In this document: positions 1-64,000 of the stretch, piece by piece
How the letters are laid out: each line of letters starts with the position of its first letter
Position numbering within the stretch: the first letter of the stretch is position 1
Origin: Solirubrobacterales bacterium
GTDB lineage: Bacteria; Actinomycetota; Thermoleophilia; Solirubrobacterales; Solirubrobacteraceae
DNA: 64,000 nt
Direction: 5' to 3'
NCBI GenBank assembly: GCA_019240115.1
Contig: JAFAYV010000006.1
Location: 1-64,000, forward strand
Position numbers and translations under genes: made by a program
Notes under the pieces: model-generated
What the model saw: the letters and a program-made list of their open reading frames with translations, nothing else
Databases searched by the model: none
What the model was told of the DNA's origin: nothing

Positions 1-468
1 GGCCACCGGCATGACCTCGATGGCGTTGATGCCAAGCTCCGCCAACGCGGGCAGATGCTCGATGGCGGCTTCGAAGGTCCCTTGCGGCGTGAAACTCCCT
101 ATATGTAATTCGTAAATGACCAGGTCGCGCGCGGACGGCGTCGGATAGGGAGATTCCGGCGGCACCAGCTCGACTACGCGTGAGGGGCCGCGGATGCCCT
201 CCGGCTGCCAGCGCGACGCCGGATCGGGCAGCGTCTGTCCGCCCAGGCAGTACCAGTAATCGTCTCCCGGCTGCGCGGGAGTCACCGCCTCGTAGACGCC
301 GTAGCCGGCGTCGGTCAGCGCGACGTCGCGGCCGGCGACACGCAGCGAGATCGACTCCGCGCGCGGCGCCCACACGCGGAACTCGGTGGTCCCGTCGCCG
401 CGCGGGCGGGCACCCAGCGGGCGCTCCCACGGGAATTCGGCGACGCCGAACTCGACAGGCACGGACAT
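1..468 (-). CDS. treZ: Malto-oligosyltrehalose trehalohydrolase, N-terminal part
   Basis: Only the first 156 codons, from the ATG at 468 to base 1, are in the window; most of the catalytic barrel lies outside. Residues 25-100 read as the N-terminal beta-sandwich typical of GH13 debranching-type enzymes (TEFRVWAPRAESISLRV). The barrel then begins with YELHIGSFTPQGTF at 119-132, a run typical of TreZ, followed by GINAIEVMPVA at 146-156. TreZ releases trehalose from the end of maltooligosyltrehalose in the cytoplasm. It lies 8 nt after glgB in the same direction, so it is probably the last seen member of the glgE-treS-mak-glgB operon. The partner TreY would be expected beyond the left edge. GlgX is the main alternative but fits this motif less well. 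Confidence 0.85.
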   Translation of the reverse strand, partial: MSVPVEFGVAEFPWERPLGARPRGDGTTEFRVWAPRAESISLRVAGRDVALTDAGYGVYEAVTPAQPGDDYWYCLGGQTLPDPASRWQPEGIRGPSRVVELVPPESPYPTPSARDLVIYELHIGSFTPQGTFEAAIEHLPALAELGINAIEVMPVA

Positions 469-476
469 CGCTACGT

Positions 477-2698
477 TCACTGCGATTCGGGGATGAACCA
501 CACCGCCGCGAGCGGCGGCAGCGTGACCAGCGCGGACACCGGCTGGTTGTGCCACGGGATCGGCTCGGGATCCAGGCCACCCATGTTGCCGACGTCGCTG
601 CCGCCGTAGTAGGTGGAGTCGGTGTTGATCGCCTCCTTCCAGCGCGTGGCGCGGGGCAATCCGAGGCGATAGCCGGTCCGCGGCACCGGCGAGAGGTTGG
701 CGGCGAAGACGATTATCCGAGGCTCACCGTCGGCATCCGGCTTGGAGGCGCGGGCGAAGGCCAGCACGTTCGCGTCGGCGTCGTTGGGCTCGAGCCACCA
801 GAAGCCCGACGGATCGGAATCGATCTCCCACAGCGCGGGCTCGTCGCGGTAGATCCGGTTCAGGTCGCGGACCAGGGCCTGGATGCCGGCGTGCTCGGGC
901 TGCTCGAGCAGGTGCCAGTCGAGCGAGCGCTCGTAGCTCCACTCGGCGTCCTGCGCGAGCTCCGAGCCCATGAACAGCAGCTTCTTGCCGGGGTGCGCCC
1001 ACATGTAGGCGTACAGCGAGCGCAGGTTGGCCAGCTTCTGCCACTTGTCCGAGCCGGCCATCTTGCGGTACAGCGAGCCCTTGCCGTGCACGACCTCGTC
1101 GTGTGAGAGCGGCAGGATGAAGTTCTCGCTGAACGCGTACATCAGGCTGAAGGTCAACTCGTGGTGGTGGTAGCGGCGGTAGATCGGGTCCTGCTCGAAG
1201 TAGCCGAGCGTGTCGTGCATCCAGCCCATGTTCCACTTGAAGCCGAACCCGAGGCCGCCGAGGTAGGTGGGGCGCGAGACGCCGGGCCAGGCCGTCGACT
1301 CCTCGGCCGCCGAGACGATGCCCGGCACCTCGCCGTAGATGACCTCGTTGAGCTCCGCGAGGAACGCGACGGCCTCGAGGTCCTCGCGGCCGCCGAACTG
1401 GTTGGGCACCCACTCGCCCTCGCGCCGGGAGTAGTCGAGGTAGAGCATCGAGGCCACGGCGTCGACCCGGATGCCGTCGACGTGGTACTCGCGCAGCCAG
1501 AACAGCGCGTTGGAGATGAGGAAGTTGCGGACCTCGTGGCGCCCGAAGTTGAACACGAGCGTCCCCCAGTCGGGGTGGGCGCCGCGCCGCGGGTCGGCGT
1601 GCTCGTACAGCGCGGTGCCATCGAAGCGCGCGAGCGCGAACTCGTCGCGGGGGAAGTGCGCCGGGACCCAGTCGAGGATGACCCCGATCCCGCGCTGGTG
1701 CAGCCGGTCGACGAACGCGCGCAGGTCATCGGGGGTGCCGTAGCCCGGCGTCGGCGCGTAGTACCCGGTCACCTGGTAGCCCCAGGACCCGGTGAACGGA
1801 TGGGCCATCACGGGCAGCAGCTCGACGTGGGTGAAGCCCATGTCGGCGACGTAGGCCGAGAGCTCGTCGGCGAGCTCGGTGTAGGTCAGCGACCGGTTGT
1901 CCTGGAGCGAGTTGCGCCGCCAGGAGCCGAGGTGGACCTCGTAGATCGACATCGGCTCGGTCAGCGGCTGGCGGCCGGTCCGCCGCGAGAGGTAATCGCC
2001 GTCCGCCGGGGTCCAGACGTGCGTCGGTGCGCAGATCACCGAGGCGGTCTTCGGCGGCACCTCGGTCTGCTGGGCGTAGGGATCGGCCTTGAGCAGCAGC
2101 TCGCCGTCGCCGGAGAGGATCTCGTACTTGTAGTGGGCGCCGGCCCCGACCCCGGGGAGGAACAGCTCCCAGATGCCGCTGGTGCCCAGCGCGCGCATCG
2201 GGTGCAGGCGCCCGTCCCACGAGTTGAAGTCCCCGACGACGCTGACGGATCGTGCCGCCGGAGCCCAAACCGCGAATGCGGTCCCGTGCACGGGTGGGTG
2301 GGTGCCGATTTCGCGCACGTGGGCGCCGAGCCGGTCGTACAGCTGCTCGTGGCGGCCCTCGCCCATCAGGTGGAGGTCGAGCTCGCCGATCGTCGGCAGG
2401 AAGCGATACGGGTCGTCGAGCGTGAACGTCCCGGATGCGCCGTAGTCGACCCTCAGCTGGTAGTCGAGCGGCAGCTGCGCGTCGCGCAGCGTGCCCTCGA
2501 AGATCCCCGCGGGGTGGATCTGCTTCAGCGCCACCGCCCGGCCCGAGCGCGGCTTGACCGAGACGGTCTCGGCGGCCGGACGCAACGCGCGCACGATGAC
2601 GCCGTCCTGGGCGTTGTCCGACGGATGGGCGCCGAGGATCGCGTGCGGCTCGGGATGCTCGCGACGGGCGAGCCGGTCCAGCTCGGCGGCGGCGACGC

Positions 2699-2702
<4 letters not shown>
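477..2702 (-). CDS. glgB: 1,4-alpha-glucan branching enzyme GlgB
   Basis: The protein has 741 residues, the usual GlgB length. It shows an N-terminal extra sandwich (about 15-105), a CBM48 domain (about 125-225, AVWAPAARSVSVVGDFNSWD) and a GH13 barrel. The catalytic aspartate is D414 in GIRVDAVASMLYLDYSR, the acid/base glutamate lies in SAAEESTAWPGVSRP (467-468), and the third acid is D535 in PLSHDEVVHGKG. It cuts alpha-1,4 chains and rejoins them by alpha-1,6 links, and so branches the linear glucan made by GlgE. The GTG start at 2702 overlaps the mak stop as GTGA, which points to translational coupling. Confidence 0.97.
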
Positions 2703-4098
<1,396 letters not shown>

Positions 4099-4099
<1 letters not shown>

Positions 4100-5859
4100 C
4101 AGATCGCTTCCTCGCCCTCGGCGACGAGCTGAAACCAGAAGAAGCCGCGCGGCGCGAGCGTCAGCAGGTAGGACAGCTCGCCGATGCGCGGGAAGCGGCT
4201 GCGCCCGAACAGCTCGACCGGGGAACGCCCGGCGTGATCGGAGAGATCGAGCTCCACCGCCTGAGCCGAGCGCGCCAGGTTGTGCACGCAGAGGACGAGA
4301 TCGTCCTCGAAGCGGCGCAGCACGGCGAAGATCCGCGGATTGGAGGTCTCGATCGGCTCGTAGGTGCCAAAGCCGAACACCGGATGCTCCTTGCGCAGCG
4401 CGATGAAACGGTGCATCCAGCGCAGCAGCGACGTCGGCGTGCGCAGCTGCGCCTCGATGTTGACGGCCTGATAGCCGAACACCGGGTCCATCAGCGGCGG
4501 GGCGTAGAGCTGGGCGAAGTCGGCGCGGGAGAAGCCGCCGTTGCGGTCGCCGGTCCACTGCATCGGGGTCCGCACGCCGTCGCGGTCGCCAAGGAAGATG
4601 TTGTCGCCCATCGCGATCTCGTCACCGTAGTAGAGGACCGGCGAGCCCGGCAGCGAGAACAGGATCGCGGTCATCAGCTGCAGTTCGTCGCGGCCGTTGT
4701 CGAGCAGCGGGGCGAGCCGGCGGCGAATCCCGAGATTGATCTTCATCCGCGGGTCCTTGGCGTACTCGGTGTACATGTAGTCGCGCTCCTCGTCGGTGAC
4801 CATCTCGAGGGTCAACTCGTCGTGGTTGCGCAGGAACAGCCCCCACTGACAGCTCTCGGGGATCGCCGGCGTCTGCTCGAGGATCTCGTAGATCGGCACC
4901 GCCTCCTCGCGGCGCACCGCCATGAACATCCGCGGCATGACCGGGAAGTGAAAGCACATCTGACACTCGTCCCCGCCACGGCCGAAGTACTCGACGACGT
5001 CGGCCGGCCACTGGTTGGCCTCGGCGAGCAGCACCCGGTCGGGATAGTTGGCGTCGATCTCCTTGCGCACCCGCTTGAGATACGCGTGGGTCTCGGGGAG
5101 GTTCTCGCAGATCGTCCCCTCGCGCTCGTACAGGTACGGGACCGCGTCGAGGCGGAAGCCGTCGAGCCCCATGTCCAACCAGAAGCGCAGCACGCCCATC
5201 ATCGCCTCGTGGACCTCGGGGTTGTCGTAGTTGAGGTCGGGCTGGTGGGAGAAGAAGCGGTGCCAGTAGTACGCGCCGGCGACCGGGTCATACGTCCAGT
5301 TCGAGGTCTCGGTGTCGGTGAAGATGATCCGCGCCTCGCGGTAGCGATCGTCGGTGTCAGACCACACGTACCAGTCACGCTTGGGGCCGCCCCGGCGCGA
5401 CTCCTGGAACCACGGGTGGTCGGCGGAGGTGTGGTTCATGACCAGGTCGGCGATGACCCGGATGCGGCGGGCGTGGGCGGCGTCGATCAGCTCCTGGACG
5501 TCGGCGACGTTGCCATAGTCGGGGTGCACGCGGGTGAAGTCCGAGATGTCATAGCCGCCGTCGCGCAGCGGCGACTCGTAGAAGGGCAGCAGCCAGATGC
5601 AGTCGATCCCCAGCCACTGCAGGTAGTCGAGCTTCTCGGTCAGGCCGCGGAAGTCGCCCGAGCCGTCGCCGTTGGCATCGAAGAAGCCGCGGATGTGGAT
5701 CTCGTAGAAGATCGCGCGCTTGAACCACAGCGGCTCGGCCTCGAACCACTGGCGGGTCTGGGCCGGGCCCCCGCCGGGCGCCGCGCCGTTGCCCGTCGGC
5801 AGGTGCAGCCGCGACTCGCGGGCGAGCAGGTGGGTGAGCGTCGGAGGGCCGACCGACAT
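4099..5859 (-). CDS. treS: Trehalose synthase TreS (maltose glucosyltransferase)
   Basis: The protein has 586 residues and is a GH13 enzyme. The barrel starts at [20 protein letters not shown] (51-70). Conserved regions follow: [11 protein letters not shown] (138-148), [10 protein letters not shown] with nucleophile D238, VLLAEANQW with acid/base E280, and FLRNHDE with D347. The [10 protein letters not shown] block and overall length match trehalose synthases rather than plain amylases. It interconverts trehalose and maltose and so feeds maltose to the maltokinase encoded next. It follows glgE by 28 nt. No maltokinase domain is fused to its C-terminus. Confidence 0.95.
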
Positions 5860-5887
5860 CAGTGCAGACCCTGAGCCGCGGGGGCGG

Positions 5888-7879
5888 TCATCCGGGCGCC
5901 ACCTTGAGCACGTGCGCCTGGCGCCAGTACGGAGCCAGGGCGACGAAGTTCTGGCCGATGCGCCACTGATAGCGCTCGCCGCTGAGCACGTCGTGCACGG
6001 TGAACGCGGGCGCCAGCCCGAGGCTCGCCGGCACGTTGACCCAGCCCGACTGGGGCTGGTGGGGGTCGAGGCACACGACGCAGATGGTCGTGTCGGCGCC
6101 GGTCTGCTTGGCGTAGGCGATCAGCCCGTCGTTGCCGGTGTCCAGGAACGTGATGTTCGACAGCGCTTGCAGCGACGGGCTCTCCCGGCGGACGTGGTTC
6201 AGGGTCGCGATCATCGGCAGCATCGGGCCGTCGAGGCTGCGCCGCTTGATCTCGTACTTCTCGGAGTGCAGGTACTCCTCCGAGCCGTCGTGCACCGGTA
6301 CGTTCTCGTAGTTCTCAAAGCCCGAGTACAGCCCGTAGGTGGGGCTGAGGGTCGCCGCGAGCACGAGCCGCGCCTCGAACGCGGGCCGGCCGCCGCGCTG
6401 GAGGTACTCGTGCAGGATGTCGGGCGTGTTGGCGAAGAAGTTCGGCCGGAAGTACTCGGCCTCCTCGGTGTCGGCGAGCTCGGTGAGGTACTCGATCAGC
6501 TCCCACCGGCCGTTCTTCCAGGTGAAGTAGGTGTAGGACTGGCTGAAGCCGAGCTTGGCGAGGTGGCGCATGACCGACCGGCGGGTGAACGCCTCGGCGA
6601 GGAACAGCACGTCGCCGTCGCGCCGGTGCACCTCGTCGATCAGCCACGCCCAGAAGCCAAACGGCTTCGTGTGCGGGTTGTCGACGCGGAAGACCCGGAC
6701 CCCGCAGTCGACCCACTGCAGCATCACCTGCAGCAGCGCGTCCCACAGGCCCCGCCAGTCGGGGGTGTCCCAGTTGACGTTGTAGATGTCCTGGTAGCGC
6801 TTGGGCGGGTTCTCGGCGTACTTCAGCGTGCCGTCGGGGCGGCGATGGAACCATTCGGGATGCTCGGTCAGCCACGGGTGGTCCGCCGATGCGTTGATCG
6901 CGAAGTCGAGCGCGATGTCGATATCGTGCGCCCGCGCGGCCTCGGTCAGCGCGCGCACGTCGTGCAGCGTGCCGAGATCGGGGTGGACGGCGTCGTGGCC
7001 TCCGGAGGCGTCGCCGATCGCCCATGGCGAGCCGGGATCGCCGGGCGCGGCGGTCGGGGCGTTGTCGCGCCCCTTGCGGTGCGTGACGCCGATGGGATGG
7101 ATGGGCGGCAGGTAGACGACGTCGAAGCCAAGCTCGGCGAGCCGCGGCAGCTGGGCCTGGACTCCCCGCAGGCCGCCCCAGGAGCGCGGGAACATCTCAT
7201 ACCAGGCGCCGAAGCGGGCCCGTCGTCGGTCGACCTCGACGATGAGCGGCTCGTCGAGGCTGACCGCGGCGTGGCGCTGGGGCTCGCGCTCGATCGCGGC
7301 GCGCAGCGCCTCGTTCAGCGCGGTCACGCACTTGGCGCTGGCCGATCCCGAGGCGTCGGCGAGCTCGGCGTGGGCATCCTCGATGACCGCCCGCGCCTCC
7401 GGCGAACGGACATGGCGCGCGGCCCGCCGCAGCAGGACCGCGCCCTCGGAGAGCTCGCCCGCGAGCTCGGACTGGCCGGCGGCGACCTTGCGGGCGAGCT
7501 CGTCGCGCCAGGTCCCGAACACGTCGGTCCACGCCTCGATCGTGTACCGCCAGCGTCCCGGTTGGTCGACCGCGAACGCGCCGGCCCAGCGCACGCCGCC
7601 GAGGTGGACGTCGATCCACTCCAGCTCGGCCTCCCCGGCGCGCCCGTCGGGGGCGAACCAGCGGATGACCGCCCGGACGAGGTCGTGGCCGTCGCGGAAG
7701 ACGTCGGCGGAGACCTCGACGACGTCGCCGACGCAGCGCTTGACGGGATAGCGGCCGCCGTCGACCGACGGTCGCGGGTACTGGATCACGATCCGGGGCG
7801 GCGCCTGATCGGCGGACGGTCCGTCCGCACTGAGCAGGTCCGCGTCGGCCGACGTGGCGCGGGGGTGCAACGTGCTCAC
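5888..7879 (-). CDS. glgE: Alpha-1,4-glucan:maltose-1-phosphate maltosyltransferase GlgE
   Basis: The protein has 663 residues from a GTG at 7879; an open frame continues another 34 codons but would run into the divergent malQ. The N-terminal sandwich begins [20 protein letters not shown]. The helical insert and GH13-type barrel follow, with [16 protein letters not shown], nucleophile D400 in [15 protein letters not shown] and E429 in [13 protein letters not shown], all typical of GlgE. It adds maltosyl units from maltose-1-phosphate to alpha-1,4-glucan. It is the first gene of the leftward operon with treS, mak, glgB and treZ. The purine run before the GTG has almost no spacing, so the transcript may be leaderless or the start may be the TTG 18 bases upstream. 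Confidence 0.95.
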
Positions 7880-7925
7880 TCCCCCGACGTTATCCAAAGC
7901 ACGGCCATCAGCTAAACACTTGGCT

Positions 7926-9176
7926 GTGAACGGGCGATCCGCCGGACTTGACCGGGCCAGCGGCGTGCAGCTGCACATCACCTCGCTGCCCGGAGGACGG
8001 CTCGGACGCGAGGCCTACCGGTTCGTCGACTGGCTGCAGGCGGCCGGCCAGTCGTGGTGGCAGGTGCTGCCGCTCGGCCCGCCCGACCGTCATCACTCGC
8101 CCTACAAGTCCAGCTCGGCGTTCGCCGCCTGGCCGGGCCTGCTCGCCGACCGACGCGCGCCGGTGTCCGCCGACGAGATGCTCGAGTTCCGCGAGCGCCA
8201 GGCGTTCTGGATCGATGACTGGGAGCGCTACTGCACTCGCGGGGCGGTCGCCGACCAGGTCCGCTTCGATCGCGAGTGGGGGGCGCTGCGGTGCTACGCG
8301 GCCGAGCGCGGGGTGCGGATCATGGGCGACGTGGCGATCTACGTCTCCTCCGACGGCGCCGACCGACGCTTCCACCCCGAGCTGTTCCAGACCGGCCTGG
8401 TCGCCGGCGCGCCGCCCGACGCCTACGCCACCGACGGCCAGCTGTGGGGCAATCCGCTGTACGACTGGCCGGCGCTGCAGCGCCGCGGCTACCGCTGGTG
8501 GGTGGAGCGGGTGCGGCGCACGCTCGACCTCTTCGACCTCGCGCGGATCGACCACTTCCGGGGCCTGGTCGCCTACTGGGCGGTGCCCGCGGGGTCGCGC
8601 AGCGCCCGCCGCGGCTCCTGGCGCCGGGGCCCGGGGATCGCGCTCTTTCGCGCTCTGGAGCGCGGCCTCGGCGCCCGGCCGCCGCTCGTCGCCGAGGACC
8701 TCGGCGTGATCACGCCTCCGGTCGAGGCGCTGCGGACGCGGCTCGGGCTGCCGGGGATGCTCGTCATCCAGTTCGGGATGGACCCGGGCGATCCCGCCAG
8801 TCCCCACCGGCTCGAGAACCACGCCCCCGACCGGATCGTCTACACCGGCACCCACGACCAGGACACCACCCGCGGCTGGCTTGAGTCGCTCGGTTGCGAG
8901 CAGCGCGCGTTCGTCGACTGCGAGGTCGCCCGGCACGGCTTCGCCGATCGCCGGCAGCCGTGGTGGGGGCTGATCCGGCTGACCTTCTCCTCGCCCGCGA
9001 TCGTCGCGATGGTCCAGGCCCAGGACGTGCTCGGCCTCGGCTCGGAGGCGCGGATGAACGTCCCCGCGTCGGCCGGGGGCAGCTGGCGCTGGCAGATGCG
9101 GCCGGGCGCGCTGACCCCGGCGCTCGCCCGAGAGCTGCGCGAGGTCACCCAGGAGTCGGGCCGCCTGGCCGGGTAG
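7926..9176 (+). CDS. malQ: 4-alpha-glucanotransferase (amylomaltase), short form
   Basis: The protein has 416 residues from the GTG at 7926. It shows SGVQLHITSLPGGRLG near the N-terminus, then SPYKSSSAFA, GNPLYDWPALQRRGYRWW, ARIDHFRGLVAYWAVPAG (catalytic Asp), LVAEDLGVITPPVEALR (acid/base Glu) and GTHDQDTTRGW (third Asp). MalQ disproportionates short maltodextrins. It is shorter than the roughly 500 residues usual for bacterial MalQ: a segment after the ERQAFWIDDWERY stretch, normally carrying a W-rich block, seems contracted. It is divergent from glgE with only 46 nt between the starts, so the two probably share control. The next gene starts 18 nt downstream. Confidence 0.92.
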   Translation: MNGRSAGLDRASGVQLHITSLPGGRLGREAYRFVDWLQAAGQSWWQVLPLGPPDRHHSPYKSSSAFAAWPGLLADRRAPVSADEMLEFRERQAFWIDDWERYCTRGAVADQVRFDREWGALRCYAAERGVRIMGDVAIYVSSDGADRRFHPELFQTGLVAGAPPDAYATDGQLWGNPLYDWPALQRRGYRWWVERVRRTLDLFDLARIDHFRGLVAYWAVPAGSRSARRGSWRRGPGIALFRALERGLGARPPLVAEDLGVITPPVEALRTRLGLPGMLVIQFGMDPGDPASPHRLENHAPDRIVYTGTHDQDTTRGWLESLGCEQRAFVDCEVARHGFADRRQPWWGLIRLTFSSPAIVAMVQAQDVLGLGSEARMNVPASAGGSWRWQMRPGALTPALARELREVTQESGRLAG

Positions 9177-9194
9177 GCGGGGCAGGGGCGCTAC

Positions 9195-10253
9195 GTGGGC
9201 ACGCCCACCGTCCTTGACCGCCGCGCGCTCAACCGGGCGCTGCTGGCGCGCCAGCAGCTGCTCGGGCGGGCGCCCCGCTCCTCGCTGGAGATGGTGCAGT
9301 GGCTCGTCGGCCTCCAGGCCCAGGAGCCGGTCGCGCCGTACATCGGCCTGTGGGCGCGGCTGGTCGACTTCGATCCGCGCGAGCTCTCGGAGCTGATCGC
9401 CGAGCGTCGAGCGGTGCGCATCGGCGCCATGCGGGGGACGATCCATCTCCTGTCGGCGCCGGACTGCGCGACGCTGCGCCCGCTGACCTCGCCGGTGCTC
9501 CGCCGCGCCTTTGCGTCCACCGAGTTCGCCCGCCAGCTCGGCGGGGCCGATCTCGACGCGCTCGTGGCGGCGGGGACCGAGCTGCTCGCCACCCCGCGCT
9601 CGGCCCGCGAGCTCGGCGACGCGCTGGCGCCGCGCTGGCCGCAGGCCGATCCGCTCTCGCTGGCTAACGCGGTGCGGATGCTCAGCCCGCTCGTCCAGGT
9701 ACCGCCGCGCGGACTGTGGGGCCGCGGCGGCCAGGCTCGCTGGATCACGGCGCGGGCGTGGCTCGGTCGCGAGCTTGACCCCGCGCCGTCGGCGGCCGAC
9801 ATGGTGCTGCGCTATCTGGGCGCGTTCGGCCCCGCGAGCGTCCGCGACATCCAGGCCTGGAGCGGCCTGACCGGGATGCGCGCCGTGTGCGACGAGCTCG
9901 CCGATCGGCTGCGCGTGTTCGCCGACGAGGCCGGCAACGAGCTGCTCGACGTGCTCGACGGTCCGCTGCCCGACCCCGACACCCCGGCTCCGGTCCGGCT
10001 GCTGGCCCCGTTCGACAACGCGATCCTCGCTCACCACGACCGCGCTCGCATCATCGCCCCCCAGCACCGCATGGCGCTCTCCCGCGACCGGCTCATGCGC
10101 ACCTTCCTCGTCGACGGGTTCGTCGCCGGGACCTGGCGGATGGAGCGGACCGGCGTTGCGGTCACGCAGTTCGGCGCACTGTCGGGCAGAGAGCTCGGAG
10201 CCGTCGAACGCGAGGCCGCGCGCCTGATGGCGTTCCTGGCGACGCGGAGCTAG
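9195..10253 (+). CDS. Winged-helix (HTH_42) protein, AlkZ-like DNA glycosylase family
   Basis: The protein has 352 residues from a GTG. It reads as the winged-helix superfamily PF06224 that contains YcaQ/AlkX and AlkZ: LEMVQWLVGLQAQEPVAPY at 31-49, a central RGTIHLLSA block and a C-terminal FDNAILAHHDRARII block. In characterised AlkZ-type glycosylases a QxQ motif in the first segment is catalytic, while YcaQ/AlkX has QxD. Here Q41-A-Q43 gives QxQ, so the AlkZ side is favoured. Such enzymes excise bulky or crosslinked adducts. This is family inference, as many members are untested. It lies 18 nt after malQ and is probably co-transcribed, without an obvious functional link. Confidence 0.8.
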   Translation: MGTPTVLDRRALNRALLARQQLLGRAPRSSLEMVQWLVGLQAQEPVAPYIGLWARLVDFDPRELSELIAERRAVRIGAMRGTIHLLSAPDCATLRPLTSPVLRRAFASTEFARQLGGADLDALVAAGTELLATPRSARELGDALAPRWPQADPLSLANAVRMLSPLVQVPPRGLWGRGGQARWITARAWLGRELDPAPSAADMVLRYLGAFGPASVRDIQAWSGLTGMRAVCDELADRLRVFADEAGNELLDVLDGPLPDPDTPAPVRLLAPFDNAILAHHDRARIIAPQHRMALSRDRLMRTFLVDGFVAGTWRMERTGVAVTQFGALSGRELGAVEREAARLMAFLATRS

Positions 10254-10298
10254 GGTCCACGACTGAGTAAATGGCGGAATCCGGCGAGTGGCTGGGCG

Positions 10299-10365
10299 TG
10301 CCTGACGTCGCGCGCGAGCCCGATCGTATTGGTGATACGTGAGGGCGAGCGCGCGGCGTCAGGCA
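10299..10365. other. Long imperfect hairpin between convergent genes
   Basis: A 17-nt arm at 10299-10315 pairs with 10349-10365, with only one G-T type mismatch. Inside are two opposed G-A/A-G mismatches, a 4-bp helix (10318-10321 with 10343-10346), a 3x3 internal loop that again holds opposed G-A pairs, a 5-bp helix (10325-10329 with 10335-10339) and a 5-nt loop. It sits in the 215-nt gap between two convergent genes, so a bidirectional terminator is the plain reading. It is longer and more ornate than the other terminators in this window. The rest of the gap shows no gene. Confidence 0.6.
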
Positions 10366-10468
10366 GCCGGACGACTCGGGCGGCGCCCCCATCCAGCGAG
10401 GCCGGATGCCGAGCGGGCGTCGCCCGAGCAGACGCCGCCGGAGCCGTCAGTTACGAAGTCGTGGGCCC

Positions 10469-11239
10469 TTAGGGTGTCGGCCGCCGCGGCACCCACGACC
10501 TCAGCCCTGCGCGGACACCCAACCCGGCTCGGATGCGCTCGCGGAGCGACCGGTACACGTAGGTCACGTCGCCGCGGAGCCGACCGGACCGCGAGGTCTC
10601 GTAGGCGATGAGCGAGGCCGGATCGACCCGGACGGCGAGGCCGTCGGCGGCGAGCACGGCCAGCGCGCGCCGCGCGATCGCGATCTGCCCGAACGCCGTC
10701 GGGTGGACGCGATCGGCCATCACGTGGTTGCGCGCGCCGAAGTCGCTCAGGTCCATCACGAGCGCTCGATGCGCGGAGGCGCCGCTCCGGACGATCGCGT
10801 TGAGCTGCCCCATCTCGGCGCCGACGCGCGGCACGCCGAGGCGCAGCGGCGCGGTCGCGGTCAGCACGCGATCGCAGCGCTGTGCCAGGAACGCGAGCGC
10901 CCGCTCGTGACCGGCGGCGAATCGCGCGCGGTCCCAGTCGGGCATGCGGACGTCGTTGACCCCGATGTACAGGCATCCGACGTCGTAGCGCGCCGATGGA
11001 TCGGTGCGATGCGTAAACGCGGGGATCTGCTCGCCCACCACGCCGGCGACGGTGGCTCCGTCGACGGCGTAGCCGCTGTAGGGCACGCCGAGCGCCCGGG
11101 CCGTCCATGACGCCCAGGATTGCAGTGCGACGCCCCACTGCAGCTCGCCGCCGCCGTTGGTGATCGAGTCACCGAACGCGAGCAGACCGACGCGACAGCG
11201 ACGTTCTGCGGCTAGTCTGTCGGGCACGGAGGGGCTCAC
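10469..11239 (-). CDS. SGNH/GDSL-type hydrolase
   Basis: The protein has 256 residues from a GTG. The SGNH blocks are visible: block I GLLAFGDSITNGGG (nucleophile Ser), block III YIGVNDVRMPDW (Asn) and block V DRVHPTAFG (Asp and His of the triad). No signal peptide is evident, so a cytoplasmic esterase is likely. About 40 basic, Arg-rich residues follow the catalytic core (RSGRLRGDVTYVYRSLRERI). The substrate cannot be read from the sequence. It is divergent from glgP with 69 nt between the starts, and convergent with the AlkZ-like gene. Confidence 0.88.
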   Translation of the reverse strand: MSPSVPDRLAAERRCRVGLLAFGDSITNGGGELQWGVALQSWASWTARALGVPYSGYAVDGATVAGVVGEQIPAFTHRTDPSARYDVGCLYIGVNDVRMPDWDRARFAAGHERALAFLAQRCDRVLTATAPLRLGVPRVGAEMGQLNAIVRSGASAHRALVMDLSDFGARNHVMADRVHPTAFGQIAIARRALAVLAADGLAVRVDPASLIAYETSRSGRLRGDVTYVYRSLRERIRAGLGVRAGLRSWVPRRPTP

Positions 11240-11308
11240 GCTACCTCACCGCCCGCGGTCGCAGGATCCGGGCGCGTTCTGCGCTCCCGGTCACCGATCA
11301 TCGCTCGC

Positions 11309-13453
11309 TTGCCGACAGTCACCCTCCCATACGACGGAAGCCGCGACGTGCAGCGTTCCGCGTCCGACCTCACCGAGCGCCTGCCCGAGCCGTTGGCGCC
11401 GCTCGCCCGCCTCGCCTTCAACTACCGCTGGGCGTGGCTGCCCGGCGGCTACGAGCTGTTCGCCGCGCTGCACGCCGAGCGCTTCGCCCTGTGCGCGTTC
11501 AATCCGGTGCGGCTGCTGCAGGAGTGCAGCGCCGGGACGCTGCGCCGCGCCGCGCAGGACGCCGGTCTCGTCGCGCGGGCGCGCGAGCTCGAGGCCCAGC
11601 TGATCGCCGATCTCGAGCGCCCGCCCGCCGACGACGTCGTCGCCGCGGCGCATCCGGTCGCCTATATCAGCGCCGAGTTCGGCGTCCACGTGTCGCTGCC
11701 GGTCTACTCCGGCGGCCTCGGCGCGCTCGCCGGCGACCTGCTCAAGGAGGCCTCCGACCGCGCCCTGCCGATGGTCGCCGTCGGCCTCATGTACCGCAAG
11801 GGCTACTTCCGCCAGCGCATCGACGCCTCCGGCTGGCAGCACGAGTACTGGGTCGAGACCGATCCCGAGCGGCTGCCCGCTGGTCTGGTCACCGGCGCCG
11901 ACGAGCGGCCGCTGACCGTGGCCCTGCCGATCGGCGAGGCCGACGTGACCGCGCGGATCTGGCGCGTCGACGTCGGCCGCGTGCCCCTCTATCTGCTCGA
12001 CACCGACTGCGAGGAGAACGCCCCGCTCGAGCGGTGGATCACCGGCCGGCTGTACGACGGCGACCCTCACACGCGGCTGGCGCAGTACACGCTGCTCGGG
12101 ATCGGCGGCGTGCGCGCGCTGCGCGCGATGGGCCACGATCCCGGCGTCATCCACCTCAACGAGGGTCACGCCGCGCTGGCGCCGCTCGAGCTGGCGCGCG
12201 ACGGCGCGGAGTCGCGTCTGCAGGAGGCGCTGCGACAGGCGCGCGCGCGGACGGTGTTCACCACGCACACCCCGGTGCCGGCGGGCAACGACTCCTATCC
12301 GGCCGACCAGGTCGAGGCCGCGGTCGGTCGCCTGGCGGGCGAGCTCGGCTGTTCGGTGCAGGAGCTGACCGCGCTCGGCCACGATCATGGCGCCGAGCCC
12401 GGCTCGCGCTTCGGCGTCACCCAGGCGGCGCTGCGCATGAGCCGCGCCGCCAACGCGGTCAGCCGCCGCCACGGCGAGGTGGCGCGCGAGATGTGGCGCC
12501 AGCTGTGGCCCGACGCCGCGCCCGACGGGGTGCCGATCGGCCATGTCACCAACGGCGTCCACGTCCCCACCTGGCTGGGCGCGCCGATGCGCGACCTGTT
12601 CGATCGTCACCTGCGCGCCGGCTGGTGTGACCGCGCCGACGATCCCGCGACGTGGGCCGGCGTCGACGCGATCCCCGACGCCGAGCTGTGGGAGACGCGC
12701 CGGCGCCAGCGCGCCGAGCTCGTGGAGTACGTGCGGACGCGCAGCGTCGCCGACCGCCTCACGCGCGGCGACCTGCGCGGCTACGTCGACGCCGCCGCGC
12801 GGGCGTTCGAACCCGACGTGCTGACGATCGGCTTTGCGCGGCGGGTGGCCACCTACAAGCGGCTGGACCTGCTCATCCGCGACCCCGATTGGACGCTGGC
12901 GATGCTCGCGGGCGACCGTCCCGTCCAGGTCGTGCTCGCCGGCAAGGCGCATCCCCGCGACGAGGAGGCCAAGCGGGCGCTGCAGAGCCTGTTCGGGCTC
13001 AAGGGCGCTCGCGTCATCGGCGAGCGCGTCGTGTTCCTCGACGACTACGACCTGCACTCGGCGGCGCGCCTGGTCCGCGGCTGCGACGTGTGGCTGAACG
13101 TCCCGCGCCCGCCGCTGGAGGCGAGCGGGACGAGCGGGATGAAGTCGGTGTTCAACGGCGGCCTGCAGCTGAGCGTGCTCGACGGCTGGTGGGCCGAGGC
13201 CTACGCCCCCGGCAATGGCTGGGCGATCCCCGGCGAGGTCGAGTTCGACCACCACGCCCAGGACGAGCGCCACGCCGCGGCGCTGCACCAACTGCTCGAG
13301 CACGAGGTCGTCCCGACCTTCTACGACCGCGACGAGGCGGGGATCGCGCCCCGCTGGATGGCGATGGTGCGCGCTTCGCTGCGCGATCACGGTCCGCGGT
13401 TCTCGGCGACGCGGATGCTCGCCGAGTACGTGGACGGCCCCTATCGCGCGTGA
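11309..13453 (+). CDS. glgP: Alpha-glucan phosphorylase (GT35)
   Basis: The protein has 714 residues if the TTG at 11309 is used. A GTG at 11348 has a better Shine-Dalgarno (GGAAG, 7 nt upstream) and would give 701 residues. It is the shorter bacterial/archaeal type of phosphorylase: [59 protein letters not shown] and the pyridoxal-phosphate lysine K612 in [15 protein letters not shown]. It releases glucose-1-phosphate from the glucan built by the GlgE operon. Its stop codon is the first unit of a tandem repeat that runs to the start of the amidase gene. Confidence 0.94.
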
Positions 13454-13606
13454 CCCAGCCGCCACGCGTGACCGAGCCGCCGCGCTGACCGAGCCGGCGC
13501 CGTGATCGAGCTGCCGCGCGTGACCGAGCCGGCGCGGTGACCGAGCCGGCGCGGTGATCGAGCTGCCCCGCGTGACCGAGCCGGCGCGGTGACCGAGCTG
13601 CTGCGG
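13451..13606. repeat. Nine-unit tandem repeat spanning the glgP stop and amidase start
   Basis: Nine copies of a 17-18 nt unit of the form TGAccgagccggcgcgg begin at 13451, 13469, 13486, 13503, 13521, 13538, 13555, 13573 and 13590. The spacing 18-17-17 recurs, so three units form a 52-nt higher-order repeat seen almost three times. The first TGA is the glgP stop, and the last unit holds the GTGA that starts the amidase gene. Most units carry GTGA, that is, a potential start and stop overlapping. There are no spacers, so this is not a CRISPR. Confidence 0.9.
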
Positions 13607-15016
13607 CGGCCGGCGCTGGAGCTGGCCGCGCTCGTGCGTGACGGCGAGCTGTCGGCGGTCGAGCTGACGACCGCGGCGCTGCAGGCGATCGAGCGGCTCG
13701 ATCCCGCGATCGGCGCCTTCACCCACGTCGCTCCCGAGTCGGCGCTCGCCGCCGCGGGGGAGATCGGCCGTGGCGACCCGCGCCCCCTGTGCGGCGTCCC
13801 GATCGCGATCAAGGACAACCGCGCGGTCGCCGGGATGCCGCTGACCAACGGCTCGGACCTGTTCGCCGACGTCGTCCCGCCGGTCGACGCGTTCTGCGTG
13901 CGCCGGCTGCGCGACGCCGGCGCGGTCATCGTCGGCAAGACCGCGCTGCCCGAGTTCGGGATCCTGCCGACGACCGAGAGCCGGCGCCACGGGCCGACGC
14001 GCAATCCGTGGGATCGTGAGCGCACGCCGGGGGGCTCGAGCGGCGGCGCCGCGGCGGCCGTCGCGGCCGGGATGGTCCCGCTCGCCCACGGCAACGACGG
14101 GGGCGGCTCGATCCGCATCCCGGCCTCGTGCTGCGGCCTGGTCGGGCTCAAGCCGGCGCGCGGACGCGTCTCCTCGGGCCCGAGCGCGGGGCAGAGCTTT
14201 CTCACCTGCGACGGCGCGCTGACGCGCACGATCGCCGACGCGGCGGCGGCGCTCGACGCGCTCGCCGGCTACGAGCCCGGCGACGCCGCGTGGGCGCCCC
14301 CGCCGCCGGCGCCCTTCGCGCAGCTGGCCGCGCGGCCGCCGGGTCGGCTGCGGATCGCGCTGGCGCTCAACCCGGCGTTCGAGGGCGCGACGCTTGATCC
14401 GACGTGCGAGCGGGCGGCGCGCGACGCCGCGCAGCTGCTGCAGTCGCTCGGCCACGAGCTGATCGAGGTGACCGCCCCGTGGGCGCGAGGCGAGCTGCTC
14501 TCCGCGTTCACGCGCGCGTTCGGGCCGCTCATCGCGATGGGCGTCTACCACGGGGCGCGCCTCGCCGGGCGCGAGCCGACCGAAGCCGACGTCGAGCCGC
14601 TGACCTGGGAGATGTGGGAGCGGGCGCGCGAGAGCGACGTCGTGAACTACCTGGCCGCCCAGGAGCAGCTCGAGGGGGCCGCGCGCGAGCTCGTCGCCTG
14701 GATGGCGGGCTATGACGCGGTGCTGACCCCGGCGCTCGCCACCCCGCCGGTGGCGACCGGGACGATCCACGGTCGCGGCCCCGACCCCTGGGCCTACTAC
14801 CGCCGCTCGTGGATGTTCACCCCGTATACGGCGATCGTCAACGTCACCGGCCAGCCCGCAATCTCGCTGCCGTGGGACCTCGACGCCGACGGGCTGCCGC
14901 TGGCGGTGCAGCTCATCGGCCCGCCGGCGCGCGAGGAGGTGCCGCTGGCGCTCGGCGCCCAGCTCGAGGCCGCACGACCGTGGGCCGACCGGACGCCGCG
15001 CGGGGCCGATAGGTGA
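13589..15016 (+). CDS. Amidase signature family protein
   Basis: The protein has 475 residues from the GTG at 13589. The Ser-cisSer-Lys triad of the amidase signature family is present: K75 in GVPIAIKDN, the cis-serine region [12 protein letters not shown] (146-157, S150/S151) and nucleophile S174 in [13 protein letters not shown]. It hydrolyses a carboxamide, but the substrate is not evident. GatA is unlikely because no gatB or gatC is adjacent. The start lies in the last unit of the tandem repeat, and no strong Shine-Dalgarno precedes it. It probably arose from coupling to glgP, now separated by the repeat. Confidence 0.9.
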
Positions 15017-15083
15017 GTTTTCTAGAATGCCCGGTCGCCGGCTGCCGGCCGGTCAACCGCGAACCAGACTCCGAAGGGAACCC

Positions 15084-15344
15084 ATGGCCTACGTGATCGC
15101 CGAGCCCTGCATTGGCACCAAGGACAACTCGTGCGTCGAGGTCTGCCCGGTCGACTGCATCCACCCGACCCCCGATGAGCCCGACTACGAGAACGTCGAG
15201 ATGCTCTACATCGATCCCGAGGAGTGCATCGACTGCGACGCCTGCGTCGAGGCGTGCCCGGTTGATGCCTGCTTCGCCGAGGATCAGCTGCCCGACGAGT
15301 GGCAGAAGTACACGGCGCTGAACGCCGACTACTACAAGAACTAG
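15084..15344 (+). CDS. fdxA: Seven-iron type ferredoxin
   Basis: The protein has 86 residues from an ATG preceded by GAAGGGAA. Two cluster motifs are seen: C9-x7-C17-x3-C21-P with C25 (CIGTKDNSCVEVCPVDC), and CIDCDACVEACPVDAC. The long first spacing is typical of 3Fe-4S plus 4Fe-4S ferredoxins of actinobacteria. It is an acidic soluble electron carrier. A -10-like TAGAAT at 15023-15028 could be its promoter, with no clear -35. A ferredoxin-NADP reductase gene at 40.4 kb could reduce it. It is convergent with mrp across a palindrome holding both stop codons. Confidence 0.95.
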   Translation: MAYVIAEPCIGTKDNSCVEVCPVDCIHPTPDEPDYENVEMLYIDPEECIDCDACVEACPVDACFAEDQLPDEWQKYTALNADYYKN

Positions 15345-15361
15345 TGGTCGCCGACCACTAG
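15341..15361. terminator. Palindrome holding both stop codons of fdxA and mrp
   Basis: A perfect 9-bp inverted repeat (CTAGTGGTC / GACCACTAG, loop GCC) includes the fdxA TAG on the plus strand and the mrp TAG on the minus strand. It probably acts as a bidirectional terminator for the convergent pair. No T-tract is present, as is common in high-GC actinobacteria. Confidence 0.65.
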
Positions 15362-16506
15362 GCCATCGGCAGTGACATGCCCGCCGGCTTGGGCGCGGCG
15401 GCGGGCGCCGGAGGCTGCATGACCGGCAGCTCCACCGGGGAGAGGGCGATCAGCCCGCGCGCGCCCTGGCGAAGGTTCTGGGCCGCCGGGTCGTCGGGGT
15501 CGGCGAACACGAGCGGCAGACCCGAGTCCGACTGCTCGCGCAGCGCCATCGTCAGCGGCACCTTGGCCAGGAGCGGCACGTCGAGCTCGGCGGCGAGCTG
15601 GACGCCGCCGCCCTCGCCGAAGATCTGGTAACGCTCGCCGGTGGGGGTGACGAACCCCGACATGTTCTCGATGACGCCGCAGATCTCGAGCTTGAGCTTG
15701 GTCGCCATCTCGGCCGAGCGGGCCGCCACCCGCTGGGCGACCGGCTGCGGGGTGGTGACGATGAGGAACTTCGCTTGGGGCAGGAGCTGCGCGAGCGTCA
15801 TCGACACGTCGCCGGTGCCCGGCGGCAGGTCGATGAGCAGATAGTCCAGCGCGCCCCAGTCGACGTCCTCAAGGAACTGCTGCAGGGCCTTGTGGAGCAT
15901 GGGGCCGCGCCACACCACGGCGGCGTCCTGCTCGACGAAAAAGCCGATCGACATGACCCGGATGCCCTCGGCGGCGTCGATCGGGATCAGCTTGCGTTCG
16001 CTGTTGACGCGGGGACGGTCGCCGCCGACGCCCAGCATGCGCGGCTGCGAGTAGCCCCACACGTCGGCGTCGAGCACCCCGACGCGCTTGCCGTCGGCGA
16101 CGAGCGCGGCCGCCAGGTTGGCGGTCACCGAGGACTTGCCGACGCCGCCCTTGCCCGAGCCGATGCAGATGACGTTGCGCACCTGGGCGAGCGCGCCCTC
16201 GGGCAGCGAGCCGCGCCCGAGCTTGCGCTGCAGGTTCTGCTTCTCGGAGTCCGACAGGACGTCGAAGCGCAGGTTGACGCCGGTGACCCCGTCGAGCTCG
16301 CGGATCGCGTCGTTGACGCCGATCTCGAAGTGGCTGCGGATCGGACATCCCGCCGTCGTGAGCGAGACCGTCACGTCGACGACGCCGTTGGGGTGGACGT
16401 CGAGCGATCGGACCATCTCGAGCTCGACGATGTCGCGGCGCAGCTCGGGGTCGATCACGGCGCGCAGGGCTTCGGTCACCTGTTCTGAAGTCGGCATGCG
16501 ATTCAT
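15358..16506 (-). CDS. mrp: Mrp/NBP35-type Fe-S cluster carrier ATPase
   Basis: The protein has 382 residues. It begins with a DUF59/MIP18-like domain (about 5-95, with TTAGCPIRSHFE) and continues with a ParA-like P-loop ATPase: the deviant Walker A IGSGKGGVGKSSVTANLA near 115, DADVWGYSQP and LIDLPPGTGDVSMT. The CxxC that binds the shared cluster in many Mrp proteins is absent (ENMSGFVTPTGERY). The tail is Pro/Ala-rich. The role is Fe-S cluster transfer. The ATG follows the LysR stop with no gap; an ATG three codons in is an alternative start. Confidence 0.92.
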   Translation of the reverse strand: MNRMPTSEQVTEALRAVIDPELRRDIVELEMVRSLDVHPNGVVDVTVSLTTAGCPIRSHFEIGVNDAIRELDGVTGVNLRFDVLSDSEKQNLQRKLGRGSLPEGALAQVRNVICIGSGKGGVGKSSVTANLAAALVADGKRVGVLDADVWGYSQPRMLGVGGDRPRVNSERKLIPIDAAEGIRVMSIGFFVEQDAAVVWRGPMLHKALQQFLEDVDWGALDYLLIDLPPGTGDVSMTLAQLLPQAKFLIVTTPQPVAQRVAARSAEMATKLKLEICGVIENMSGFVTPTGERYQIFGEGGGVQLAAELDVPLLAKVPLTMALREQSDSGLPLVFADPDDPAAQNLRQGARGLIALSPVELPVMQPPAPAAAPKPAGMSLPMA

Positions 16507-17487
16507 TCAAGCAGACGGGTTGGGGTGGTCCGGGGGGCGGGGTTGGGGCCGTCCGGGGGCGTGGGATCGGGGGCGTTTCGGGGGCGCGGCACCGGGGTCG
16601 TCCGAGGGCGCGGCGAAGAACGCGCGGGCGTCGGCGATCAGCGCCCGCGCGGCTGGTCCGACGGTCTCGTCGGGGCGCCACACGAGCTCGATCCGCGAGT
16701 GCAGGCGGGGCTCGGTGATCGGCACGGTGACCAGCCGGGGATCGATGCCGCGCGAGGACTGCGGGAGGATTGCCACCCCGAGATCGCGGGCGGCGAGCTC
16801 GGCGATGACCGTGGGATCGGCGGCCTCGAGCGCGATCCGCGGCTGGACGCCGATGCTCGCGCAGCCGGCCTGCAGTGCCGCCCGCATGCCGGTGCCCCGC
16901 GGCACGCAGATGAGCGGCCGCTCGGCGAGCTCGGCGAGCGCCAGCACGGGGCGGGCGGCGAGCGGGTGGTCGCGGCGCACCGCCGCCACGAGCTGGTCGT
17001 CGAGCACGAGCTGGCCGGCCAGCCCCTCGGGCACCGGGGCCGCGAGGCCGACGAGCGCGAGGTCGAGCGCCCCCTCGGTCAGACCGTCCAGCAGGCGGTC
17101 GGTCGCGTCGGCGACGAGGCCGATCTCGACCCCGGGGTGGCGCGTGTGGAACTCCTCGAGCAGGTCGGCGACGGCGAAGGCGCCGCTCGCCGCCACCATC
17201 CCCATCCTGACGCGGCCGCGGATGAGCCGGGCCACCTCGTCGGCGGCCTCGTGGACGCCGCGGGCGGCGCCGAGGGCCGCGCGAGCATAGGGCAGGACCG
17301 CGGCCCCGGCCGCGGTCAGCGTCACGCCCGTCCCCGACCGGTGCAGCAGCGCCTGGCCGAGCTCGCCCTCGAGCCGCCGGATTTGCGCGCTCACGCCGGG
17401 CTGGGCGACGTGGCAGCGCGCCGCCGCGCGGGTGAAGCTCGCCTCCTCGGCGACGGCGACGAGGTAGTCGAGCTGACGGAGTTCCAT
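16507..17487 (-). CDS. LysR-family transcriptional regulator
   Basis: The protein has 326 residues. The N-terminal winged helix is classic (MELRQLDYLVAVAEEASFTR, AAARCHVAQPGVSAQIRRLE), followed by a type 2 periplasmic-binding-like effector domain (about 90-290). It ends in a Pro/Arg-rich tail encoded by imperfect GC repeats (16510-16610), which looks like a late extension. It is divergent from the SnoaL-like gene, which is a candidate target. On the other side it abuts mrp exactly (TGA then ATG), so mrp may share its transcript. The effector is unknown. Confidence 0.92.
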   Translation of the reverse strand: MELRQLDYLVAVAEEASFTRAAARCHVAQPGVSAQIRRLEGELGQALLHRSGTGVTLTAAGAAVLPYARAALGAARGVHEAADEVARLIRGRVRMGMVAASGAFAVADLLEEFHTRHPGVEIGLVADATDRLLDGLTEGALDLALVGLAAPVPEGLAGQLVLDDQLVAAVRRDHPLAARPVLALAELAERPLICVPRGTGMRAALQAGCASIGVQPRIALEAADPTVIAELAARDLGVAILPQSSRGIDPRLVTVPITEPRLHSRIELVWRPDETVGPAARALIADARAFFAAPSDDPGAAPPKRPRSHAPGRPQPRPPDHPNPSA

Positions 17488-17585
17488 AATCGATCATGCT
17501 AGCGATCATCATGCTCATGTCTTTGACTTATGCACTGGGGCGCGAGAAGCTGAGGGCTCGCAATCGATGTGAAGGAGCGAACGCC
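17488..17585. promoter_or_regulatory. Candidate LysR operator in divergent intergenic region
   Basis: The 98-nt region between the LysR and SnoaL-like genes holds GATCAT-GCTAGC-GATCAT (about 17493-17510): two copies of GATCAT around a palindromic core. LysR proteins usually autoregulate from such divergent spacers. A good Shine-Dalgarno (GAAGGAG) precedes the SnoaL-like ATG at 17586. Confidence 0.4.
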
Positions 17586-17936
17586 ATGGACACCGATGCC
17601 GCCGCGCTGGCGACGATGTATCTGCGGGCTTGGTCCGACGACGACCCCGATCGCCTCCGCGCCCACCTCGCCGAGGACGTCAGCTTCCGCGGGCCGCTTG
17701 CCGAGATCGAGGGCGCCGACAACTACGTCGAGTCGATCCGGGGGCTGTTCACGGCCACGGAGAAGGTCGTCCGCCGGCGGATGTGGGTCGACGACGACGA
17801 CGTCCTGACGTGGTTTGACCTGCAGCTGCCGGACATCCCGCCCGCTCCGGTGGCCCAGTGGCTGCAGGCGCAGGACGGGAAGATCAAGCGCGTGCAGGTG
17901 ACCTTCGACCCGCGGGCGATGCTCGGCGGGGGCTAG
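17586..17936 (+). CDS. SnoaL/NTF2-like small protein
   Basis: The protein has 116 residues from the ATG at 17586, chosen over upstream starts because GAAGGAG lies just before it. The pattern LATMYLRAWSDDDPDRLRAH, LAEDVSFRGPLAEIEGADNY and the closing beta strands fit the NTF2-like fold (SnoaL, ketosteroid-isomerase-like). Such proteins act as small-molecule isomerases or cyclases, or only bind ligands. No substrate can be inferred. It is divergent from the LysR regulator and followed by a strong hairpin. Confidence 0.75.
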   Translation: MDTDAAALATMYLRAWSDDDPDRLRAHLAEDVSFRGPLAEIEGADNYVESIRGLFTATEKVVRRRMWVDDDDVLTWFDLQLPDIPPAPVAQWLQAQDGKIKRVQVTFDPRAMLGGG

Positions 17937-17975
17937 CGCGCGGCCAGCGGCCGGCGCGGCGGTCGGGCTTGGGGG

Positions 17976-18014
17976 TGGGCGTTAAACCGACGTCAGGCGT
18001 CGGTTTAACGCCCA
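17976..18014. terminator. Strong 17-bp hairpin terminator
   Basis: A perfect 17-bp stem (17976-17992 with 17998-18014) with a 5-nt loop lies between the SnoaL-like gene and the convergent LLM gene. The stem holds an AT-rich TTAAAC core, unusual for this region. No T-tract follows. It is most likely a bidirectional terminator. Confidence 0.8.
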
Positions 18015-18023
18015 GCCTTTGAT

Positions 18024-18080
18024 GGGCGCGCGATCCTCAGGCGGGCGCGCGATCCTCAGGCGTGCGCGCGACCCTCAGGC
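18024..18080. repeat. Three 19-nt tandem repeats at the LLM gene stop codon
   Basis: Units at 18024-18042 and 18043-18061 are identical (GGGCGCGCGATCCTCAGGC), and 18062-18080 differs at two bases. The last unit contains the TGA stop (18075-18077, minus strand) of the LLM oxidoreductase gene. The other units carry the same TGA in the other two frames. Confidence 0.85.
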
Positions 18081-19025
18081 GACCGCGGGCGCGAGCCGCT
18101 CCCCGAGCAGCGCGACCGCGTCGAGGTCGTCGTGCAGCAGCTGCTGGCACATGACGCGGCTGACGCCCTCGGCGGCGAGCTCGCGCAGGCGCGCCACCGC
18201 GACGTCGACGGTGCCGACGATCCAGCCCGCGGGCGGCGAGGCGCGCAGCTCGTCGGCGTCGGCGCCCGTCTTCTCGGCGAGCCGCCCGAGGCGGTCGCGC
18301 AGCTCCGCGTCGGACTCGCCCGACACGACCGCGGTCATCACCGAGAACGGGAGGGGATCGCGGCCGGCGTCGGCGCACGCGCGCTCAATCCGCCCCCGGC
18401 GCTCGCGGACCTCGTCGATGGTCGGGAACACCGTGTTGTATTCGTCGGCCCACCGTGCGGCGAGCGCGGCAGCGCGCGGTCCCGCGGTGCCGCCCAGGAT
18501 CAGCGGGGGATGGGGGTGCTGGAGGGGAGCCGGTCGCGCGGCGAGCTCGTCGAGGACGTAGTGCTCGCCGGCGAACGAGAACGGCCGCTCGGGGCTCGAG
18601 GTCCACGCGCCGTGCACGATCGCGAGCTGCTCGGCGAGGACGTCCATCCGGGTGCGCAGGTCGGCGTACGGGAACCCGAACGCGGCGTGCTCGCGCTCGT
18701 GCCAGCCCGTCCCGAGCCCAACCTCGATCCGGCCGCCCGACACGTGGTCGGCGGTGACCGCGAGCTTGGCGAGCACGGAGGGGTGACGGAAGCTGGCGGG
18801 GGAGACCATCGTGCCCAGGCGCAGCGTCGAGGTGGACGCCGCCAGCGCGCACAGCGTCCCCCAGGCGTCGAGCGAGCCGCGCTCGGGATGGGCGCCGTCG
18901 AGGTTGAGGTAGTGATCGGATCGCAGCAGCGTGGGGATGCCGTGGTCCTCGCAGGCACGGCCCAGCGTCTGCCATTGCGGCCAGGTGACGCCCTCCTGGC
19001 CCTCGATCATCAAGCACAGTTGCAC
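18075..19025 (-). CDS. LLM-class (probably F420-dependent) oxidoreductase
   Basis: The protein has 316 residues from a GTG with AGGAGG upstream. It has the luciferase-like TIM barrel pattern: LLRSDHYLNLDG, TLRLGTMVSPASFRHPSVLA, GGRIEVGLGTGWHEREHAAF and PPLILGGTAGPRAAALAARW. These match the F420-using branch common in actinobacteria, where the enzyme reduces or oxidises organic substrates with F420. The neighbouring Zincin_2 protein belongs to a family that co-occurs with F420 biosynthesis, which supports the cofactor. The substrate is unknown. Confidence 0.9.
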   Translation of the reverse strand: MQLCLMIEGQEGVTWPQWQTLGRACEDHGIPTLLRSDHYLNLDGAHPERGSLDAWGTLCALAASTSTLRLGTMVSPASFRHPSVLAKLAVTADHVSGGRIEVGLGTGWHEREHAAFGFPYADLRTRMDVLAEQLAIVHGAWTSSPERPFSFAGEHYVLDELAARPAPLQHPHPPLILGGTAGPRAAALAARWADEYNTVFPTIDEVRERRGRIERACADAGRDPLPFSVMTAVVSGESDAELRDRLGRLAEKTGADADELRASPPAGWIVGTVDVAVARLRELAAEGVSRVMCQQLLHDDLDAVALLGERLAPAVA

Positions 19026-19061
19026 GGCGCCTCCTGGGGATGACGGGTCTTAACGACCGAC

Positions 19062-19083
19062 GGGGCGCCACAAGTGGCGCCCC
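19062..19083. terminator. Hairpin upstream of the LLM gene
   Basis: GGGGCGCCAC (19062-19071) and its exact complement (19074-19083) enclose two bases. It lies about 170 nt beyond the stop of the Zincin_2 gene and 36 nt before the LLM start. It is either a terminator for the former or a leader hairpin for the latter. The rest of 19084-19254 holds no recognisable gene. Confidence 0.45.
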
Positions 19084-19206
19084 GGCGGTTGAGGGAGGAG
19101 AGGTACTGCATTCGCCGGCGAGGTTATGAGGCCGACGAATCCTTCCCGTCCGTGACGCACTCCCGGAGCGCCCGGCGGGGGAAGCTCAGTGATCTAGATA
19201 CTAGCT

Positions 19207-19222
19207 CGAACACACGTTTGTA
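19207..19222. promoter_or_regulatory. LexA (SOS) box-like sequence
   Basis: TCGAAC-ACAC-GTTTGT resembles the Gram-positive SOS box (CGAAC, four bases, GTTCG) with a mismatch in the right half. It lies in the gap between the Zincin_2 and LLM genes, about 180 nt before the LLM start. It is a motif match only. Confidence 0.3.
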
Positions 19223-19254
19223 CACCGGGGGTACGAGGGGGTTACATCCGCGGA

Positions 19255-20310
19255 TCAGCGTGCAAGCTGCGTTGCAAGCCCGACCCGGACCAGCCAGTCG
19301 GCGGGCCGGCGCAGCTCGGCAAGCGTCGGAAGCGCCTCGGGCTTCGAGAACACGTGGTGCAGCGCGTCGGGCCCGGCATCCCGGACGATCGCGTCGCAAA
19401 AGAACTTGCCCTGCTCGTACTGGCGCAGCTTGAGATCGAGTCCCAGCAGCTTGGCGAGCAGGCGGGAGAGGCCCGTCTGGGAGCGGCGCCGGCGGTCCAG
19501 CGCGGAGCGCAGGCGCGGGAGCGAGGGCAGCAGGTCGGGCGCGACGGCATCCATGACGTGTTCGGCGTGGCCCTCGATGACCGCCATCGTCGCCTGCACC
19601 CGATCGAGCGTGTCGCGCTCGGAGGCGTTGGTGAAGACCGCGATGAGATCGCCCTGACGGACCGCCGCCGCGACGCGCTTGATCTCGGCAGCGGCGGGCA
19701 CGCGCAGCCGGCGCGGGGTCTCGATCCGCAGCTCGGCGCTGCGCAGCAGCTCGCGCACGAGGCCCCCGAGGTGGCTCTGCAGCCAGGGCACGGCGGCGAA
19801 CTGGACGGCGTGGGTGACCTCGTGCAGCGCGACCCAGGTCATGAACTCGTCGCCGGGGGACTGCAGGGAGCGCACCGCGGCCCCGAGGTTGGGCATCACG
19901 AAGAGCAGCCGCGGCGGATGCTCGTGGGTCTCGTCGAGCAGCACGAGCTCGTACTGGCCGAGCACGCGCTGGCTGAGGTAGCCGAGCAGCACCCCGACCT
20001 CGATGGTGACGACGACCCCGACCGCGAGCTGGACCGCCGGACGCAGCGCGGTGAGGCCGTCGCCGGCGCTCTCGAGCACGGGCTCCATCAGCCGGCGCAT
20101 CGCCTCGACGTTCGTGCGCGCCCACTCGCGCCGATCGACGCCCTCGGGCGGCGGCAGCGGGCGCTGCGGCGCAAGGCCCGTGTAGGCGACGACCCGGCGC
20201 TCGGCCTCGGCGGCGAGCCGCGACAGGTCGGTCTCGGGCGGGGACGCCGGCGACCCGCCGGCGCTCGCCACGTAGCGCGCGATCCGCTCGGCCAGCACCC
20301 AGTCGATCAT
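19255..20310 (-). CDS. Zincin_2 family zinc metalloprotease-like protein (F420-associated)
   Basis: The protein has 351 residues from the ATG at 20310. It carries a zinc-binding HExxH (ALHEVTHAVQF) near residue 165 and the family pattern DWVLAERIARYVAS at the N-terminus. This matches the actinobacterial Zincin_2 group (PF10103), which tracks with genomes that make coenzyme F420. No proteolytic role has been shown as far as I know. The adjacent F420-type oxidoreductase fits the association. The start codon sits in the last of three 20-nt repeats, the first of which holds the stop of the upstream phosphatase gene. Confidence 0.88.
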   Translation of the reverse strand: MIDWVLAERIARYVASAGGSPASPPETDLSRLAAEAERRVVAYTGLAPQRPLPPPEGVDRREWARTNVEAMRRLMEPVLESAGDGLTALRPAVQLAVGVVVTIEVGVLLGYLSQRVLGQYELVLLDETHEHPPRLLFVMPNLGAAVRSLQSPGDEFMTWVALHEVTHAVQFAAVPWLQSHLGGLVRELLRSAELRIETPRRLRVPAAAEIKRVAAAVRQGDLIAVFTNASERDTLDRVQATMAVIEGHAEHVMDAVAPDLLPSLPRLRSALDRRRRSQTGLSRLLAKLLGLDLKLRQYEQGKFFCDAIVRDAGPDALHHVFSKPEALPTLAELRRPADWLVRVGLATQLAR

Positions 20311-20350
20311 GCCCGCACCCGCTCGATCATGCCCGCACCCGCTCGATCAT
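20291..20350. repeat. Three 20-nt repeats joining a stop and a start codon
   Basis: Units 20311-20330 and 20331-20350 are identical, and 20291-20310 differs at three bases. On the minus strand each unit starts with ATGATCGA. The first ATGA provides the TGA stop of the phosphatase gene (20347-20349), and the last provides the ATG of the Zincin_2 gene (20310). An ancestral ATGA overlap multiplied in tandem explains the layout. Confidence 0.9.
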
Positions 20351-21192
20351 GCCGGAACCCGGAGCAGCTCGCGAAGACCGTCCTCGCTGCGCGCGGCGAC
20401 GAGATGAGAGCTCGCGGTCGCATCGAGCGGCGCGCCGAGCGGTAGCGGGCAGTCGGGGAAGCTGACCAGGCCGCCGGCTTCGCGGACGATCAGCTGGCCC
20501 GCGGCGGCGTCGACGCCGCGGCAACGCCGCAGGGTGACCATCCCGTCGAAGCGGGCGGCCGCCACCTGGCAGAGCGTTGAGGCGATCGTGCCGAGCGCCC
20601 GCAGCCGATGCGCGCTGGCCAGCAGCCCGTCGATCGACTGCGCCACCCAGCGAGGATCCGAGGACTCGATGCCGACGAGCTCGAGCTTGCCGTCGCGCGC
20701 GCGGCGCTCGGGGAGCGTCGGGTCGAGCTCGACCCCGTTGCGGAAGGCGCCGCGACCGGACGCCGCCCACCACTCCTCCTCGCAGCCGAAGTCGTGGACG
20801 AACCCGAACACGACGTCGGCCATCGTCGGACCGTCGGCGACCGCGACCGAGACGGCGTAGTGCAGCGCGTCGCGCTTGGCGTTCGTCGAGCCGTCGATCG
20901 GGTCGATGATGACCCGGACCCCGTCGCCGCCGAAGCTGACCTCGCCGCGCTCCTCGGAGATCGCCTCGAAGTCAAAGCCCGCGTCGTGGAGGCCCGCGAG
21001 CTGCTCGAGCACGATCGACTCGGCGGTCCGGTCAAGCACGAGCGTGCGATCCCCACCACTGCCGCGCGTGCCGGTCTCGACGGCTCGCTCGGCGGTCTCC
21101 GCCGCGGCCGCGAGCATCTCCCGCAGGCCGGTCGCCGATCGCCGGCACGCCCCGAGCCAATCCGCCTCCAATGCCGTCCGTGCGCCCGTCAT
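20347..21192 (-). CDS. Inositol-monophosphatase-family phosphatase
   Basis: The protein has 281 residues. It has the metal-binding motifs of the Li-sensitive phosphatase family: AISEERGE, IIDPIDGSTNAKRD near residue 95-108 and GVDAAAGQLIVREAGG near 225-240 (usual form WDxAAG). Possible substrates are inositol phosphates, histidinol phosphate, fructose-1,6-bisphosphate or PAP. The sequence alone does not decide. It lies upstream of the Zincin_2 gene in the same direction and is divergent from the helicase-nuclease gene, with only a few bases between. Confidence 0.9.
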   Translation of the reverse strand: MTGARTALEADWLGACRRSATGLREMLAAAAETAERAVETGTRGSGGDRTLVLDRTAESIVLEQLAGLHDAGFDFEAISEERGEVSFGGDGVRVIIDPIDGSTNAKRDALHYAVSVAVADGPTMADVVFGFVHDFGCEEEWWAASGRGAFRNGVELDPTLPERRARDGKLELVGIESSDPRWVAQSIDGLLASAHRLRALGTIASTLCQVAAARFDGMVTLRRCRGVDAAAGQLIVREAGGLVSFPDCPLPLGAPLDATASSHLVAARSEDGLRELLRVPA

Positions 21193-21201
21193 CGACGACC
21201 T

Positions 21202-24200
21202 ATGCTGTCAGACGGTGATGAGGGCAGGGTGGCGGTGCGCGAGCTGAACCTCCTCTCCGACCACGGCCCGCTCGACGAGCTGACCGCCGCTCAGCGCGCG
21301 GTCGCGACCCACTCCGAGGTGCGTCTGGTCGTGTACGGCGTCGCCGGCTCGGGCAAGACCCGCGCGCTGCAGGCGCGCTTTCACTGGCTCGTGAGCGAGG
21401 GCTGCCCTCCCGAGCGGATCGCGGTGCTGTTGCCGACCGCCGGCCGCGCTCAGGCGCTGCGCGCGCGCCTGGAGAGCAGCCTGGCGCTCGGCTATGAGGA
21501 GCTGTTCGTCCTGACCGCGACCGAGCTCGCCGCGCTGACGCTCCGCGGCTCGGGCGGCGACGCGGCGCGCGACGTGCTGACCCCCGGCGACCGGCTGGCG
21601 ATGCTGCTCGACCGCCTGGACGAGCTGGCGCTCTCCAAGCACGACTTCGGCGGACGGCCCACGGCGCTCCTCGGGGGCTTCGTGCGCCGGATCGATCGCC
21701 TGAAGGCCGAGCTGGTCGGCGCCGAGCGCTACCGCGAGTGGGCGGCGGCGCTGCCCGATGACGAGACGGCGGCGGCGCTGGAGCGGGAGTTCGCCGAGGT
21801 CTACGCGGCGCACGAGCGGATGCTCGCCGAGGCGGGAGCGCGCGACGACGGCAGCCTGATCGCCGATGCGCTCTCGCTCGCCGTCGCCCATCCTCGCGTC
21901 CTGCAGCGCTTCGAGCACGTCCTGATCGACGACGCCCAGGAGCTCGACCTCGCCCCGGCGCGGCTCGTCGGAGCGCTCGCCGGTCCCGCGCTCACCGTCG
22001 CCGGCGATCCGGCGGCCGGCCTGCGCCGCTACCGGGGCGCGGGCGCCGAGCGGATGGCGAGCTTTCAAACCGTCCCGGTACGGGTCGTCGAGCTGACCGA
22101 GCCCCAGCGCTGCCCGCCTCGCATCTGGCGCGCCGCGATCGCGGTCCAGGGCAGGTCGGTTGCCCACTCCGCGACCGAGCCCGCCGGCGGCGACGTCGAG
22201 TTCTGGCGCTGCGCCAACGAACGCTCGCAGGCCCAGGCGGTCGCCGCCGACATCGAGCGCCTGCTCGGCCGCGAGGGCGTCGCGCCCGGTCGGGTGGCGG
22301 TGCTGGTCCCCGAGATCGGGCACGAGGGCCAGGCCGTCGGGGTGGCGCTCGAGGAGCGTGCGGTCGCCCATCGGCTCGTCGGCGAGGAGGCGTTCTTCCA
22401 GCGGGCCGAGATCCGCGACGTCCTCGCCTGGCTGCGGCTGCTCACCGATCCGACCGACGCCGCCGCGGTCGTGCGCGCGCTCGCGCGCCCGCCGGTCGAG
22501 CTGCGTTCGGTCGACATCGCCCGCTGTACCCAGATCGCGCGCCGGCGCAAGCTCGACATGGTCGGCGCCCTCGCCGCCGCCACCGAGTCCCCCCAGGTCC
22601 CGCCGGAGGCCCGCGATCGGATCCGGGTGTTCCTCAAGCTGTATCGCGCGAGCATCCGGGCGCTCGACTCGAGCCGCCCCGACCTCTACGTCCACCGGCT
22701 GATCGAGCGCCTCGGGCTGCGTCGCCAGCAGCTGTTCGCGGCGCAGTCCGACGTCGTCGAGCGGCTGCGTGCGCTCGCCGCCTTCGGCGAGCTCGCCGGC
22801 GCCCACGTCCGCCGGGCGCCGCAGGCGACGCCGCGGGAGTTCGCGCGCTCGATCGCCGCGGTCGCCGACTTCGGCCTGCGCGAGGAGGAGGAGCCCGTGC
22901 TCGCCGACGCCGGCGCCGTCCAGGTGCTGTCGCTGCTCGCCGCAGGCGGCCTGGAGGCCGACCACGTCTACGTCGTCGGGCTGCACGTCGGGATGGCGCG
23001 CCGGCCGCGACCCGGCTTCGAGCCGATCCCCGATGAGCTGCTGTCCGAGCCGCTGCCACGCGACAACGACGACACCCGCCGGCGGGCGCACGGCCAGGAG
23101 CTCCACGTCGCGCTCAGCCGGGCGGGGCGGCGGCTCATCCTCGCCTACCCGCAGGCCGACGACCGCGGCAACGAGCTGTCGCCGGCGCCGCTGCTGCAGA
23201 CCGCCCGCGCGGCGCTGCGCGCGCCCTGGGTGGACAAGGAGGAGGACCTGTTCGGCCCCGCCGAGACGCTGCACTCGACCTACCGGCTGCTGCGCGACGA
23301 GCTGCTTGAAGGGACGCTGCGCGCCGGCAGCCGCCTCGGAGAGCTGCGCTTCGACACCGACCTCGACGTCTCGCACGCGGTCGTGCGCTACCTCGAGCTG
23401 CTCAAGCTCGCCGCGCTCCTCGCGCGGGGCGGGCGGGATGATGTCCCGAGCGTGGCCGAGTCGCTGCGCGACATCAACGCGCGCATCCTGCAGGCGGTCA
23501 CCGGCGAGCAGCGCGAGATCTTCGAGTCCTCGGCGCTCGACGATTACCTGCTCGACTCAGAGCGTGACGCCCGCCGGCGCGCCCAGGCGCTCGCCGCCCG
23601 CGACGAGCCGACGCTCGAGCCGTTCCTGCCGCGGCGGGGCGACGGGGTGATGCTGTCGGCGACCGACATCGACACCTATCGGACGTGCCCGCTGAAGTAC
23701 AAGTTCGCCCGCGTATTCCGGATTCCGCAGGAGCCGACGGTCCACCAGCGCTTCGGGATCGTCGTCCACCAGGTGCTCGAGCGCTTCCACGCCCAGGCGT
23801 CCGACAGCCTGCCCGAGCTGCTCGGCCTGCTCGACGCGAGCTGGCGGCGGGGCGGCTTCGCGGACTCGCAGACCGAGCGCCAGCTGCGCGGCAAGGCGAC
23901 CGCGGCGCTGACCCGCTACCACGAGCGCTTCTGCTCGGCGGAGTCGGTGCCGATCTGGTTCGAGCGCCAGTTCACCTTCCGGCTCGGACCCCACCTGCTC
24001 CGCGGGCGGGTCGATCGCGTCGACCGCCTCCCCGATGGCGGGTACGAGCTGATCGACTACAAGACCGGTCGTCCCAAGACCGCCGATCAGCTCGCCGATG
24101 ACGTCCAGCTGTCGCTGTACGCGGTCGGCGCGCGCGAGGCCTGGAGCCTGGAAGCCTCGCGCCAGGCCTACTACTACCTCCTCGACGACCAGAAGGTCTC

Positions 24201-24354
24201 GGTCGCCGACGAGGGCGAGCGAGCCGACTGGGTCCGGGAGGTCGCGACCGAGGTCGCCGAGGGCATCCTCTCCCAGGGCTTCGAGCCGACGCCCTCCTAC
24301 GCGGCCTGCTCGATCTGCGACTACCGGCTCGTCTGCCCCGCCGCCGAGCGCTGA
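21202..24354 (+). CDS. UvrD-like helicase/PD-(D/E)XK nuclease with Fe-S motif (AddB-like)
   Basis: The protein has about 1050 residues from the ATG at 21202; GTG codons at 21229 and 21235 are alternatives with GAGGG upstream. Walker A is GVAGSGKT (46-53). The Walker B region reads LIDDAQELD near 240, with Asp where the catalytic Glu usually sits. VALSRAGRRLILAYPQ resembles helicase motif VI. The C-terminal RecB-like nuclease has ELIDYKTGRP near 950. One Cys in YRTCPLKYKF (about 830) and three in CSICDYRLVC (about 1036-1046) form the AddB-type 4Fe-4S pattern. It probably acts in double-strand-break end processing. No partner subunit is adjacent. The degenerate motifs suggest a weak or non-motor subunit. 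Confidence 0.82.
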   Translation: MLSDGDEGRVAVRELNLLSDHGPLDELTAAQRAVATHSEVRLVVYGVAGSGKTRALQARFHWLVSEGCPPERIAVLLPTAGRAQALRARLESSLALGYEELFVLTATELAALTLRGSGGDAARDVLTPGDRLAMLLDRLDELALSKHDFGGRPTALLGGFVRRIDRLKAELVGAERYREWAAALPDDETAAALEREFAEVYAAHERMLAEAGARDDGSLIADALSLAVAHPRVLQRFEHVLIDDAQELDLAPARLVGALAGPALTVAGDPAAGLRRYRGAGAERMASFQTVPVRVVELTEPQRCPPRIWRAAIAVQGRSVAHSATEPAGGDVEFWRCANERSQAQAVAADIERLLGREGVAPGRVAVLVPEIGHEGQAVGVALEERAVAHRLVGEEAFFQRAEIRDVLAWLRLLTDPTDAAAVVRALARPPVELRSVDIARCTQIARRRKLDMVGALAAATESPQVPPEARDRIRVFLKLYRASIRALDSSRPDLYVHRLIERLGLRRQQLFAAQSDVVERLRALAAFGELAGAHVRRAPQATPREFARSIAAVADFGLREEEEPVLADAGAVQVLSLLAAGGLEADHVYVVGLHVGMARRPRPGFEPIPDELLSEPLPRDNDDTRRRAHGQELHVALSRAGRRLILAYPQADDRGNELSPAPLLQTARAALRAPWVDKEEDLFGPAETLHSTYRLLRDELLEGTLRAGSRLGELRFDTDLDVSHAVVRYLELLKLAALLARGGRDDVPSVAESLRDINARILQAVTGEQREIFESSALDDYLLDSERDARRRAQALAARDEPTLEPFLPRRGDGVMLSATDIDTYRTCPLKYKFARVFRIPQEPTVHQRFGIVVHQVLERFHAQASDSLPELLGLLDASWRRGGFADSQTERQLRGKATAALTRYHERFCSAESVPIWFERQFTFRLGPHLLRGRVDRVDRLPDGGYELIDYKTGRPKTADQLADDVQLSLYAVGAREAWSLEASRQAYYYLLDDQKVSVADEGERADWVREVATEVAEGILSQGFEPTPSYAACSICDYRLVCPAAER

Positions 24355-24412
24355 CGATCGCGGCCGCGGGCTACCGCCGGGGCGGCAGAGGGTGAGTCCC
24401 GCGCTCAGGATG

Positions 24413-24808
24413 TCAGCGCGGCCTCGGTCTCCCGGGCCGCGGGGGGCGCCGGGTGAGCACGAGGTGGCGCCGGCCAGCACGCCCCAGACCAGAAACCAGC
24501 GCTGCGGCCACGGCTTTGACCGCGACGACCACCCACAGCCCGACCACCGCCGCTGACCCGCCGGAGCGCCCGATCCGCGCCAAGGTCCCGCCGACCGTGT
24601 CGAGCAGCTCCCGGCCGCCCAACGCCCAGTAGGCGCTGACCGCGGCGTAGGCCACCCCGGCGGCCAGCGCCATCAGCGCCAGCAGCGCCATCAGCGCCAG
24701 CAGCGCCAGCGCCCTCGTCGTCGCCGTCGGGCAGCCGGGCGTCCCCGGACCGCCCCGGCGATCATCGGCCCCCGGCGCTGGTCGCGGCGGCGGCCGTCTG
24801 CAGCGCAC
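24413..24808 (-). CDS. DUF3995-like membrane protein, probably truncated
   Basis: The frame has 131 codons. GVAYAAVSAYWALGGRELLD resembles the start of DUF3995 membrane proteins, followed by a second hydrophobic segment (GLWVVVAVKAVAAALVSGL). It then ends in an Arg/Pro-rich tail, so the later membrane segments of the family seem to be missing. The first hydrophobic stretch is lengthened by a 21-nt in-frame repeat (LALLALMALLALMAL). The nominal GTG start at 24808 overlaps a TetR-like remnant. The gene may be non-functional. Confidence 0.45.
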   Translation of the reverse strand: MRCRRPPPRPAPGADDRRGGPGTPGCPTATTRALALLALMALLALMALAAGVAYAAVSAYWALGGRELLDTVGGTLARIGRSGGSAAVVGLWVVVAVKAVAAALVSGLGRAGRRHLVLTRRPPRPGRPRPR

Positions 24809-24992
24809 CGGCGCACACGGCGCCGATGCGCTCGCCGATCGCTTCGTGCGGGGTCAGGTCCAGCAGGAACTGCCAGCCGAAGATCGCCCCGAGCATCACG
24901 GCGTGCACCACGTCGACGTCGGCAGCGTCACCCACGCGATCCCCGCCGGGGACGTTCGCTGGGTTCAGGCTGAGCCGGCTCCGAGCCCGCGG
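24762..24992 (-). pseudogene. Remnant of a TetR-type regulator C-terminus
   Basis: After the hydrolase stop the same frame stays open for about 75 codons, to a TGA at 24762. It encodes VVHAVMLGAIFGWQFLLDLT followed by PHEAIGERIGAVCAGALQTA, which resembles the ligand-domain end of TetR regulators. No helix-turn-helix precedes it: the upstream DNA is the 3' end of the alpha/beta-hydrolase gene. The N-terminal half was therefore probably lost by deletion. The identification rests on pattern resemblance only. Confidence 0.5.
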
Positions 24993-25775
24993 TCAGTCGG
25001 TGCGGTCGAGGATGAGCCGGATCGTCTCGTCCGGCGCGTCCCAGTGGGGGAAGTGACCACACCGCTCGAACCAGTGCAGCACCGCGTCGGGGAACGCCGC
25101 GGCGGCGCGCTGGGCCTGGCGGGGCAGCGTCACGAGGTCGCGGCGCCCCCAGCCGATCGTGACCCGGCCCGGCACCGTGCCGGCCGGGGCGCCGGCCTGC
25201 TTGGGACCCCTCGTCAAGGCGTTCATCGCCGGGTCGGTCCCCGGGGCGTCGGCCAGACCGCGGACGTCGGGGAGCACAGCCTCTCCGGAGAGCGCCCACG
25301 GCCGGACCGAGAACTGCGCCAGCAGCGCGGTTCGGCCTACCGGATTGCCCAGCAGCGCGGGCAGCGCACCCCGCAGTGCCCGGACCAGGCTGATCGAGGG
25401 CCGCAGCGTCGCGCCGAAGACGGCAAGCTCCCGATCGCTCCAGAAGCCGCCCGGATCGAGCGCGACCGTGTCTCCGCCGACGCCGCGCCGGGCGAGCTCG
25501 AGCACGATCCGCGCGCCCATCGACTGACCGGCGGTGGCGGCTTCGGCGAGCCCCTGCTCGCGCATGAACTCCGCGAGTGAGTCGGTCAGGCTTGCGATCG
25601 AGATCTCGCCGGTCGGCAGCGGGCTGTCGCCGAAGCCCGGCAGATCGACGGCGATCACCTCGCGACGGGCGGCCAAGGCGTCGAGGATCGGGCTCCAGGA
25701 CCGCCAGCCGGCGCCGAGACCATGCACGAGCAGCAGCGGGCTGCCGCTGCCGCGCCGGATGTGGTTGACGGTCAT
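24993..25775 (-). CDS. Alpha/beta hydrolase
   Basis: The protein has 260 residues from the ATG at 25775. It shows LLLVHGLGAGWRSWSPIL (oxyanion region), VIAVDLPGFGDSPLP, nucleophile Ser in AGQSMGARIVLELA, Asp in GWGRRDLVTLP and His in ERCGHFPHWDAPDE. This complete triad is typical of a soluble hydrolase such as an esterase or C-C hydrolase. The substrate is not evident. It precedes the TetR remnant and short DUF3995 gene, and follows PAC2 with 67 nt between. Confidence 0.9.
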   Translation of the reverse strand: MTVNHIRRGSGSPLLLVHGLGAGWRSWSPILDALAARREVIAVDLPGFGDSPLPTGEISIASLTDSLAEFMREQGLAEAATAGQSMGARIVLELARRGVGGDTVALDPGGFWSDRELAVFGATLRPSISLVRALRGALPALLGNPVGRTALLAQFSVRPWALSGEAVLPDVRGLADAPGTDPAMNALTRGPKQAGAPAGTVPGRVTIGWGRRDLVTLPRQAQRAAAAFPDAVLHWFERCGHFPHWDAPDETIRLILDRTD

Positions 25776-25842
25776 GGCCGCGAACGATACGGGCTCGGTC
25801 CGATGAGCCGAGATACGGCCGTGGACGTCGTCAGCTCGCCGA

Positions 25843-26724
25843 TCAGGTCGGGCCGGGCTGCTCGTCGTCGCGCTGGCGCAGGAAGCGCTGCAGGTCGCGC
25901 GCGATCGTGTCGCCGGAGGGCAGCGAGCTCGGCGCCTCGTCGGACTCCTCGCTCGCCGCCGCCTCGAGGCGCTCGACGAACGCCTGCACGTCGGGATCGG
26001 ACTGGACCGCGACGTTGACCTGGCGGTCGTAGTCGGCCGAGGCGGACTCGAGCTCTGACCCGTCGACGGCGACGCCGACGAGACCCTCGAGCTTGCGCAC
26101 GAGCGCAAGCGCCGCCTTCGGATTGGGAGTGGCCGCGATGTAGTGGGGGACCGCGGCCCACAGGCTTGCGGAGGGCAGCCCGGCCTGCTGGCAGGCGGCG
26201 TGCAGGATGCCGACGATCCCCGTCGGGCCTTCATACGAGGACGGGGCGAGCCCGAGGCGGGCGACGAGCGCCGGATCCGAGCTCAGGCCGGTGACCGAGA
26301 CCGGGCGGGTGTGAGGGACGTCGGCGAGCAGCGCGCCGAGGGTGACGAACAGCTGCGTGTCGAGCACCTCGGCGAGCTCGACCACGATCTCGGAGAACGT
26401 CCGCCACCGGAACGACGGCTCCGAGCCGGCCATGAGGATGAGGTCCCGCGGCGCTCGCGGCACCCTGGCCTCGTAGAGCTCGACCGCGGGCCAGGCGATC
26501 TCGCGCGTCTGGCCGTCGGACAGCTTCGTGCGCGGGCGGGTCGCCTGGAAGTCGTAGAACTCCTCGGGATCGATCGTCGCGAAGCGCTTGGCGCCGAGCG
26601 CCGTGCCGACGAACTGGATCGCGCTCGAGGCCGCGTCGGCGGCGTCGTTCCATCCTTTGAAGGCGCAGATGAGCGCCGGGGCCCGCAGGCCGTCGGGGCG
26701 ATGCTCCCATTCCAATGGCTGCAT
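25843..26724 (-). CDS. PAC2 family protein
   Basis: The protein has 293 residues from the ATG at 26724; a TTG three codons upstream is possible. It shows the PAC2 pattern: ALICAFKGWNDAADAASSAI, DPEEFYDFQATRP, DLILMAGSEPSFRW, and GPTGIVGILHAACQQAGLPS with SLWAAVPHYIAATPNPKA. These relate to archaeal/eukaryotic proteasome assembly chaperones and are common in actinobacteria, where the role is not settled. The C-terminal 60 residues are acidic. It is divergent from the YhaM-like gene, with only 25 nt between the starts. Confidence 0.9.
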   Translation of the reverse strand: MQPLEWEHRPDGLRAPALICAFKGWNDAADAASSAIQFVGTALGAKRFATIDPEEFYDFQATRPRTKLSDGQTREIAWPAVELYEARVPRAPRDLILMAGSEPSFRWRTFSEIVVELAEVLDTQLFVTLGALLADVPHTRPVSVTGLSSDPALVARLGLAPSSYEGPTGIVGILHAACQQAGLPSASLWAAVPHYIAATPNPKAALALVRKLEGLVGVAVDGSELESASADYDRQVNVAVQSDPDVQAFVERLEAAASEESDEAPSSLPSGDTIARDLQRFLRQRDDEQPGPT

Positions 26725-26749
26725 CCGGCTCAAACTACATCATCAGTTT

Positions 26750-27619
26750 ATGGACGCCGCGACGGCGATCAGCGCGCTGCGTCCCGGGCAGGACGTCCGG
26801 GGCGAGTTCGCGTGCACGCGCAAGGACCGGCGCAAGACCCGGACCGGGTCGCCGTACCTGGCGCTGTCGCTGCGCGATCGCACCGGCGAGATCCCCGCGC
26901 GGGCGTTCCAGAACGCCGATGCGCTCGCCGGACGCTTCGAGCGCGGTGACGTCGTCGCGGTCCGCGGGCGGGTGCAGCGGTTCCGTGACGAGCTGGTGCT
27001 CGAGCTGAGCGACATCCGCCGCGCGCCGCATCCCGACCCGGCGCGCTTCCTGCCCGCGGCCTACCGCGACGTCGACGAGCTCGAGGGCTTCCTCGAGCAT
27101 CTCGCGGGCGAGGTCTACGACCCCGGCTACCGGGGCCTGCTGGGCGCGCTGCTCGGCGACGCGCAGCTGCGCGCCGAGTGGCGCCGGGCTCCGTGCTCGC
27201 GCAATGGTCACCACGCCTACCTCGGCGGCCTGCTCGAGCACACGGTCGCCGTCGCCACCCTCGCCCATGACACCTGCCAACTGCACCCGCGCCTGAACTC
27301 CGACCTGCTCATCTGTGCCGCGGTCGTCCACGACCTCGGCCGCACCCGGGAGTTCACCTACGGCGCCGAGATCGGCCTCACCGACGAGGGTCGGCTCCTC
27401 GGCCACCTCGTGATCGGCGAGCGCATCCTGACGGCCGCCGGCGCACGCCACCTCGACGCCGAGCGCGAGCTGGCGCTGCTGCACTGCGTGCTCTGCCACC
27501 ATGGGCCAAGCGCGGCCCCCGGCGGCGCGTTCGCCTCGCCCGAGGCGCTCGCGCTCCACCGGCTCAATGCGCTCGACGCCGGCGTCAAGGGCGCGCTCGA
27601 GCACGGCCTCGGCGCCTGA
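26750..27619 (+). CDS. OB-fold plus HD-domain exonuclease-like protein (YhaM-like)
   Basis: The protein has 289 residues from the ATG at 26750. An OB-fold nucleic-acid-binding domain (about 10-90, RTGSPYLALSLRDRTGEIPA) precedes an HD phosphohydrolase domain: GLLEHTVAVATLA near 163, AAVVHDLGRTREF near 192, GHLVIGERI and LHCVLCHHG. This order matches the 3'-5' exoribonuclease YhaM of Firmicutes, though that enzyme is not proven in this lineage. It is divergent from PAC2, and its stop lies two bases from the rubredoxin stop on the other strand. Confidence 0.87.
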   Translation: MDAATAISALRPGQDVRGEFACTRKDRRKTRTGSPYLALSLRDRTGEIPARAFQNADALAGRFERGDVVAVRGRVQRFRDELVLELSDIRRAPHPDPARFLPAAYRDVDELEGFLEHLAGEVYDPGYRGLLGALLGDAQLRAEWRRAPCSRNGHHAYLGGLLEHTVAVATLAHDTCQLHPRLNSDLLICAAVVHDLGRTREFTYGAEIGLTDEGRLLGHLVIGERILTAAGARHLDAERELALLHCVLCHHGPSAAPGGAFASPEALALHRLNALDAGVKGALEHGLGA

Positions 27620-27621
27620 AG

Positions 27622-27783
27622 CTAGTCCTCCATCGGCTCGAAGCTCGCCTTGCGAGCCCCGCACACGGGACAGAACCACGGATCGGGGATGTCCTCGAAC
27701 GGCGTGCCCGGGGGAATGCCGCCGTCGGGATCCCCCTCCTCGGGGTCGTAGATGAAGCCGCACGCCTGGCAGATGTATTTCAT
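27622..27783 (-). CDS. Rubredoxin
   Basis: The protein has 53 residues from the ATG at 27783. Two iron-binding pairs are present, [15 protein letters not shown] (CxxCG) and [17 protein letters not shown] (CPxCG), with the usual spacing and aromatic residues. It is a small electron carrier with one Fe bound by four Cys. It is divergent from the OsmC-like gene with 35 nt between. An adjacent OsmC suggests peroxide or oxygen stress defence, which is inference. Confidence 0.95.
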
Positions 27784-27818
27784 GCCGCGCAGCGTAACGG
27801 CCCACTAGGATCTGGGGC

Positions 27819-28325
27819 GTGGACGGTTCAGACCTCCAGTCCGTACAGACGCCGCTGAAGGAGCGCTATCGCGACGACCCCGAGGCCGCGCAGGTCACGT
27901 TGAGCGCGGTCGGCGACCTCGACGAGGGCGTCAGCTGCTCGGTGCAGACCGCCCGCGCGGTGGCCACCGCGGGGCTGCATCCGGCGACCGGCGGGGATGG
28001 CTCGCTGCTGTGCTCCGGCGACATGCTCCTCGAGGCGCTCGTCGCCTGCGCCGGGGTGACGCTGCGCGCGGTCGCGTCCTCGCTCGGGGTTGAGATCACC
28101 GGCGGCCAGGTGCGCGCCGAGGGCGACCTCGACTTCCGCGGGACGCTGGCGGTCGATGGTGACGCGCCCGTGGGCTTCAGTGCGATCCGGCTCTCCTTCG
28201 CGCTCGAGACCGACGCCGACGCCGAGCAGCTCGCCACGCTGGGCAAGCTGACCGAGCGCTACTGCGTCGTCTACCAGTCCCTCGCCGCACCGCCGGCGCT
28301 GGCGCTGCACGTCGCGACGGCGTAG
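27819..28325 (+). CDS. OsmC/Ohr family peroxiredoxin-like protein
   Basis: The protein has 168 residues from a GTG. Two conserved cysteines sit in OsmC-type settings: C77 in LLEALVACAGVTLRAVA and C149 in LTERYCVVYQSL. The middle has GVEITGGQVRAEGDLDFRG. OsmC and Ohr proteins reduce organic hydroperoxides through this Cys pair. It is followed after 6 nt by a Cys/Met-metabolism PLP enzyme, so the two are probably co-transcribed. A thiol or sulfur link between them is possible. Confidence 0.9.
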   Translation: MDGSDLQSVQTPLKERYRDDPEAAQVTLSAVGDLDEGVSCSVQTARAVATAGLHPATGGDGSLLCSGDMLLEALVACAGVTLRAVASSLGVEITGGQVRAEGDLDFRGTLAVDGDAPVGFSAIRLSFALETDADAEQLATLGKLTERYCVVYQSLAAPPALALHVATA

Positions 28326-28331
28326 TTCCCG

Positions 28332-29414
28332 GTGCGCCGGGAGACGCGCATCGCGCACGGCTCGCCGCCGCCGCTGGAGCGGGCGACGATCCACCCCTAC
28401 GCCGACGGCGTTCCCGGGCCGGTCTACTACCAGCGAGACGCGCACCCCGTCGGCCTCGAGGCCGAGCGCGTGCTCGGCGAGCTCGAGGGCGGGTCGGCGC
28501 TGCTGTTCGGTTCGGGCTCGGCGGCCACGATGGCGGTCGCGCTCGCCCTGCTGACGCCCGGCGCGACCGTGGCGGTCGCCGACGGCGGGTACTTCGGCAC
28601 CGTCGGCCTGCTCGCCGGGCCGTTGCGCCGCTGGGGCCTGCAGGTCGTCGGCTTCGACCAGCGAGCCACCCCGCCGCTCTCGGAGCTCGTGTGGCTCGAG
28701 CCGTGCTCGAACCCGCTCATGACCTTTCCCGATCTCGACGTCTCGATCGCGGAGGCCCACCGCCGCGGCGCCCGGGTCATCGTCGACAACACCGTGCTCA
28801 GCCCCTATCTCCTGCGCCCGCTCGAGCACGGCGCCGACCTCGTGCTGCACTCGGCGACGAAGATCCTCGCCGGCCACCACGATGCCCTGATCGGCGTCGT
28901 GACCTGCGCGCGCGACGAGGACGCCGAGGCGCTCCGGGCGTTCCGCGGCACGTCGGGGATCGGCGCCGCACCCGACCCGGCGTGGCTCATGCTCCGAGGG
29001 CTCAGGACGCTCGCGCTGCGGGCGCCGCGCCAGTCGGCGAGCGCCCTGGAGCTCGCGCGCCGCCTGTCGGACCACCCCGCGGTCCTACGGGTCCGCTATC
29101 CCGGCCTCGGCGACCCCGTCGCCGCGCGCTACGTCGAGGCGTTCGGGCCGCTGCTGTCCTTCGACGTCGCCGACGCCGCGCGAGCGCTCGCCGTCGAGCG
29201 TGGCCTGGGACTGATCGAGAACGCCACGAGCCTCGGCGGCGTCGCCTCGACGCTCGAAGCTCGCGCGCGCTGGGAGGGCGACCGCGTGCCGCCGGGGCTG
29301 CTGCGCCTCAGCGTCGGCCTCGAGGACGTCGAGGACCTGTGGGCCGACCTGGATGCTGCCCTGGCGCGCGCCAGTCCCCGCGACGACCACAAAGCGGCGG
29401 ACCGTTCTGCCTAG
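28332..29414 (+). CDS. Cys/Met-metabolism PLP enzyme (cystathionine gamma-synthase/lyase-like)
   Basis: The protein has 360 residues from a GTG. It is a fold-type I PLP enzyme of the trans-sulfuration family: YYQRDAHPVGLEAERVLGEL, ALLFGSGSAATMAVALAL, DNTVLSPYLLRPLEHGADLV and the PLP lysine K177 in LHSATKILAGHHD. The C-terminal VSLGLE-like stretch reads LRLSVGLEDVEDL. Whether it is a synthase, gamma-lyase or related enzyme cannot be told. It is at the short end for the family. It shares a transcript with the OsmC-like gene. Confidence 0.9.
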   Translation: MRRETRIAHGSPPPLERATIHPYADGVPGPVYYQRDAHPVGLEAERVLGELEGGSALLFGSGSAATMAVALALLTPGATVAVADGGYFGTVGLLAGPLRRWGLQVVGFDQRATPPLSELVWLEPCSNPLMTFPDLDVSIAEAHRRGARVIVDNTVLSPYLLRPLEHGADLVLHSATKILAGHHDALIGVVTCARDEDAEALRAFRGTSGIGAAPDPAWLMLRGLRTLALRAPRQSASALELARRLSDHPAVLRVRYPGLGDPVAARYVEAFGPLLSFDVADAARALAVERGLGLIENATSLGGVASTLEARARWEGDRVPPGLLRLSVGLEDVEDLWADLDAALARASPRDDHKAADRSA

Positions 29415-29445
29415 ATCCAGCGTGCCGGAGATCGGTGCCCGGCGG

Positions 29446-29469
29446 GTTCAGGCCGCCGTCACAGGGTAT
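29446..29469 (+). promoter_or_regulatory. SigB-like promoter candidate
   Basis: GTTC at 29446-29449, 14 bases, then GGGTAT at 29464-29469 resembles the general-stress sigma factor consensus (GTTT-N14-17-GGGTAT). It lies 53 nt upstream of the DUF1469 gene ATG. The genes it would drive are of a kind often linked to stress. It is a motif match only. Confidence 0.4.
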
Positions 29470-29522
29470 TCCGTCCCAATCGTCGGCTTCATTGCGCGCC
29501 TGGAAATCGAGAGGGAGAAGCT

Positions 29523-29924
29523 ATGGCTGATGCCGACCGGCCGGTCGGGGATCTGTTGCGGGAGTTGTCGGAGCAGACGACGACGTTGGTGGCGCAGGAG
29601 CTGGCGCTGGCGCAGGCCGAGATGACCGAGAAGGCCAAGCGGGGCGCCATCGGCGCCGGCATGTTCGGTGGTGCCGCTGTCGTCGGGCTGTACGCGCTGG
29701 GCGCGTTGATCGCGGCGGTGATCGTGCTGTTGGGGACGGCGCTGGCGGCGTGGCTGGCGGCGGTGATCGTCGCGGTGGGGTTGGGGTTGGTGGCGGGAGT
29801 GTCGGCGTTGATGGGTCGTTCGCAGGTGGCCCGGGCGACGCCGCCGGTTCCGGAGCAGGCGACCGAGAGCGTGAAGGAGGATGTGGAATGGGCCAAGACC
29901 CGGGCCAACCAGGCGCGCGGGTAG
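29523..29924 (+). CDS. DUF1469 (YqjE-like, phage holin superfamily) membrane protein
   Basis: The protein has 133 residues with GAGAGGGAGAA before the ATG. It has a short amphipathic N-terminus (VGDLLRELSEQTTTLVAQEL), two long hydrophobic segments (about 45-72 and 75-97) and a charged tail. The layout matches DUF1469/YqjE proteins, found in a three-gene set with DUF3618 and DUF4235. The holin family name reflects distant similarity; nothing phage-like is nearby. The next gene starts inside its 3' end. Confidence 0.85.
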   Translation: MADADRPVGDLLRELSEQTTTLVAQELALAQAEMTEKAKRGAIGAGMFGGAAVVGLYALGALIAAVIVLLGTALAAWLAAVIVAVGLGLVAGVSALMGRSQVARATPPVPEQATESVKEDVEWAKTRANQARG

Positions 29925-30292
29925 CGGGCGGGGAGCAGCGGGCCGCTGGTGAGGGGGCGCGCTCCCCGGAGCAGATCCGCGCCGAGATCGAGCAGACGCG
30001 CGAGGAGTTGGGCGATACGGTCGCGGCGCTGGCGGAGAAGACCGATGTGCGCGCGCAGGCTCAGCGCGCGGCGCAGAACGCGCGGGCGACCACGGCGGCC
30101 AAGCTTGATGAGCTCAAGAGGTCGGTGACCTCGAGCCGGGATGATCTGGGCACCTCGGCGCGGAATGCGGCGCCGGGGTCGGCGGGGGAGGCGGGTCGGC
30201 GGCTGGCGGGCTTGGCGCGACGCTATCGGGTCGGATTGTTGGTGGTGGGGGCGCTGGTGGTGGGGATCGTGGTCGGCCGGGCGCGGTCATGA
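29888..30292 (+). CDS. DUF3618 membrane-anchored protein
   Basis: The protein has 134 residues from the ATG at 29888, with GGAGG 7 nt upstream. It overlaps the DUF1469 gene by 37 nt in another frame. The signature RSPEQIRAEIEQTREELGDT is the DUF3618 core. A helical region and one C-terminal membrane segment (VGLLVVGALVVGIVVG) follow. It is likely an inner-membrane protein of the ElaB/YqjD kind. It overlaps by 4 nt (ATGA) with the DUF4235 remnant. Confidence 0.88.
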   Translation: MGQDPGQPGARVAGGEQRAAGEGARSPEQIRAEIEQTREELGDTVAALAEKTDVRAQAQRAAQNARATTAAKLDELKRSVTSSRDDLGTSARNAAPGSAGEAGRRLAGLARRYRVGLLVVGALVVGIVVGRARS

Positions 30293-30348
30293 GCCCGGTG
30301 TTCAAGCCGATCGGGATCGTCACTGGCCTGCTGGCCGGGCTGGCACAT
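30289..30348 (+). pseudogene. Truncated DUF4235 gene
   Basis: An ATG at 30289 (ATGA overlap with DUF3618) begins MSPVFKPIGIVTGLLAGLA, which matches the N-terminus of DUF4235 membrane proteins, the usual third member of this cassette. After about 19 codons the similarity ends and the DNA becomes the 3' end of the convergent CHAD gene. The frame then runs to 30489 only as antisense to CHAD. The rest of DUF4235 has been lost. Confidence 0.7.
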
Positions 30349-30353
30349 CGGGA

Positions 30354-31313
30354 TCAGGCGGTCGGGCCGGTGCGGGTGGCCTCCGCCAGCTCCACCGGAG
30401 CGGTCGGCTCCTGCGCGACCGCGAGCGCCCGGCCGGCCGCCCAGGAGCGGCGCATGCGCTTGGCGAACGTCGCCGGCTTCTCGGCGTAGACGCGGTCGCC
30501 GAGCGCCCACGCCTCGCCGCGCAGCTCGGCCTGGCGGTGGTCGAGGAGCGCGATGAGGGCATCGACGTCGGTGCCGACGTGCAGGTCGGTCAGGCGCGCG
30601 CGCAGGACGCCGAGGTCGTGGTCGTCGCCGAGCACGTCGGACAGCCGGTGGAGGTCCCGGGCATGGCCGCGCGTCGTCGGCCCGCAGCTCGGCGCGAGCA
30701 GGCGCTGCTGGTACCACAGGTCCTTGACGCGCTTGCGCCAGGCGTGCATCGCCTCGAGCGTCGGCTCCCGGCGCGCGGCGGCCATCGCGCGTCGGCCGCG
30801 GCGGTAGTTGCGCTGCACGCCCTTCTCGAGCGCGCCCCAGCCGTCACGGCGCAGCTTCCAGCCGCCGATCCGATCGCGGACCGCGGCGAGCTCCCGCGTC
30901 GTCCGAGGCCCCAGCGCGGAGTCCGCGAGGCGGCTGCGCGTCGCGTCGCGCTCGCGCTCGAGAGGTTCGCGGACCTCGTCAAAGACGCTGCGCGGGAGCT
31001 GACCGGCAAAGCGCTCGGCGAGCTCGTCGAGGGTCTCGAGCATCACCTCGGCGTCGCGCGCATCCGAGAGTCCCGCGGCGGCGGTGCGCAGCGCGGCGTT
31101 CTCCCGGCGGCGGAGCTTGGCGGGGAGCGCGCCCCGGGTCAGGCGCAGCAGCGAACGTTCCTTCTTGACCGCCTTGCGCGCGGCGTGCACGGCGCCGACG
31201 GGATCGTCGCCGATCGTGTCGCTCAGATTCCGCACGGCGCGGTCGAGCTGCTCCCGGGCGGCTCGAACGACGGCGTCGCGGACGTTCTCATCGGCTGGCA
31301 GCTTGTAGGCCAT
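30354..31313 (-). CDS. CHAD domain protein
   Basis: The protein has 319 residues from the ATG at 31313, chosen because GAGGAG lies 9 nt upstream; an upstream start would add 14 residues. It shows the conserved-histidine alpha-helical domain twice over: AVHAARKAVKKERSLLRL and AMHAWRKRVKDLWYQQRLL, with LSDARDAEVMLETL and LSDVLGDDHDLGVLRARL. CHAD domains bind polyphosphate through basic helices. There is no CYTH triphosphatase domain. Its 3' end abuts the truncated DUF4235 gene, so it may have arrived by a rearrangement there. Confidence 0.92.
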   Translation of the reverse strand: MAYKLPADENVRDAVVRAAREQLDRAVRNLSDTIGDDPVGAVHAARKAVKKERSLLRLTRGALPAKLRRRENAALRTAAAGLSDARDAEVMLETLDELAERFAGQLPRSVFDEVREPLERERDATRSRLADSALGPRTTRELAAVRDRIGGWKLRRDGWGALEKGVQRNYRRGRRAMAAARREPTLEAMHAWRKRVKDLWYQQRLLAPSCGPTTRGHARDLHRLSDVLGDDHDLGVLRARLTDLHVGTDVDALIALLDHRQAELRGEAWALGDRVYAEKPATFAKRMRRSWAAGRALAVAQEPTAPVELAEATRTGPTA

Positions 31314-31447
31314 GAGCGGGATCTCCTCAGAAGGGTCGAAAACTCTCTCAGACACTAGTCGCCCGGTTGCGCGGTGATCTGCCGCAGGTCACAATCCCGG
31401 ACGCCCGGATCACCCGTCCCGTTGCCGGGCCCCGAAGGAGAAGCGAG

Positions 31448-31927
31448 ATGCGCAAGGGCCTGGCCATCGCAGTGACATCCGCGGTCGCGGCCGGCGCAGT
31501 GGCGCTTCCGGCGGGCGCCGCCACGAACAAACGCGGCGAGCGCTCGTTCACCGAGAGGCTCTCTGGCACCCGGCTGAGCAGCTCGGGCAATCGGTTTGAG
31601 GACCTGTTCCGCATCAAGCGCTCCCTCGACGGCGGTGGCGCGGCGATCTACGACGTGCAGCTGAACGGGACGACGTATCCGGTCTCGGCCGAGGGCTCGA
31701 TGATCGCGTTCTTCCGCGACGGTGCGCGCAACACGCGCGACACGTTCAAGCTGTTGGCGCCCGGGACGGACGGCATCGGGTCGATCGCCGGCAACGGGAC
31801 CTGCGTCGGCGGCACCGGGCTGCACAAGTTCGAGACATGCACGTACCGGATCAAGGGCAACTACAACGTGGTCACCGGCGTGACGTTCATGACGCTGACC
31901 GGCACCGACACGCGAAGAATCACGTAG
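31448..31927 (+). CDS. Secreted protein with possible allene-oxide-cyclase/dirigent-like barrel
   Basis: The protein has 159 residues from the ATG at 31448, with GAAGGAGAA upstream. The signal peptide (MRKGLAIAVTSAVAAGAVA, LPAGAA) has a likely cleavage near residue 25. The mature part has GNGTCVGGTGLHKFETCTYR and GNYNVVTGVTFMTLTGT, reminiscent of dirigent or allene oxide cyclase-like barrels. That assignment is weak. Two Cys could form a disulfide. The following gene starts at the base after its stop. Confidence 0.65.
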   Translation: MRKGLAIAVTSAVAAGAVALPAGAATNKRGERSFTERLSGTRLSSSGNRFEDLFRIKRSLDGGGAAIYDVQLNGTTYPVSAEGSMIAFFRDGARNTRDTFKLLAPGTDGIGSIAGNGTCVGGTGLHKFETCTYRIKGNYNVVTGVTFMTLTGTDTRRIT

Positions 31928-32527
31928 ATGGGCGCCGCGGCCGAGCACGACACCGCGGAGGCGACCGGCTCCTGGTTCCCGGTCCCCGACGAGGGATCGC
32001 TTCCCGGGGAGCTCGCGGGGCTGTTCGCCAAGGCTCGGGAGCGCCTCGGCTTCGTGCCCAACGTCTTTCGCGTCTACGCGTTCCGCCCGCAGCGGCTGAG
32101 CGCGTGGTTCGCGCACTTCCGTCAGTTGCACGAGCCGACCGAGCACCTCGACGGCGCCGACCGGGAGATGATCGCGGTCGTCGTCTCGGCGGCCAACGGC
32201 TGCCTGTACTGCCTCGTCGCGCACGGGGCGGCGCTCCGGGAGCAGCTCGGCGATCCGGTGCTCGGCGAGCGCATCTCCTTTGACTGGCGCCGAGCCGACC
32301 TCGATGTCCGCCGCCGGGCGATCTGCGCCTACGCCGAGAAGCTGACGCTCACGCCCCGGGAGGTCACGCGCGAGGACCTGCAGAGCCTGCTCGACGTCGG
32401 CCTGACGTTCGAGGAGGCGTGGGACGTCGCTGAGATCGCCGCCATGTACAACCTCACCAATCGCATGGCGATGGCGACGAACATGCTGCCCAACGCCGCC
32501 TACAGCGGCCAGGCACGCCCGGCCTGA
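31928..32527 (+). CDS. AhpD-like peroxidase-related protein
   Basis: The protein has 199 residues; the ATG follows the previous TAG directly. The AhpD-type active site is C92-L-Y-C95 with H99 (CLYCLVAHG), preceded by [14 protein letters not shown]. The later [20 protein letters not shown] is typical of the peroxidase-related YciW/carboxymuconolactone decarboxylase-like family. It probably supports peroxide reduction with a thiol partner. It is likely translated from the same message as the secreted protein gene, and a hairpin follows it. Confidence 0.9.
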
Positions 32528-32532
32528 CCGGG

Positions 32533-32556
32533 CCGACCGGCCCGAGGGCCGGTCGG
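32533..32556. terminator. Hairpin terminator after the AhpD-like gene
   Basis: CCGACCGGCC (32533-32542) pairs with GGCCGGTCGG (32547-32556) around CGAG. It starts 6 nt after the stop of the AhpD-like gene and lies 9 nt before the stop of a small gene on the opposite strand. It probably serves both. Confidence 0.7.
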
Positions 32557-32564
32557 TGCCGCGA

Positions 32565-32699
32565 TCAGCGCCGGCGCCGGCGGGGGCGCTCGCCGCCCGG
32601 CACGTCGAACAGCAGCTGGGACGCGTGATCGAGCTCTGACCAGATCGCGCGGGCCCGGATGCCGATCGAGCGCAGGCGGGCTGTCACTCGCTTGGTCAT
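32565..32699 (-). CDS. Small basic protein of unknown function
   Basis: This is a 44-codon frame from the ATG at 32699. It begins MTKRVTARLRSIGIRARAIW, continues SELDHASQLLFDVPGG and ends in RPRRRRR. The helical, Arg-rich start, the central amphipathic run and the hairpin placed just beyond its stop suggest a real small gene. No clear Shine-Dalgarno is seen and no function is recognised. The 105 nt between it and the divergent VOC gene could hold promoters for both. Confidence 0.45.
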   Translation of the reverse strand: MTKRVTARLRSIGIRARAIWSELDHASQLLFDVPGGERPRRRRR

Positions 32700-32804
32700 G
32701 GGCGTCAGTCTGGGCTACGCCGGAGCGCCCGTCGTCGGCAGTTCGCCTCGCGTCGGAGGGCGCCGGGCCTCAGTCGGCGGCGTTCACGCCTTAGTGTTCC
32801 TCCG

Positions 32805-33185
32805 GTGCCCGAGTTCGACCACTGCGTCATCCACGTCAGCGACTGGGAGCTCTCCAATGCCTTCTACCGCGATGTGCTCGGCGCCGAGCTCGTCGACCGC
32901 GGCCACGGCACCTGGGTCTATCGGTTCGGCGACCAGCAGCTGAACGTCCACGGCCCGGGCGTGGACGCCCATCCGGTCGCCCGCGTCCCGGTCACGCCCG
33001 GCAACAGCGATCTCTGCCTGCGGTTCGACGGCACGATCGAGGAGGCGGTCGCGCACCTGCGAGCCTGCGGGATTGCGATCGAGGCGGGGCCGGTGCAGCG
33101 CCACGGAGCGCGTGGTCTCGGGCGCAGCGTCTACTTCCGCGACCCCGACGGCAGCCTGCTCGAGTTCATCGCCTATCCGGCCTGA
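32805..33185 (+). CDS. VOC (glyoxalase/dioxygenase superfamily) protein
   Basis: The protein has 126 residues from a GTG. Paired beta-alpha-beta-beta-beta modules of the vicinal oxygen chelate fold are visible: FDHCVIHVSDWELSNAFYRD with a likely metal-binding His, QQLNVHGPG, and VYFRDPDGSLLEFIAYP with the C-terminal metal Glu. It could be a lyase, a dioxygenase or a resistance-type protein; the sequence does not decide. It is convergent with a second VOC gene 7 nt away. Confidence 0.88.
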   Translation: MPEFDHCVIHVSDWELSNAFYRDVLGAELVDRGHGTWVYRFGDQQLNVHGPGVDAHPVARVPVTPGNSDLCLRFDGTIEEAVAHLRACGIAIEAGPVQRHGARGLGRSVYFRDPDGSLLEFIAYPA

Positions 33186-33192
33186 GGCCGAC

Positions 33193-33657
33193 TCAGACGG
33201 CTTCGAACAGCCGGCCCTGCATGTTCTCGTCGCTCTGGGGATTGAAGTCCCACAGGCCCCGCAGCTGGCTGCGCATGTCCTCGGGGAGGCGGTCGACGCC
33301 CTTCTGGTCGATCTCGACGAGGTTGCCCGCGGGATCGCGCACGTAGAGTTGGACCATGTTCCCGGGCAGCTCGACCAGGTGGTTGCCGAACGCCTTGTAC
33401 TCGAACGCCCCGCGCCGATCGGCGGCCCGATACACGGCCTCGAGGTCGTCGACGCTGATGCCGAGGTGATGGTGGCTGGTCGGGGTGAGATCGGCCTGGA
33501 AGATATGCAGCTGGGTGCCGCCGACGGCCATCCACTGGACCGGGATCCCGAAGTTAGGAGTCGCGATCGGCTCGGCCCCGAGCAGGTCGACGTAGAAGTC
33601 GACGGACTCGGACAGGTCCTGGGCGTTGACGCTGACGTGGTTGATCTGGGACCTCAC
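33193..33657 (-). CDS. VOC family protein
   Basis: The protein has 154 residues from the GTG at 33657, chosen because AAGGAG lies 6 nt upstream; the longer frame reaching 33792 has no support. It shows INHVSVNAQDLSESVDFYVD, TQLHIFQADLTP, HHHLGISVDDLEAVY and VQLYVRDPAGNLVEIDQK. This gives a complete VOC metal site (His, His, Glu). A C-terminal extension of about 30 residues follows. The function is unknown. It differs clearly from the convergent VOC gene, so the two are not a recent duplication. Confidence 0.88.
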   Translation of the reverse strand: MRSQINHVSVNAQDLSESVDFYVDLLGAEPIATPNFGIPVQWMAVGGTQLHIFQADLTPTSHHHLGISVDDLEAVYRAADRRGAFEYKAFGNHLVELPGNMVQLYVRDPAGNLVEIDQKGVDRLPEDMRSQLRGLWDFNPQSDENMQGRLFEAV

Positions 33658-33766
33658 CGTGCTCTCCTTGGGTTTCTCGGTTCTCGGCGCGCCCATCCTA
33701 CCCTCGCCGCCGATCGTCGCTGCGTGCCCGCCGCCCCGATCGGCGCGACGATTAGACTCAAGTGAG

Positions 33767-34450
33767 ATGGAGGTCGAGATCTGGTCGGACATCGCGTGCC
33801 CGTGGTGCTACGTCGGCAAGCGCCGCTTCGAGGCCGCGCTGGCGCAGTTCGAGCACCGCGATGAGGTGACCGTCACCTGGCGCAGCTTCGAGCTCGATCC
33901 CGAGGCCCCTCCCGAGCAGGCCGGGGAGTGGACCGAACGGCTCGCCGGCAAGTACGGGATGACACGCGAGCAGGCGGAGGCCTCGCAGCGCCACATGACC
34001 GAGGTCGCCGCGGCCGAGGGCCTGGAGTTCCGCTTCGATCGCGCGCGGGCGGGCAACACGTTCGACGGCCACCGCCTCGTGCACCTCGCCGCCGAGCAGG
34101 GACTGCAGGACGCGATGAAGGAGCGTCTGCTGCGCGCGTATCTCAGCGAGGGCGAGCTGATCGCCGACGCCGATACGCTCGTGCGCCTCGGGGTCGAGGT
34201 CGGCCTGCCCGAGCTCGCGGTGCGCGATCTGCTCGCCGGCGATCGCTTCGCCGACGCCGTCCGCGACGAGGAGCTCAGCGCCCAGCGCCACGGGATCGCC
34301 GCCGTTCCGACCTTCCTGGTCGACCGCCGCCTCGGCGGCTCCGGGGCCCATCCCCCCGAGGCGCTCTTGCACCTCCTGCGCCAGGCCTGGGAGAGCCGGT
34401 CGCCGGCGATCGTCACCGGCGGCGACACGTGCGGCCCCGACGGCTGTTGA
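33767..34450 (+). CDS. DsbA-like (FrnE-type) thioredoxin-fold oxidoreductase
   Basis: The protein has 227 residues from the ATG at 33767. The active site is C11-P-W-C14 at the very N-terminus (WSDIACPWCYVGKRRFE), followed by an all-helical insert and the cis-Pro region HGIAAVPTFLVD. No signal peptide is seen, so it is cytoplasmic, as FrnE is. The short C-terminal tail GGDTCGPDGC carries two more Cys that could interact with the active site. A -10-like TAGACT lies about 10 nt before the ATG, so the message may be nearly leaderless. Confidence 0.9.
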   Translation: MEVEIWSDIACPWCYVGKRRFEAALAQFEHRDEVTVTWRSFELDPEAPPEQAGEWTERLAGKYGMTREQAEASQRHMTEVAAAEGLEFRFDRARAGNTFDGHRLVHLAAEQGLQDAMKERLLRAYLSEGELIADADTLVRLGVEVGLPELAVRDLLAGDRFADAVRDEELSAQRHGIAAVPTFLVDRRLGGSGAHPPEALLHLLRQAWESRSPAIVTGGDTCGPDGC

Positions 34451-34454
34451 TGAT

Positions 34455-35459
34455 CTAGGCGGGCGGCGCGGCGGTCGACGCGCGGTCGCGCAGCTCGGGC
34501 GCGATGACGACCCGCTGGCTCGGCGCCGGGTCGCCTCCGATCGCCGACAGCAGCATCGTCACCGCGACCTGCATCAGGCGCTTGGAGCCCCAGCTGAAGC
34601 TCGTCAAGGGCGGGTGCAGGAGCGCCGAGATCGGATGGTCGTCGTACCCGATCACCGACAGCTGGCCGGGAATCGCGATGTCGAGGTCGCGCGCGGCCGC
34701 GTAGACCCCGTAGGCGATCGAGTCCGAGAAGCAGAACGCCGCGGTCGGACGATCGGAGGCCGCGAGCAGGGCGCGCGCCAGCTCGGTCGCCTCCTGCAGC
34801 TCGTAGGGAGCGGTGACGACGCGGACGTCGAGATCAAGTCGCTCGGCCTCCGCGACGACGAACAGCTCGGCCGGCCGATCGTTGGTCGGGTGGCCGGGCG
34901 GTCGCAGGACCGCGATTGCGCGGTGGCCCGCGTCGTGGAGATGCTCGAGCGCGCGGCTGACCCCGGCGCGGTTGTCGAACAGCACCTCGCCGGCGGCGTC
35001 GGCGCCGACGAGCGAGTCGCCGATCGAGACGACCGCCAGCGAGGCCGCGAGCTCTGACCAAAACGGGTCCGAGGGGTCGACCGGCGAGAGGATGAGCCCG
35101 TCGACCTGCTGGTCGCGCAGCTGGGCGGCGAGGACCCGTTGGCGGTCACGGTCGGCGCCGGCATCGAGAATGAGCGCGTAGCGGTCGTGCTGATGCAGGA
35201 TCCGTCCCGCCTCGGCGACCCATCGCTGCTGCCATAGGTCCTCGAGCGACGGCCCGAGGATGCCGACCAGGCCGCTGCGCCCGCTCGCCAGCGCTCGGGC
35301 GATCGCGTTGGCCTCGTAGCCGAGCTCGTCGGCGACCCGGCGCACGCGCTCCTGGGTCTCCTCGGAGACCTGCATCCCGCGGAGTGCGTAGGAGACCGCC
35401 GCGGGTGACAACCCGGCCGCGTCCGCCACCTCGCGGATGGTCACGCGCCTGGCGGGCAT
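34455..35459 (-). CDS. LacI-family transcriptional regulator
   Basis: The protein has 334 residues from the ATG at 35459; an upstream start would add 14. The helix-turn-helix and hinge are clear: VTIREVADAAGLSPAAVSYA, RVRRVADELGYEANAIARAL. The periplasmic-binding-like core includes DGLILSPVDP, LFDNRAGVSRALEHL, FCFSDSIAYGVYAAA and VIGYDDHPISALLHPPLT. It probably represses the divergent amidohydrolase-dioxygenase pair and itself from three adjacent boxes in the intergenic DNA. The effector is unknown and need not be a sugar. Its stop lies 4 nt from that of the DsbA-like gene. Confidence 0.94.
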   Translation of the reverse strand: MPARRVTIREVADAAGLSPAAVSYALRGMQVSEETQERVRRVADELGYEANAIARALASGRSGLVGILGPSLEDLWQQRWVAEAGRILHQHDRYALILDAGADRDRQRVLAAQLRDQQVDGLILSPVDPSDPFWSELAASLAVVSIGDSLVGADAAGEVLFDNRAGVSRALEHLHDAGHRAIAVLRPPGHPTNDRPAELFVVAEAERLDLDVRVVTAPYELQEATELARALLAASDRPTAAFCFSDSIAYGVYAAARDLDIAIPGQLSVIGYDDHPISALLHPPLTSFSWGSKRLMQVAVTMLLSAIGGDPAPSQRVVIAPELRDRASTAAPPA

Positions 35460-35536
35460 CGACACAGGGTAGTTGCGGTCGCCGCGACTGCGGCAAATCA
35501 TCTCCGATCACCGCCGGGGACTTGACGAACGCTCGG

Positions 35537-35573
35537 TGAAGCGGTTCACTGAAACGGTTCATGAACCGCTTCA
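35537..35573. promoter_or_regulatory. Three adjacent LacI-type operator boxes
   Basis: Three 12-bp near-palindromes of the form TGAAnCGnTTCA lie side by side: TGAAGCGGTTCA (35537-35548), TGAAACGGTTCA (35550-35561) and TGAACCGCTTCA (35562-35573). The central CG and TGAA/TTCA arms fit LacI/GalR operators. They lie 78 nt from the LacI start and 31 nt before the amidohydrolase GTG. A TTGACG at 35522-35527 may be a -35 for the rightward promoter, which would place the boxes over its -10. Confidence 0.8.
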
Positions 35574-35603
35574 CATCATCTCTCATCCCTCCTCGGCGGT
35601 GAC

Positions 35604-36509
35604 GTGATCGCCGACGTCCACCAGCACGTCTGGCCGCCCACGCTCGTCGAGGCGCTGCGCGAGCGGCGCCGGCCGCCGCGACTGCGCGGCTGGACGCTCG
35701 AGCTCGCCGGCGAGCCGGACTTCCCGATCGAGCCCGCCGATCACGACCCCGAGCGCCGCGCCGCGCTCGCGCGCGCCGACGGGCTCGACCTCGCGCTCGT
35801 GTCGCTCTCCGCCCCGCTCGGGATCGAGCGGCTGCCGGGGGCCGCGGGCGCGGAGCTGCTCGCCGCCTACCACGAGGGCGCGCTCGCGCTGCCCCCGCCG
35901 CTGCGCCCGTGGGCGGCCGCCGCGCTGCACGAGATCGACCCCGGGGCGCTCGCGACCGAGCTCGATCGGGGGTGCGTCGGCCTCCAGCTGCCGGCGACGG
36001 CGCTCGCCGACCCCGGCGGGTTCGCGCGCGTCGCGCCGCTGCTCGAGGTGCTCGAGCGCGACGACCGGCCGCTGTTCGTCCATCCCGGCCCGGTCGCGCC
36101 GGCGGCGCGACGCGGCCCCTCGTGGTGGCCGGCGATCGTCGACTACGTCCAGCAGATGCATGCCGCCTGGTACGCCTTCCGCGCCGTGGGCCGCCGCGCC
36201 CATCCGCGCCTGCGCGTCTGCTTCGCGATGCTCGCCGGGCTCGCGCCGCTGCACGGCGAGCGCTTCCACGCGCGGACCGGCGAGCGCAGCGTCGTCGATC
36301 CCGCCGCGTTCCTGGAGATCTCGTCCTACGGGACGCGGGCGATCGACGCCGTCGTCCGCGTGCTCGGCATCGACGTGCTCGTCAACGGTTCGGATCGACC
36401 GTACGCGGCGCCGCCCGCGCCCGGGCTCGGCGACGCGGCCGCGTTCGCGCTGCGCAGCGCCAATCCCATCCGTCTTCTGCAACCCGAATCCGAGGAGGTG
36501 TCCCCGTGA
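35604..36509 (+). CDS. Amidohydrolase-2-like metal-dependent hydrolase
   Basis: The protein has 301 residues from a GTG. Metal ligands of the amidohydrolase TIM barrel are visible: H6 and H8 in ADVHQHVWP, H160 in PLFVHPGPV and D264 in LVNGSDRPYAAP. This is the family that includes ACMSD-like decarboxylases and lactone hydrolases. It is adjacent to a cupin dioxygenase-like gene and under likely LacI control, so a small catabolic step is probable. The substrate is unknown. Its stop codon lies in the first of two 26-nt repeats. Confidence 0.85.
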   Translation: MIADVHQHVWPPTLVEALRERRRPPRLRGWTLELAGEPDFPIEPADHDPERRAALARADGLDLALVSLSAPLGIERLPGAAGAELLAAYHEGALALPPPLRPWAAAALHEIDPGALATELDRGCVGLQLPATALADPGGFARVAPLLEVLERDDRPLFVHPGPVAPAARRGPSWWPAIVDYVQQMHAAWYAFRAVGRRAHPRLRVCFAMLAGLAPLHGERFHARTGERSVVDPAAFLEISSYGTRAIDAVVRVLGIDVLVNGSDRPYAAPPAPGLGDAAAFALRSANPIRLLQPESEEVSP

Positions 36510-36536
36510 CCGAATCCGAGGAGGTGTCCCGGTGAC
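36485..36536 (+). repeat. 26-nt tandem duplication of a Shine-Dalgarno/stop/start module
   Basis: 36485-36510 and 36511-36536 are identical except for one base. Each copy carries AGGAGG (36493-36498 and 36519-36524) and, 7 nt later, GTGA. In the first copy the TGA is the amidohydrolase stop; in the second the GTG starts the dioxygenase-like gene. The first GTG also opens a 9-codon mini-frame that ends in the second GTGA. Confidence 0.92.
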
Positions 36537-37047
36537 CATGCGCGACCTGCCCCCCCGCAACCTCGACCGCCACGAGCTCCTCGCGCTCGTGCGACGACTG
36601 AGCTCAGAACCGGTGCGCTGGCGCCAGTACGTCGACTACTCCGACGAGCGTCGCGTGTTCGCCTCGCTGTACCGCGACGACTACGTCGACGTCTGGCTGC
36701 TGTGTTGGACGCGCAGCAACGACACCGGCTGGCACGACCACGACATCTCGTCGGGCGCGGTCCGCGTCGTGCAGGGCGCGCTCGCCGAGGCCAATCCGCG
36801 CATCGGGGCCGAGCCGGTCACCCGCCTGGTGACCGCGGGCGAGGCGTTCGCCTTCGGCCCCGACCACATCCACCGCCTCAGCGGCGCGCGCGATCGTTCG
36901 GTGTCCATCCACGCCTACTCCCCCCCGCTCTGGCGCCTGGGCCAGTATGCCGTGGACGACGACGGCGTGATGCACCGCCAGTCGATCAGCTACGCCGACG
37001 AGCTGCGCCCGCTCCAGGAGGCGGCCGCTCTGCCTGGGCCCCGATGA
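36532..37047 (+). CDS. Cysteine-dioxygenase-like cupin
   Basis: The protein has 171 residues from the GTG at 36532 with AGGAGG 7 nt upstream; the ATG at 36538 is an alternative. The cupin metal motif is H68-D-H70 in GWHDHDISSGAVRVVQGAL with a second set in FGPDHIHRLSGA (H112, H114). This fits the Fe(II) cysteine dioxygenase superfamily, which oxidises thiols or related acids. With the upstream amidohydrolase it may act on a sulfur- or nitrogen-containing compound. Its last 62 nt overlap the 3' end of the gene on the other strand. Confidence 0.82.
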   Translation: MTMRDLPPRNLDRHELLALVRRLSSEPVRWRQYVDYSDERRVFASLYRDDYVDVWLLCWTRSNDTGWHDHDISSGAVRVVQGALAEANPRIGAEPVTRLVTAGEAFAFGPDHIHRLSGARDRSVSIHAYSPPLWRLGQYAVDDDGVMHRQSISYADELRPLQEAAALPGPR

Positions 37048-38206
37048 GCAGCGCGGCGACGTCGTCGTCGAACGGCTGGCCGTTGCGCTCGCGGACGTCG
37101 GCGATGAGCTCGTCGAGCATCTCCTCGGGCGCGGCGCGCCAGTCGGGGCGGCGGTCCAGGCGCCGGCCGAGCAGCTCGCGCAGCCCGTCCTCTCCGAGAT
37201 GGCCGCCGTTGCCGTCGCGACCGTCGATGAGACCGTCGGTGTAGAGCAGGATCGTCCAGCGCTCGGGCAGCTCGAAGTGCGCGGGCGGCCACTCGGCGGC
37301 GCCGAACATCCCGATCGGCGGACCGCCGCCGCGCAGCGGCAGGCTCGTGACGACGCCGTCGGCGATGAGCATCGGCGGTGGGTGGCCGGCCCGGCGCAGC
37401 GACAGCCGGCGCTCGGCGGGAGCCACCTCGAGCGCGCACAGCGTCGCGAACGCGCTCGGGTCGCGCCGCTCGTGCTCGATCATCTGCTGCAGCGTGTCGA
37501 CGACCCCGACCGGGTCGGTCTGCGCCAGCGCAAGGGCCCGCCACGCGATCCGCAGGCCGGCGCCGAGGGCGGCCTCGTCGGGCCCGCGCCCGGAGACGTC
37601 GCCGATGACGACCCGCAGCCGCCCGTCGTCGGTCTGCAGGACGTCGTAGAAGTCCCCGCCGAGCAGCGCCCGCCGACCCGGGCGATAGGTGGAGGCGATC
37701 CACAGCGCGGGATCGGTGACCGCGAGCCGGGGGACGAGCCCCCGCTCGAGCCGCGTGGTCTCGTCCGCGCGCAGCTCGGCGAGGCGCAGCTGCTGCGAGA
37801 CGTCCTCGGCGTGGCGGCGGCCGACCGCGTAGCGGATCGACCGAGCGAGCAGCCCGCCGCCGACCTTGCCCTTGATCAGGTAGTCCTGGGCGCCGGCTTG
37901 CACCGCGGCCTGCCCGGAGCGCTCGTCGTCGAGCCCGGTGAGGACGATCGTGGCGATCCACGGCGCCGCCTCGCGGACGCGCTGCAGCCCCGACATCCCC
38001 TCGGTGTCGGGGAGATGGAGGTCGAGCAGCACGCAGTCGACCGACCCGCCGAGCCGGCCCAGGCCCTCGGCGAGGGTGCGCCCCCGCCGCAGGCGGACGT
38101 CCGGCGCGCCGTCCGCCAGAAGGTCGGAGACGATCAGCGCGTCGTCATCGTCGTCCTCGATCAGCAGGACGTCGAGACTGCTTGATGGCGCCTCCGGGGT
38201 CGACAC
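36986..38206 (-). CDS. Response regulator fused to SpoIIE-type PP2C phosphatase
   Basis: The protein has 406 residues from a GTG. The receiver domain (about 12-128) has the acidic pocket LLIEDDDDDA, phospho-acceptor D62 in CVLLDLHLPD, T90 and K112. A short coiled linker leads to a PP2C-like phosphatase (about 165-390) with metal aspartates in LLGGDFYDVL, VVIGDVSGRGPDEA and LLYTDGLIDGRDG. It is of the RsbU kind, which dephosphorylates an anti-anti-sigma factor. No histidine kinase or STAS gene is adjacent. Its 3' end overlaps the cupin gene by 62 nt. Confidence 0.93.
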   Translation of the reverse strand: MSTPEAPSSSLDVLLIEDDDDDALIVSDLLADGAPDVRLRRGRTLAEGLGRLGGSVDCVLLDLHLPDTEGMSGLQRVREAAPWIATIVLTGLDDERSGQAAVQAGAQDYLIKGKVGGGLLARSIRYAVGRRHAEDVSQQLRLAELRADETTRLERGLVPRLAVTDPALWIASTYRPGRRALLGGDFYDVLQTDDGRLRVVIGDVSGRGPDEAALGAGLRIAWRALALAQTDPVGVVDTLQQMIEHERRDPSAFATLCALEVAPAERRLSLRRAGHPPPMLIADGVVTSLPLRGGGPPIGMFGAAEWPPAHFELPERWTILLYTDGLIDGRDGNGGHLGEDGLRELLGRRLDRRPDWRAAPEEMLDELIADVRERNGQPFDDDVAALLIGAQAERPPPGAGAARRRS

Positions 38207-38209
38207 GGG

Positions 38210-38737
38210 TTACCGCGTCACCGGGCTCACGCGCAGGTAGATCGGGCCCGACGCCGCGCAGGCGGCGAAGGGGAACGGCACGAACTGCGCCGCGGCCTGG
38301 CCGGGTGCGAACACGCGCATGCCCAACGCGGTCGCCGGACGGCACGTCGACGTCGAAAAGTCGCCCACCTCGGTGATCCCGACGGTGGCGAGCGCCGACG
38401 AGAACCGGTCGCGGGTCGGGTCAGCGGCGCCGAGCGTCACCGTGGTCACCTTGTGGGTCGGGTTGCGGTTCGCCGCCGAGCCCAGCCGCCGGCCGCGCGA
38501 GCCGACCGCCGCGAGCCCGGGGTAGCCGCGGAGCGTGCACGCCGCGCCGGCGTTGGTGAAGCTGAGCGTGTAGTAGATCGTCCCGGCGGCACCGTTGGGC
38601 TGGGTGTTCAGCCACACCACCAGTTGGTTGCTCGTGCAGGCCGGTGCGGCGGCGTCGGCCGGCGCGGGACTGACCGCGGCGGCGAGGACGGCACCGGCGG
38701 CCAGGGTGCCGGCGAGCGTGCGGCGAATCGAGAGCAA
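38210..38737 (-). CDS. Secreted DUF4232 protein
   Basis: The protein has 175 residues from a TTG at 38737 with AGGAGG 5 nt upstream; an ATG ten codons earlier lacks such a site. The signal peptide reads RRTLAGTLAAGAVLAAAVSP with cleavage near ADA-AAP. The mature domain starts CTSNQLVVWLN and includes TLSFTNAGAACTLRGYPGL, the DUF4232 pattern with two disulfide-prone Cys pairs. It is an extracellular beta-sandwich of unknown role, common in actinobacteria. It lies 3 nt from the RR-PP2C start and could be its upstream operon partner. Confidence 0.85.
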   Translation of the reverse strand: MLSIRRTLAGTLAAGAVLAAAVSPAPADAAAPACTSNQLVVWLNTQPNGAAGTIYYTLSFTNAGAACTLRGYPGLAAVGSRGRRLGSAANRNPTHKVTTVTLGAADPTRDRFSSALATVGITEVGDFSTSTCRPATALGMRVFAPGQAAAQFVPFPFAACAASGPIYLRVSPVTR

Positions 38738-38836
38738 GTCAGCCTCCTGGTGGTCGAAGGCCGCCATTATCCATCGCCGGCCAGTGTCCGCGTCCGCAGG
38801 ACGTGCGGACGGGGCACTAGATTCAGGACAAGATCG

Positions 38837-39721
38837 ATGTCGACCTCGTCCGATGCCCAGCTCGCCTCGGGACCGGCCCCGGAGAGGCTCGCCTCCGGAC
38901 CGGCCTTTGAGCCGCACATGCGCTGGCCCGACCCCGCCGAGAAGGAGCTGTTTCGCTTCTGCGTGCGCGAGGGAGCTGCGCTCGTCACGAGGCGCAGCGG
39001 CGCGGTCCGCTTCCCCGCCGAGCTGCCGTCGGGCGCCGAGCACGTGCTCGGCTCGCTGTTCGGGCGCACCTGCCTGGCCGTCGACGGCACCGACCACCTC
39101 GCCCCGCCCGGCTGCGAGTGGGTCGACCTGCGCTCGCTGTGGGGCGTGGTGGACGAGCTGCTGTGGGGCATTGCCGGCCGCGCGGTTCAGATCGTCGAGT
39201 GGGATCGCACGCATCGCCACTGCGGGCGCTGCGGCACGCCGACCGTACCCGACCTGCGCGAGCGCATGCGCCGCTGTCCGCGCTGCGACGAGTCGGCCTA
39301 TCCGCGCGTCTCGCCGGCGGTGATCGTGTTGATCACCCGCGGCGAGTCCGACGAGCGGGCGCTGCTGGCCTGGGGCGCCCGGCGCTCGCAGGCGTTCTAC
39401 TCCTCGCTGGCGGGCTTCGTCGAGGCCGGCGAGTCGCTCGAGGAGGCGGTGCGCCGGGAAATCCGCGAGGAGGTCGGAATCGAGGTCGACGACATCACCT
39501 ACTTCGGCTCCCAGCCGTGGCCCTTCCCGCACCAGTTGATGATCGGCTACCGCGCGCGCTACCGGTCGGGCGAGCTCGTCCTCCAGGAGACCGAGATCCG
39601 CGACGCGCGCTGGTTCACCCCGGCCGAGGTCGAGGAGGTCGTCGCGGTGCGCGGCAACTTCTCGATCTCGGGCTGGTTGATCGAGGGCTGGATCGCCGAG
39701 CAGGCGGCGCGATCGGTCTGA
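38837..39721 (+). CDS. nudC: NADH pyrophosphatase / RNA deNADding Nudix hydrolase NudC
   Basis: The protein has 294 residues from the ATG at 38837. It has the zinc ribbon C129-C132-C147-C150 (HCGRCG, RCPRCD), the Nudix box GFVEAGESLEEAVRREIREE starting at 193, and the NudC marker SQPWPFPHQLMIGY. It hydrolyses NAD(H), and NAD caps on RNA, to NMN and AMP. It lies alone between divergent and convergent neighbours. An Ala/Pro-rich leader of about 25 residues before MRWPDPAE may not be needed. Confidence 0.95.
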   Translation: MSTSSDAQLASGPAPERLASGPAFEPHMRWPDPAEKELFRFCVREGAALVTRRSGAVRFPAELPSGAEHVLGSLFGRTCLAVDGTDHLAPPGCEWVDLRSLWGVVDELLWGIAGRAVQIVEWDRTHRHCGRCGTPTVPDLRERMRRCPRCDESAYPRVSPAVIVLITRGESDERALLAWGARRSQAFYSSLAGFVEAGESLEEAVRREIREEVGIEVDDITYFGSQPWPFPHQLMIGYRARYRSGELVLQETEIRDARWFTPAEVEEVVAVRGNFSISGWLIEGWIAEQAARSV

Positions 39722-39845
39722 GCGCGGTCGCCGGCCCGCGATCGGGACCGGTGGGATCGGGAGGGCGCGCCGATCGGGAGGGCGGGGCGATCGGGGGGCG
39801 GAGCGATCGGGAGGGCGCGCGATCGGGAGGGCGCGCGAGGCCCGG
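39722..39845. repeat. Imperfect GATCGGGAGGGCG repeats between convergent genes
   Basis: The whole 124-nt gap is built of about five to six copies of a 13-18 nt unit around GCGATCGGGAGGGCGCGC. The nudC end itself (GCGCGATCGGTCTGA) resembles a unit. No gene or clear terminator is seen. This is similar in style to the other junction repeats, though the GNAT stop is not obviously within a copy. Confidence 0.8.
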
Positions 39846-40382
39846 TCAGCGGTGGCGCCCGAGCTCGCGCATCAGGACGACGAACGAGAGTCCGTCGCGC
39901 TGCGGCCGGGCGTGCACCGGGTCCGCGGGGAACCGGCGCGCCTCGCCCGTGCGGCGAAACCCGAGCCGCTCGTACCAGGCGAGCAGCGCCGTCTGCGGGG
40001 CGAGCACGACGAGCTCGATCGTCTCGGCGCGCAAGCCTCGCGCGGCGACCCGCGCGGCCTCATCGAGCAGCCGCCGCCCGATGCCGCCGCCCTGACGCTC
40101 GGGGTCGACCGCGAACATCCCGAGGCGGGCGACGCCCCGGCCGAGGTCCTCGAGCGCGCAGCAGGCCACCAGGCCGCGTCCGCGGTCCCCCTCGACGACG
40201 AGCATCAGCGAGTCCGGCCCGGAGATCAGCCGGGCGACGGCGCTCGCGTCGGTGCGGTCGCCGGCGACGAGATCGGCCTCGCTGCACCATCCGACGGGAC
40301 TGCGATACGCGGCCCGCGCGAGCGCCACCACCGCGTCGACGTCGCCGCCGTCCGCCGCCCGCACGCGCTCGCCGCCGACCAT
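39846..40382 (-). CDS. GNAT family N-acetyltransferase
   Basis: The protein has 178 residues. The acetyl-CoA site is clear: LGMFAVDPERQGGGIGRRLL (motif A, Q/RxxGxG/A) and a following ELVVLAPQTALLAWYERLGF (motif B). This is a single GNAT domain with N-terminal VRAADGGDVDAVVALARAAY. The substrate is unknown; the C-terminal YERLGFRRTGEARRF fits small-molecule acetyltransferases. It is divergent from the ferredoxin-NADP reductase gene with 25 nt between, which leaves room for little more than overlapping promoters. Confidence 0.9.
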   Translation of the reverse strand: MVGGERVRAADGGDVDAVVALARAAYRSPVGWCSEADLVAGDRTDASAVARLISGPDSLMLVVEGDRGRGLVACCALEDLGRGVARLGMFAVDPERQGGGIGRRLLDEAARVAARGLRAETIELVVLAPQTALLAWYERLGFRRTGEARRFPADPVHARPQRDGLSFVVLMRELGRHR

Positions 40383-40407
40383 CGACCAGAGACTAGTGTC
40401 AGGCGGC

Positions 40408-41772
40408 GTGACCCCCGACCTACCGCTGCGAGCCGCGATCGTGGGCGCCGGCCCCTCGGGCTTCTACACCGCCGACCAGCTGCTGAAGGCGGGGTTCGAG
40501 GTCGACGTCTACGACGCGCTGCCGACGCCGTTCGGGCTCGTGCGCGCCGGCGTGGCCCCCGACCACCCGAAGATCAAGTCGGTCATCCGCGTGTACACGA
40601 AGACCGCCACCCACGAGGCGTTTCGCTTCTTCGGCGGGGTGGCGCTCGGCACCGACATCTCGCGCGAGGAGTTGACCGCCCGCTACCACGCGGTCGTCTA
40701 CGCGTTCGGCACCGCGACCGACAACCGCCTCGGGATCCCCGGGGAGGACCGCCCCGGCTCGTATCCGGCCACCTCGTTCGTCGCCTGGTACAACGGCCAC
40801 CCGCACTTCGCCGATCACATGTTCGAACTGCACGGCGGCCGCGCGGTCGTCGTCGGCAACGGCAACGTCGCGATCGACGTCGCGCGGATGCTCGTGCTCG
40901 ATCCCTCCGAGCTCGCGGCCACCGACACCGCCGACCACGCGATCGAGGCATTCGGCGCCGCGGGGGTGACCGAGGTGGTGCTGCTCGGCCGCCGCGGTCC
41001 GGCCGAGGCCGCGTTCACCAATCCCGAGCTGCGCGAGCTCGGCGAGCTCGAGCGCGCCGACGTCATCGTCGACCCCGCGGCGCTCGCCGACATCGCCGAG
41101 GTCGAGGACGCCACCCGGCGGCGCAACGTCGAGATCCTGCGCGAGTACGCCGCCCGGCCGCCCGCGGGCAAGTCCCATCGCCTCGAGCTGCGCTTCCTGC
41201 GCTCGCCGCTCGAGATCCTCGGCGTGGGCGAGGATGGCCCCGTGACCGGCGTGCGGGTCGGGATCAACCGCCTGGTCACCGACGGGGACGGCCGGGTCCG
41301 CGCGCAGGCCACCGGCGAGGAGGAGATGATCGAGTGCGGGCTCGTCCTGCGCTCGATCGGCTACCGCGGCGAGCGCGTCGCCGGGATCCCGTTCGACGAG
41401 CGCCGCGGCCTGATCGCCAATGCGGAGGGGCGGGTGACCGCCGACGGGACTCCGTGCCCCGGCGAATACGCCGTCGGCTGGATCAAGCGCGGTCCCTCGG
41501 GGGTCATCGGCACCAACAAGAAGGACGCCGCCGACACGGTCGCCCGGATCACCGAGGACGCCGAGGCGGGGCGGCTCGGTGTCCCCGACCCTGAGCTCGC
41601 CGACGCCACGGCGGTGTCGGCGTGGCTGCACGAGCGCGTTCCCGGCCATGTCACCTGGGACGGGTGGGAGCTGATCGACGCTCACGAGTCGCGTCTCGGC
41701 GAGGCCGAGGGGCGGCCCCGGGTCAAGCTCGTGTCGCTCGAGGAGCTGCAGCGGGTCGGGCGTGGCGAGTAG
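40408..41772 (+). CDS. fprA: Ferredoxin-NADP reductase, adrenodoxin-reductase type
   Basis: The protein has 454 residues from a GTG. The FAD site is IVGAGPSGFYTADQLLKAG near the N-terminus, followed by GLVRAGVAPDHPKIKSVIRV, typical of FprA and adrenodoxin reductase. The NADP site lies in AVVVGNGNVAIDVARML, and the closing GWIKRGPSGVIGTNKKDA is diagnostic. It passes electrons from NADPH to ferredoxin. The seven-iron ferredoxin gene at 15 kb is a likely partner. A -10-like TAGTGT about 14 nt before the GTG suggests a near-leaderless message. Confidence 0.94.
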   Translation: MTPDLPLRAAIVGAGPSGFYTADQLLKAGFEVDVYDALPTPFGLVRAGVAPDHPKIKSVIRVYTKTATHEAFRFFGGVALGTDISREELTARYHAVVYAFGTATDNRLGIPGEDRPGSYPATSFVAWYNGHPHFADHMFELHGGRAVVVGNGNVAIDVARMLVLDPSELAATDTADHAIEAFGAAGVTEVVLLGRRGPAEAAFTNPELRELGELERADVIVDPAALADIAEVEDATRRRNVEILREYAARPPAGKSHRLELRFLRSPLEILGVGEDGPVTGVRVGINRLVTDGDGRVRAQATGEEEMIECGLVLRSIGYRGERVAGIPFDERRGLIANAEGRVTADGTPCPGEYAVGWIKRGPSGVIGTNKKDAADTVARITEDAEAGRLGVPDPELADATAVSAWLHERVPGHVTWDGWELIDAHESRLGEAEGRPRVKLVSLEELQRVGRGE

Positions 41773-41783
41773 AGTCGTCCGAG

Positions 41784-42011
41784 GTGGAACGGCAGATCGA
41801 GGTCACGCAGTCCGACGGGGGTCACGCCTACGTCCGGCTGGGCGAGGGCGAGGTGCGCGATTCGGTCGAGCTCTCCGAGCACGACGAGGCGGACCGGATC
41901 CCGACCCTGGACTCGTTGACGCTGCACTTCGACTTCTACGGACGCCTGACCGCGATCGAGGTCACGGGCGCCGTCGGGTCGGTGCTGCCGCCGGCGCTGA
42001 TCGAGGACTGA
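41784..42011 (+). CDS. Small DUF2283-like protein
   Basis: The protein has 75 residues from the GTG at 41784, 11 nt after the reductase stop. The pattern AYVRLGEGEVRDSVEL followed by LTLHFDFYGRLTAIEV resembles the beta-rich DUF2283 proteins (YxRL...GxxxxxxEV). It is likely translated from the same message as the reductase and the MFS gene 13 nt further on. The function is unknown. Confidence 0.65.
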   Translation: MERQIEVTQSDGGHAYVRLGEGEVRDSVELSEHDEADRIPTLDSLTLHFDFYGRLTAIEVTGAVGSVLPPALIED

Positions 42012-42024
42012 CCGGGCCCCGCCC

Positions 42025-43287
42025 ATGAGGCGGTTCGGGCCCGCGATGGCGGTGCGGGACTTCCGGCTGTGGTGGCTCGCCCAGCTCGGCATGGTCGTCA
42101 GCCTCCAGATGCTCGAGGTCGCGATCGGCTGGGAGGTCTACGCCCAGCACCGCTCGGCGCTCGACCTCGGCTGGATCGGCCTCGCCGAGTTCGTCCCGCT
42201 GTTCGTGCTCGCGCTCCCCGCGGGCCAACTCGCCGACCGGCTCCCGCGGCGGTTCGTGTTCGCGGGCGCGCTGCTGGTCGGAGTCGGCGTCGGCATCGGG
42301 CTGGCCGTCGTCAGCGGCGCCGGAGTGACCTCGGTGACCCCGTACCTCGGTCTCGCGGTCGCGGCCGGCATCACGATGGCGCTCGGGCAGCCCGCCTCGC
42401 GCGCGATGCCGCCGACGCTGGTGCAGGCCCACCTGCTGCAGAGCGCGATGACGTTGCGGTCGATCGCCACCTCGTCCGCCCAGGTCATCGGACCCGCGAT
42501 CGGCGGCCTGCTCTACGGCGTCTCGCCCTCGCTCGTGTACCTGCTGGCCGCCGGGGCATGCCTGGCGGCGGCGGCCAGCCTCATGCTGATGTCGCCGCCC
42601 TCATCGGCGACCCGACAGGCGACCGAGGACCGGCCGGCGACGGTGCGCGGCGTGCTCGAGGGCCTGCGCTACGTCGGCACGACGCAGGTCCTGCTCGGGG
42701 CCATCCTCCTCGACCTGCTGGCGGTGCTGTTCGGCGGCGCGATCGGGCTGCTGCCGATCTTCGCGCGCTCGATCCTCCACGTCGGCGCTGCCGGTCTCGG
42801 CGTGCTGCGGGCCGCCCCGGCGCTCGGCGCCCTCGTCGGCGCGGCCGTCATCACCCGCCGCCCGATCGCGGGCCGGGCCGGCCGGCTGCTGCTCGCGGTC
42901 GTGCTCGCCTACGGCGCGAGCATGGTCGTGTTCGGCCTCTCGCGGTCCTATCCGCTGTCGCTGGCGGCGCTCGGGATCAGCGGATTCGTCGACCTGTACA
43001 GCATGAACATCCGTTCGACCACGGTCGCGCTCGCGACTCCCGATCGCCTCCGAGGGCGGGTCAACGCGGTCGAGATGGTCTTCATCAGCGCCTCGAACCA
43101 ACTCGGCTACTTCGAATCGGGGCTGGCGGCGTCGCTCGTGGGCACGGTCCCGGCGGTCGTCGGCGGCGGAGTGGTGACGATGAGCATCGCGCTGACCTGG
43201 GCCCGGCTCTTCCCCGCCCTGGCGGCCGTCGACCGACTGGACGAGATCCGGCCCGAGACGGTCGCCCAGGAGGTCGTGGCGGCCTAG
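42025..43287 (+). CDS. MFS transporter (MFS_3 / enterobactin-exporter-like)
   Basis: The protein has 420 residues with about 10-12 hydrophobic segments. It starts with FRLWWLAQLGMVVSLQMLEV and has the MFS loop GQLADRLPRRFVFAGALL after helix 2. The second half repeats the layout around GFVDLYSMNIRSTTVALATP and LRGRVNAVEMVFISASNQLG, typical of the MFS_3 efflux-type family. The substrate is unknown. It follows the reductase and DUF2283 genes closely. It is convergent with cyanase, but the family is not that of CynX, so a cyanate role is not supported. Confidence 0.88.
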   Translation: MRRFGPAMAVRDFRLWWLAQLGMVVSLQMLEVAIGWEVYAQHRSALDLGWIGLAEFVPLFVLALPAGQLADRLPRRFVFAGALLVGVGVGIGLAVVSGAGVTSVTPYLGLAVAAGITMALGQPASRAMPPTLVQAHLLQSAMTLRSIATSSAQVIGPAIGGLLYGVSPSLVYLLAAGACLAAAASLMLMSPPSSATRQATEDRPATVRGVLEGLRYVGTTQVLLGAILLDLLAVLFGGAIGLLPIFARSILHVGAAGLGVLRAAPALGALVGAAVITRRPIAGRAGRLLLAVVLAYGASMVVFGLSRSYPLSLAALGISGFVDLYSMNIRSTTVALATPDRLRGRVNAVEMVFISASNQLGYFESGLAASLVGTVPAVVGGGVVTMSIALTWARLFPALAAVDRLDEIRPETVAQEVVAA

Positions 43288-43341
43288 GAGCCGCGGCCTA
43301 GGAGCCGCGGCCTAGGAGCCGCGGCTAGCGGTCGCGGCCTA
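43279..43341. repeat. 14-nt repeats holding the stop codons of two convergent genes
   Basis: Three copies of GCGGCCTAGGAGCC (43279-43292, 43293-43306, 43307-43320) are followed by a variant and a partial copy (43334-43341). The first TAG is the MFS stop (43285-43287), and the last GCGGCCTA supplies the cyanase stop on the other strand (43339-43341). The core CCTAGG is a palindrome and offers TAG to both strands. Confidence 0.88.
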
Positions 43342-43782
43342 CCACTTGTAGGGCAGGAACTTCCCGTCGAGGGTGATCCGCACGCGATCGCCGTCGGGGT
43401 CCTCGCGCCGCTCGAGCGCGAGGTTGAAGGCGATCGCGCTCATGATGCCGTCGCCGAACTCCTCGTGGATGAGGGCCTTCAGTGCGGGGCCGTAGACCCC
43501 GAGCACCTCGTAGAGGCGGTAGAGCGTCGGATCGGTGGGGACGGCCTGGACGCCCGAGCCGCGCGTGGGCACCTCGGTCAGCAGCGCCTCCTCGTCGGCG
43601 CTGCCGAGGCCGAGCAGCTCGAGGACGGCGCGGGCGGCCTCCCGGTCGAGAGGATGCTGCCCAAGCAGCGCGGCGGTCAGCCACACCCGGTCGCGACCGA
43701 TGCGCGACGCGATCTCGCCGAAGCTCAGGTCCTGGCGGCGCTTGGCCTCCAGGATGCGCTCGGTCAGGTCGGCTCGGGTCAC
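43339..43782 (-). CDS. cynS: Cyanate hydratase (cyanase)
   Basis: The protein has 147 residues from a GTG, slightly shorter than the 156 of E. coli CynS. The N-terminal helical domain is followed by the catalytic half DPTLYRLYEVLGVYGPALKA and HEEFGDGIMSAI with the three catalytic residues R89, E92 and S115. It converts cyanate and bicarbonate to ammonia and carbon dioxide. No carbonic anhydrase or CynR-type regulator is adjacent. The 219 nt before it, shared with the phytochrome gene, hold short repeats of CACCCTGCCCGCGTC at about 43920-43945. Confidence 0.95.
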   Translation of the reverse strand: MTRADLTERILEAKRRQDLSFGEIASRIGRDRVWLTAALLGQHPLDREAARAVLELLGLGSADEEALLTEVPTRGSGVQAVPTDPTLYRLYEVLGVYGPALKALIHEEFGDGIMSAIAFNLALERREDPDGDRVRITLDGKFLPYKW

Positions 43783-44001
43783 CGCCGCGCAGGCTAGCGC
43801 CCGGCGGCCGAGGGGGGTTCTGCCCGCGCGGACCGGCGCTCACGCCCGAGACGCCGCTTTAGCATGCGCGGTCATGCCCGCGTCGACGCTCGGGGCCGGG
43901 GGGCCGGCCACCCTGCCCGCGTCCACCCTGCCCGCGTCCGCGCCGCGCCCGCCGTGCGGCGCGACGCTCACCGCGCAGGCGCGAACCGAGAACCTACGGG
44001 G

Positions 44002-46851
44002 ATGTCCGTGACCGACGCCGCCCACTCGATCACGACGGGCGGGCAGCGGCTGCACCTCGCCAACTGCGATCGCGAGCCGATCCACACCCCGCCGGCGATC
44101 CAGCCCCACGGGGTGCTGCTGACCTTCTCCGAACCCGACCTCGTCCTGCGCCAGGCGAGCCGCAACGCCGCCGACGGGTTCGGCCGCCCGGTCGAGGATC
44201 TGCTCGGCGCGCGCCTAGAGGACCTGTTCGACGCCGCGTCGACGACCACGCTGCGCCGGCTCCTCGCCGCCGACGACGCTCGCGTCCTCCCGGCCCCGAC
44301 GGTGGAGACGACGACCGCCGACGGCGCCACCCAGCTGCAGGTGCGGCTGCATCGCTCAGGGGGCCTGATCGTCTGCGAGGTCGAGCCCCGGGATGCCGCC
44401 GGGGGCGTCAACCCGACCGACTTCGTGCGCGACGTGTCGCAGGCGATGGCCGGTCTGTACGGCGCGACCGGAGTCCGCGCGATGTCCCAGCGCGCTGCCG
44501 AGGAGGTCAAGCGGCTGACCGGCTATGACCGGGTGATGGTCCACCGCTTCGACGCCGACGGCCACGGCGAGGTCATCGCCGAGGCGCGCGAGCAGCGGCT
44601 GGACTCCGTCCTCGGCCAGCGCTGTCCGCCGACCGACGTCCTCGTACACGCGCGGACGCCGTATCCGCGCCAGACGATCCGTCTCATCGTCGACGTCGAC
44701 CACGAGCCGTCGCCGATCTGGCCGCCCGACAACCCGTTGACCGGTGAGCCGCTCGATCTCGGGCTCGCGTGGCTGCGCTCGGTGTCCCCGATCCACCGGG
44801 AGCGCCTGCGCAGCATGGGCGTGACCGGGACGCTCGTCATCTCGCTGACGCGCGAGGGCGAGCTGTGGGGGCTGATCGCGTGCCACCACGACTCGAGTCA
44901 CTACGTTCCTGAAAGCGTGCGGTCGGCGTGTCAGTTCATCGGCGAACTGCTGTCGTTCCAGTTCGCCCGCGAAGAGGAGGCCGACCTCCAGCGCGAGCGC
45001 GCCGCGCTGCGCTTCACCCGGGGCAAGCTGCTCGGCCTCATCCGCAGCTCCCCGACGCTGTCGGCGGGCCTGCATGCCGGGACAGACCTGCTGCTGTCGC
45101 TGTGCGAGGCCGACGGGGTGTCGGTGATGCTCGGCGGGGAACGGATCACCGCCGGCGTGGTCGCAGACGAGGCGGTCGAGCGCGCGATCGTCGAGCACCT
45201 GCCGAGCCGCGGGACGCTGCGCACCGATCGGCTTCCGGTGGAGAGGCCCGAGCTCGCCGGGGAGACCGATCTCTGCGGCGCCCTGGCCCTGCCGCTCCCG
45301 CGCGGCGTCGGCCGGCACATCGTGTGGTACCGCCGGGAGTGGCGCGATCACGTCACCTGGGGCGGGGATGCCGACGAGTCGATCGCTGACCCGCGCTCCC
45401 GCGATGGCAGGAGCCCGTCGTCACGGCGATCGTTGGCGGCCGACAGCCAGGCCGTGGTCGGTCGCTCGCGGCCGTGGCGGGCGTCCCAGGTGGAGGCCGT
45501 CACCGAGCTCGGGCGGGTCCTCGCCGAGCACACGGTCGCCGCGCTGCGCGACCAGCTCGCCCACGTCGCGCTGCATGACCCGCTGACCGGGCTGGCCAAC
45601 CGGACGCTGCTGATGGAGACCCTGCAGCAGATCCTCGCCGGCCGTCCCCACGGCGAGTCCGAGTACGTCGGGCTGCTCTTCCTCGACGTCGACAACTTCA
45701 AGCTGATCAACGACTCGCTCGGCCATCGTGCCGGCGACGCGCTGCTCCAGCAGCTCGCCTCGCGGATCACCGCGGCCCTGCGCAAGGGCGACATCATCGC
45801 CCGCCTGGGCGGCGACGAGTTCGTCGTCGTCCTGCAGGGCATCACGACGCGCGACGCGCTCGGCGCCGCCATCGAGCGCATCGAGGACCAGCTCGAGACG
45901 ACGTTCGACCTCGACGGGTCCGAGTCTGCGGTGACGGTCTCGATCGGGATCGCCTCGACGCAGCTCCCCCAGGATCGCAGCCCATCGGACCTGCTGCGCG
46001 ACGCCGACACCGCGATGTATGAGGCCAAGCGCCGCGGCCGGGGCCGCGCGGTGACGTTCCATCCGTCCCTCGACGAGTCCCGGCGCCGGCGGGTCGAGCG
46101 CGAGCGTCACCTCCAGGGCGCGCTCGAGCGCGATGAGCTGCGGCTCGAGTACCAGCCGATCTTCTCGGCCACCGGCGAGATCGAGGGGCTCGAGGCGCTC
46201 GTCCGCTGGGCGGGCCCCGGGAGCGCCCTCGTCGGACCGTCGGAGTTCATCCCGATCGCCGAGGAGCTCGGGATCATCGAGGAGATCGGCGGCTGGGTCA
46301 TGGAGGTCGCGTTCACCCGTCTCGCGCAGCTGCGCGAGGCGGGCGCCGACGAGATCACGATGGCGGTCAACCTGTCGGCGCGCGAGCTCGCCGATCCGAC
46401 CCTGGCCGGACGCGTCACGGACCTCCTCGAGCGCCTGCGGATACCGCCCGACCGCGTCTGTCTCGAGATCACCGAGCGTCTGCTCGTCTCGGCGGGCGGC
46501 GCCGCGGAGCAGGCGCTTGCGAGCCTGCGCGCGATGGGCGTGCAGGTCGCGATCGACGACTTCGGGACCGGCTTCTCGTCGCTGGCCCATCTGCGCCGGC
46601 TGCCGGCCGACGTGCTGAAGATCGACCGCTCCTTCATCGCCGAGCTCGGCAAGGAGCAGGCAGACACCGACATCGTCGGCTCGGTCATCGACCTCGCCCG
46701 CCGGCTGAACATCCGCACCGTCGCCGAGGGCGTCGAGACCGACGATCAGCTGCGCATCCTGCGTGAGCTCGCCTGCGATCGACTGCAGGGCTTCCGGCTC
46801 GCGCGCCCGCTCTCCGTCGAGCAGCTCGCCGAGATGCTCATCGGGTCATGA
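44002..46851 (+). CDS. Bacteriophytochrome with GGDEF and EAL domains
   Basis: The protein has 949 residues from the ATG at 44002. It has a PAS domain with the bilin-attachment Cys C22 (LANCDREPIHTPPAIQPHG), a phytochrome GAF with H265 in SVSPIHRERLRSMGV, and a PHY domain, followed by GGDEF (GGDEF at 603-607, RLGGDEFVVVL) and EAL (E731-A-L). The usual PASDIP loop reads CPPTDVLVHAR (208-218, D212 kept), and the PHY tongue PRxSF reads SSRRSL. It should bind biliverdin and make or break cyclic-di-GMP in response to red/far-red light. No heme oxygenase is nearby. The upstream frame back to 43864 is not believed coding. Confidence 0.94.
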   Translation: MSVTDAAHSITTGGQRLHLANCDREPIHTPPAIQPHGVLLTFSEPDLVLRQASRNAADGFGRPVEDLLGARLEDLFDAASTTTLRRLLAADDARVLPAPTVETTTADGATQLQVRLHRSGGLIVCEVEPRDAAGGVNPTDFVRDVSQAMAGLYGATGVRAMSQRAAEEVKRLTGYDRVMVHRFDADGHGEVIAEAREQRLDSVLGQRCPPTDVLVHARTPYPRQTIRLIVDVDHEPSPIWPPDNPLTGEPLDLGLAWLRSVSPIHRERLRSMGVTGTLVISLTREGELWGLIACHHDSSHYVPESVRSACQFIGELLSFQFAREEEADLQRERAALRFTRGKLLGLIRSSPTLSAGLHAGTDLLLSLCEADGVSVMLGGERITAGVVADEAVERAIVEHLPSRGTLRTDRLPVERPELAGETDLCGALALPLPRGVGRHIVWYRREWRDHVTWGGDADESIADPRSRDGRSPSSRRSLAADSQAVVGRSRPWRASQVEAVTELGRVLAEHTVAALRDQLAHVALHDPLTGLANRTLLMETLQQILAGRPHGESEYVGLLFLDVDNFKLINDSLGHRAGDALLQQLASRITAALRKGDIIARLGGDEFVVVLQGITTRDALGAAIERIEDQLETTFDLDGSESAVTVSIGIASTQLPQDRSPSDLLRDADTAMYEAKRRGRGRAVTFHPSLDESRRRRVERERHLQGALERDELRLEYQPIFSATGEIEGLEALVRWAGPGSALVGPSEFIPIAEELGIIEEIGGWVMEVAFTRLAQLREAGADEITMAVNLSARELADPTLAGRVTDLLERLRIPPDRVCLEITERLLVSAGGAAEQALASLRAMGVQVAIDDFGTGFSSLAHLRRLPADVLKIDRSFIAELGKEQADTDIVGSVIDLARRLNIRTVAEGVETDDQLRILRELACDRLQGFRLARPLSVEQLAEMLIGS

Positions 46852-46857
46852 CGCAAG

Positions 46858-46885
46858 CCGCCCCGCCGGTAGGCCGGCGGGGCGG
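46858..46885. terminator. 12-bp hairpin terminator
   Basis: CCGCCCCGCCGG (46858-46869) pairs with 46874-46885 around TAGG. It lies between the phytochrome gene and the convergent SatP-like gene. It is nearly the same as the hairpin at 47738-47766, including the GGTACG just after it. Confidence 0.8.
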
Positions 46886-46923
46886 TACGGGAACGGCGGA
46901 TGCCTCGGCGGGAGCGGGCTCCC

Positions 46924-47604
46924 TCAGCGCCTGATGGGCCTCCCCAGCGAAATCCCCCCGCCGCCGGTCATGAGCGAGGCGGCGTTGAAGTAGAGGTAGA
47001 TCCCGACCACGCAGAACGCGAACACGAAGTAACCACCCGCCTTGGTCAGTGACGTGTTCATGTTGACCGTCCCGAGATAGACGAGAATCAGCGCGATGTC
47101 GACCAGTATGAACAGGATGGTGAAGGCCGACGGGAGACGGAGCGTCGCCAGCGTCAGCATCACGATGACGATGAGCCACGACAGCAGGAACATCCCTTGC
47201 GTGTGGACCATATCGGTCATAGGTATGCCGTACCACTTGTTGGTGAGCCCGAGCACCAGCGCGGAGTAGCTCAGCCAGAAGCCAGCGAAGATCCCGAACA
47301 CGCTGGCGACCGCATTCTGGCCCAGGCGCGTCGACCAGATCGCGGCGGTCAGCTGACCGATGCCGGTGGCGGCGAGGATGAGCGCGATGGGCGCCCCGAC
47401 CGCCTTCGCCGAGACGTAGCCGGTGAGCTGCAGTCCCAGAGCGATCGAGCCGACGAGGAACGTCGGGACCCCGATCACCGCCGGATCGCCGGCGAGCGGT
47501 TGCGGAAGCTCCAGCTCCGCAGGCTCGAACTCGACCTCGCGTGCGGGATGCTCGGCCTCGCGTGCGGCCCGTGCGGGACGTTCTGATGTTGTGTCTTCTG
47601 CCAT
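46924..47604 (-). CDS. SatP/YaaH-type acetate/succinate transporter
   Basis: The protein has 226 residues from the ATG at 47604, with GCGAGGAGAGA upstream. It has an acidic cytoplasmic N-terminus of about 40 residues and then six hydrophobic segments. The first has GDPAVIGVPTFLVGSIALGL, which stands where the family motif NPAxxGL lies. FGIFAGFWLSYSALVLG and ASVFGIF fit the GPR1/FUN34/YaaH family. It probably takes up acetate or succinate. Its upstream DNA has an 8-nt repeat array and a hairpin. Confidence 0.85.
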   Translation of the reverse strand: MAEDTTSERPARAAREAEHPAREVEFEPAELELPQPLAGDPAVIGVPTFLVGSIALGLQLTGYVSAKAVGAPIALILAATGIGQLTAAIWSTRLGQNAVASVFGIFAGFWLSYSALVLGLTNKWYGIPMTDMVHTQGMFLLSWLIVIVMLTLATLRLPSAFTILFILVDIALILVYLGTVNMNTSLTKAGGYFVFAFCVVGIYLYFNAASLMTGGGGISLGRPIRR

Positions 47605-47688
47605 CTCTCTCCTCGCGTCGTTGACGACGATGCGCATCGTCGCACGCTGAAAGCGGGCGACGTAAGCGCAGCGTCAGGGTTTCATTTC

Positions 47689-47728
47689 ATACCGACATAC
47701 CGACATACCGACATACCGACATACCGAC
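47689..47728. repeat. Five copies of the octamer ATACCGAC
   Basis: Five perfect copies of ATACCGAC run from 47689 to 47728, followed by ACACCGA. The array lies 85-124 nt upstream of the SatP-like gene start, in its leader or promoter. The AT content is much higher than in the surroundings. A change in unit number would shift promoter spacing by 8 bp. Confidence 0.9.
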
Positions 47729-47737
47729 ACACCGAAG

Positions 47738-47766
47738 CCACCCCGCCGGCAGATCCGGCGGGGTGG
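47738..47766. terminator. 12-bp hairpin between the two transporter-like genes
   Basis: CCACCCCGCCGG (47738-47749) pairs with 47755-47766 around CAGAT. It lies 97 nt after the stop of the upstream membrane-protein gene on the same strand, and before SatP. It may end that message or attenuate read-through into SatP. Confidence 0.75.
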
Positions 47767-47862
47767 TACGCGGGCTTTCGGTCGCCCCACCCGTACAAGG
47801 CGGGGCAGCTTCGCGCCTGAGGTCGCCCGACGTGCGCCGCGGCGACCGTGCGGGTGGGGTGG

Positions 47863-48571
47863 TCAGGCAGTCGCCACCCGCTCGTCGGCAGCCTCGGTCT
47901 TCTCGACCTTCATCCGGCCCGGGGTGAGCAGCTCCGCGAAGCGCACCGAGATGAGGCCGAACGCGAGGCCGAGCATCAGGGTGACGAAACTGTCGATCAC
48001 GACAAGCCGTACGGCGTGGACAGGACGCCGGCGAACGCCCCGCTGCCAGCGGTCGCGGGCTTGGCCAGCGCCTTGACGCTGTGACCCACGGCTCCCGGCC
48101 CCCAACCGCCGGCGCCGGTGCCGATCCACCACAGCACCGCGGCCGCGAACGTGCAGAAGATGACCGGCACGTTCATGAGCACCAGCGCCCCGCTGAACAG
48201 GACGAGAACGAACGCCGCGATCCCGACGCCGAGTGCGATCCCCCAGAACTCCGGGATCGTCTTGACCGTGTTGGCAAACCAGAACGGGAACCGCGCGCTG
48301 ACGCAACCGATCGCCGCGTTGATCGAGACCTCCTTGGCGCCGCGCCGTTGGCGCCGAGCTGGAAGAACAGACCCCAGGCGATGAAACCGATCGGGATCCC
48401 GAGATGGAAGTGGCTCGGAAGATCGAGTCCGTTCGGCTTCCCCGCCGGCGTCAGCAGCGTTCCGCTCGTCACCCAGTGGAACGTGAAGTTGGCAGTGAAC
48501 TCGACGTAGAGAAAGCCGAGGATGCCGATGGCCAGCGCGAGCGGCGCCGTCCCCTGGAGCTTTTCGCTCAT
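47863..48571 (-). pseudogene. Frameshifted polytopic membrane protein (DUF1097-like, tentative)
   Basis: Three frames read end to end give one plausible protein of about 235 residues. Part 1 is from the ATG at 48571 (MSEKLQGTAPLALAIGILGF ... WGLFFQLGANGAA). Part 2 begins KEVSINAAIGCVSARFPFWF and ends GVLSTPYGL. Part 3 is VVIDSFVTLMLGLAFGLISV to the TGA at 47863. Breaks lie near 48340 and 48005, each explained by one missing base. It has about six membrane segments and resembles DUF1097. It lies upstream of SatP on the same strand. Either it is a young pseudogene or the sequence has two indel errors. Confidence 0.7.
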
Positions 48572-48708
48572 GTACCTACCTCTCCCTCTGCTGAAGCCCG
48601 GGAGGCGAGCCCGCTCGGCGCGCCGGCCTCCCGTGTGTTGGAGCGACTATCGCTCTCTGTTCCGGCACAATGATGAATCAGCTTGAGACATGACCGCCTC
48701 GGAATGAT

Positions 48709-50523
48709 TCAGTCGGGCTCGACCTCGGGGCTCGTCCGCAGCAGGCGGTAGGTCCGCAGGCGACGATGCAACGTCGCGCGGCCGATCCCCAGCTCCCGCG
48801 CGGCGTGGCTGACGTTGCCACCCGTGCGCTCGAGCGCGGCGTTGATCGCGTCGCGCTCGATCTGGCGCAGGCTGCCCGACGCCGGCGCCGGCGTCACCCG
48901 ACCCTCGAGATGCAGCGACTCGACGCCGATCACGGTGCCGGCACGCAGCGCGGCGGCGTCGAGCGCGTTGCGCAGCTCGCGAACGTTGCCGGGCCAGGGC
49001 TGGGCCGCCAGCGCCTCGTAGACCTCGGGCCGCAGCATCGGCCGGCTGCTCGAGAGCCGCTCTCGCTCGTCGCACCAGGCGTCGACGAGCAGCCGGAGGT
49101 CGTGGCCGCGATCGCGCAGCGCCGGGACGAACAGCGACATCCGCGCCAGCCGCGAGAGCAGCTCCGAGCTCGGTGGCGCGACCTCGGAGTTGAGCAGGCT
49201 CAGCACCCAGCATTCCGACCCGGCCGCCTCGAGCTCGTCGAGCCGGTCGCAGAGCTCGAGCGCCACCTCGGGACCGAGCCCGTGCACCCGGCGCAGGACG
49301 ATCGTCCCGCCGGTCCGCACCGCCGCGCCCCACTCGTTCAGCCAGTCGTCGCGAGCGCAGTGCACGATCGTCAGCGACCCCTGGCCGCCGATGCGGTGCA
49401 GCGTTTCTGCGAGCGAGAGCTTGCCGGTCCCCGGCTCCCCGTGGATGGCGACGGTCATCCGATGCTCGGCGACCCGCGCCGCCTCGCGGAACAGCCGCTG
49501 CATCGCAGGGCTGCGCCCGATGAGCGGTGCCCAGTCGCGCCCGCTCGAGACCTCGGGCTCGGAGCCGAGGCGATCGGCGCGCTCGAGCGAGACGAGCGCC
49601 CCCCGCAGCTCGTTCTCGCCCCGTACGAGCCGGATGTCGGCGTGCGTGCGCCCGCGCGAGAGCTCGAGCTGCTCGACGAGGTCGGCTTCGGCCCCGAGCG
49701 CGTGGCGGGCGACGCTGAGCAGCAACTCGACGTCCTCGTTCGAGGCGCCCTGGAGCATCCGGGCGTTCTGGATCATTGTCTGACCCGTCCGGTCGACGGC
49801 GAGCAGCGGCAACGCCCGGCCCGCCCGGCTGGCCAGGTAGCGCTCGAGCAGCTCTCGCTCGCGGCCGAACAGCTGCTCCTCCATCGCGCGCGCCACCTCG
49901 CGCGCGGCCCGGACGATGAGCGGCTGGGCGAACCGGCCGGGGCCGCCGGCCTCGATCGCCAGCGCGAGCACCCCGAGCGGCTCGCCGGTCACCGGATGGC
50001 GGACCACCGCTGCCGTGCAGCTGAAATCGTGCAGCGCCTCCAGGTAGTGCTCGGCACCCTGGACGTGCGCGGTGCCGCCGAGCTCGAGGGCGAGCCCGAT
50101 CGCGTTCGTGCCCGCGGTGCGCTCGCTCCACACGCTCCCGCGCACGAGGTTGACCGATTCGACCGCGCTCAGAACGTCGGGCTGGCCCGCGAGGTGCAGG
50201 ACGACGCCGAAGTCGTCGCAGACGACGACCGCCGCGCCGGTGTCGACCAGCTCGCCGGCGAGCTGATCGGCCTGGCGGCCGGCGGCGGCCACGAACTGCT
50301 GACGCGTCGGGCCGATGTGGTCGTAACCGCGCTGGGCGTCCTCGTCGACGGGAATCGCGGTCAGGCGGGTACCCACCTCCAACGTCGCCGACCGACGCCA
50401 CGACGCGGCGATCTCCGGCCGCACGCCGGGACCCACGCGACCGTCGCGGCGGAACGCCTCCCAGTGCGCCCGCAGGCTCGCGGAAGCGGTCGGCGCACTC
50501 CCGGGACGACCTGCGCTTCCCAT
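48709..50523 (-). CDS. AcoR-like enhancer-binding-type regulator
   Basis: The protein has 604 residues from the ATG at 50523. An N-terminal GAF-like sensor (about 60-200, with SVWSERTAGTNAIGLALELG, SCTAAVVRHPVTGEPLGVLA) is followed by an AAA+ region with Walker A IHGEPGTGKLSLAETLHR and a C-terminal Fis-type helix-turn-helix (GGNVSHAARELGIGRATLHR). The GAFTGA loop and an intact Walker B are missing, as in AcoR-like regulators of actinobacteria that lack sigma-54. It probably controls the downstream membrane protein and SatP genes. TGAATCA at 48674 and TGATTCA at 48705 form an inverted pair just after it. Confidence 0.88.
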   Translation of the reverse strand: MGSAGRPGSAPTASASLRAHWEAFRRDGRVGPGVRPEIAASWRRSATLEVGTRLTAIPVDEDAQRGYDHIGPTRQQFVAAAGRQADQLAGELVDTGAAVVVCDDFGVVLHLAGQPDVLSAVESVNLVRGSVWSERTAGTNAIGLALELGGTAHVQGAEHYLEALHDFSCTAAVVRHPVTGEPLGVLALAIEAGGPGRFAQPLIVRAAREVARAMEEQLFGRERELLERYLASRAGRALPLLAVDRTGQTMIQNARMLQGASNEDVELLLSVARHALGAEADLVEQLELSRGRTHADIRLVRGENELRGALVSLERADRLGSEPEVSSGRDWAPLIGRSPAMQRLFREAARVAEHRMTVAIHGEPGTGKLSLAETLHRIGGQGSLTIVHCARDDWLNEWGAAVRTGGTIVLRRVHGLGPEVALELCDRLDELEAAGSECWVLSLLNSEVAPPSSELLSRLARMSLFVPALRDRGHDLRLLVDAWCDERERLSSSRPMLRPEVYEALAAQPWPGNVRELRNALDAAALRAGTVIGVESLHLEGRVTPAPASGSLRQIERDAINAALERTGGNVSHAARELGIGRATLHRRLRTYRLLRTSPEVEPD

Positions 50524-50592
50524 GCTCGCCGTCCGAGAGTACTCCCGCGGCCCGGAGCGGGCGGGGCGCCGCGATCCGCGAGAATGCGCGCG

Positions 50593-51480
50593 ATGCCGAC
50601 GATCACCTCGGCCGGGGGCGAGACCGCAGCGGAGTTCGCGCCCGAGGCGAATATGGTCTGCGCCTCGCTGCGCCACCGCGGTGCCGAGCTGCTCGACCTC
50701 GGACGCGGTCTGCAGGCCTACGCTCAGCAGGGCAAGACGATGGGAATCCCGCTCCTGTACCCGTGGGCCAATCGCCTCGCCGAGCCCGCCTACGCCGCCG
50801 CGGGCCGCTCGGTGACCCTCCCCGAGGCGGCGGGCCGCTACTCCCTCGACCCCAACGGCCTCCCGATCCACGGCGCGCTTCCCGAAGCGCTGCGCTGGCG
50901 CGCCGAGGCCGACGGCGACCGGATCGTCGCGCGCCTCGCCTGGGAGGGGGACGACCTGCTCGCGCTGTTTCCCTATGCGCATGAGCTGGCCTACGAGGCC
51001 TCGGTCGCGTGCGGCGAGCTGACGGTCACGATCACGCTGCGCGCCACCGGCTCCGACGAGGTCCCGGTGGCGTTCGGATTTCACCCGTATCTGACGCTGC
51101 CGGGGTCGCGCCGGCAGGAGTGGCGCGTCTCGCTCGGGGCCACGCAGCGCCTCCTGCTCGACGAGCGGATGATCCCGACCGGCGCGCGTGAGCCGCTCGC
51201 TCCCCGTGAGCTCGTCCTCGGCGACCAGAGCTGGGACGACGGGCTCGACGGCCTCGCCGCCCCGCCGCGGTTCAGCGTGGCCGCCTTGGGGATCGGCCTC
51301 GAGCTGACCTTTCTCGAGGGCTTTGGCTTCGCGCAGGTGTACGCGCCCCCCGGGCACGACTACATCTGCTTTGAGCCGATGACCGCCCCGACGAACGCGC
51401 TGCGCAGCGGCGACGGACTGACGGTGGTGGCGCCCGGAGCTGAGCACCGGGCCGGTTTCCGCCTGCGCGTGCTCGCCTGA
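50593..51480 (+). CDS. Aldose 1-epimerase-like protein
   Basis: The protein has 295 residues from the ATG at 50593; an ATG three codons upstream is possible. It shows the galactose mutarotase fold: GIPLLYPWANRLAEPAYAAA, the first catalytic His in GLPIHGALP, the second in VAFGFHPYLTLPG, and the Glu near ICFEPMTAPTNALRSG. It interconverts sugar anomers. It is divergent from the AcoR-like gene. No sugar operon is adjacent. Confidence 0.9.
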   Translation: MPTITSAGGETAAEFAPEANMVCASLRHRGAELLDLGRGLQAYAQQGKTMGIPLLYPWANRLAEPAYAAAGRSVTLPEAAGRYSLDPNGLPIHGALPEALRWRAEADGDRIVARLAWEGDDLLALFPYAHELAYEASVACGELTVTITLRATGSDEVPVAFGFHPYLTLPGSRRQEWRVSLGATQRLLLDERMIPTGAREPLAPRELVLGDQSWDDGLDGLAAPPRFSVAALGIGLELTFLEGFGFAQVYAPPGHDYICFEPMTAPTNALRSGDGLTVVAPGAEHRAGFRLRVLA

Positions 51481-51553
51481 CGGCCGACGAGGAAACCGTC
51501 CCGCGGCGGCGAACAGGCTGCATTGACACCGCCCGCGCCATCAGGAGCACGAG

Positions 51554-52492
51554 ATGAACCACCGCCGCAGGCCCGGCTCCGGGCTCGACGACCACGACGA
51601 TCAGGACGAGCTGCTGCACGAGGAGCCCGACGAGCTGCTCCATCACGAACGCGGCCTCGCCGCGGAGCGGCCCCGGGTCAGCCTCAGTGACGTGTTCGAG
51701 CGCGTCCGGCGCTGGTACATGGGGCCCGACCCCGACGAGGACGACGTCGACGACCTCGCCGAGCACGAGGGGGTCGTCGCGGCGGAACCGCCGGCGATCG
51801 AGGACGATGAGCTCGAGGCCGAGCCCGGCGATGAGCCCGAGGACGAGCTGTTCTCCGGGCGCGCGCCGACGCGCTTCCCGCTGACCCGCTTCGGCTACGA
51901 CCGCGGCACCGTCGACGAGCATCTCGCCGAGCTCGAGCGCGAGCTCGCCTTCCGCCGGCGCGAGCTCGCCGACCGCGAGCGCGAGCTCGTCCAGGCGCGC
52001 GCGGTGCCCAAGCCGCCGATGTCGATCACCGAGGAGATCGAGCGGATCGGCGAGCAGACCGCCTCGATCCTGGTCGTCGCCCACGATCAGGCCAACGAGA
52101 CGACCCGGCGTGCCGAGGAGCAGGCCGAGCGCTGTATCGCCGACGCGGCCGCCAACGCGGTCGCGATTACCGCCGAGGCCAAGCAGCGGCTGCACGAGCT
52201 CGACGACGAGACCGACTCGGTCTGGCACGAGCGCGAGCGGCTGCTCGAGGACGTGCGGACCGTGTCGGTCGCGCTCGCCTCCCTCGCCGACGAGGCCGGT
52301 CATCGCTTCCCGCCCGAGGAGCGCGACGGCCAGCCGGCGGGGAGCCTCGCCGGCGCCGCGGCGCTCCCCCGGATGCAGCGGCGGCTCAAGGATCCGCCCG
52401 AGATGCCCGGCATCTCGATCCCCGCGGCCGCCCCGCCGACCGAGGACCCGCAGTCGACGCAGGAGTGGAACGGGCTGCCCGACCCCGAGTAG
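51554..52492 (+). CDS. DivIVA-like coiled-coil protein
   Basis: The protein has 312 residues with CAGGAGCACGAG before the ATG. It has a very acidic N-terminal third, then a DivIVA-like start FPLTRFGYDRGTVDEHLAEL and a long Glu/Arg/Ala coiled coil (about 125-255), and a Pro-rich tail. It is likely a cytoskeletal or membrane-curvature protein of the DivIVA/Wag31 kind, but it lacks the canonical N-terminal membrane-binding motif. A TTGACA at about 51522 may be its -35. Its stop lies 7 nt from that of GluQRS. Confidence 0.7.
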   Translation: MNHRRRPGSGLDDHDDQDELLHEEPDELLHHERGLAAERPRVSLSDVFERVRRWYMGPDPDEDDVDDLAEHEGVVAAEPPAIEDDELEAEPGDEPEDELFSGRAPTRFPLTRFGYDRGTVDEHLAELERELAFRRRELADRERELVQARAVPKPPMSITEEIERIGEQTASILVVAHDQANETTRRAEEQAERCIADAAANAVAITAEAKQRLHELDDETDSVWHERERLLEDVRTVSVALASLADEAGHRFPPEERDGQPAGSLAGAAALPRMQRRLKDPPEMPGISIPAAAPPTEDPQSTQEWNGLPDPE

Positions 52493-52499
52493 GCGCTCG

Positions 52500-53396
52500 T
52501 CAGTGGATCGTGACCGCCTGAGCCGGGAGCCGCTCGGGCGCGAACTCGGCGAGGAGCTCCCCAGGCGTCGCGATCGACGCGCGGTCGCGGGCGAGGCCGA
52601 GGCTGTGGGCGAGCCGGGCCAGCACCCGCTCCGGGTCCTCGCCGCGATGGGCCAGCGCCGGGGCGCCGTGGCGCTTGGCCAGACGCGCGCCGTCGGGCCC
52701 GAGGACGAGCGCGACGTGCGCGTAGACCGGCACGGGCAGCCCGAGCAGACGGGCGAGCAGGATCTGCCGCGGCGTCGAGTCCGCGAGATCGGCTCCGCGC
52801 ACGACCTCGCCGATGCGCTGCGCGGCGTCGTCGACGACCACCGCGAGCTGGTAGGCGTGGATCCCGTCGGTGCGGCGCACGACGAAGTCGTCGACGATGC
52901 CCGAGCGGGGGCCGAGGAGCTCGTCGACGAACGCGATCCGCTCGGCGCCGGCCCGCACGCGCAGCGCGAACGTCTGGCCGTCGGCGATCCGCCGTCGGCG
53001 CTCGGACTCGCTCAGCGCCCGACACGTCCCCGGATAGGCGCCCTCGGGCAGATCGCCGTGGGGCGCCGAGGCCGCCTCCCGGATCTCGGCGCGGGTGCAG
53101 AAGCACTCGTAGACGCGGTCCTGCGCGCGCAGCCGTGCGAGCGCCGCGTCGTAGGCGCCCAGCCGCTGCGACTGGCGCATCACCGGCCCGTCCCAGTCCA
53201 GGCGCAGCGCGGCCAGGTCCGAGAGCTGCTCGCGTTCCAGCGCGGTCCGGGAGCGCTGGGGATCGAGGTCCTCGACGCGCAGTCGGAACGCCGCCCCGCG
53301 CCACCGCGCGAACAGCCAGGCCACGAGCGCGGTGCGCAGGCTGCCGAGATGCAGCGGCCCGGTCGGAGAGGGGGCGAAGCGTCCGTCGAAGCGCAC
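52500..53396 (-). CDS. gluQ: Glutamyl-Q tRNA(Asp) synthetase
   Basis: The protein has 298 residues from the GTG at 53396; a longer frame upstream overlaps the HAD gene and is rejected. It has the class I HIGH-type site RFAPSPTGPLHLGSL, a zinc site (ECFCTRAEI and PGTCRAL), DDFVVRRTDGIHAYQLAVVV and a KMSKS counterpart RLAKRHGAPAL. The anticodon-binding domain of GluRS is absent, which marks GluQRS. It attaches glutamate to queuosine in tRNA(Asp). Confidence 0.92.
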   Translation of the reverse strand: MRFDGRFAPSPTGPLHLGSLRTALVAWLFARWRGAAFRLRVEDLDPQRSRTALEREQLSDLAALRLDWDGPVMRQSQRLGAYDAALARLRAQDRVYECFCTRAEIREAASAPHGDLPEGAYPGTCRALSESERRRRIADGQTFALRVRAGAERIAFVDELLGPRSGIVDDFVVRRTDGIHAYQLAVVVDDAAQRIGEVVRGADLADSTPRQILLARLLGLPVPVYAHVALVLGPDGARLAKRHGAPALAHRGEDPERVLARLAHSLGLARDRASIATPGELLAEFAPERLPAQAVTIH

Positions 53397-53492
53397 CCGG
53401 CCGCTTTCTACACGACCGCCGGGGGTGGCCGCCAATAAGCCGGTCAGGCGCGCCAGTTCGGCTGCCACCCCTCCGGGGGCTAGCCTCGCGGG

Positions 53493-54173
53493 GTGCTCCG
53501 CGCGCTCCTGCTCGACTTCGACGGTCTGCTCTACGACACCGAGACCCCCGCCTACGCTGCCTGGGTCGAGCTCTTTCACCGCTTTGGACAGGAGCTCGAC
53601 CTCGCCGAGTACGTGCGCGAGCTGATCGGCCGCCCGCCGGGCTCCTCGCGGACGTTGGATCCCGCGCAGCGCCTGCGTGAGGTGGCGGGCCTCGAGGTGG
53701 CCGCCACCGAGCTGCGCGCGTGGCGCCAACGCCTGCGCGACGAACTGCTCCCGCACGAGCTGATGCCCGGCGCGGCGGCGCTGCTGCGCGGCGCCGCGGA
53801 GCGGGGGCTGCGCGCCGCGATCGTCTCGAGCAACTCGCGGGCCAACGTCGACGAGCACCTCGCGCGCGCCGGCGTCACGTTCGAGTTCGACGCGATCGTG
53901 TGCGCCGACGGGAACGCCGCCCGAGGCAAGCCCGCGCCCACGCTCTATCTCGAGGCGCTGGCCGAGCTCGGCCTTCGCGCGGGCGAGGCGGTCGCCTTCG
54001 AGGACTCGCCCAACGGCATCGCGGCGGCCAAGGCGGCGGGGCTGCGCTGCATCGCGATCCCCAACGACATCACCCGCGGCGCTCCCGGCCTCGAGCGCGC
54101 CGACGTCAGCCTGCGCTCGCTGACCGAGGTCGACCTCGGACAGCTTGCGGCTCCCGACGGCCTCCCCGCCTGA
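53493..54173 (+). CDS. HAD-superfamily phosphatase/phosphoglucomutase-like
   Basis: The protein has 226 residues from a GTG. HAD motifs are complete: motif I LLLDFDGLLYDTE, motif II AAIVSSNS, motif III Lys in GKPAPTLYLEAL and motif IV VAFEDSPNGIAAAKAAG. The cap domain is the helical type of beta-phosphoglucomutase-like enzymes. The second Asp of motif I is kept (DxD in DFD). The substrate is unknown. It is divergent from GluQRS with 96 nt between. Confidence 0.9.
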   Translation: MLRALLLDFDGLLYDTETPAYAAWVELFHRFGQELDLAEYVRELIGRPPGSSRTLDPAQRLREVAGLEVAATELRAWRQRLRDELLPHELMPGAAALLRGAAERGLRAAIVSSNSRANVDEHLARAGVTFEFDAIVCADGNAARGKPAPTLYLEALAELGLRAGEAVAFEDSPNGIAAAKAAGLRCIAIPNDITRGAPGLERADVSLRSLTEVDLGQLAAPDGLPA

Positions 54174-54530
54174 ACGACCGCCCGCCGGGCGAGCGGTGCC
54201 GCGCGCCGGCGAGGGTCGGACGCCGCTCTGGTCAAGCGGCCGCAGCGCCGCGGCGGCTTCTCTCTCCGTAAACGCCTCCACCCGCTCACGCATGCTTCGG
54301 GGGTGGTGCCCGTCGATCTCGCCGGTCCCGCCGACGCCGCTGGGCGCCTCGAGGAGGTTCGAGGTCAACCTGGGCCCGCGCAGCGAGCCATCCGGACCCC
54401 TTGGGATGATCACGAAGCAGGTCCTGTTCGTGCTCGAGACGCCTGCCTGCGCGCAGGTGATTCCGAGTGCGAAGCGGGTAGTCGCGCGTCACGGGCGCCG
54501 CACGGGCGTCCCGAATCAGCGGAGGAAGCT
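54174..54530. other. 357-nt gap without a recognisable gene
   Basis: This gap between the HAD and lipoprotein genes holds no convincing gene on either strand. A minus-strand frame encodes MRERVEAFTEREAAAALRPL (near 54240-54295), which has a protein-like composition but cannot be assigned and may be a relic. A weak 5-bp hairpin lies at about 54180. The lipoprotein promoter should be in the right part. Confidence 0.5.
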
Positions 54531-54935
54531 ATGAAACAGCGTGGTTTGTCGCTAGTGCTCGTCGTCGTGGTATGCATCGGGCTCGTGGTCGCTGGCTGTG
54601 GCTCGAGCAAGAGCTCCAGCAGCTCGAGCAGCAGCTCCAGCAGCTCGAGCGCGACTGCCGGTCACCATCATCGCGTGGCCAAAGCGGCCGCCGCGGCCGG
54701 CGGAGCGGCGGTGCTCCATCACAAGCTCAAGAAGCACAAGCAGCACAAGGCGACTGCCGGTCACCATCATCGCGTGGCCAAGGCCGCCGCGGCGGGCGGC
54801 GGAGCGGTGGCGATCCACCACGAGCTCAAGAAGCACAAGCAGTACAAGCCGGGCGCGTTCTGCTCGGCGAGCAAGGAGAAGACCTACCGCAAGTACCACG
54901 TCACCTGCGTCAAGGGCCGCCTGAAGAAGATCTGA
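54531..54935 (+). CDS. Repetitive His/Lys-rich lipoprotein
   Basis: The protein has 134 residues from an ATG with GGAGGA upstream. The signal peptide ends in a lipobox VVAGC (C23). A serine run (GSSK then 13 Ser) and two 33-residue repeats follow, each with TAGHHHRVAKAAAA and HHKLKKHKQ-like ends. The C-terminal FCSASKEKTYRKYHVTCVKG carries two Cys. It is probably anchored outside the membrane. The His and Lys clusters could bind metal or a polyanion. No family is recognised. Confidence 0.8.
   Translation: MKQRGLSLVLVVVVCIGLVVAGCGSSKSSSSSSSSSSSSSATAGHHHRVAKAAAAAGGAAVLHHKLKKHKQHKATAGHHHRVAKAAAAGGGAVAIHHELKKHKQYKPGAFCSASKEKTYRKYHVTCVKGRLKKI
54651..54848 (+). repeat. Two 99-nt direct repeats within the lipoprotein gene
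   Basis: 54651-54749 and 54750-54848 are in-frame copies of 99 nt, most alike at their ends (the first 33 nt are identical). They encode the two 33-residue His/Lys-rich units. Just before them, 54605-54650 is a run of AGC/TCC serine codons that is itself repetitive. Confidence 0.93.
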
Positions 54936-54985
54936 GCGCACCGACATCCTCCGCGACGCCTGGGTCACACCAGCCTCGCGTCGTC

Positions 54986-55018
54986 CCTCGGTCCCCTCGC
55001 CGCGCCAGGGGACCGAGG
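54986..55018. terminator. 12-bp hairpin after the lipoprotein gene
   Basis: CCTCGGTCCCCT (54986-54997) pairs with 55007-55018 around a 9-nt loop, 51 nt after the lipoprotein stop. It probably separates this gene from the glycosyltransferase gene that starts at 55091. Confidence 0.7.
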
Positions 55019-55090
55019 AGAGGTGGAGAACCGCGGCGGCGATCGACGGGTGCCGTGCCACCTGCGGCGCCGCCTCCGGGAGGATCTAGA

Positions 55091-56701
55091 TTGGCCAGCG
55101 GTTTGGCGAGCGCGACGAGCAGCCCGGATCGGCCGGCGCCCGTGGCGTCGGGCGCCGCCCGCGCCGGGGGCGGGGCGAGCATCGCGGCGGTGACGCTGCT
55201 GGCCGCGCTGCTGCGCCTGCCGACCCTCGGCACCCAGAGCTTCTGGCTCGATGAGGCCTATACCGAGCGCCTGGTTCGGATGTCGTTCGGGGGCCTGCTG
55301 CACGGCATCCGGGCGACCGAGTCGACCCCGCCGCTCTACTACGTGCTGGCGTGGGCGTGGGTGCGCGTGTTCGGCCGCGGCGAGGTCGGCCTGCGGTCGC
55401 TGTCGGCGCTCGCCGGGATCGCGCTCGTGCCCGTCGCCGGCCTCGCCGCCCGACGGTTGGCGGGAGCGCGCGCCGGCATCATCGCCGGCCTGCTGCTCGC
55501 GGTCTCGCCGCTGATGGTGTGGTTCTCCCAGGAGGCCCGCGCCTATTCGCTGGCCGCCCTGCTGGCGACGCTGAGCGTGCTCTGCCTCGTCGGGTACGCC
55601 CAGGCGGGCGGGACCCGCCGCGCCGTCCGCTGGCTGGCGGGATGGGCGCTCGCCAGCGCGCTCGGGCTCGCCACCCACTACTTCGCCGCGTTCATCGTCG
55701 CCCCCGAGGTCGCTTGGCTGCTGTGGCTGGCCCGCCCTCGCCCGCCCGCGCGCCTCGTCGCCGCGCTCGGGTGCGTCGCGATCGTCGCGATCGCCGTGGC
55801 GCCGCTCGCCCTCGTCCAGCGGGGCTCCGGCCACGCCGATTACATCGCGCAGGGCAGCCTCGCCACGCGCGTGGCCCAGGTCCCCAAGCAGCTGCTCGTC
55901 GGCTACTCCAGCCCCGGCCAGACGGTCATCGCCGTGCTCGCTGCCGTCCTCGTCCTCGGCGCCGCCGGCGTCCCGCTCGTCGTCTGGCGCGAGCCGCGCG
56001 CGCGGGCGCTGCCGCCGCTGACGATCGGCGCCGCCGCGGTGATCGTCCCGATCGTGCTCGCCGCGATCGGGATCGACTTCCTGAACACGCGCAATCTCCT
56101 GGTGGCGCTGCCGCCGCTGTCGATTGCCGCCGCGATCGGGCTCGACGCCGCCCCGGGCCACGCCGCCCCGGGCCACGCCGGCGCGGGCCATGCCGGCGCG
56201 GCCGGTCGTCCCGGCCGCTTCGGGCTGCTCCCCGCGGCCGGTCTGGCGCTCATCGGCGTTGCGGTGGTGCTCCTCGTCGACACCCACGCCCGGTATCAGC
56301 GCGACGACTGGCGGGGGGTCAGCACGGCACTCGGGACGGCGCCGGGGGCGCGGGCGATCGTCGTCAACCCCGGCTCGGGGCTGATCGCGCTTCAGGCCTA
56401 CCGTCCCCGGCTCGCGGCGCTGTCGGCGCCCGAGGCGGTCCGCGAGCTCGACGTGGTGACCGTCCCCGCCCAGGTGACCGGAGGGGGGATCGGGGCACCC
56501 GTGCGGCCGAGCGGACCGCTGCCCGTGCCCGCGGGCTTCCGTCTCGCCGCTCCGCCGACCCGCGCCGCGACCTACACGGTGCTCCGCTATCGCTCGGCGA
56601 CCCCCGTGGCCGTGTCCCCGGCGATCGCGGCCGCGGTGCATCTCGGCTCGACCGGCGGAGAGGCTGTCGTGTGGCAGCGCGCCTCGGCGACCGGAGGATG
56701 A
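55091..56701 (+). CDS. Polytopic glycosyltransferase (GT39/ArnT-like)
   Basis: The protein has 536 residues from a TTG with GGGAGG 7 nt upstream; the longer frame upstream has no coding signs. About ten membrane segments are present. The first loop holds TQSFWLDEAYTERLVRMSFG, the acidic motif of the mannosyl/arabinosyl-transferase superfamily GT-C, and ESTPPLYYVLAWAW. It uses a polyprenyl-phosphate sugar as donor. An insert of Pro-Gly-His-Ala repeats (about 354-372) lies between helices. A soluble domain follows at the C-terminus. Three more such proteins are encoded nearby. Confidence 0.85.
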   Translation: MASGLASATSSPDRPAPVASGAARAGGGASIAAVTLLAALLRLPTLGTQSFWLDEAYTERLVRMSFGGLLHGIRATESTPPLYYVLAWAWVRVFGRGEVGLRSLSALAGIALVPVAGLAARRLAGARAGIIAGLLLAVSPLMVWFSQEARAYSLAALLATLSVLCLVGYAQAGGTRRAVRWLAGWALASALGLATHYFAAFIVAPEVAWLLWLARPRPPARLVAALGCVAIVAIAVAPLALVQRGSGHADYIAQGSLATRVAQVPKQLLVGYSSPGQTVIAVLAAVLVLGAAGVPLVVWREPRARALPPLTIGAAAVIVPIVLAAIGIDFLNTRNLLVALPPLSIAAAIGLDAAPGHAAPGHAGAGHAGAAGRPGRFGLLPAAGLALIGVAVVLLVDTHARYQRDDWRGVSTALGTAPGARAIVVNPGSGLIALQAYRPRLAALSAPEAVRELDVVTVPAQVTGGGIGAPVRPSGPLPVPAGFRLAAPPTRAATYTVLRYRSATPVAVSPAIAAAVHLGSTGGEAVVWQRASATGG

Positions 56702-56751
56702 ATCCCGGATCACCTCAAGCCTGAGCGCGGGCCGGCCGATAGGACCACGCA

Positions 56752-58539
56752 ATGTTGCCCCCGCTCGCCGACCCGGGCTCCGGAGATCCGGAGGACGTGG
56801 CCGTCGCGCCGGCGCCTGCCGCCGTGCGACGCCTGCAGTTCGCCGACCCCGAAGAACTCGCCCACGTCGGCTCCTGGGAGCTCGAGCTCACCGAGAACCG
56901 CGTTCGCTGGAGCGACGAGATGTGCCGCATCCTCGGCGTGCCGATCGGCTCTGAGCCGACGTGGGCTGAGTACCTCGAGCTCGTGCACCCCGACGACCGC
57001 TCCCAGGTGCCGATCCCGCAGGCGCGCCTCGACGACCGGCCGACCGACGCGGTCTACCGCATCGTGCGCCCGAACGGGGAGGTCCGGCACGTGCACGGAC
57101 GCCGCCGCGTTCGCCGCGATCATCGCGGGCAGATCACCCACTACTACGGCAGCGTCCAGGACATCACCGAGCGGCACGAGGCCGAGTTGGCGCGCCGGGC
57201 CGCTCAGCAGCTGTTCGAGACCGCCTTCTCCCAGGCCCCGATCGGCATGGTGGTGGCCGGCCTGGACGAACGCTGGGTCAAGGTCAACCAGGCGATGTGC
57301 GAGATGCTCGGCCGCGCCGAGCACGAGCTGCTGATGTTGACCTTCGAGGATGTCACCCATCCCGACGACCAGTGGATCGGCTCCACTGAGCGCGCGCGCC
57401 TGCGCAGCGGGGAGATCGAGCGCTTCCAGGTCGAGAAGCGCTACCTTCGGCGCGACGGCGAGGCGTTCTGGGCGCTCACGTCGGTCTCGCTCGTCCGCGA
57501 CGTCGAAGGCCGGCCGAGCCACTACGTCTCGCAGGTCGAGGACATCACCGAGCGCCGCCGCGCCGAGGAGCGGCTGCGCGCGGCCGAGGCCGAGGCGCGG
57601 GTCGAACGCGATCACGTCCGCTCGATCATCTCGGCGATGGGGGAGGGTTACGCGTTGATGATCGACGGCGAGATCAAGGTCGTCAACGACGCGCTGTGCG
57701 CGCTGACCGGCTTCAGCGAGGAGGAGCTCGTGGGCAGCCGCGCGCCGTATCCCTTCTGGGCTCCCGAGCACAGCGCCGACTTCGAGGACGTCCGCCGACG
57801 CGTCCACTCCGAGCAGGGCGGGATCTTCGAGGTCGTCTTCCGGCGCGCCAGCGGCGAGCGCTTCGACGGCGAGGTCCGCTCCAAGCCCGCGCGCGACGCC
57901 GAGGGGAACATCATCGGCTTCGTCCACACGCTGCGCGACGTCAGCGCCGAGCGCCGCCAGCATCGCGAGCTCGAACGCCTCGCCCTCACCGACAGCCTCA
58001 CCGGCCTGGCCAACCGGCACGTCCTGCAGGACGCGCTCGCGCGCGAGGCCGGGCGCCGGGCCTCGGACTCCCCGCAGCTTGCGCTCGTGCTGCTCGACCT
58101 CGACCGGTTCAAGGCGGTCAACGACGAGCACGGCCATCAGGCCGGCGATCACGTCCTCATCGAGGTCGCCCGCCGGCTGTCGCGGGTCATCCGCGCCGGC
58201 GAGGTGCTCGCGCGCGTCGGCGGCGAGGAGTTCGCCTGGCTGCTGCCCGCCTCCAGCGTCCCCGACGCGCTCGCGGCCGCCGAGCGCGCCCGTGAGGCGA
58301 TCTCCTCCCGGCCGTTCGGCGACGTCGGCTCGCTGACCATCTCGGCCGGTGTGGCGCTGCTGCCGACGCCCACCGACGGCGACGCGCTGTACCGGCTCGC
58401 CGACCGCGCCCTGTACGCCGCCAAGCAGAGCGGGCGCGACCGCACCTGCTGTCAGTTCATCCGCGGCGTGCCGGCGGGCGAACTCGCTCTGGTCCCGCCG
58501 CTGCGCGACGACCCCCCGGCTGCCGAGGCGCTCGCCTGA
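56752..58539 (+). CDS. PAS-PAS-PAS-GGDEF diguanylate cyclase
   Basis: The protein has 595 residues. It has three PAS/PAC modules (about 35-145, 155-275 and 285-400; HYYGSVQDITERHEAELARR, HYVSQVEDITERRRAEERLR) and a GGDEF domain with G490-G-E-E-F494 (RVGGEEFAWLLP). The GGEEF variant is usually active. There are no membrane segments, so it is a cytoplasmic sensor. There is no EAL domain. It is the second cyclic-di-GMP enzyme in the window, after the phytochrome. It is followed after 8 nt by the DUF429 gene. Confidence 0.93.
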   Translation: MLPPLADPGSGDPEDVAVAPAPAAVRRLQFADPEELAHVGSWELELTENRVRWSDEMCRILGVPIGSEPTWAEYLELVHPDDRSQVPIPQARLDDRPTDAVYRIVRPNGEVRHVHGRRRVRRDHRGQITHYYGSVQDITERHEAELARRAAQQLFETAFSQAPIGMVVAGLDERWVKVNQAMCEMLGRAEHELLMLTFEDVTHPDDQWIGSTERARLRSGEIERFQVEKRYLRRDGEAFWALTSVSLVRDVEGRPSHYVSQVEDITERRRAEERLRAAEAEARVERDHVRSIISAMGEGYALMIDGEIKVVNDALCALTGFSEEELVGSRAPYPFWAPEHSADFEDVRRRVHSEQGGIFEVVFRRASGERFDGEVRSKPARDAEGNIIGFVHTLRDVSAERRQHRELERLALTDSLTGLANRHVLQDALAREAGRRASDSPQLALVLLDLDRFKAVNDEHGHQAGDHVLIEVARRLSRVIRAGEVLARVGGEEFAWLLPASSVPDALAAAERAREAISSRPFGDVGSLTISAGVALLPTPTDGDALYRLADRALYAAKQSGRDRTCCQFIRGVPAGELALVPPLRDDPPAAEALA

Positions 58540-58547
58540 CCTCCGCG

Positions 58548-59300
58548 GTGCAGGTCACGGCCGCTGGCCTCGACGGCTGCCGCTCGGGTTGGGTGGCGGC
58601 GATCGCCTGTGCGCCGAGCCCGAATCGCGCCGTCGATCCGCCCAGCACCCGACTGCAGCGGTTCGACAAGCTCGCCGAGGTCGTCGCCTGGGCCGAGGCC
58701 CGCGGGCGCCCGATCGTCGCCGTCGACGTGCCCATGGGCCTCCCCGGCCGCGCCGGGCCGCGCGCGTGTGACCGAGCGGCGCGTCGTGAGCTCGGGCGAC
58801 GATGGATGAGCGTGTTCGCCCCGCCGGACCGCGAGCTGCTGGGCCTGCACTTCGTCGCCGCCCGCGAGGTCGTGCGCGCGCGCCGCCGTGCCGAGCCCGA
58901 CGCCGTGCATCGGGTGATGACCCACCAGACGATGAACATCGCCCCGAAGGTCGCCGAGGCCGACCGCGTCCTGCGCGCCGACCCCGGACGCCAGGCGTGG
59001 CTCATCGAGGCGCACCCCGAGCTCTCGTTCCAGGAGCTGGCGGGGGTTCGGCTGGCCGGCAAGCGCGACGCCGCGGGCGCCAGGCGCCGGCGTGAGCTCA
59101 TCGGACGGACGTTTCCCGACTCCTCACGCCGGCTCGCGGAGGCCGTCTGGCCGCCGCGCGCGGTCGCTGCCGCCGACCTCCTCGACGCGTATGCGGCACT
59201 GTGGACCGCCTTGCGCTTCCGTCGCGGCCAGGGGTCCTATCGCGAGCTCGGCGACGGGACGCGCGACGCGCACGGCCTCCTGCAGCGCATCATCGTCTGA
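58548..59300 (+). CDS. DUF429 family protein
   Basis: The protein has 250 residues from a GTG. The family pattern is GLDGCRSGWVAAI at the N-terminus, PIVAVDVPMGLPG near 58, KVAEADRVLR and IEAHPELSFQEL near 150, and AAADLLDAYAALWTALRF near the end. These acidic positions suggest an RNase H-like fold nuclease or hydrolase; the function is not established. It is close behind the diguanylate cyclase and may be co-transcribed. Confidence 0.85.
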   Translation: MQVTAAGLDGCRSGWVAAIACAPSPNRAVDPPSTRLQRFDKLAEVVAWAEARGRPIVAVDVPMGLPGRAGPRACDRAARRELGRRWMSVFAPPDRELLGLHFVAAREVVRARRRAEPDAVHRVMTHQTMNIAPKVAEADRVLRADPGRQAWLIEAHPELSFQELAGVRLAGKRDAAGARRRRELIGRTFPDSSRRLAEAVWPPRAVAAADLLDAYAALWTALRFRRGQGSYRELGDGTRDAHGLLQRIIV

Positions 59301-59640
59301 CGCGGCGCTCCGCGGGGGCACCAGCTGCCGGCCGGCTCGGGCTCGGGCGCGCCGGCGGCGGCCCCCACCGCGTGGGCGATCTGGTGAGCGAACCGATAGT
59401 GGTGGGAGCTCGGCGCCGTCTGCGCCTTCGAGTTGGTGGTCGTGATCAGCAGCGAGCCGAGCATCGCCGAGGCCGAGGCTGCCCCCGGAGTTGCGCACGG
59501 TCTGGGTGACGCCGGTCACCCCCGGCGCAAACGGTCGACGCTGCCCGGTTCAGCGCGTCGGTGCCGACCGGCCCGAGGGTGAGGCCCATGCCCGCGCCGG
59601 CGACCGGATACGGCCACTGCTTGCCGAACGACAGCGAGTC
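59301..59640 (-). pseudogene. Decayed 3' fragment of a DHA2-type MFS exporter
   Basis: Three minus-strand frames in succession give parts of one protein: WPYPVAGAGMGLTLGPVGTD with ALNRAAS, then VTGVTQTVRNSGGSLGL, then AMLGSLLITTTNSK. The order and content match the last third of drug exporters of the 14-helix MFS group. Frame changes fall near 59530 and 59470. No 5' part remains: the DNA beyond about 59640 leads to the divergent mannosyltransferase gene. The remaining 59641-59759 holds no gene. Confidence 0.8.
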
Positions 59641-59759
59641 GAGATCGCTGGCACAAGGGTGCACGTTCCTACCCTGCGGTGGCGTCCCGGGGCAGGTCGA
59701 CCCACGATTCCGGACGCCACCCGACCGGCTCCGCGGCGGGTCAGGTACGCTCGGCGCGC

Positions 59760-61271
59760 GTGATCGCAAGCGGGCAACGGCGGGGTGGCGCGGGGGCCGC
59801 GCCGGCCCTCTGGGGCGTGCTCGGGCTCGCCGGCTCGATGCTGATCGCGCTCGCCGCCCCCCACGCGCTCCACGACTCGGTCGTCGGCTGGTGGTACGCG
59901 CCCCGTTGGCTCGGGCGCGCGGCGACGCCGCTCATCTGGATCGGGATGGTGGCGCTCGCCGTCGCCTGGCTTGGGCTCGGGCGCCGGCTGCCGGGGCGCC
60001 GGACGCTGCTGGTGATCGCCGCCGCCTGGATGACGCCGCTCGCGCTCGCGCCGCCGCTGTTCAGCCGCGACCTGTACAGCTACCTCGCCCAGGGGACGAT
60101 CCTGCACCTCGGGGCCAACCCGTACCAGGCGGCGCCGATCGTCCTGCACGCGCTCGGGCGCGGACACGTGCTCGCTGCGGTCTCGCCGTTCTGGCGCCAC
60201 ACGACGGCGCCCTACGGACCGCTGTTCCTCGAGCTCGTCAGCGTCGTCGTCGGGATCACCGGCTCGCACCTGATCGGCGGGGTGCTGCTGACGCGGGCGC
60301 TGCAGCTCGTCGGCGTGGCGGTGCTGGCGGTCTACGCGCCGCAGCTCGGGCGCCGGCTCGGCACCGACGCCCGGAGGGCGCTGTGGCTGACCGTGGCCAG
60401 CCCGCTGTTCGTGCTCAGCCTCGTCGCCGCCGGCCACAACGACGCGCTGATGGCCGGGCTGCTCGTGGCCGGGGTGACGATCGCGCTCGACGGGCGCCCG
60501 CTGACGGGGATCGGCGTCTGTGCGGTGGCCGCGACGATCAAGCTGCCGGCGCTCGCGGGCGCTGTCTTCATCGCGGTCGCCTGGGCGCGCGCCGAGCCTC
60601 ACCCCGACGACGCCCGCCGCCTGCTGGCGGCCGCGACGGCGATCGTGATCGCGGTGCTCGGCCTCGTCACGCTCGTCAGCGGCGTCGGACTGAGCTGGAT
60701 CTCAAGCTCGGTGCTCTCCACCCCGGCCAAGGTCCGGCTCGCGATCACGCCCGGCACCGCGCTCGGTTATACGATCGCGTGGCCGCTGCATCAGCTCGGC
60801 CTCGACGTCTCGACTCGCGCCCTGGAGTCCGCGGCCGGCCTGCTGACCGCGTCCGTGACCGCGATCGCCGTGCTCGCCCTGCTCTGGAGGGTCCGGGTCC
60901 AGAATCTCGTCGAGCTGCTCGGCGCCGCGCTGCTGATCGCGGCCGCGGGCGGACCCGCGGCGTGGCCGTGGTACTTCGGCTGGGGACTCGTCCTCGTCGC
61001 GGCGGAGGCGCGCTGGCAGCCCTCGCGACGGCTCGTCGCGGCGATCGTGCTCGGCGCGTTCGTCGTCCAGCCCAACGGGCTGCTGGCGCTGCCGCTCGGC
61101 GCCGCGCCCGCGGTGCTCCTCGTCTACCTCGTCCTCGCGGGCATCGCCTGGCGGCGACGGCGCGGGCGCGGCAGCGACGTCGGCCCCGCCGCCGACCCGT
61201 CGGCGACGAGCGCCGGCGGGGGTCCGGGCGCGCGGCCTTCGGTCGCCTCGACGCTCGCGCGGATGCCCTGA
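59760..61271 (+). CDS. MptB-like polyprenol-phosphate mannosyltransferase
   Basis: The protein has 503 residues from a GTG, with about 12 membrane segments. The GT-C type acidic motif is LFSRDLYSYLAQGTILHLGA with NPYQAAP just after, as in the alpha-1,6-mannosyltransferases MptA/MptB of actinobacteria. A second marker is AAGHNDALMAGLLVAG. It probably adds mannose from polyprenyl-phosphate-mannose to a lipoglycan. The gene after it starts 1 nt beyond its stop. Confidence 0.88.
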   Translation: MIASGQRRGGAGAAPALWGVLGLAGSMLIALAAPHALHDSVVGWWYAPRWLGRAATPLIWIGMVALAVAWLGLGRRLPGRRTLLVIAAAWMTPLALAPPLFSRDLYSYLAQGTILHLGANPYQAAPIVLHALGRGHVLAAVSPFWRHTTAPYGPLFLELVSVVVGITGSHLIGGVLLTRALQLVGVAVLAVYAPQLGRRLGTDARRALWLTVASPLFVLSLVAAGHNDALMAGLLVAGVTIALDGRPLTGIGVCAVAATIKLPALAGAVFIAVAWARAEPHPDDARRLLAAATAIVIAVLGLVTLVSGVGLSWISSSVLSTPAKVRLAITPGTALGYTIAWPLHQLGLDVSTRALESAAGLLTASVTAIAVLALLWRVRVQNLVELLGAALLIAAAGGPAAWPWYFGWGLVLVAAEARWQPSRRLVAAIVLGAFVVQPNGLLALPLGAAPAVLLVYLVLAGIAWRRRRGRGSDVGPAADPSATSAGGGPGARPSVASTLARMP

Positions 61272-61272
61272 G

Positions 61273-62832
61273 GTGTCGACGACGACCGCACAGCCCCCGC
61301 CGGCCGTCGCGCGCACCACGCCGGTGCCCGACCGGACGATCGTCCTCGGCGTCGCCGGACTCGCCGCGGTCGTCGCGGCGATCGGTCTCACCGGCCGCAG
61401 CCTCGGCTTCGACGAGGGCGCGACGGCGGCGATCGTCTCCCAGCACGGCGGGATGCTCGGCCGCGCGATCGCGCGCGATGGGGGCAACATGAGCGGCTAC
61501 TACCTGTTCATGCACGTGCTCGGGGGCGCCCTCGGCGACTCGCCGGCGGCGCTCCGGGTGCCCTCGGCGATCTTCGGCGTGGCCACTGCGGCGCTCGTGG
61601 CGCGGCTCGGCATCCGGCTGTTCGATCGTCGCGTCGGCGCGGTGGCGGGTGGGCTGTGCGCGATCAGCCTGCCGCTCGTCTACTGGGCGCAGACGGCACG
61701 CGGCTACGCGGCCATGGTGGCGTTGACGACCGCCGCGATGTCCGCCCTGGTGGAGCTCGAGGGCGAGCGCCCGCGGTTGGCCGGGGCCGGATACGTGACG
61801 GCGATGCTGCTCGCGCTGTACGCGAGCTTCGCGTCGGCGCTGGTCGTGCCGGTGCAGCTGCTGGCGGTCGCCCGCCGCGCGACGATGGCGCGGCGGCTCC
61901 TGATCGGGCTCGCCGCCGTCGCCGTCGGCGCGGTGCCGCTGATCGTGCTGGCGCTGGACCGCGGCTCGGGGCAGCTGTTCTGGGTTCCGCGCCCGTCGCC
62001 CAAGGTCGACAGCCAGGTCCTGCAGTCGCTGACCGCGACCGGGCTGGCGCCGAGCTTTCATCCCTCCGTCACGACGACCGCGGGCGTCGTGGTGACCGTG
62101 CTCGCGGTGCTCGCGCTCGCCGCGAACTGGCTGCGAGCCCGGCCGCGGGCGTGGGCGACCGGCTTCGTGCTCGCCTGGGCGATCGTGCCCGCGGCGCTGA
62201 CCTTCGTCGCTTCGCTGATCTCCCAGCCGGTGTTCCTCCCCCGCAACCTCCTGACCTCGGTGCCGGCGGTGGCGCTCGCCGTCGCCGCGGTCATCTGCGA
62301 CCCGCGGCTGCCGCGGTGGCTGGCCGGCATCGCGCTCGCGGCGGCGGTCGCGGTCCGGCTCGTGCCGGTGATCGCGAGCGTCGGGATCTCGCCCGAGCCC
62401 TGGCAGCGGGTGACCGCGCGGGTCCTCGGGGCGGCCCGCCCGGGCGACTGCGTCGCCTTCTATCCGCTCGACGCGCGCAACCCGTTTCGCTACTACGTCG
62501 CCCGCACCGGGGCCGCGCAGCGCGCCCGCGCGCCGCGATCGATCCTGCCCGCCGTGCCGTGGGGCTCGAGGGCGCCGTTCGTCGAGAACTATCCCGTGCT
62601 CTCGCCGACGGCGCTGGACGCGCGCGCCGCCGGCTGCGCCCGGCTGTGGCTCGTCTCCAGCCACGAGGGCCAGACCGACGGATCGGCGGTCTCCTTCGCC
62701 CACCTCGCGCGCTACCGGCGCCTGACCGCCGAGATCGGCCGGGCGTTCGGGACGGCGCCGGTTGACACCGAGGGCTACGCCTCGGCGATCCACGTCCGGT
62801 TGGCGGCCGGCGCGGGACGGCAGCCGGGGTGA
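61273..62832 (+). CDS. Polytopic glycosyltransferase (GT-C, PMT/ArnT-like)
   Basis: The protein has 519 residues from a GTG, one base after the previous stop. The early motif is SLGFDEGATAAIVSQHGG, with Asp-Glu where such enzymes carry their acidic pair. About nine hydrophobic segments follow, with LPLVYWAQTARGYAAMVALT resembling the SQEARAYSL stretch of the gene at 55091. A C-terminal soluble part has ARPGDCVAFYPLDARNPFRY. It is likely the partner of the MptB-like protein in envelope glycan synthesis. Confidence 0.83.
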   Translation: MSTTTAQPPPAVARTTPVPDRTIVLGVAGLAAVVAAIGLTGRSLGFDEGATAAIVSQHGGMLGRAIARDGGNMSGYYLFMHVLGGALGDSPAALRVPSAIFGVATAALVARLGIRLFDRRVGAVAGGLCAISLPLVYWAQTARGYAAMVALTTAAMSALVELEGERPRLAGAGYVTAMLLALYASFASALVVPVQLLAVARRATMARRLLIGLAAVAVGAVPLIVLALDRGSGQLFWVPRPSPKVDSQVLQSLTATGLAPSFHPSVTTTAGVVVTVLAVLALAANWLRARPRAWATGFVLAWAIVPAALTFVASLISQPVFLPRNLLTSVPAVALAVAAVICDPRLPRWLAGIALAAAVAVRLVPVIASVGISPEPWQRVTARVLGAARPGDCVAFYPLDARNPFRYYVARTGAAQRARAPRSILPAVPWGSRAPFVENYPVLSPTALDARAAGCARLWLVSSHEGQTDGSAVSFAHLARYRRLTAEIGRAFGTAPVDTEGYASAIHVRLAAGAGRQPG

Positions 62833-62867
62833 CCGATCGCCCGTTCGCGTCCCGCCGGCGCGAGCGC

Positions 62868-64000
62868 CTACGGACGCAGCGTGTGCCCGACGAAGGTCAG
62901 CAGGCTCAGCCCCACGAGCAGCGCCCCGTTGATCCACACGAGCGCCGTGAACGCCCGGCCCCTGGCATAGCGAGCGGCGACCATGAGCGCGGGGAAGGCG
63001 GTGATGAGCATCCGGGGGTTCGGCGGCACGTACTCGGAGGTGCAGGCGAAGAAGGTGATCCCGAGCGTCCACACGCACGCCTCGAGCGAGATCTCGCGGC
63101 GCGCGCGCCACATCAGGGCGAGCTCGGCGGCCAGGATCGCGGCGCCGATGATGCCGACGACGAGGTTGAGGTTGATCGTCGGTGAGTTGAAGTGCGCGGG
63201 GTCCAGCGCGGGAGTCATGCGCTGGACGAGGTGCACGAGCGCGAGCGCGTCGGTCTTCTCGCTCCAACCGTGGCGCTGGGCGATGTAGTTGGCGAACGGG
63301 CTGCCGGTCCACGCCCACAGGAAGGACAGGAACCCGAGCACGCCGGTCGCCGACAGCAGCGGGGCGACCGCGCACCGACGGATCGCCGGCCAGCTGACGC
63401 CCTCGCTGCGCAGCCAGGCCAACGCCGAGACGAGGCAGACGAGCCCGAGCAGCAGCCCGACCGGCTGGACCGCCGTGCCGAACCCGGCGAGGACGCCCGC
63501 CAGCAGCCAGCGCCGGCGCTCGAGCGCATAGATGCAACCGATCGCGAGCGGCAGCAGGATGCCCTCGGAGTAGACCATCGAGAACACGACCGCGCCGGGG
63601 AAGACGACGAACATGACGCTCGCCCGGCGGGCCGCGGCGCGACCCCACCATCCGTCGGCGAGCCGGTGCACGAGCACGGTGGCCACGAGACCGCCCGCGC
63701 TCGAGACGAGCAGGCCGGCGACCGTCGAGGCCCAGATCTGGTTGTGCGACGTGATCGCCAGGATGAGCGGCTCGAGCAGCCAGATGCAGATCGGGTACAG
63801 CGGGAAGAAGCCGAGCGTCGTCTGCCCCTGGACGACGTGGTTCGGGTAGCCGTGGTTGGCGAGCTGGCGATACCAGAGGCCGTCCCAGTGAGCGAGCTCG
63901 CCGAGGAAGTTGTGGTGGCCCAAGGAGCTCTCGAGGTAGGCGGTCAGCAGCAGCAGGCCGCGCGCCGTCAGGTAGACGACCGCGATCCAGAGCAGCTCGC
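62868..64000 (-). CDS. PIG-V-like mannosyltransferase, 5' end outside the window
   Basis: The coding frame is open to the right edge, so the N-terminus is cut. The visible 377 residues start ELLWIAVVYLTARGLLLL and soon give LAHWDGLWYRQLANHGYP, the WDxxWY motif of the GPI mannosyltransferase 2 (PIG-V) family as found in actinobacteria. FFPLYPICIWLLEPLI and MVYSEGILLPLAIGCIYALE support it. About ten membrane segments are visible. It is convergent with the preceding glycosyltransferase gene. Confidence 0.87.
   Translation of the reverse strand, partial: ELLWIAVVYLTARGLLLLTAYLESSLGHHNFLGELAHWDGLWYRQLANHGYPNHVVQGQTTLGFFPLYPICIWLLEPLILAITSHNQIWASTVAGLLVSSAGGLVATVLVHRLADGWWGRAAARRASVMFVVFPGAVVFSMVYSEGILLPLAIGCIYALERRRWLLAGVLAGFGTAVQPVGLLLGLVCLVSALAWLRSEGVSWPAIRRCAVAPLLSATGVLGFLSFLWAWTGSPFANYIAQRHGWSEKTDALALVHLVQRMTPALDPAHFNSPTINLNLVVGIIGAAILAAELALMWRARREISLEACVWTLGITFFACTSEYVPPNPRMLITAFPALMVAARYARGRAFTALVWINGALLVGLSLLTFVGHTLRP

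What the first reader, a model, noticed from the sequence alone, without database searches (positions are those of the whole stretch)
20291..20350. ATGA overlap copied three times between the phosphatase and Zincin_2 genes
Each 20-nt unit begins with ATGATCGA on the coding strand. The first TGA ends one gene and the last ATG starts the next. The degenerate last unit is inside the coding region and the upstream two are identical, so the extra copies are young and derive from the start of the Zincin_2 gene.
Basis: seen in the sequence. Interest (0 to 1): 0.55.

Follow-up and report, generated by a model that had tools for sequence, protein, structure and literature searches.

The report
Tandem start-stop relay between coupled genes
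Between two neighbouring genes of a soil bacterium the four letters that end one gene and start the next have been copied in tandem, making a chain of tiny reading frames that could hand ribosomes from gene to gene, and the same arrangement turns up at other gene junctions of this genome.

Summary
On the minus strand, ATGATCGA-units of 20 nt lie at 20331-20350, 20311-20330 (identical) and 20291-20310 (3 differences, start of Zincin_2). The first TGA ends an inositol-monophosphatase-family gene; the last ATG starts Zincin_2.

Because 20 = 3x6+2, each copy is a 7-codon ORF (MIERVRA*) that begins on one ATGA and stops on the next, so the start/stop overlap is unbroken through two mini-ORFs. A second species (G011) independently grew a 20-nt array at the same junction, also with an unbroken link. 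A uniform scan of 2.60 Mb from five genomes of the genus found 10 such arrays (20-38 nt, 2-8 copies; one in a complete chromosome): all 10 have period 3n+2 and unbroken chains. Planted duplications of the other phases were detected equally well. Microhomology alone would favour 3n+2 (44-60%), leaving p about 0.0003-0.006.

Best reading: slippage at translationally coupled junctions, retained where mini-ORFs keep coupling. Closest known: mycobacterial MIRUs, but these units are local and short. Reinitiation was not measured.

The parts
20347..21192 (-). upstream gene, inositol monophosphatase family; stop TGA at 20347-20349
   Evidence: ORF; Pfam Inositol_P E 4.7e-30
20347..20350 (-). first ATGA: stop of the upstream gene / start of mini-ORF 1
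20331..20350 (-). 20-nt unit 1, ATGATCGAGCGGGTGCGGGC
20311..20330 (-). 20-nt unit 2, identical to unit 1
20291..20310 (-). 20-nt unit 3, ATGATCGACTGGGTGCTGGC, the first codons of Zincin_2 (ancestral copy)
20351..20361 (-). partial unit: last codons of the phosphatase, similar to the unit's tail (9 of its last 12 letters), the probable slippage partner
   Evidence: TRF; count
20327..20350 (-). mini-ORF 1, MIERVRA*, ends in the ATGA that starts mini-ORF 2
   Evidence: chain
20307..20330 (-). mini-ORF 2, MIERVRA*, ends in the ATGA that starts Zincin_2
   Evidence: chain
19255..20310 (-). downstream gene, Zincin_2 metallopeptidase family (TIGR03883, F420-associated)
35604..36509 (+). upstream gene of the second relay (no Pfam match at 1e-5)
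36506..36535 (+). second relay: 26-nt duplication (array 36484-36537), mini-ORF GTG...TGA (V/M TESEEVSR*), GTGA at both ends, AGGAGGTG repeated in each copy
36532..37047 (+). downstream gene of the second relay, cysteine dioxygenase family; it may start at GTG 36532 or ATG 36538
13450..13592 (+). third, compound chain: nine NTGA spaced 18,17,17,18,17,17,18,17; five mini-ORFs link a DUF3417/phosphorylase gene to an amidase gene, one step through CTGA
   Evidence: partners

Best explanation
A start/stop overlap (NTGA) between two co-directional genes was duplicated in tandem by slippage between short similar stretches at the end of the first gene and the start of the second. Shown from sequence: any tandem duplication across an NTGA leaves both proteins whole; if its period is 3n+2, each extra copy is a complete mini-ORF made of the first codons of the downstream gene joined to the last codons of the upstream gene, starting and stopping on NTGA. 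The chain is unbroken at this junction (two mini-ORFs) and at all other arrays found by the scan. Inferred: ribosomes ending the phosphatase reinitiate at the overlapping ATG, read seven codons, stop, reinitiate again, and so reach Zincin_2; duplications that would put an uncoupled gap (here 36 nt) between the genes are lost, so the surviving arrays are those that keep coupling. Each step probably costs some efficiency, so copy number may set the output of the downstream gene (speculative).
For: All 10 of 10 arrays that span an NTGA junction in 2.60 Mb of five genomes have period 3n+2 (20,26,38,23,20,38,23,23,32,35) and unbroken chains; 342 plain NTGA junctions were counted in the same DNA. 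Planted duplications of all three phases were recovered in 192-198 of 198 junctions, so the scan does not prefer 3n+2. Arrays with no coding flank have no phase preference (22:16:25 for phases 0:1:2) and arrays inside genes are 71:7:7 (pooled). An independent 20-nt array at the same junction in G011 also ends in an unbroken link although its second unit has lost GTGA; its sister in the tree (G027) and that of the window's genome (G019) have plain GTGA. Partners include pairs for which balanced synthesis is plausible: GatA-GatB, sensor kinase-response regulator, ABC ATPase-FtsX, SIS-HypF with eight copies. One array is in a genome held as a single contig (G022, 3.64 Mb; the same locus is named Conexibacter sp. 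DBS9H8). Published: 38 nt between genes cuts coupling by 80-90% or abolishes it and the last 15 nt of an upstream gene suffice for reinitiation in E. coli (PMC10666635, abstract and sections 6 and 7).
Against: Part of the phase bias is mutational: at 337 plain junctions microhomologies of 3-7 nt that could mediate a spanning duplication fall in phase 3n+2 in 44-60% of cases, so 10 of 10 has p about 0.0003-0.006, not 1.7e-5. That mini-ORFs have no internal stop follows automatically once the phase is 3n+2. No expression or ribosome data. Only 4 of 11 relay downstream starts (10 scan arrays plus G011) have anti-SD pairing of -5 kcal/mol or better, against 67% of plain junctions, which could mean weak reinitiation. 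No relay in 43 junctions of 80 named loci or 20 of 26 genus loci (that scan cannot see G011's degenerate array).
Confidence: 0.66

Rival explanations
1. Neutral slippage: coupled junctions often carry in-phase microhomology because both genes have the same codon bias, so duplications of 3n+2 arise most often and persist by chance; the mini-ORFs have no role.
For: Microhomology alone gives 44-60% of phase 3n+2; this genome is rich in short tandem arrays (0.23 per kb); the two extra units here are identical, so young.
Against: 10 of 10 still exceeds 44-60% (p 0.0003-0.006); phases 0 and 1 would be expected about four to six times in ten. Arrays at NTGA are more frequent than the genome-wide array density predicts (8 against 1.7 in the window's genome), although coding sequence is a conservative baseline.
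Confidence: 0.27
2. The last ATG is used by de novo initiation; the array is just a spacer and coupling does not matter.
For: The two downstream starts of the Zincin_2 array have anti-SD pairing of -8.4 kcal/mol; the 26-nt relay carries AGGAGGTG in both copies.
Against: Five of the ten scan arrays have no downstream start better than -4 kcal/mol; de novo initiation gives no reason for a fixed phase. The RNA shows no unusual folding (z = 1.14).
Confidence: 0.15
3. A copy-number dial: the arrays are variable-number repeats that tune downstream expression through repeated imperfect reinitiation.
For: Copy numbers from 2 to 8; different counts at the same junction in two species (3 and 5 units).
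Against: No strain-level copy-number variation could be examined (one genome per species); no expression data.
Confidence: 0.2
4. Insertion of a mobile or dispersed repeat family, as with MIRUs.
For: Same architecture at NTGA sites.
Against: The unit has no further copy with fewer than 2 mismatches in the genome; each array found has its own unit, built from its own flanking genes.
Confidence: 0.03
5. Assembly artefact.
For: The window's genome is a draft of 99 contigs.
Against: The array is about 70 bases, shorter than a read; one similar array lies in a genome held as one contig (G022); G011 was assembled independently and the same array is in its named record L051; copies in other arrays carry distinct substitutions.
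Confidence: 0.02

Closest known systems
MIRUs (mycobacterial interspersed repetitive units, e.g. senX3-regX3)
   Same: Short repeats placed at a start/stop overlap between operon genes; an ORF in the repeat is coupled to the flanking gene with -4 spacing, thought to spare expression (passage in PMC12548453). Unit sizes of 77 and 53 bp (PMC4213456 passage) are also 3n+2.
   Different: MIRUs are a dispersed, apparently mobile family of 53-77 bp or more; here each array is a private 17-38-nt duplication of its own junction.
Plain NTGA gene overlaps coupled by termination-reinitiation
   Same: This is the ancestral state at the junction (20 of 25 genus loci with both genes) and the presumed mechanism (PMC6728339 passages, PMC10666635 sections).
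   Different: The handover is repeated two to seven times through mini-ORFs of 7-13 codons; in G011 it is one 27-codon ORF.
uORF / bicistronic-design leaders that deliver a ribosome to a coupled gene
   Same: A short ORF whose only job may be to bring a ribosome to the next start (PMC12548453 passage).
   Different: Here the short ORFs lie between two genes and are tandem copies.
Bacterial VNTRs / minisatellites
   Same: Tandem slippage repeats with differing copy number.
   Different: They sit exactly on start/stop overlaps and keep one phase.

Membership tests
MIRU | ORF in the unit overlaps flanking ORFs at NTGA (-4) | tested here: met
   both mini-ORFs
MIRU | unit length 3n+2 | tested here: met
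   20 nt; all 10 scan arrays
MIRU | dispersed family: same unit at many loci | tested here: not met
   no other place with fewer than 2 mismatches in 4.03 Mb; units differ between arrays
MIRU | unit of about 53-77 bp or more | tested here: not met
   20 nt; sizes for MIRU from PMC4213456 passage
Termination-reinitiation coupled pair | start codon overlaps the preceding stop (-4 or -1) | tested here: met
   each link of the chain is ATGA; plain -4 or -1 in 21 of 25 genus loci with both genes
Termination-reinitiation coupled pair | translation of the downstream gene depends on translation of the upstream one | not testable with these tools
   needs reporters or ribosome profiling
VNTR | copy number varies between strains of one species | not testable with these tools
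   one genome per species held; between species the junction has 1, 3 or 5 units

The most novel reading that the evidence does not exclude
Relay minisatellites: in some high-GC Actinomycetota several percent of start/stop overlaps (8 beside 203 plain ones in the part of this genome scanned) have grown into tandem chains of 7-13-codon ORFs that pass ribosomes stepwise from gene to gene, and copy number acts as a heritable dial on the ratio of the two proteins.
Probability: 0.25. Interest if true: 0.78.

Novelty: new variant of a known kind. Interest (0 to 1): 0.56.

Why it matters
It is a natural experiment on translational coupling. Published reporter work says about 20-38 nt between genes largely abolishes coupling; here evolution has put 22-136 nt between genes, apparently only in the phase that lets mini-ORFs bridge the gap. 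If the chain is translated, ribosomes can terminate and reinitiate up to seven times in a row, which is measurable, and gene finders and operon annotation would be missing a class of mini-ORFs. It also names a rule, period 3n+2, that separates a tolerated duplication from a damaging one and that MIRUs obey too.

Tried and rejected
Dispersed or mobile repeat: rejected, no near copies elsewhere. Known RNA element: no Rfam match in 20000-20700. Structured RNA: folding no better than shuffles, z = 1.14. A shared ancestral array in G000 and G011: rejected as less likely, since each has a sister with a plain overlap (support 0.98 and 0.92; FastTree on concatenated proteins of 31 loci) and only 2 of 232 genomes of the order match the two-unit pattern; the pattern would miss arrays built from a different unit or with more than one mismatch.

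Scan history: a first, crude scan and a looser one based on collapsing the array were replaced by the criterion. One search also listed NTGA-junction rows in phases 0 and 2 (five in phase 0, and three more in phase 2) in which the NTGA lay outside the repeated stretch or was not repeated; I dropped these eight before counting because the repeat does not span the overlap. Of the ten rows in phase 2, seven are the arrays then sampled. G011's Zincin_2 array and the compound array at 13450 do not meet the criterion (degenerate unit; mixed spacing) and are not in the 10 of 10. Of the arrays at other junctions, three with one simple period and the upstream stop inside the array were in phase 1 and one in phase 2; too few to use. 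Orthologues of the other relay junctions were sought only in DNA already held: two pairs found, one plain NTGA and one other arrangement. No paper on tandem duplication of start/stop overlaps was found in searches-57, 66 and 67 apart from MIRUs; the library lacks most subscription papers and Supply et al. 1997 was not read (seen only as a reference in PMC4213456).

Full report
What is there. On the minus strand the phosphatase-family gene (20347-21192, Inositol_P) ends ...CGG GTT CCG GCA TGA and the Zincin_2 gene (19255-20310) begins ATG ATC GAC TGG GTG CTG GCC. Between them lie two identical 20-nt units ATGATCGAGCGGGTGCGGGC, and the third unit is the Zincin_2 start itself, with 3 differences. 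Chance is excluded: 0 of 100 shuffles give three matches, and the unit is private to this place in the genome.

Reading the frames. 20 is 3x6+2, so the ATG of one unit is in frame with the TGA of the next. Each copy is therefore ATG ATC GAG CGG GTG CGG GCA TGA, MIERVRA*, and the junction reads stop/start, seven codons, stop/start, seven codons, stop/start, Zincin_2. In general a tandem duplication across an NTGA leaves both proteins untouched. Only the period matters: 3n+2 makes a mini-ORF (head of the downstream gene joined to the tail of the upstream one), 3n lengthens the downstream protein, 3n+1 sends ribosomes from the first start into the wrong frame.

Relatives. Of 26 genus loci (L001-L026), 20 have a plain NTGA, 1 TGATG, 2 arrays (the window's and G011's), 2 other arrangements, 1 lacks a gene; of 80 named loci (partly the same genomes) 34 NTGA, 3 TGATG, 14 other, 27 lack a gene, and 2 are linked through short ORFs: L051, the named record of G011, and L077, a 3-codon step without repeats. 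G011 carries five units at the same junction, four extra: the second has lost its GTGA and neighbouring units seem to carry a one-base loss and a one-base gain, yet the total shift, 80, is still 3n+2 and a single 27-codon ORF runs from the phosphatase stop to the Zincin_2 start. A pattern for two adjoining units (up to 1 mismatch) hits 2 of 232 genomes of the order, these two, with no hit of the control. In a tree of 31 concatenated protein pairs the window's genome groups with G019 and G011 with G027, both with plain GTGA, so the two arrays look independent. In both, similar stretches lie 20 nt apart on either side of the overlap, which explains the shared period (window: 9 of 14 letters; G011: GGATCC at both places, read).

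Not only here. A second relay lies in the window at 36506-36535 (26-nt duplication, one 9-codon mini-ORF, GTGA at both ends) and a compound one at 13450-13592 (nine NTGA spaced by 17 or 18; five mini-ORFs; one link is CTGA). I then scanned 2,601,359 bases of five genomes (window's genome 1,454,457; G022 600,000; G011 286,902; G021 200,000; G001 60,000) for arrays with NTGA in adjacent copies, a coding ORF ending at the first TGA and a coding ORF starting at the last NTG. Ten were found: eight in the window's genome, one in G022, one in G011; periods 26, 20, 38, 23, 20, 38, 23, 23, 32 and 35, all 3n+2, all chains unbroken, beside 342 plain NTGA junctions (203 in the window's genome). One array has eight 20-nt copies with several substitutions and all eight ATGA intact, linking a SIS-domain gene to hypF; another links gatA to gatB. 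The same scan found none in 80 named loci (491,031 bases, 43 plain junctions) and none in the 26 genus loci (100,592 bases, 20 junctions), where it cannot see G011's degenerate array.

Controls. Duplications of periods 20-25, 32-34 and 38-40 planted at 198 plain junctions were recovered 192-198 times for every phase. Arrays without coding flanks have phases 0:1:2 = 22:16:25 and arrays inside genes 71:7:7; the relays against the former give p = 0.0003 (Fisher). The most important counter-argument is mutational: because both genes share codon bias, microhomology across an NTGA is itself in phase, and at 337 plain junctions 44-60% of 3-7-nt microhomologies give 3n+2. With that expectation 10 of 10 has p between 0.0003 and 0.006. 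So selection is supported, not proven. Arrays at NTGA are also commoner than the genome's array density predicts (window's genome 8 against 1.7), but that baseline includes constrained coding sequence.

Mechanism. Reporter work in E. coli and Haloferax shows coupling by termination-reinitiation at -4 and -1 overlaps, strong loss at 14-38 nt spacing, and that the last 15 nt of an upstream gene suffice (PMC10666635, abstract and sections 6-7 read; PMC6728339, passages on SD motifs: SD helps but is not essential). The phosphatase stop and the Zincin_2 start are now 36 nt apart; by those results direct coupling should be nearly lost, whereas 7-codon mini-ORFs could bridge the gap. SD-like pairing at relay starts is mixed. 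Shown: anatomy, phase, recurrence, independent origins. Inferred: translation of the mini-ORFs, retention of coupling, and any dependence on copy number.

Known relatives. MIRUs of mycobacteria use the same trick with a dispersed 53-77-bp unit (passages in PMC12548453 and PMC4213456). The arrays here fail the MIRU definition (private units, short) but work like them. I found no report of locally born relays in the searches named above.

Noticed in passing
window 36484-36537 (+): 26-nt duplication of a GTGA junction with AGGAGGTG in each copy; same relay architecture before a cysteine-dioxygenase-family gene.
   Followed up: yes
window 13445-13606 (+): Compound 17/18-nt array (higher-order unit 52) linking a DUF3417/phosphorylase gene to an amidase gene through five mini-ORFs, one via CTGA.
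   Followed up: partly
L148:14264-14407 (-): Eight 20-nt ATGA units between a SIS-domain gene and hypF; seven successive 7-codon mini-ORFs.
   Followed up: partly
L226:4112-4161 (-): Three 23-nt GTGA units between gatA and gatB, subunits of one enzyme.
   Followed up: partly
L155:12815-12995 (+) and L147 (-) around 8447-8634 in reversed coordinates: 10-copy 20-nt and 8-copy 20/21-nt arrays carrying NTGA but without coding flanks on both sides by my score.
   Followed up: no
L077 (junction at 3001): NTGA, a 3-codon ORF, then GTGA before the Zincin_2 start, without any repeat.
   Followed up: no
L025 (G021:C1:1935486-1936520): Zincin_2 homologue with one in-frame TGA inside.
   Followed up: no
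window 47688-47735: Six near-perfect copies of the 8-mer CATACCGA (TRF).
   Followed up: no
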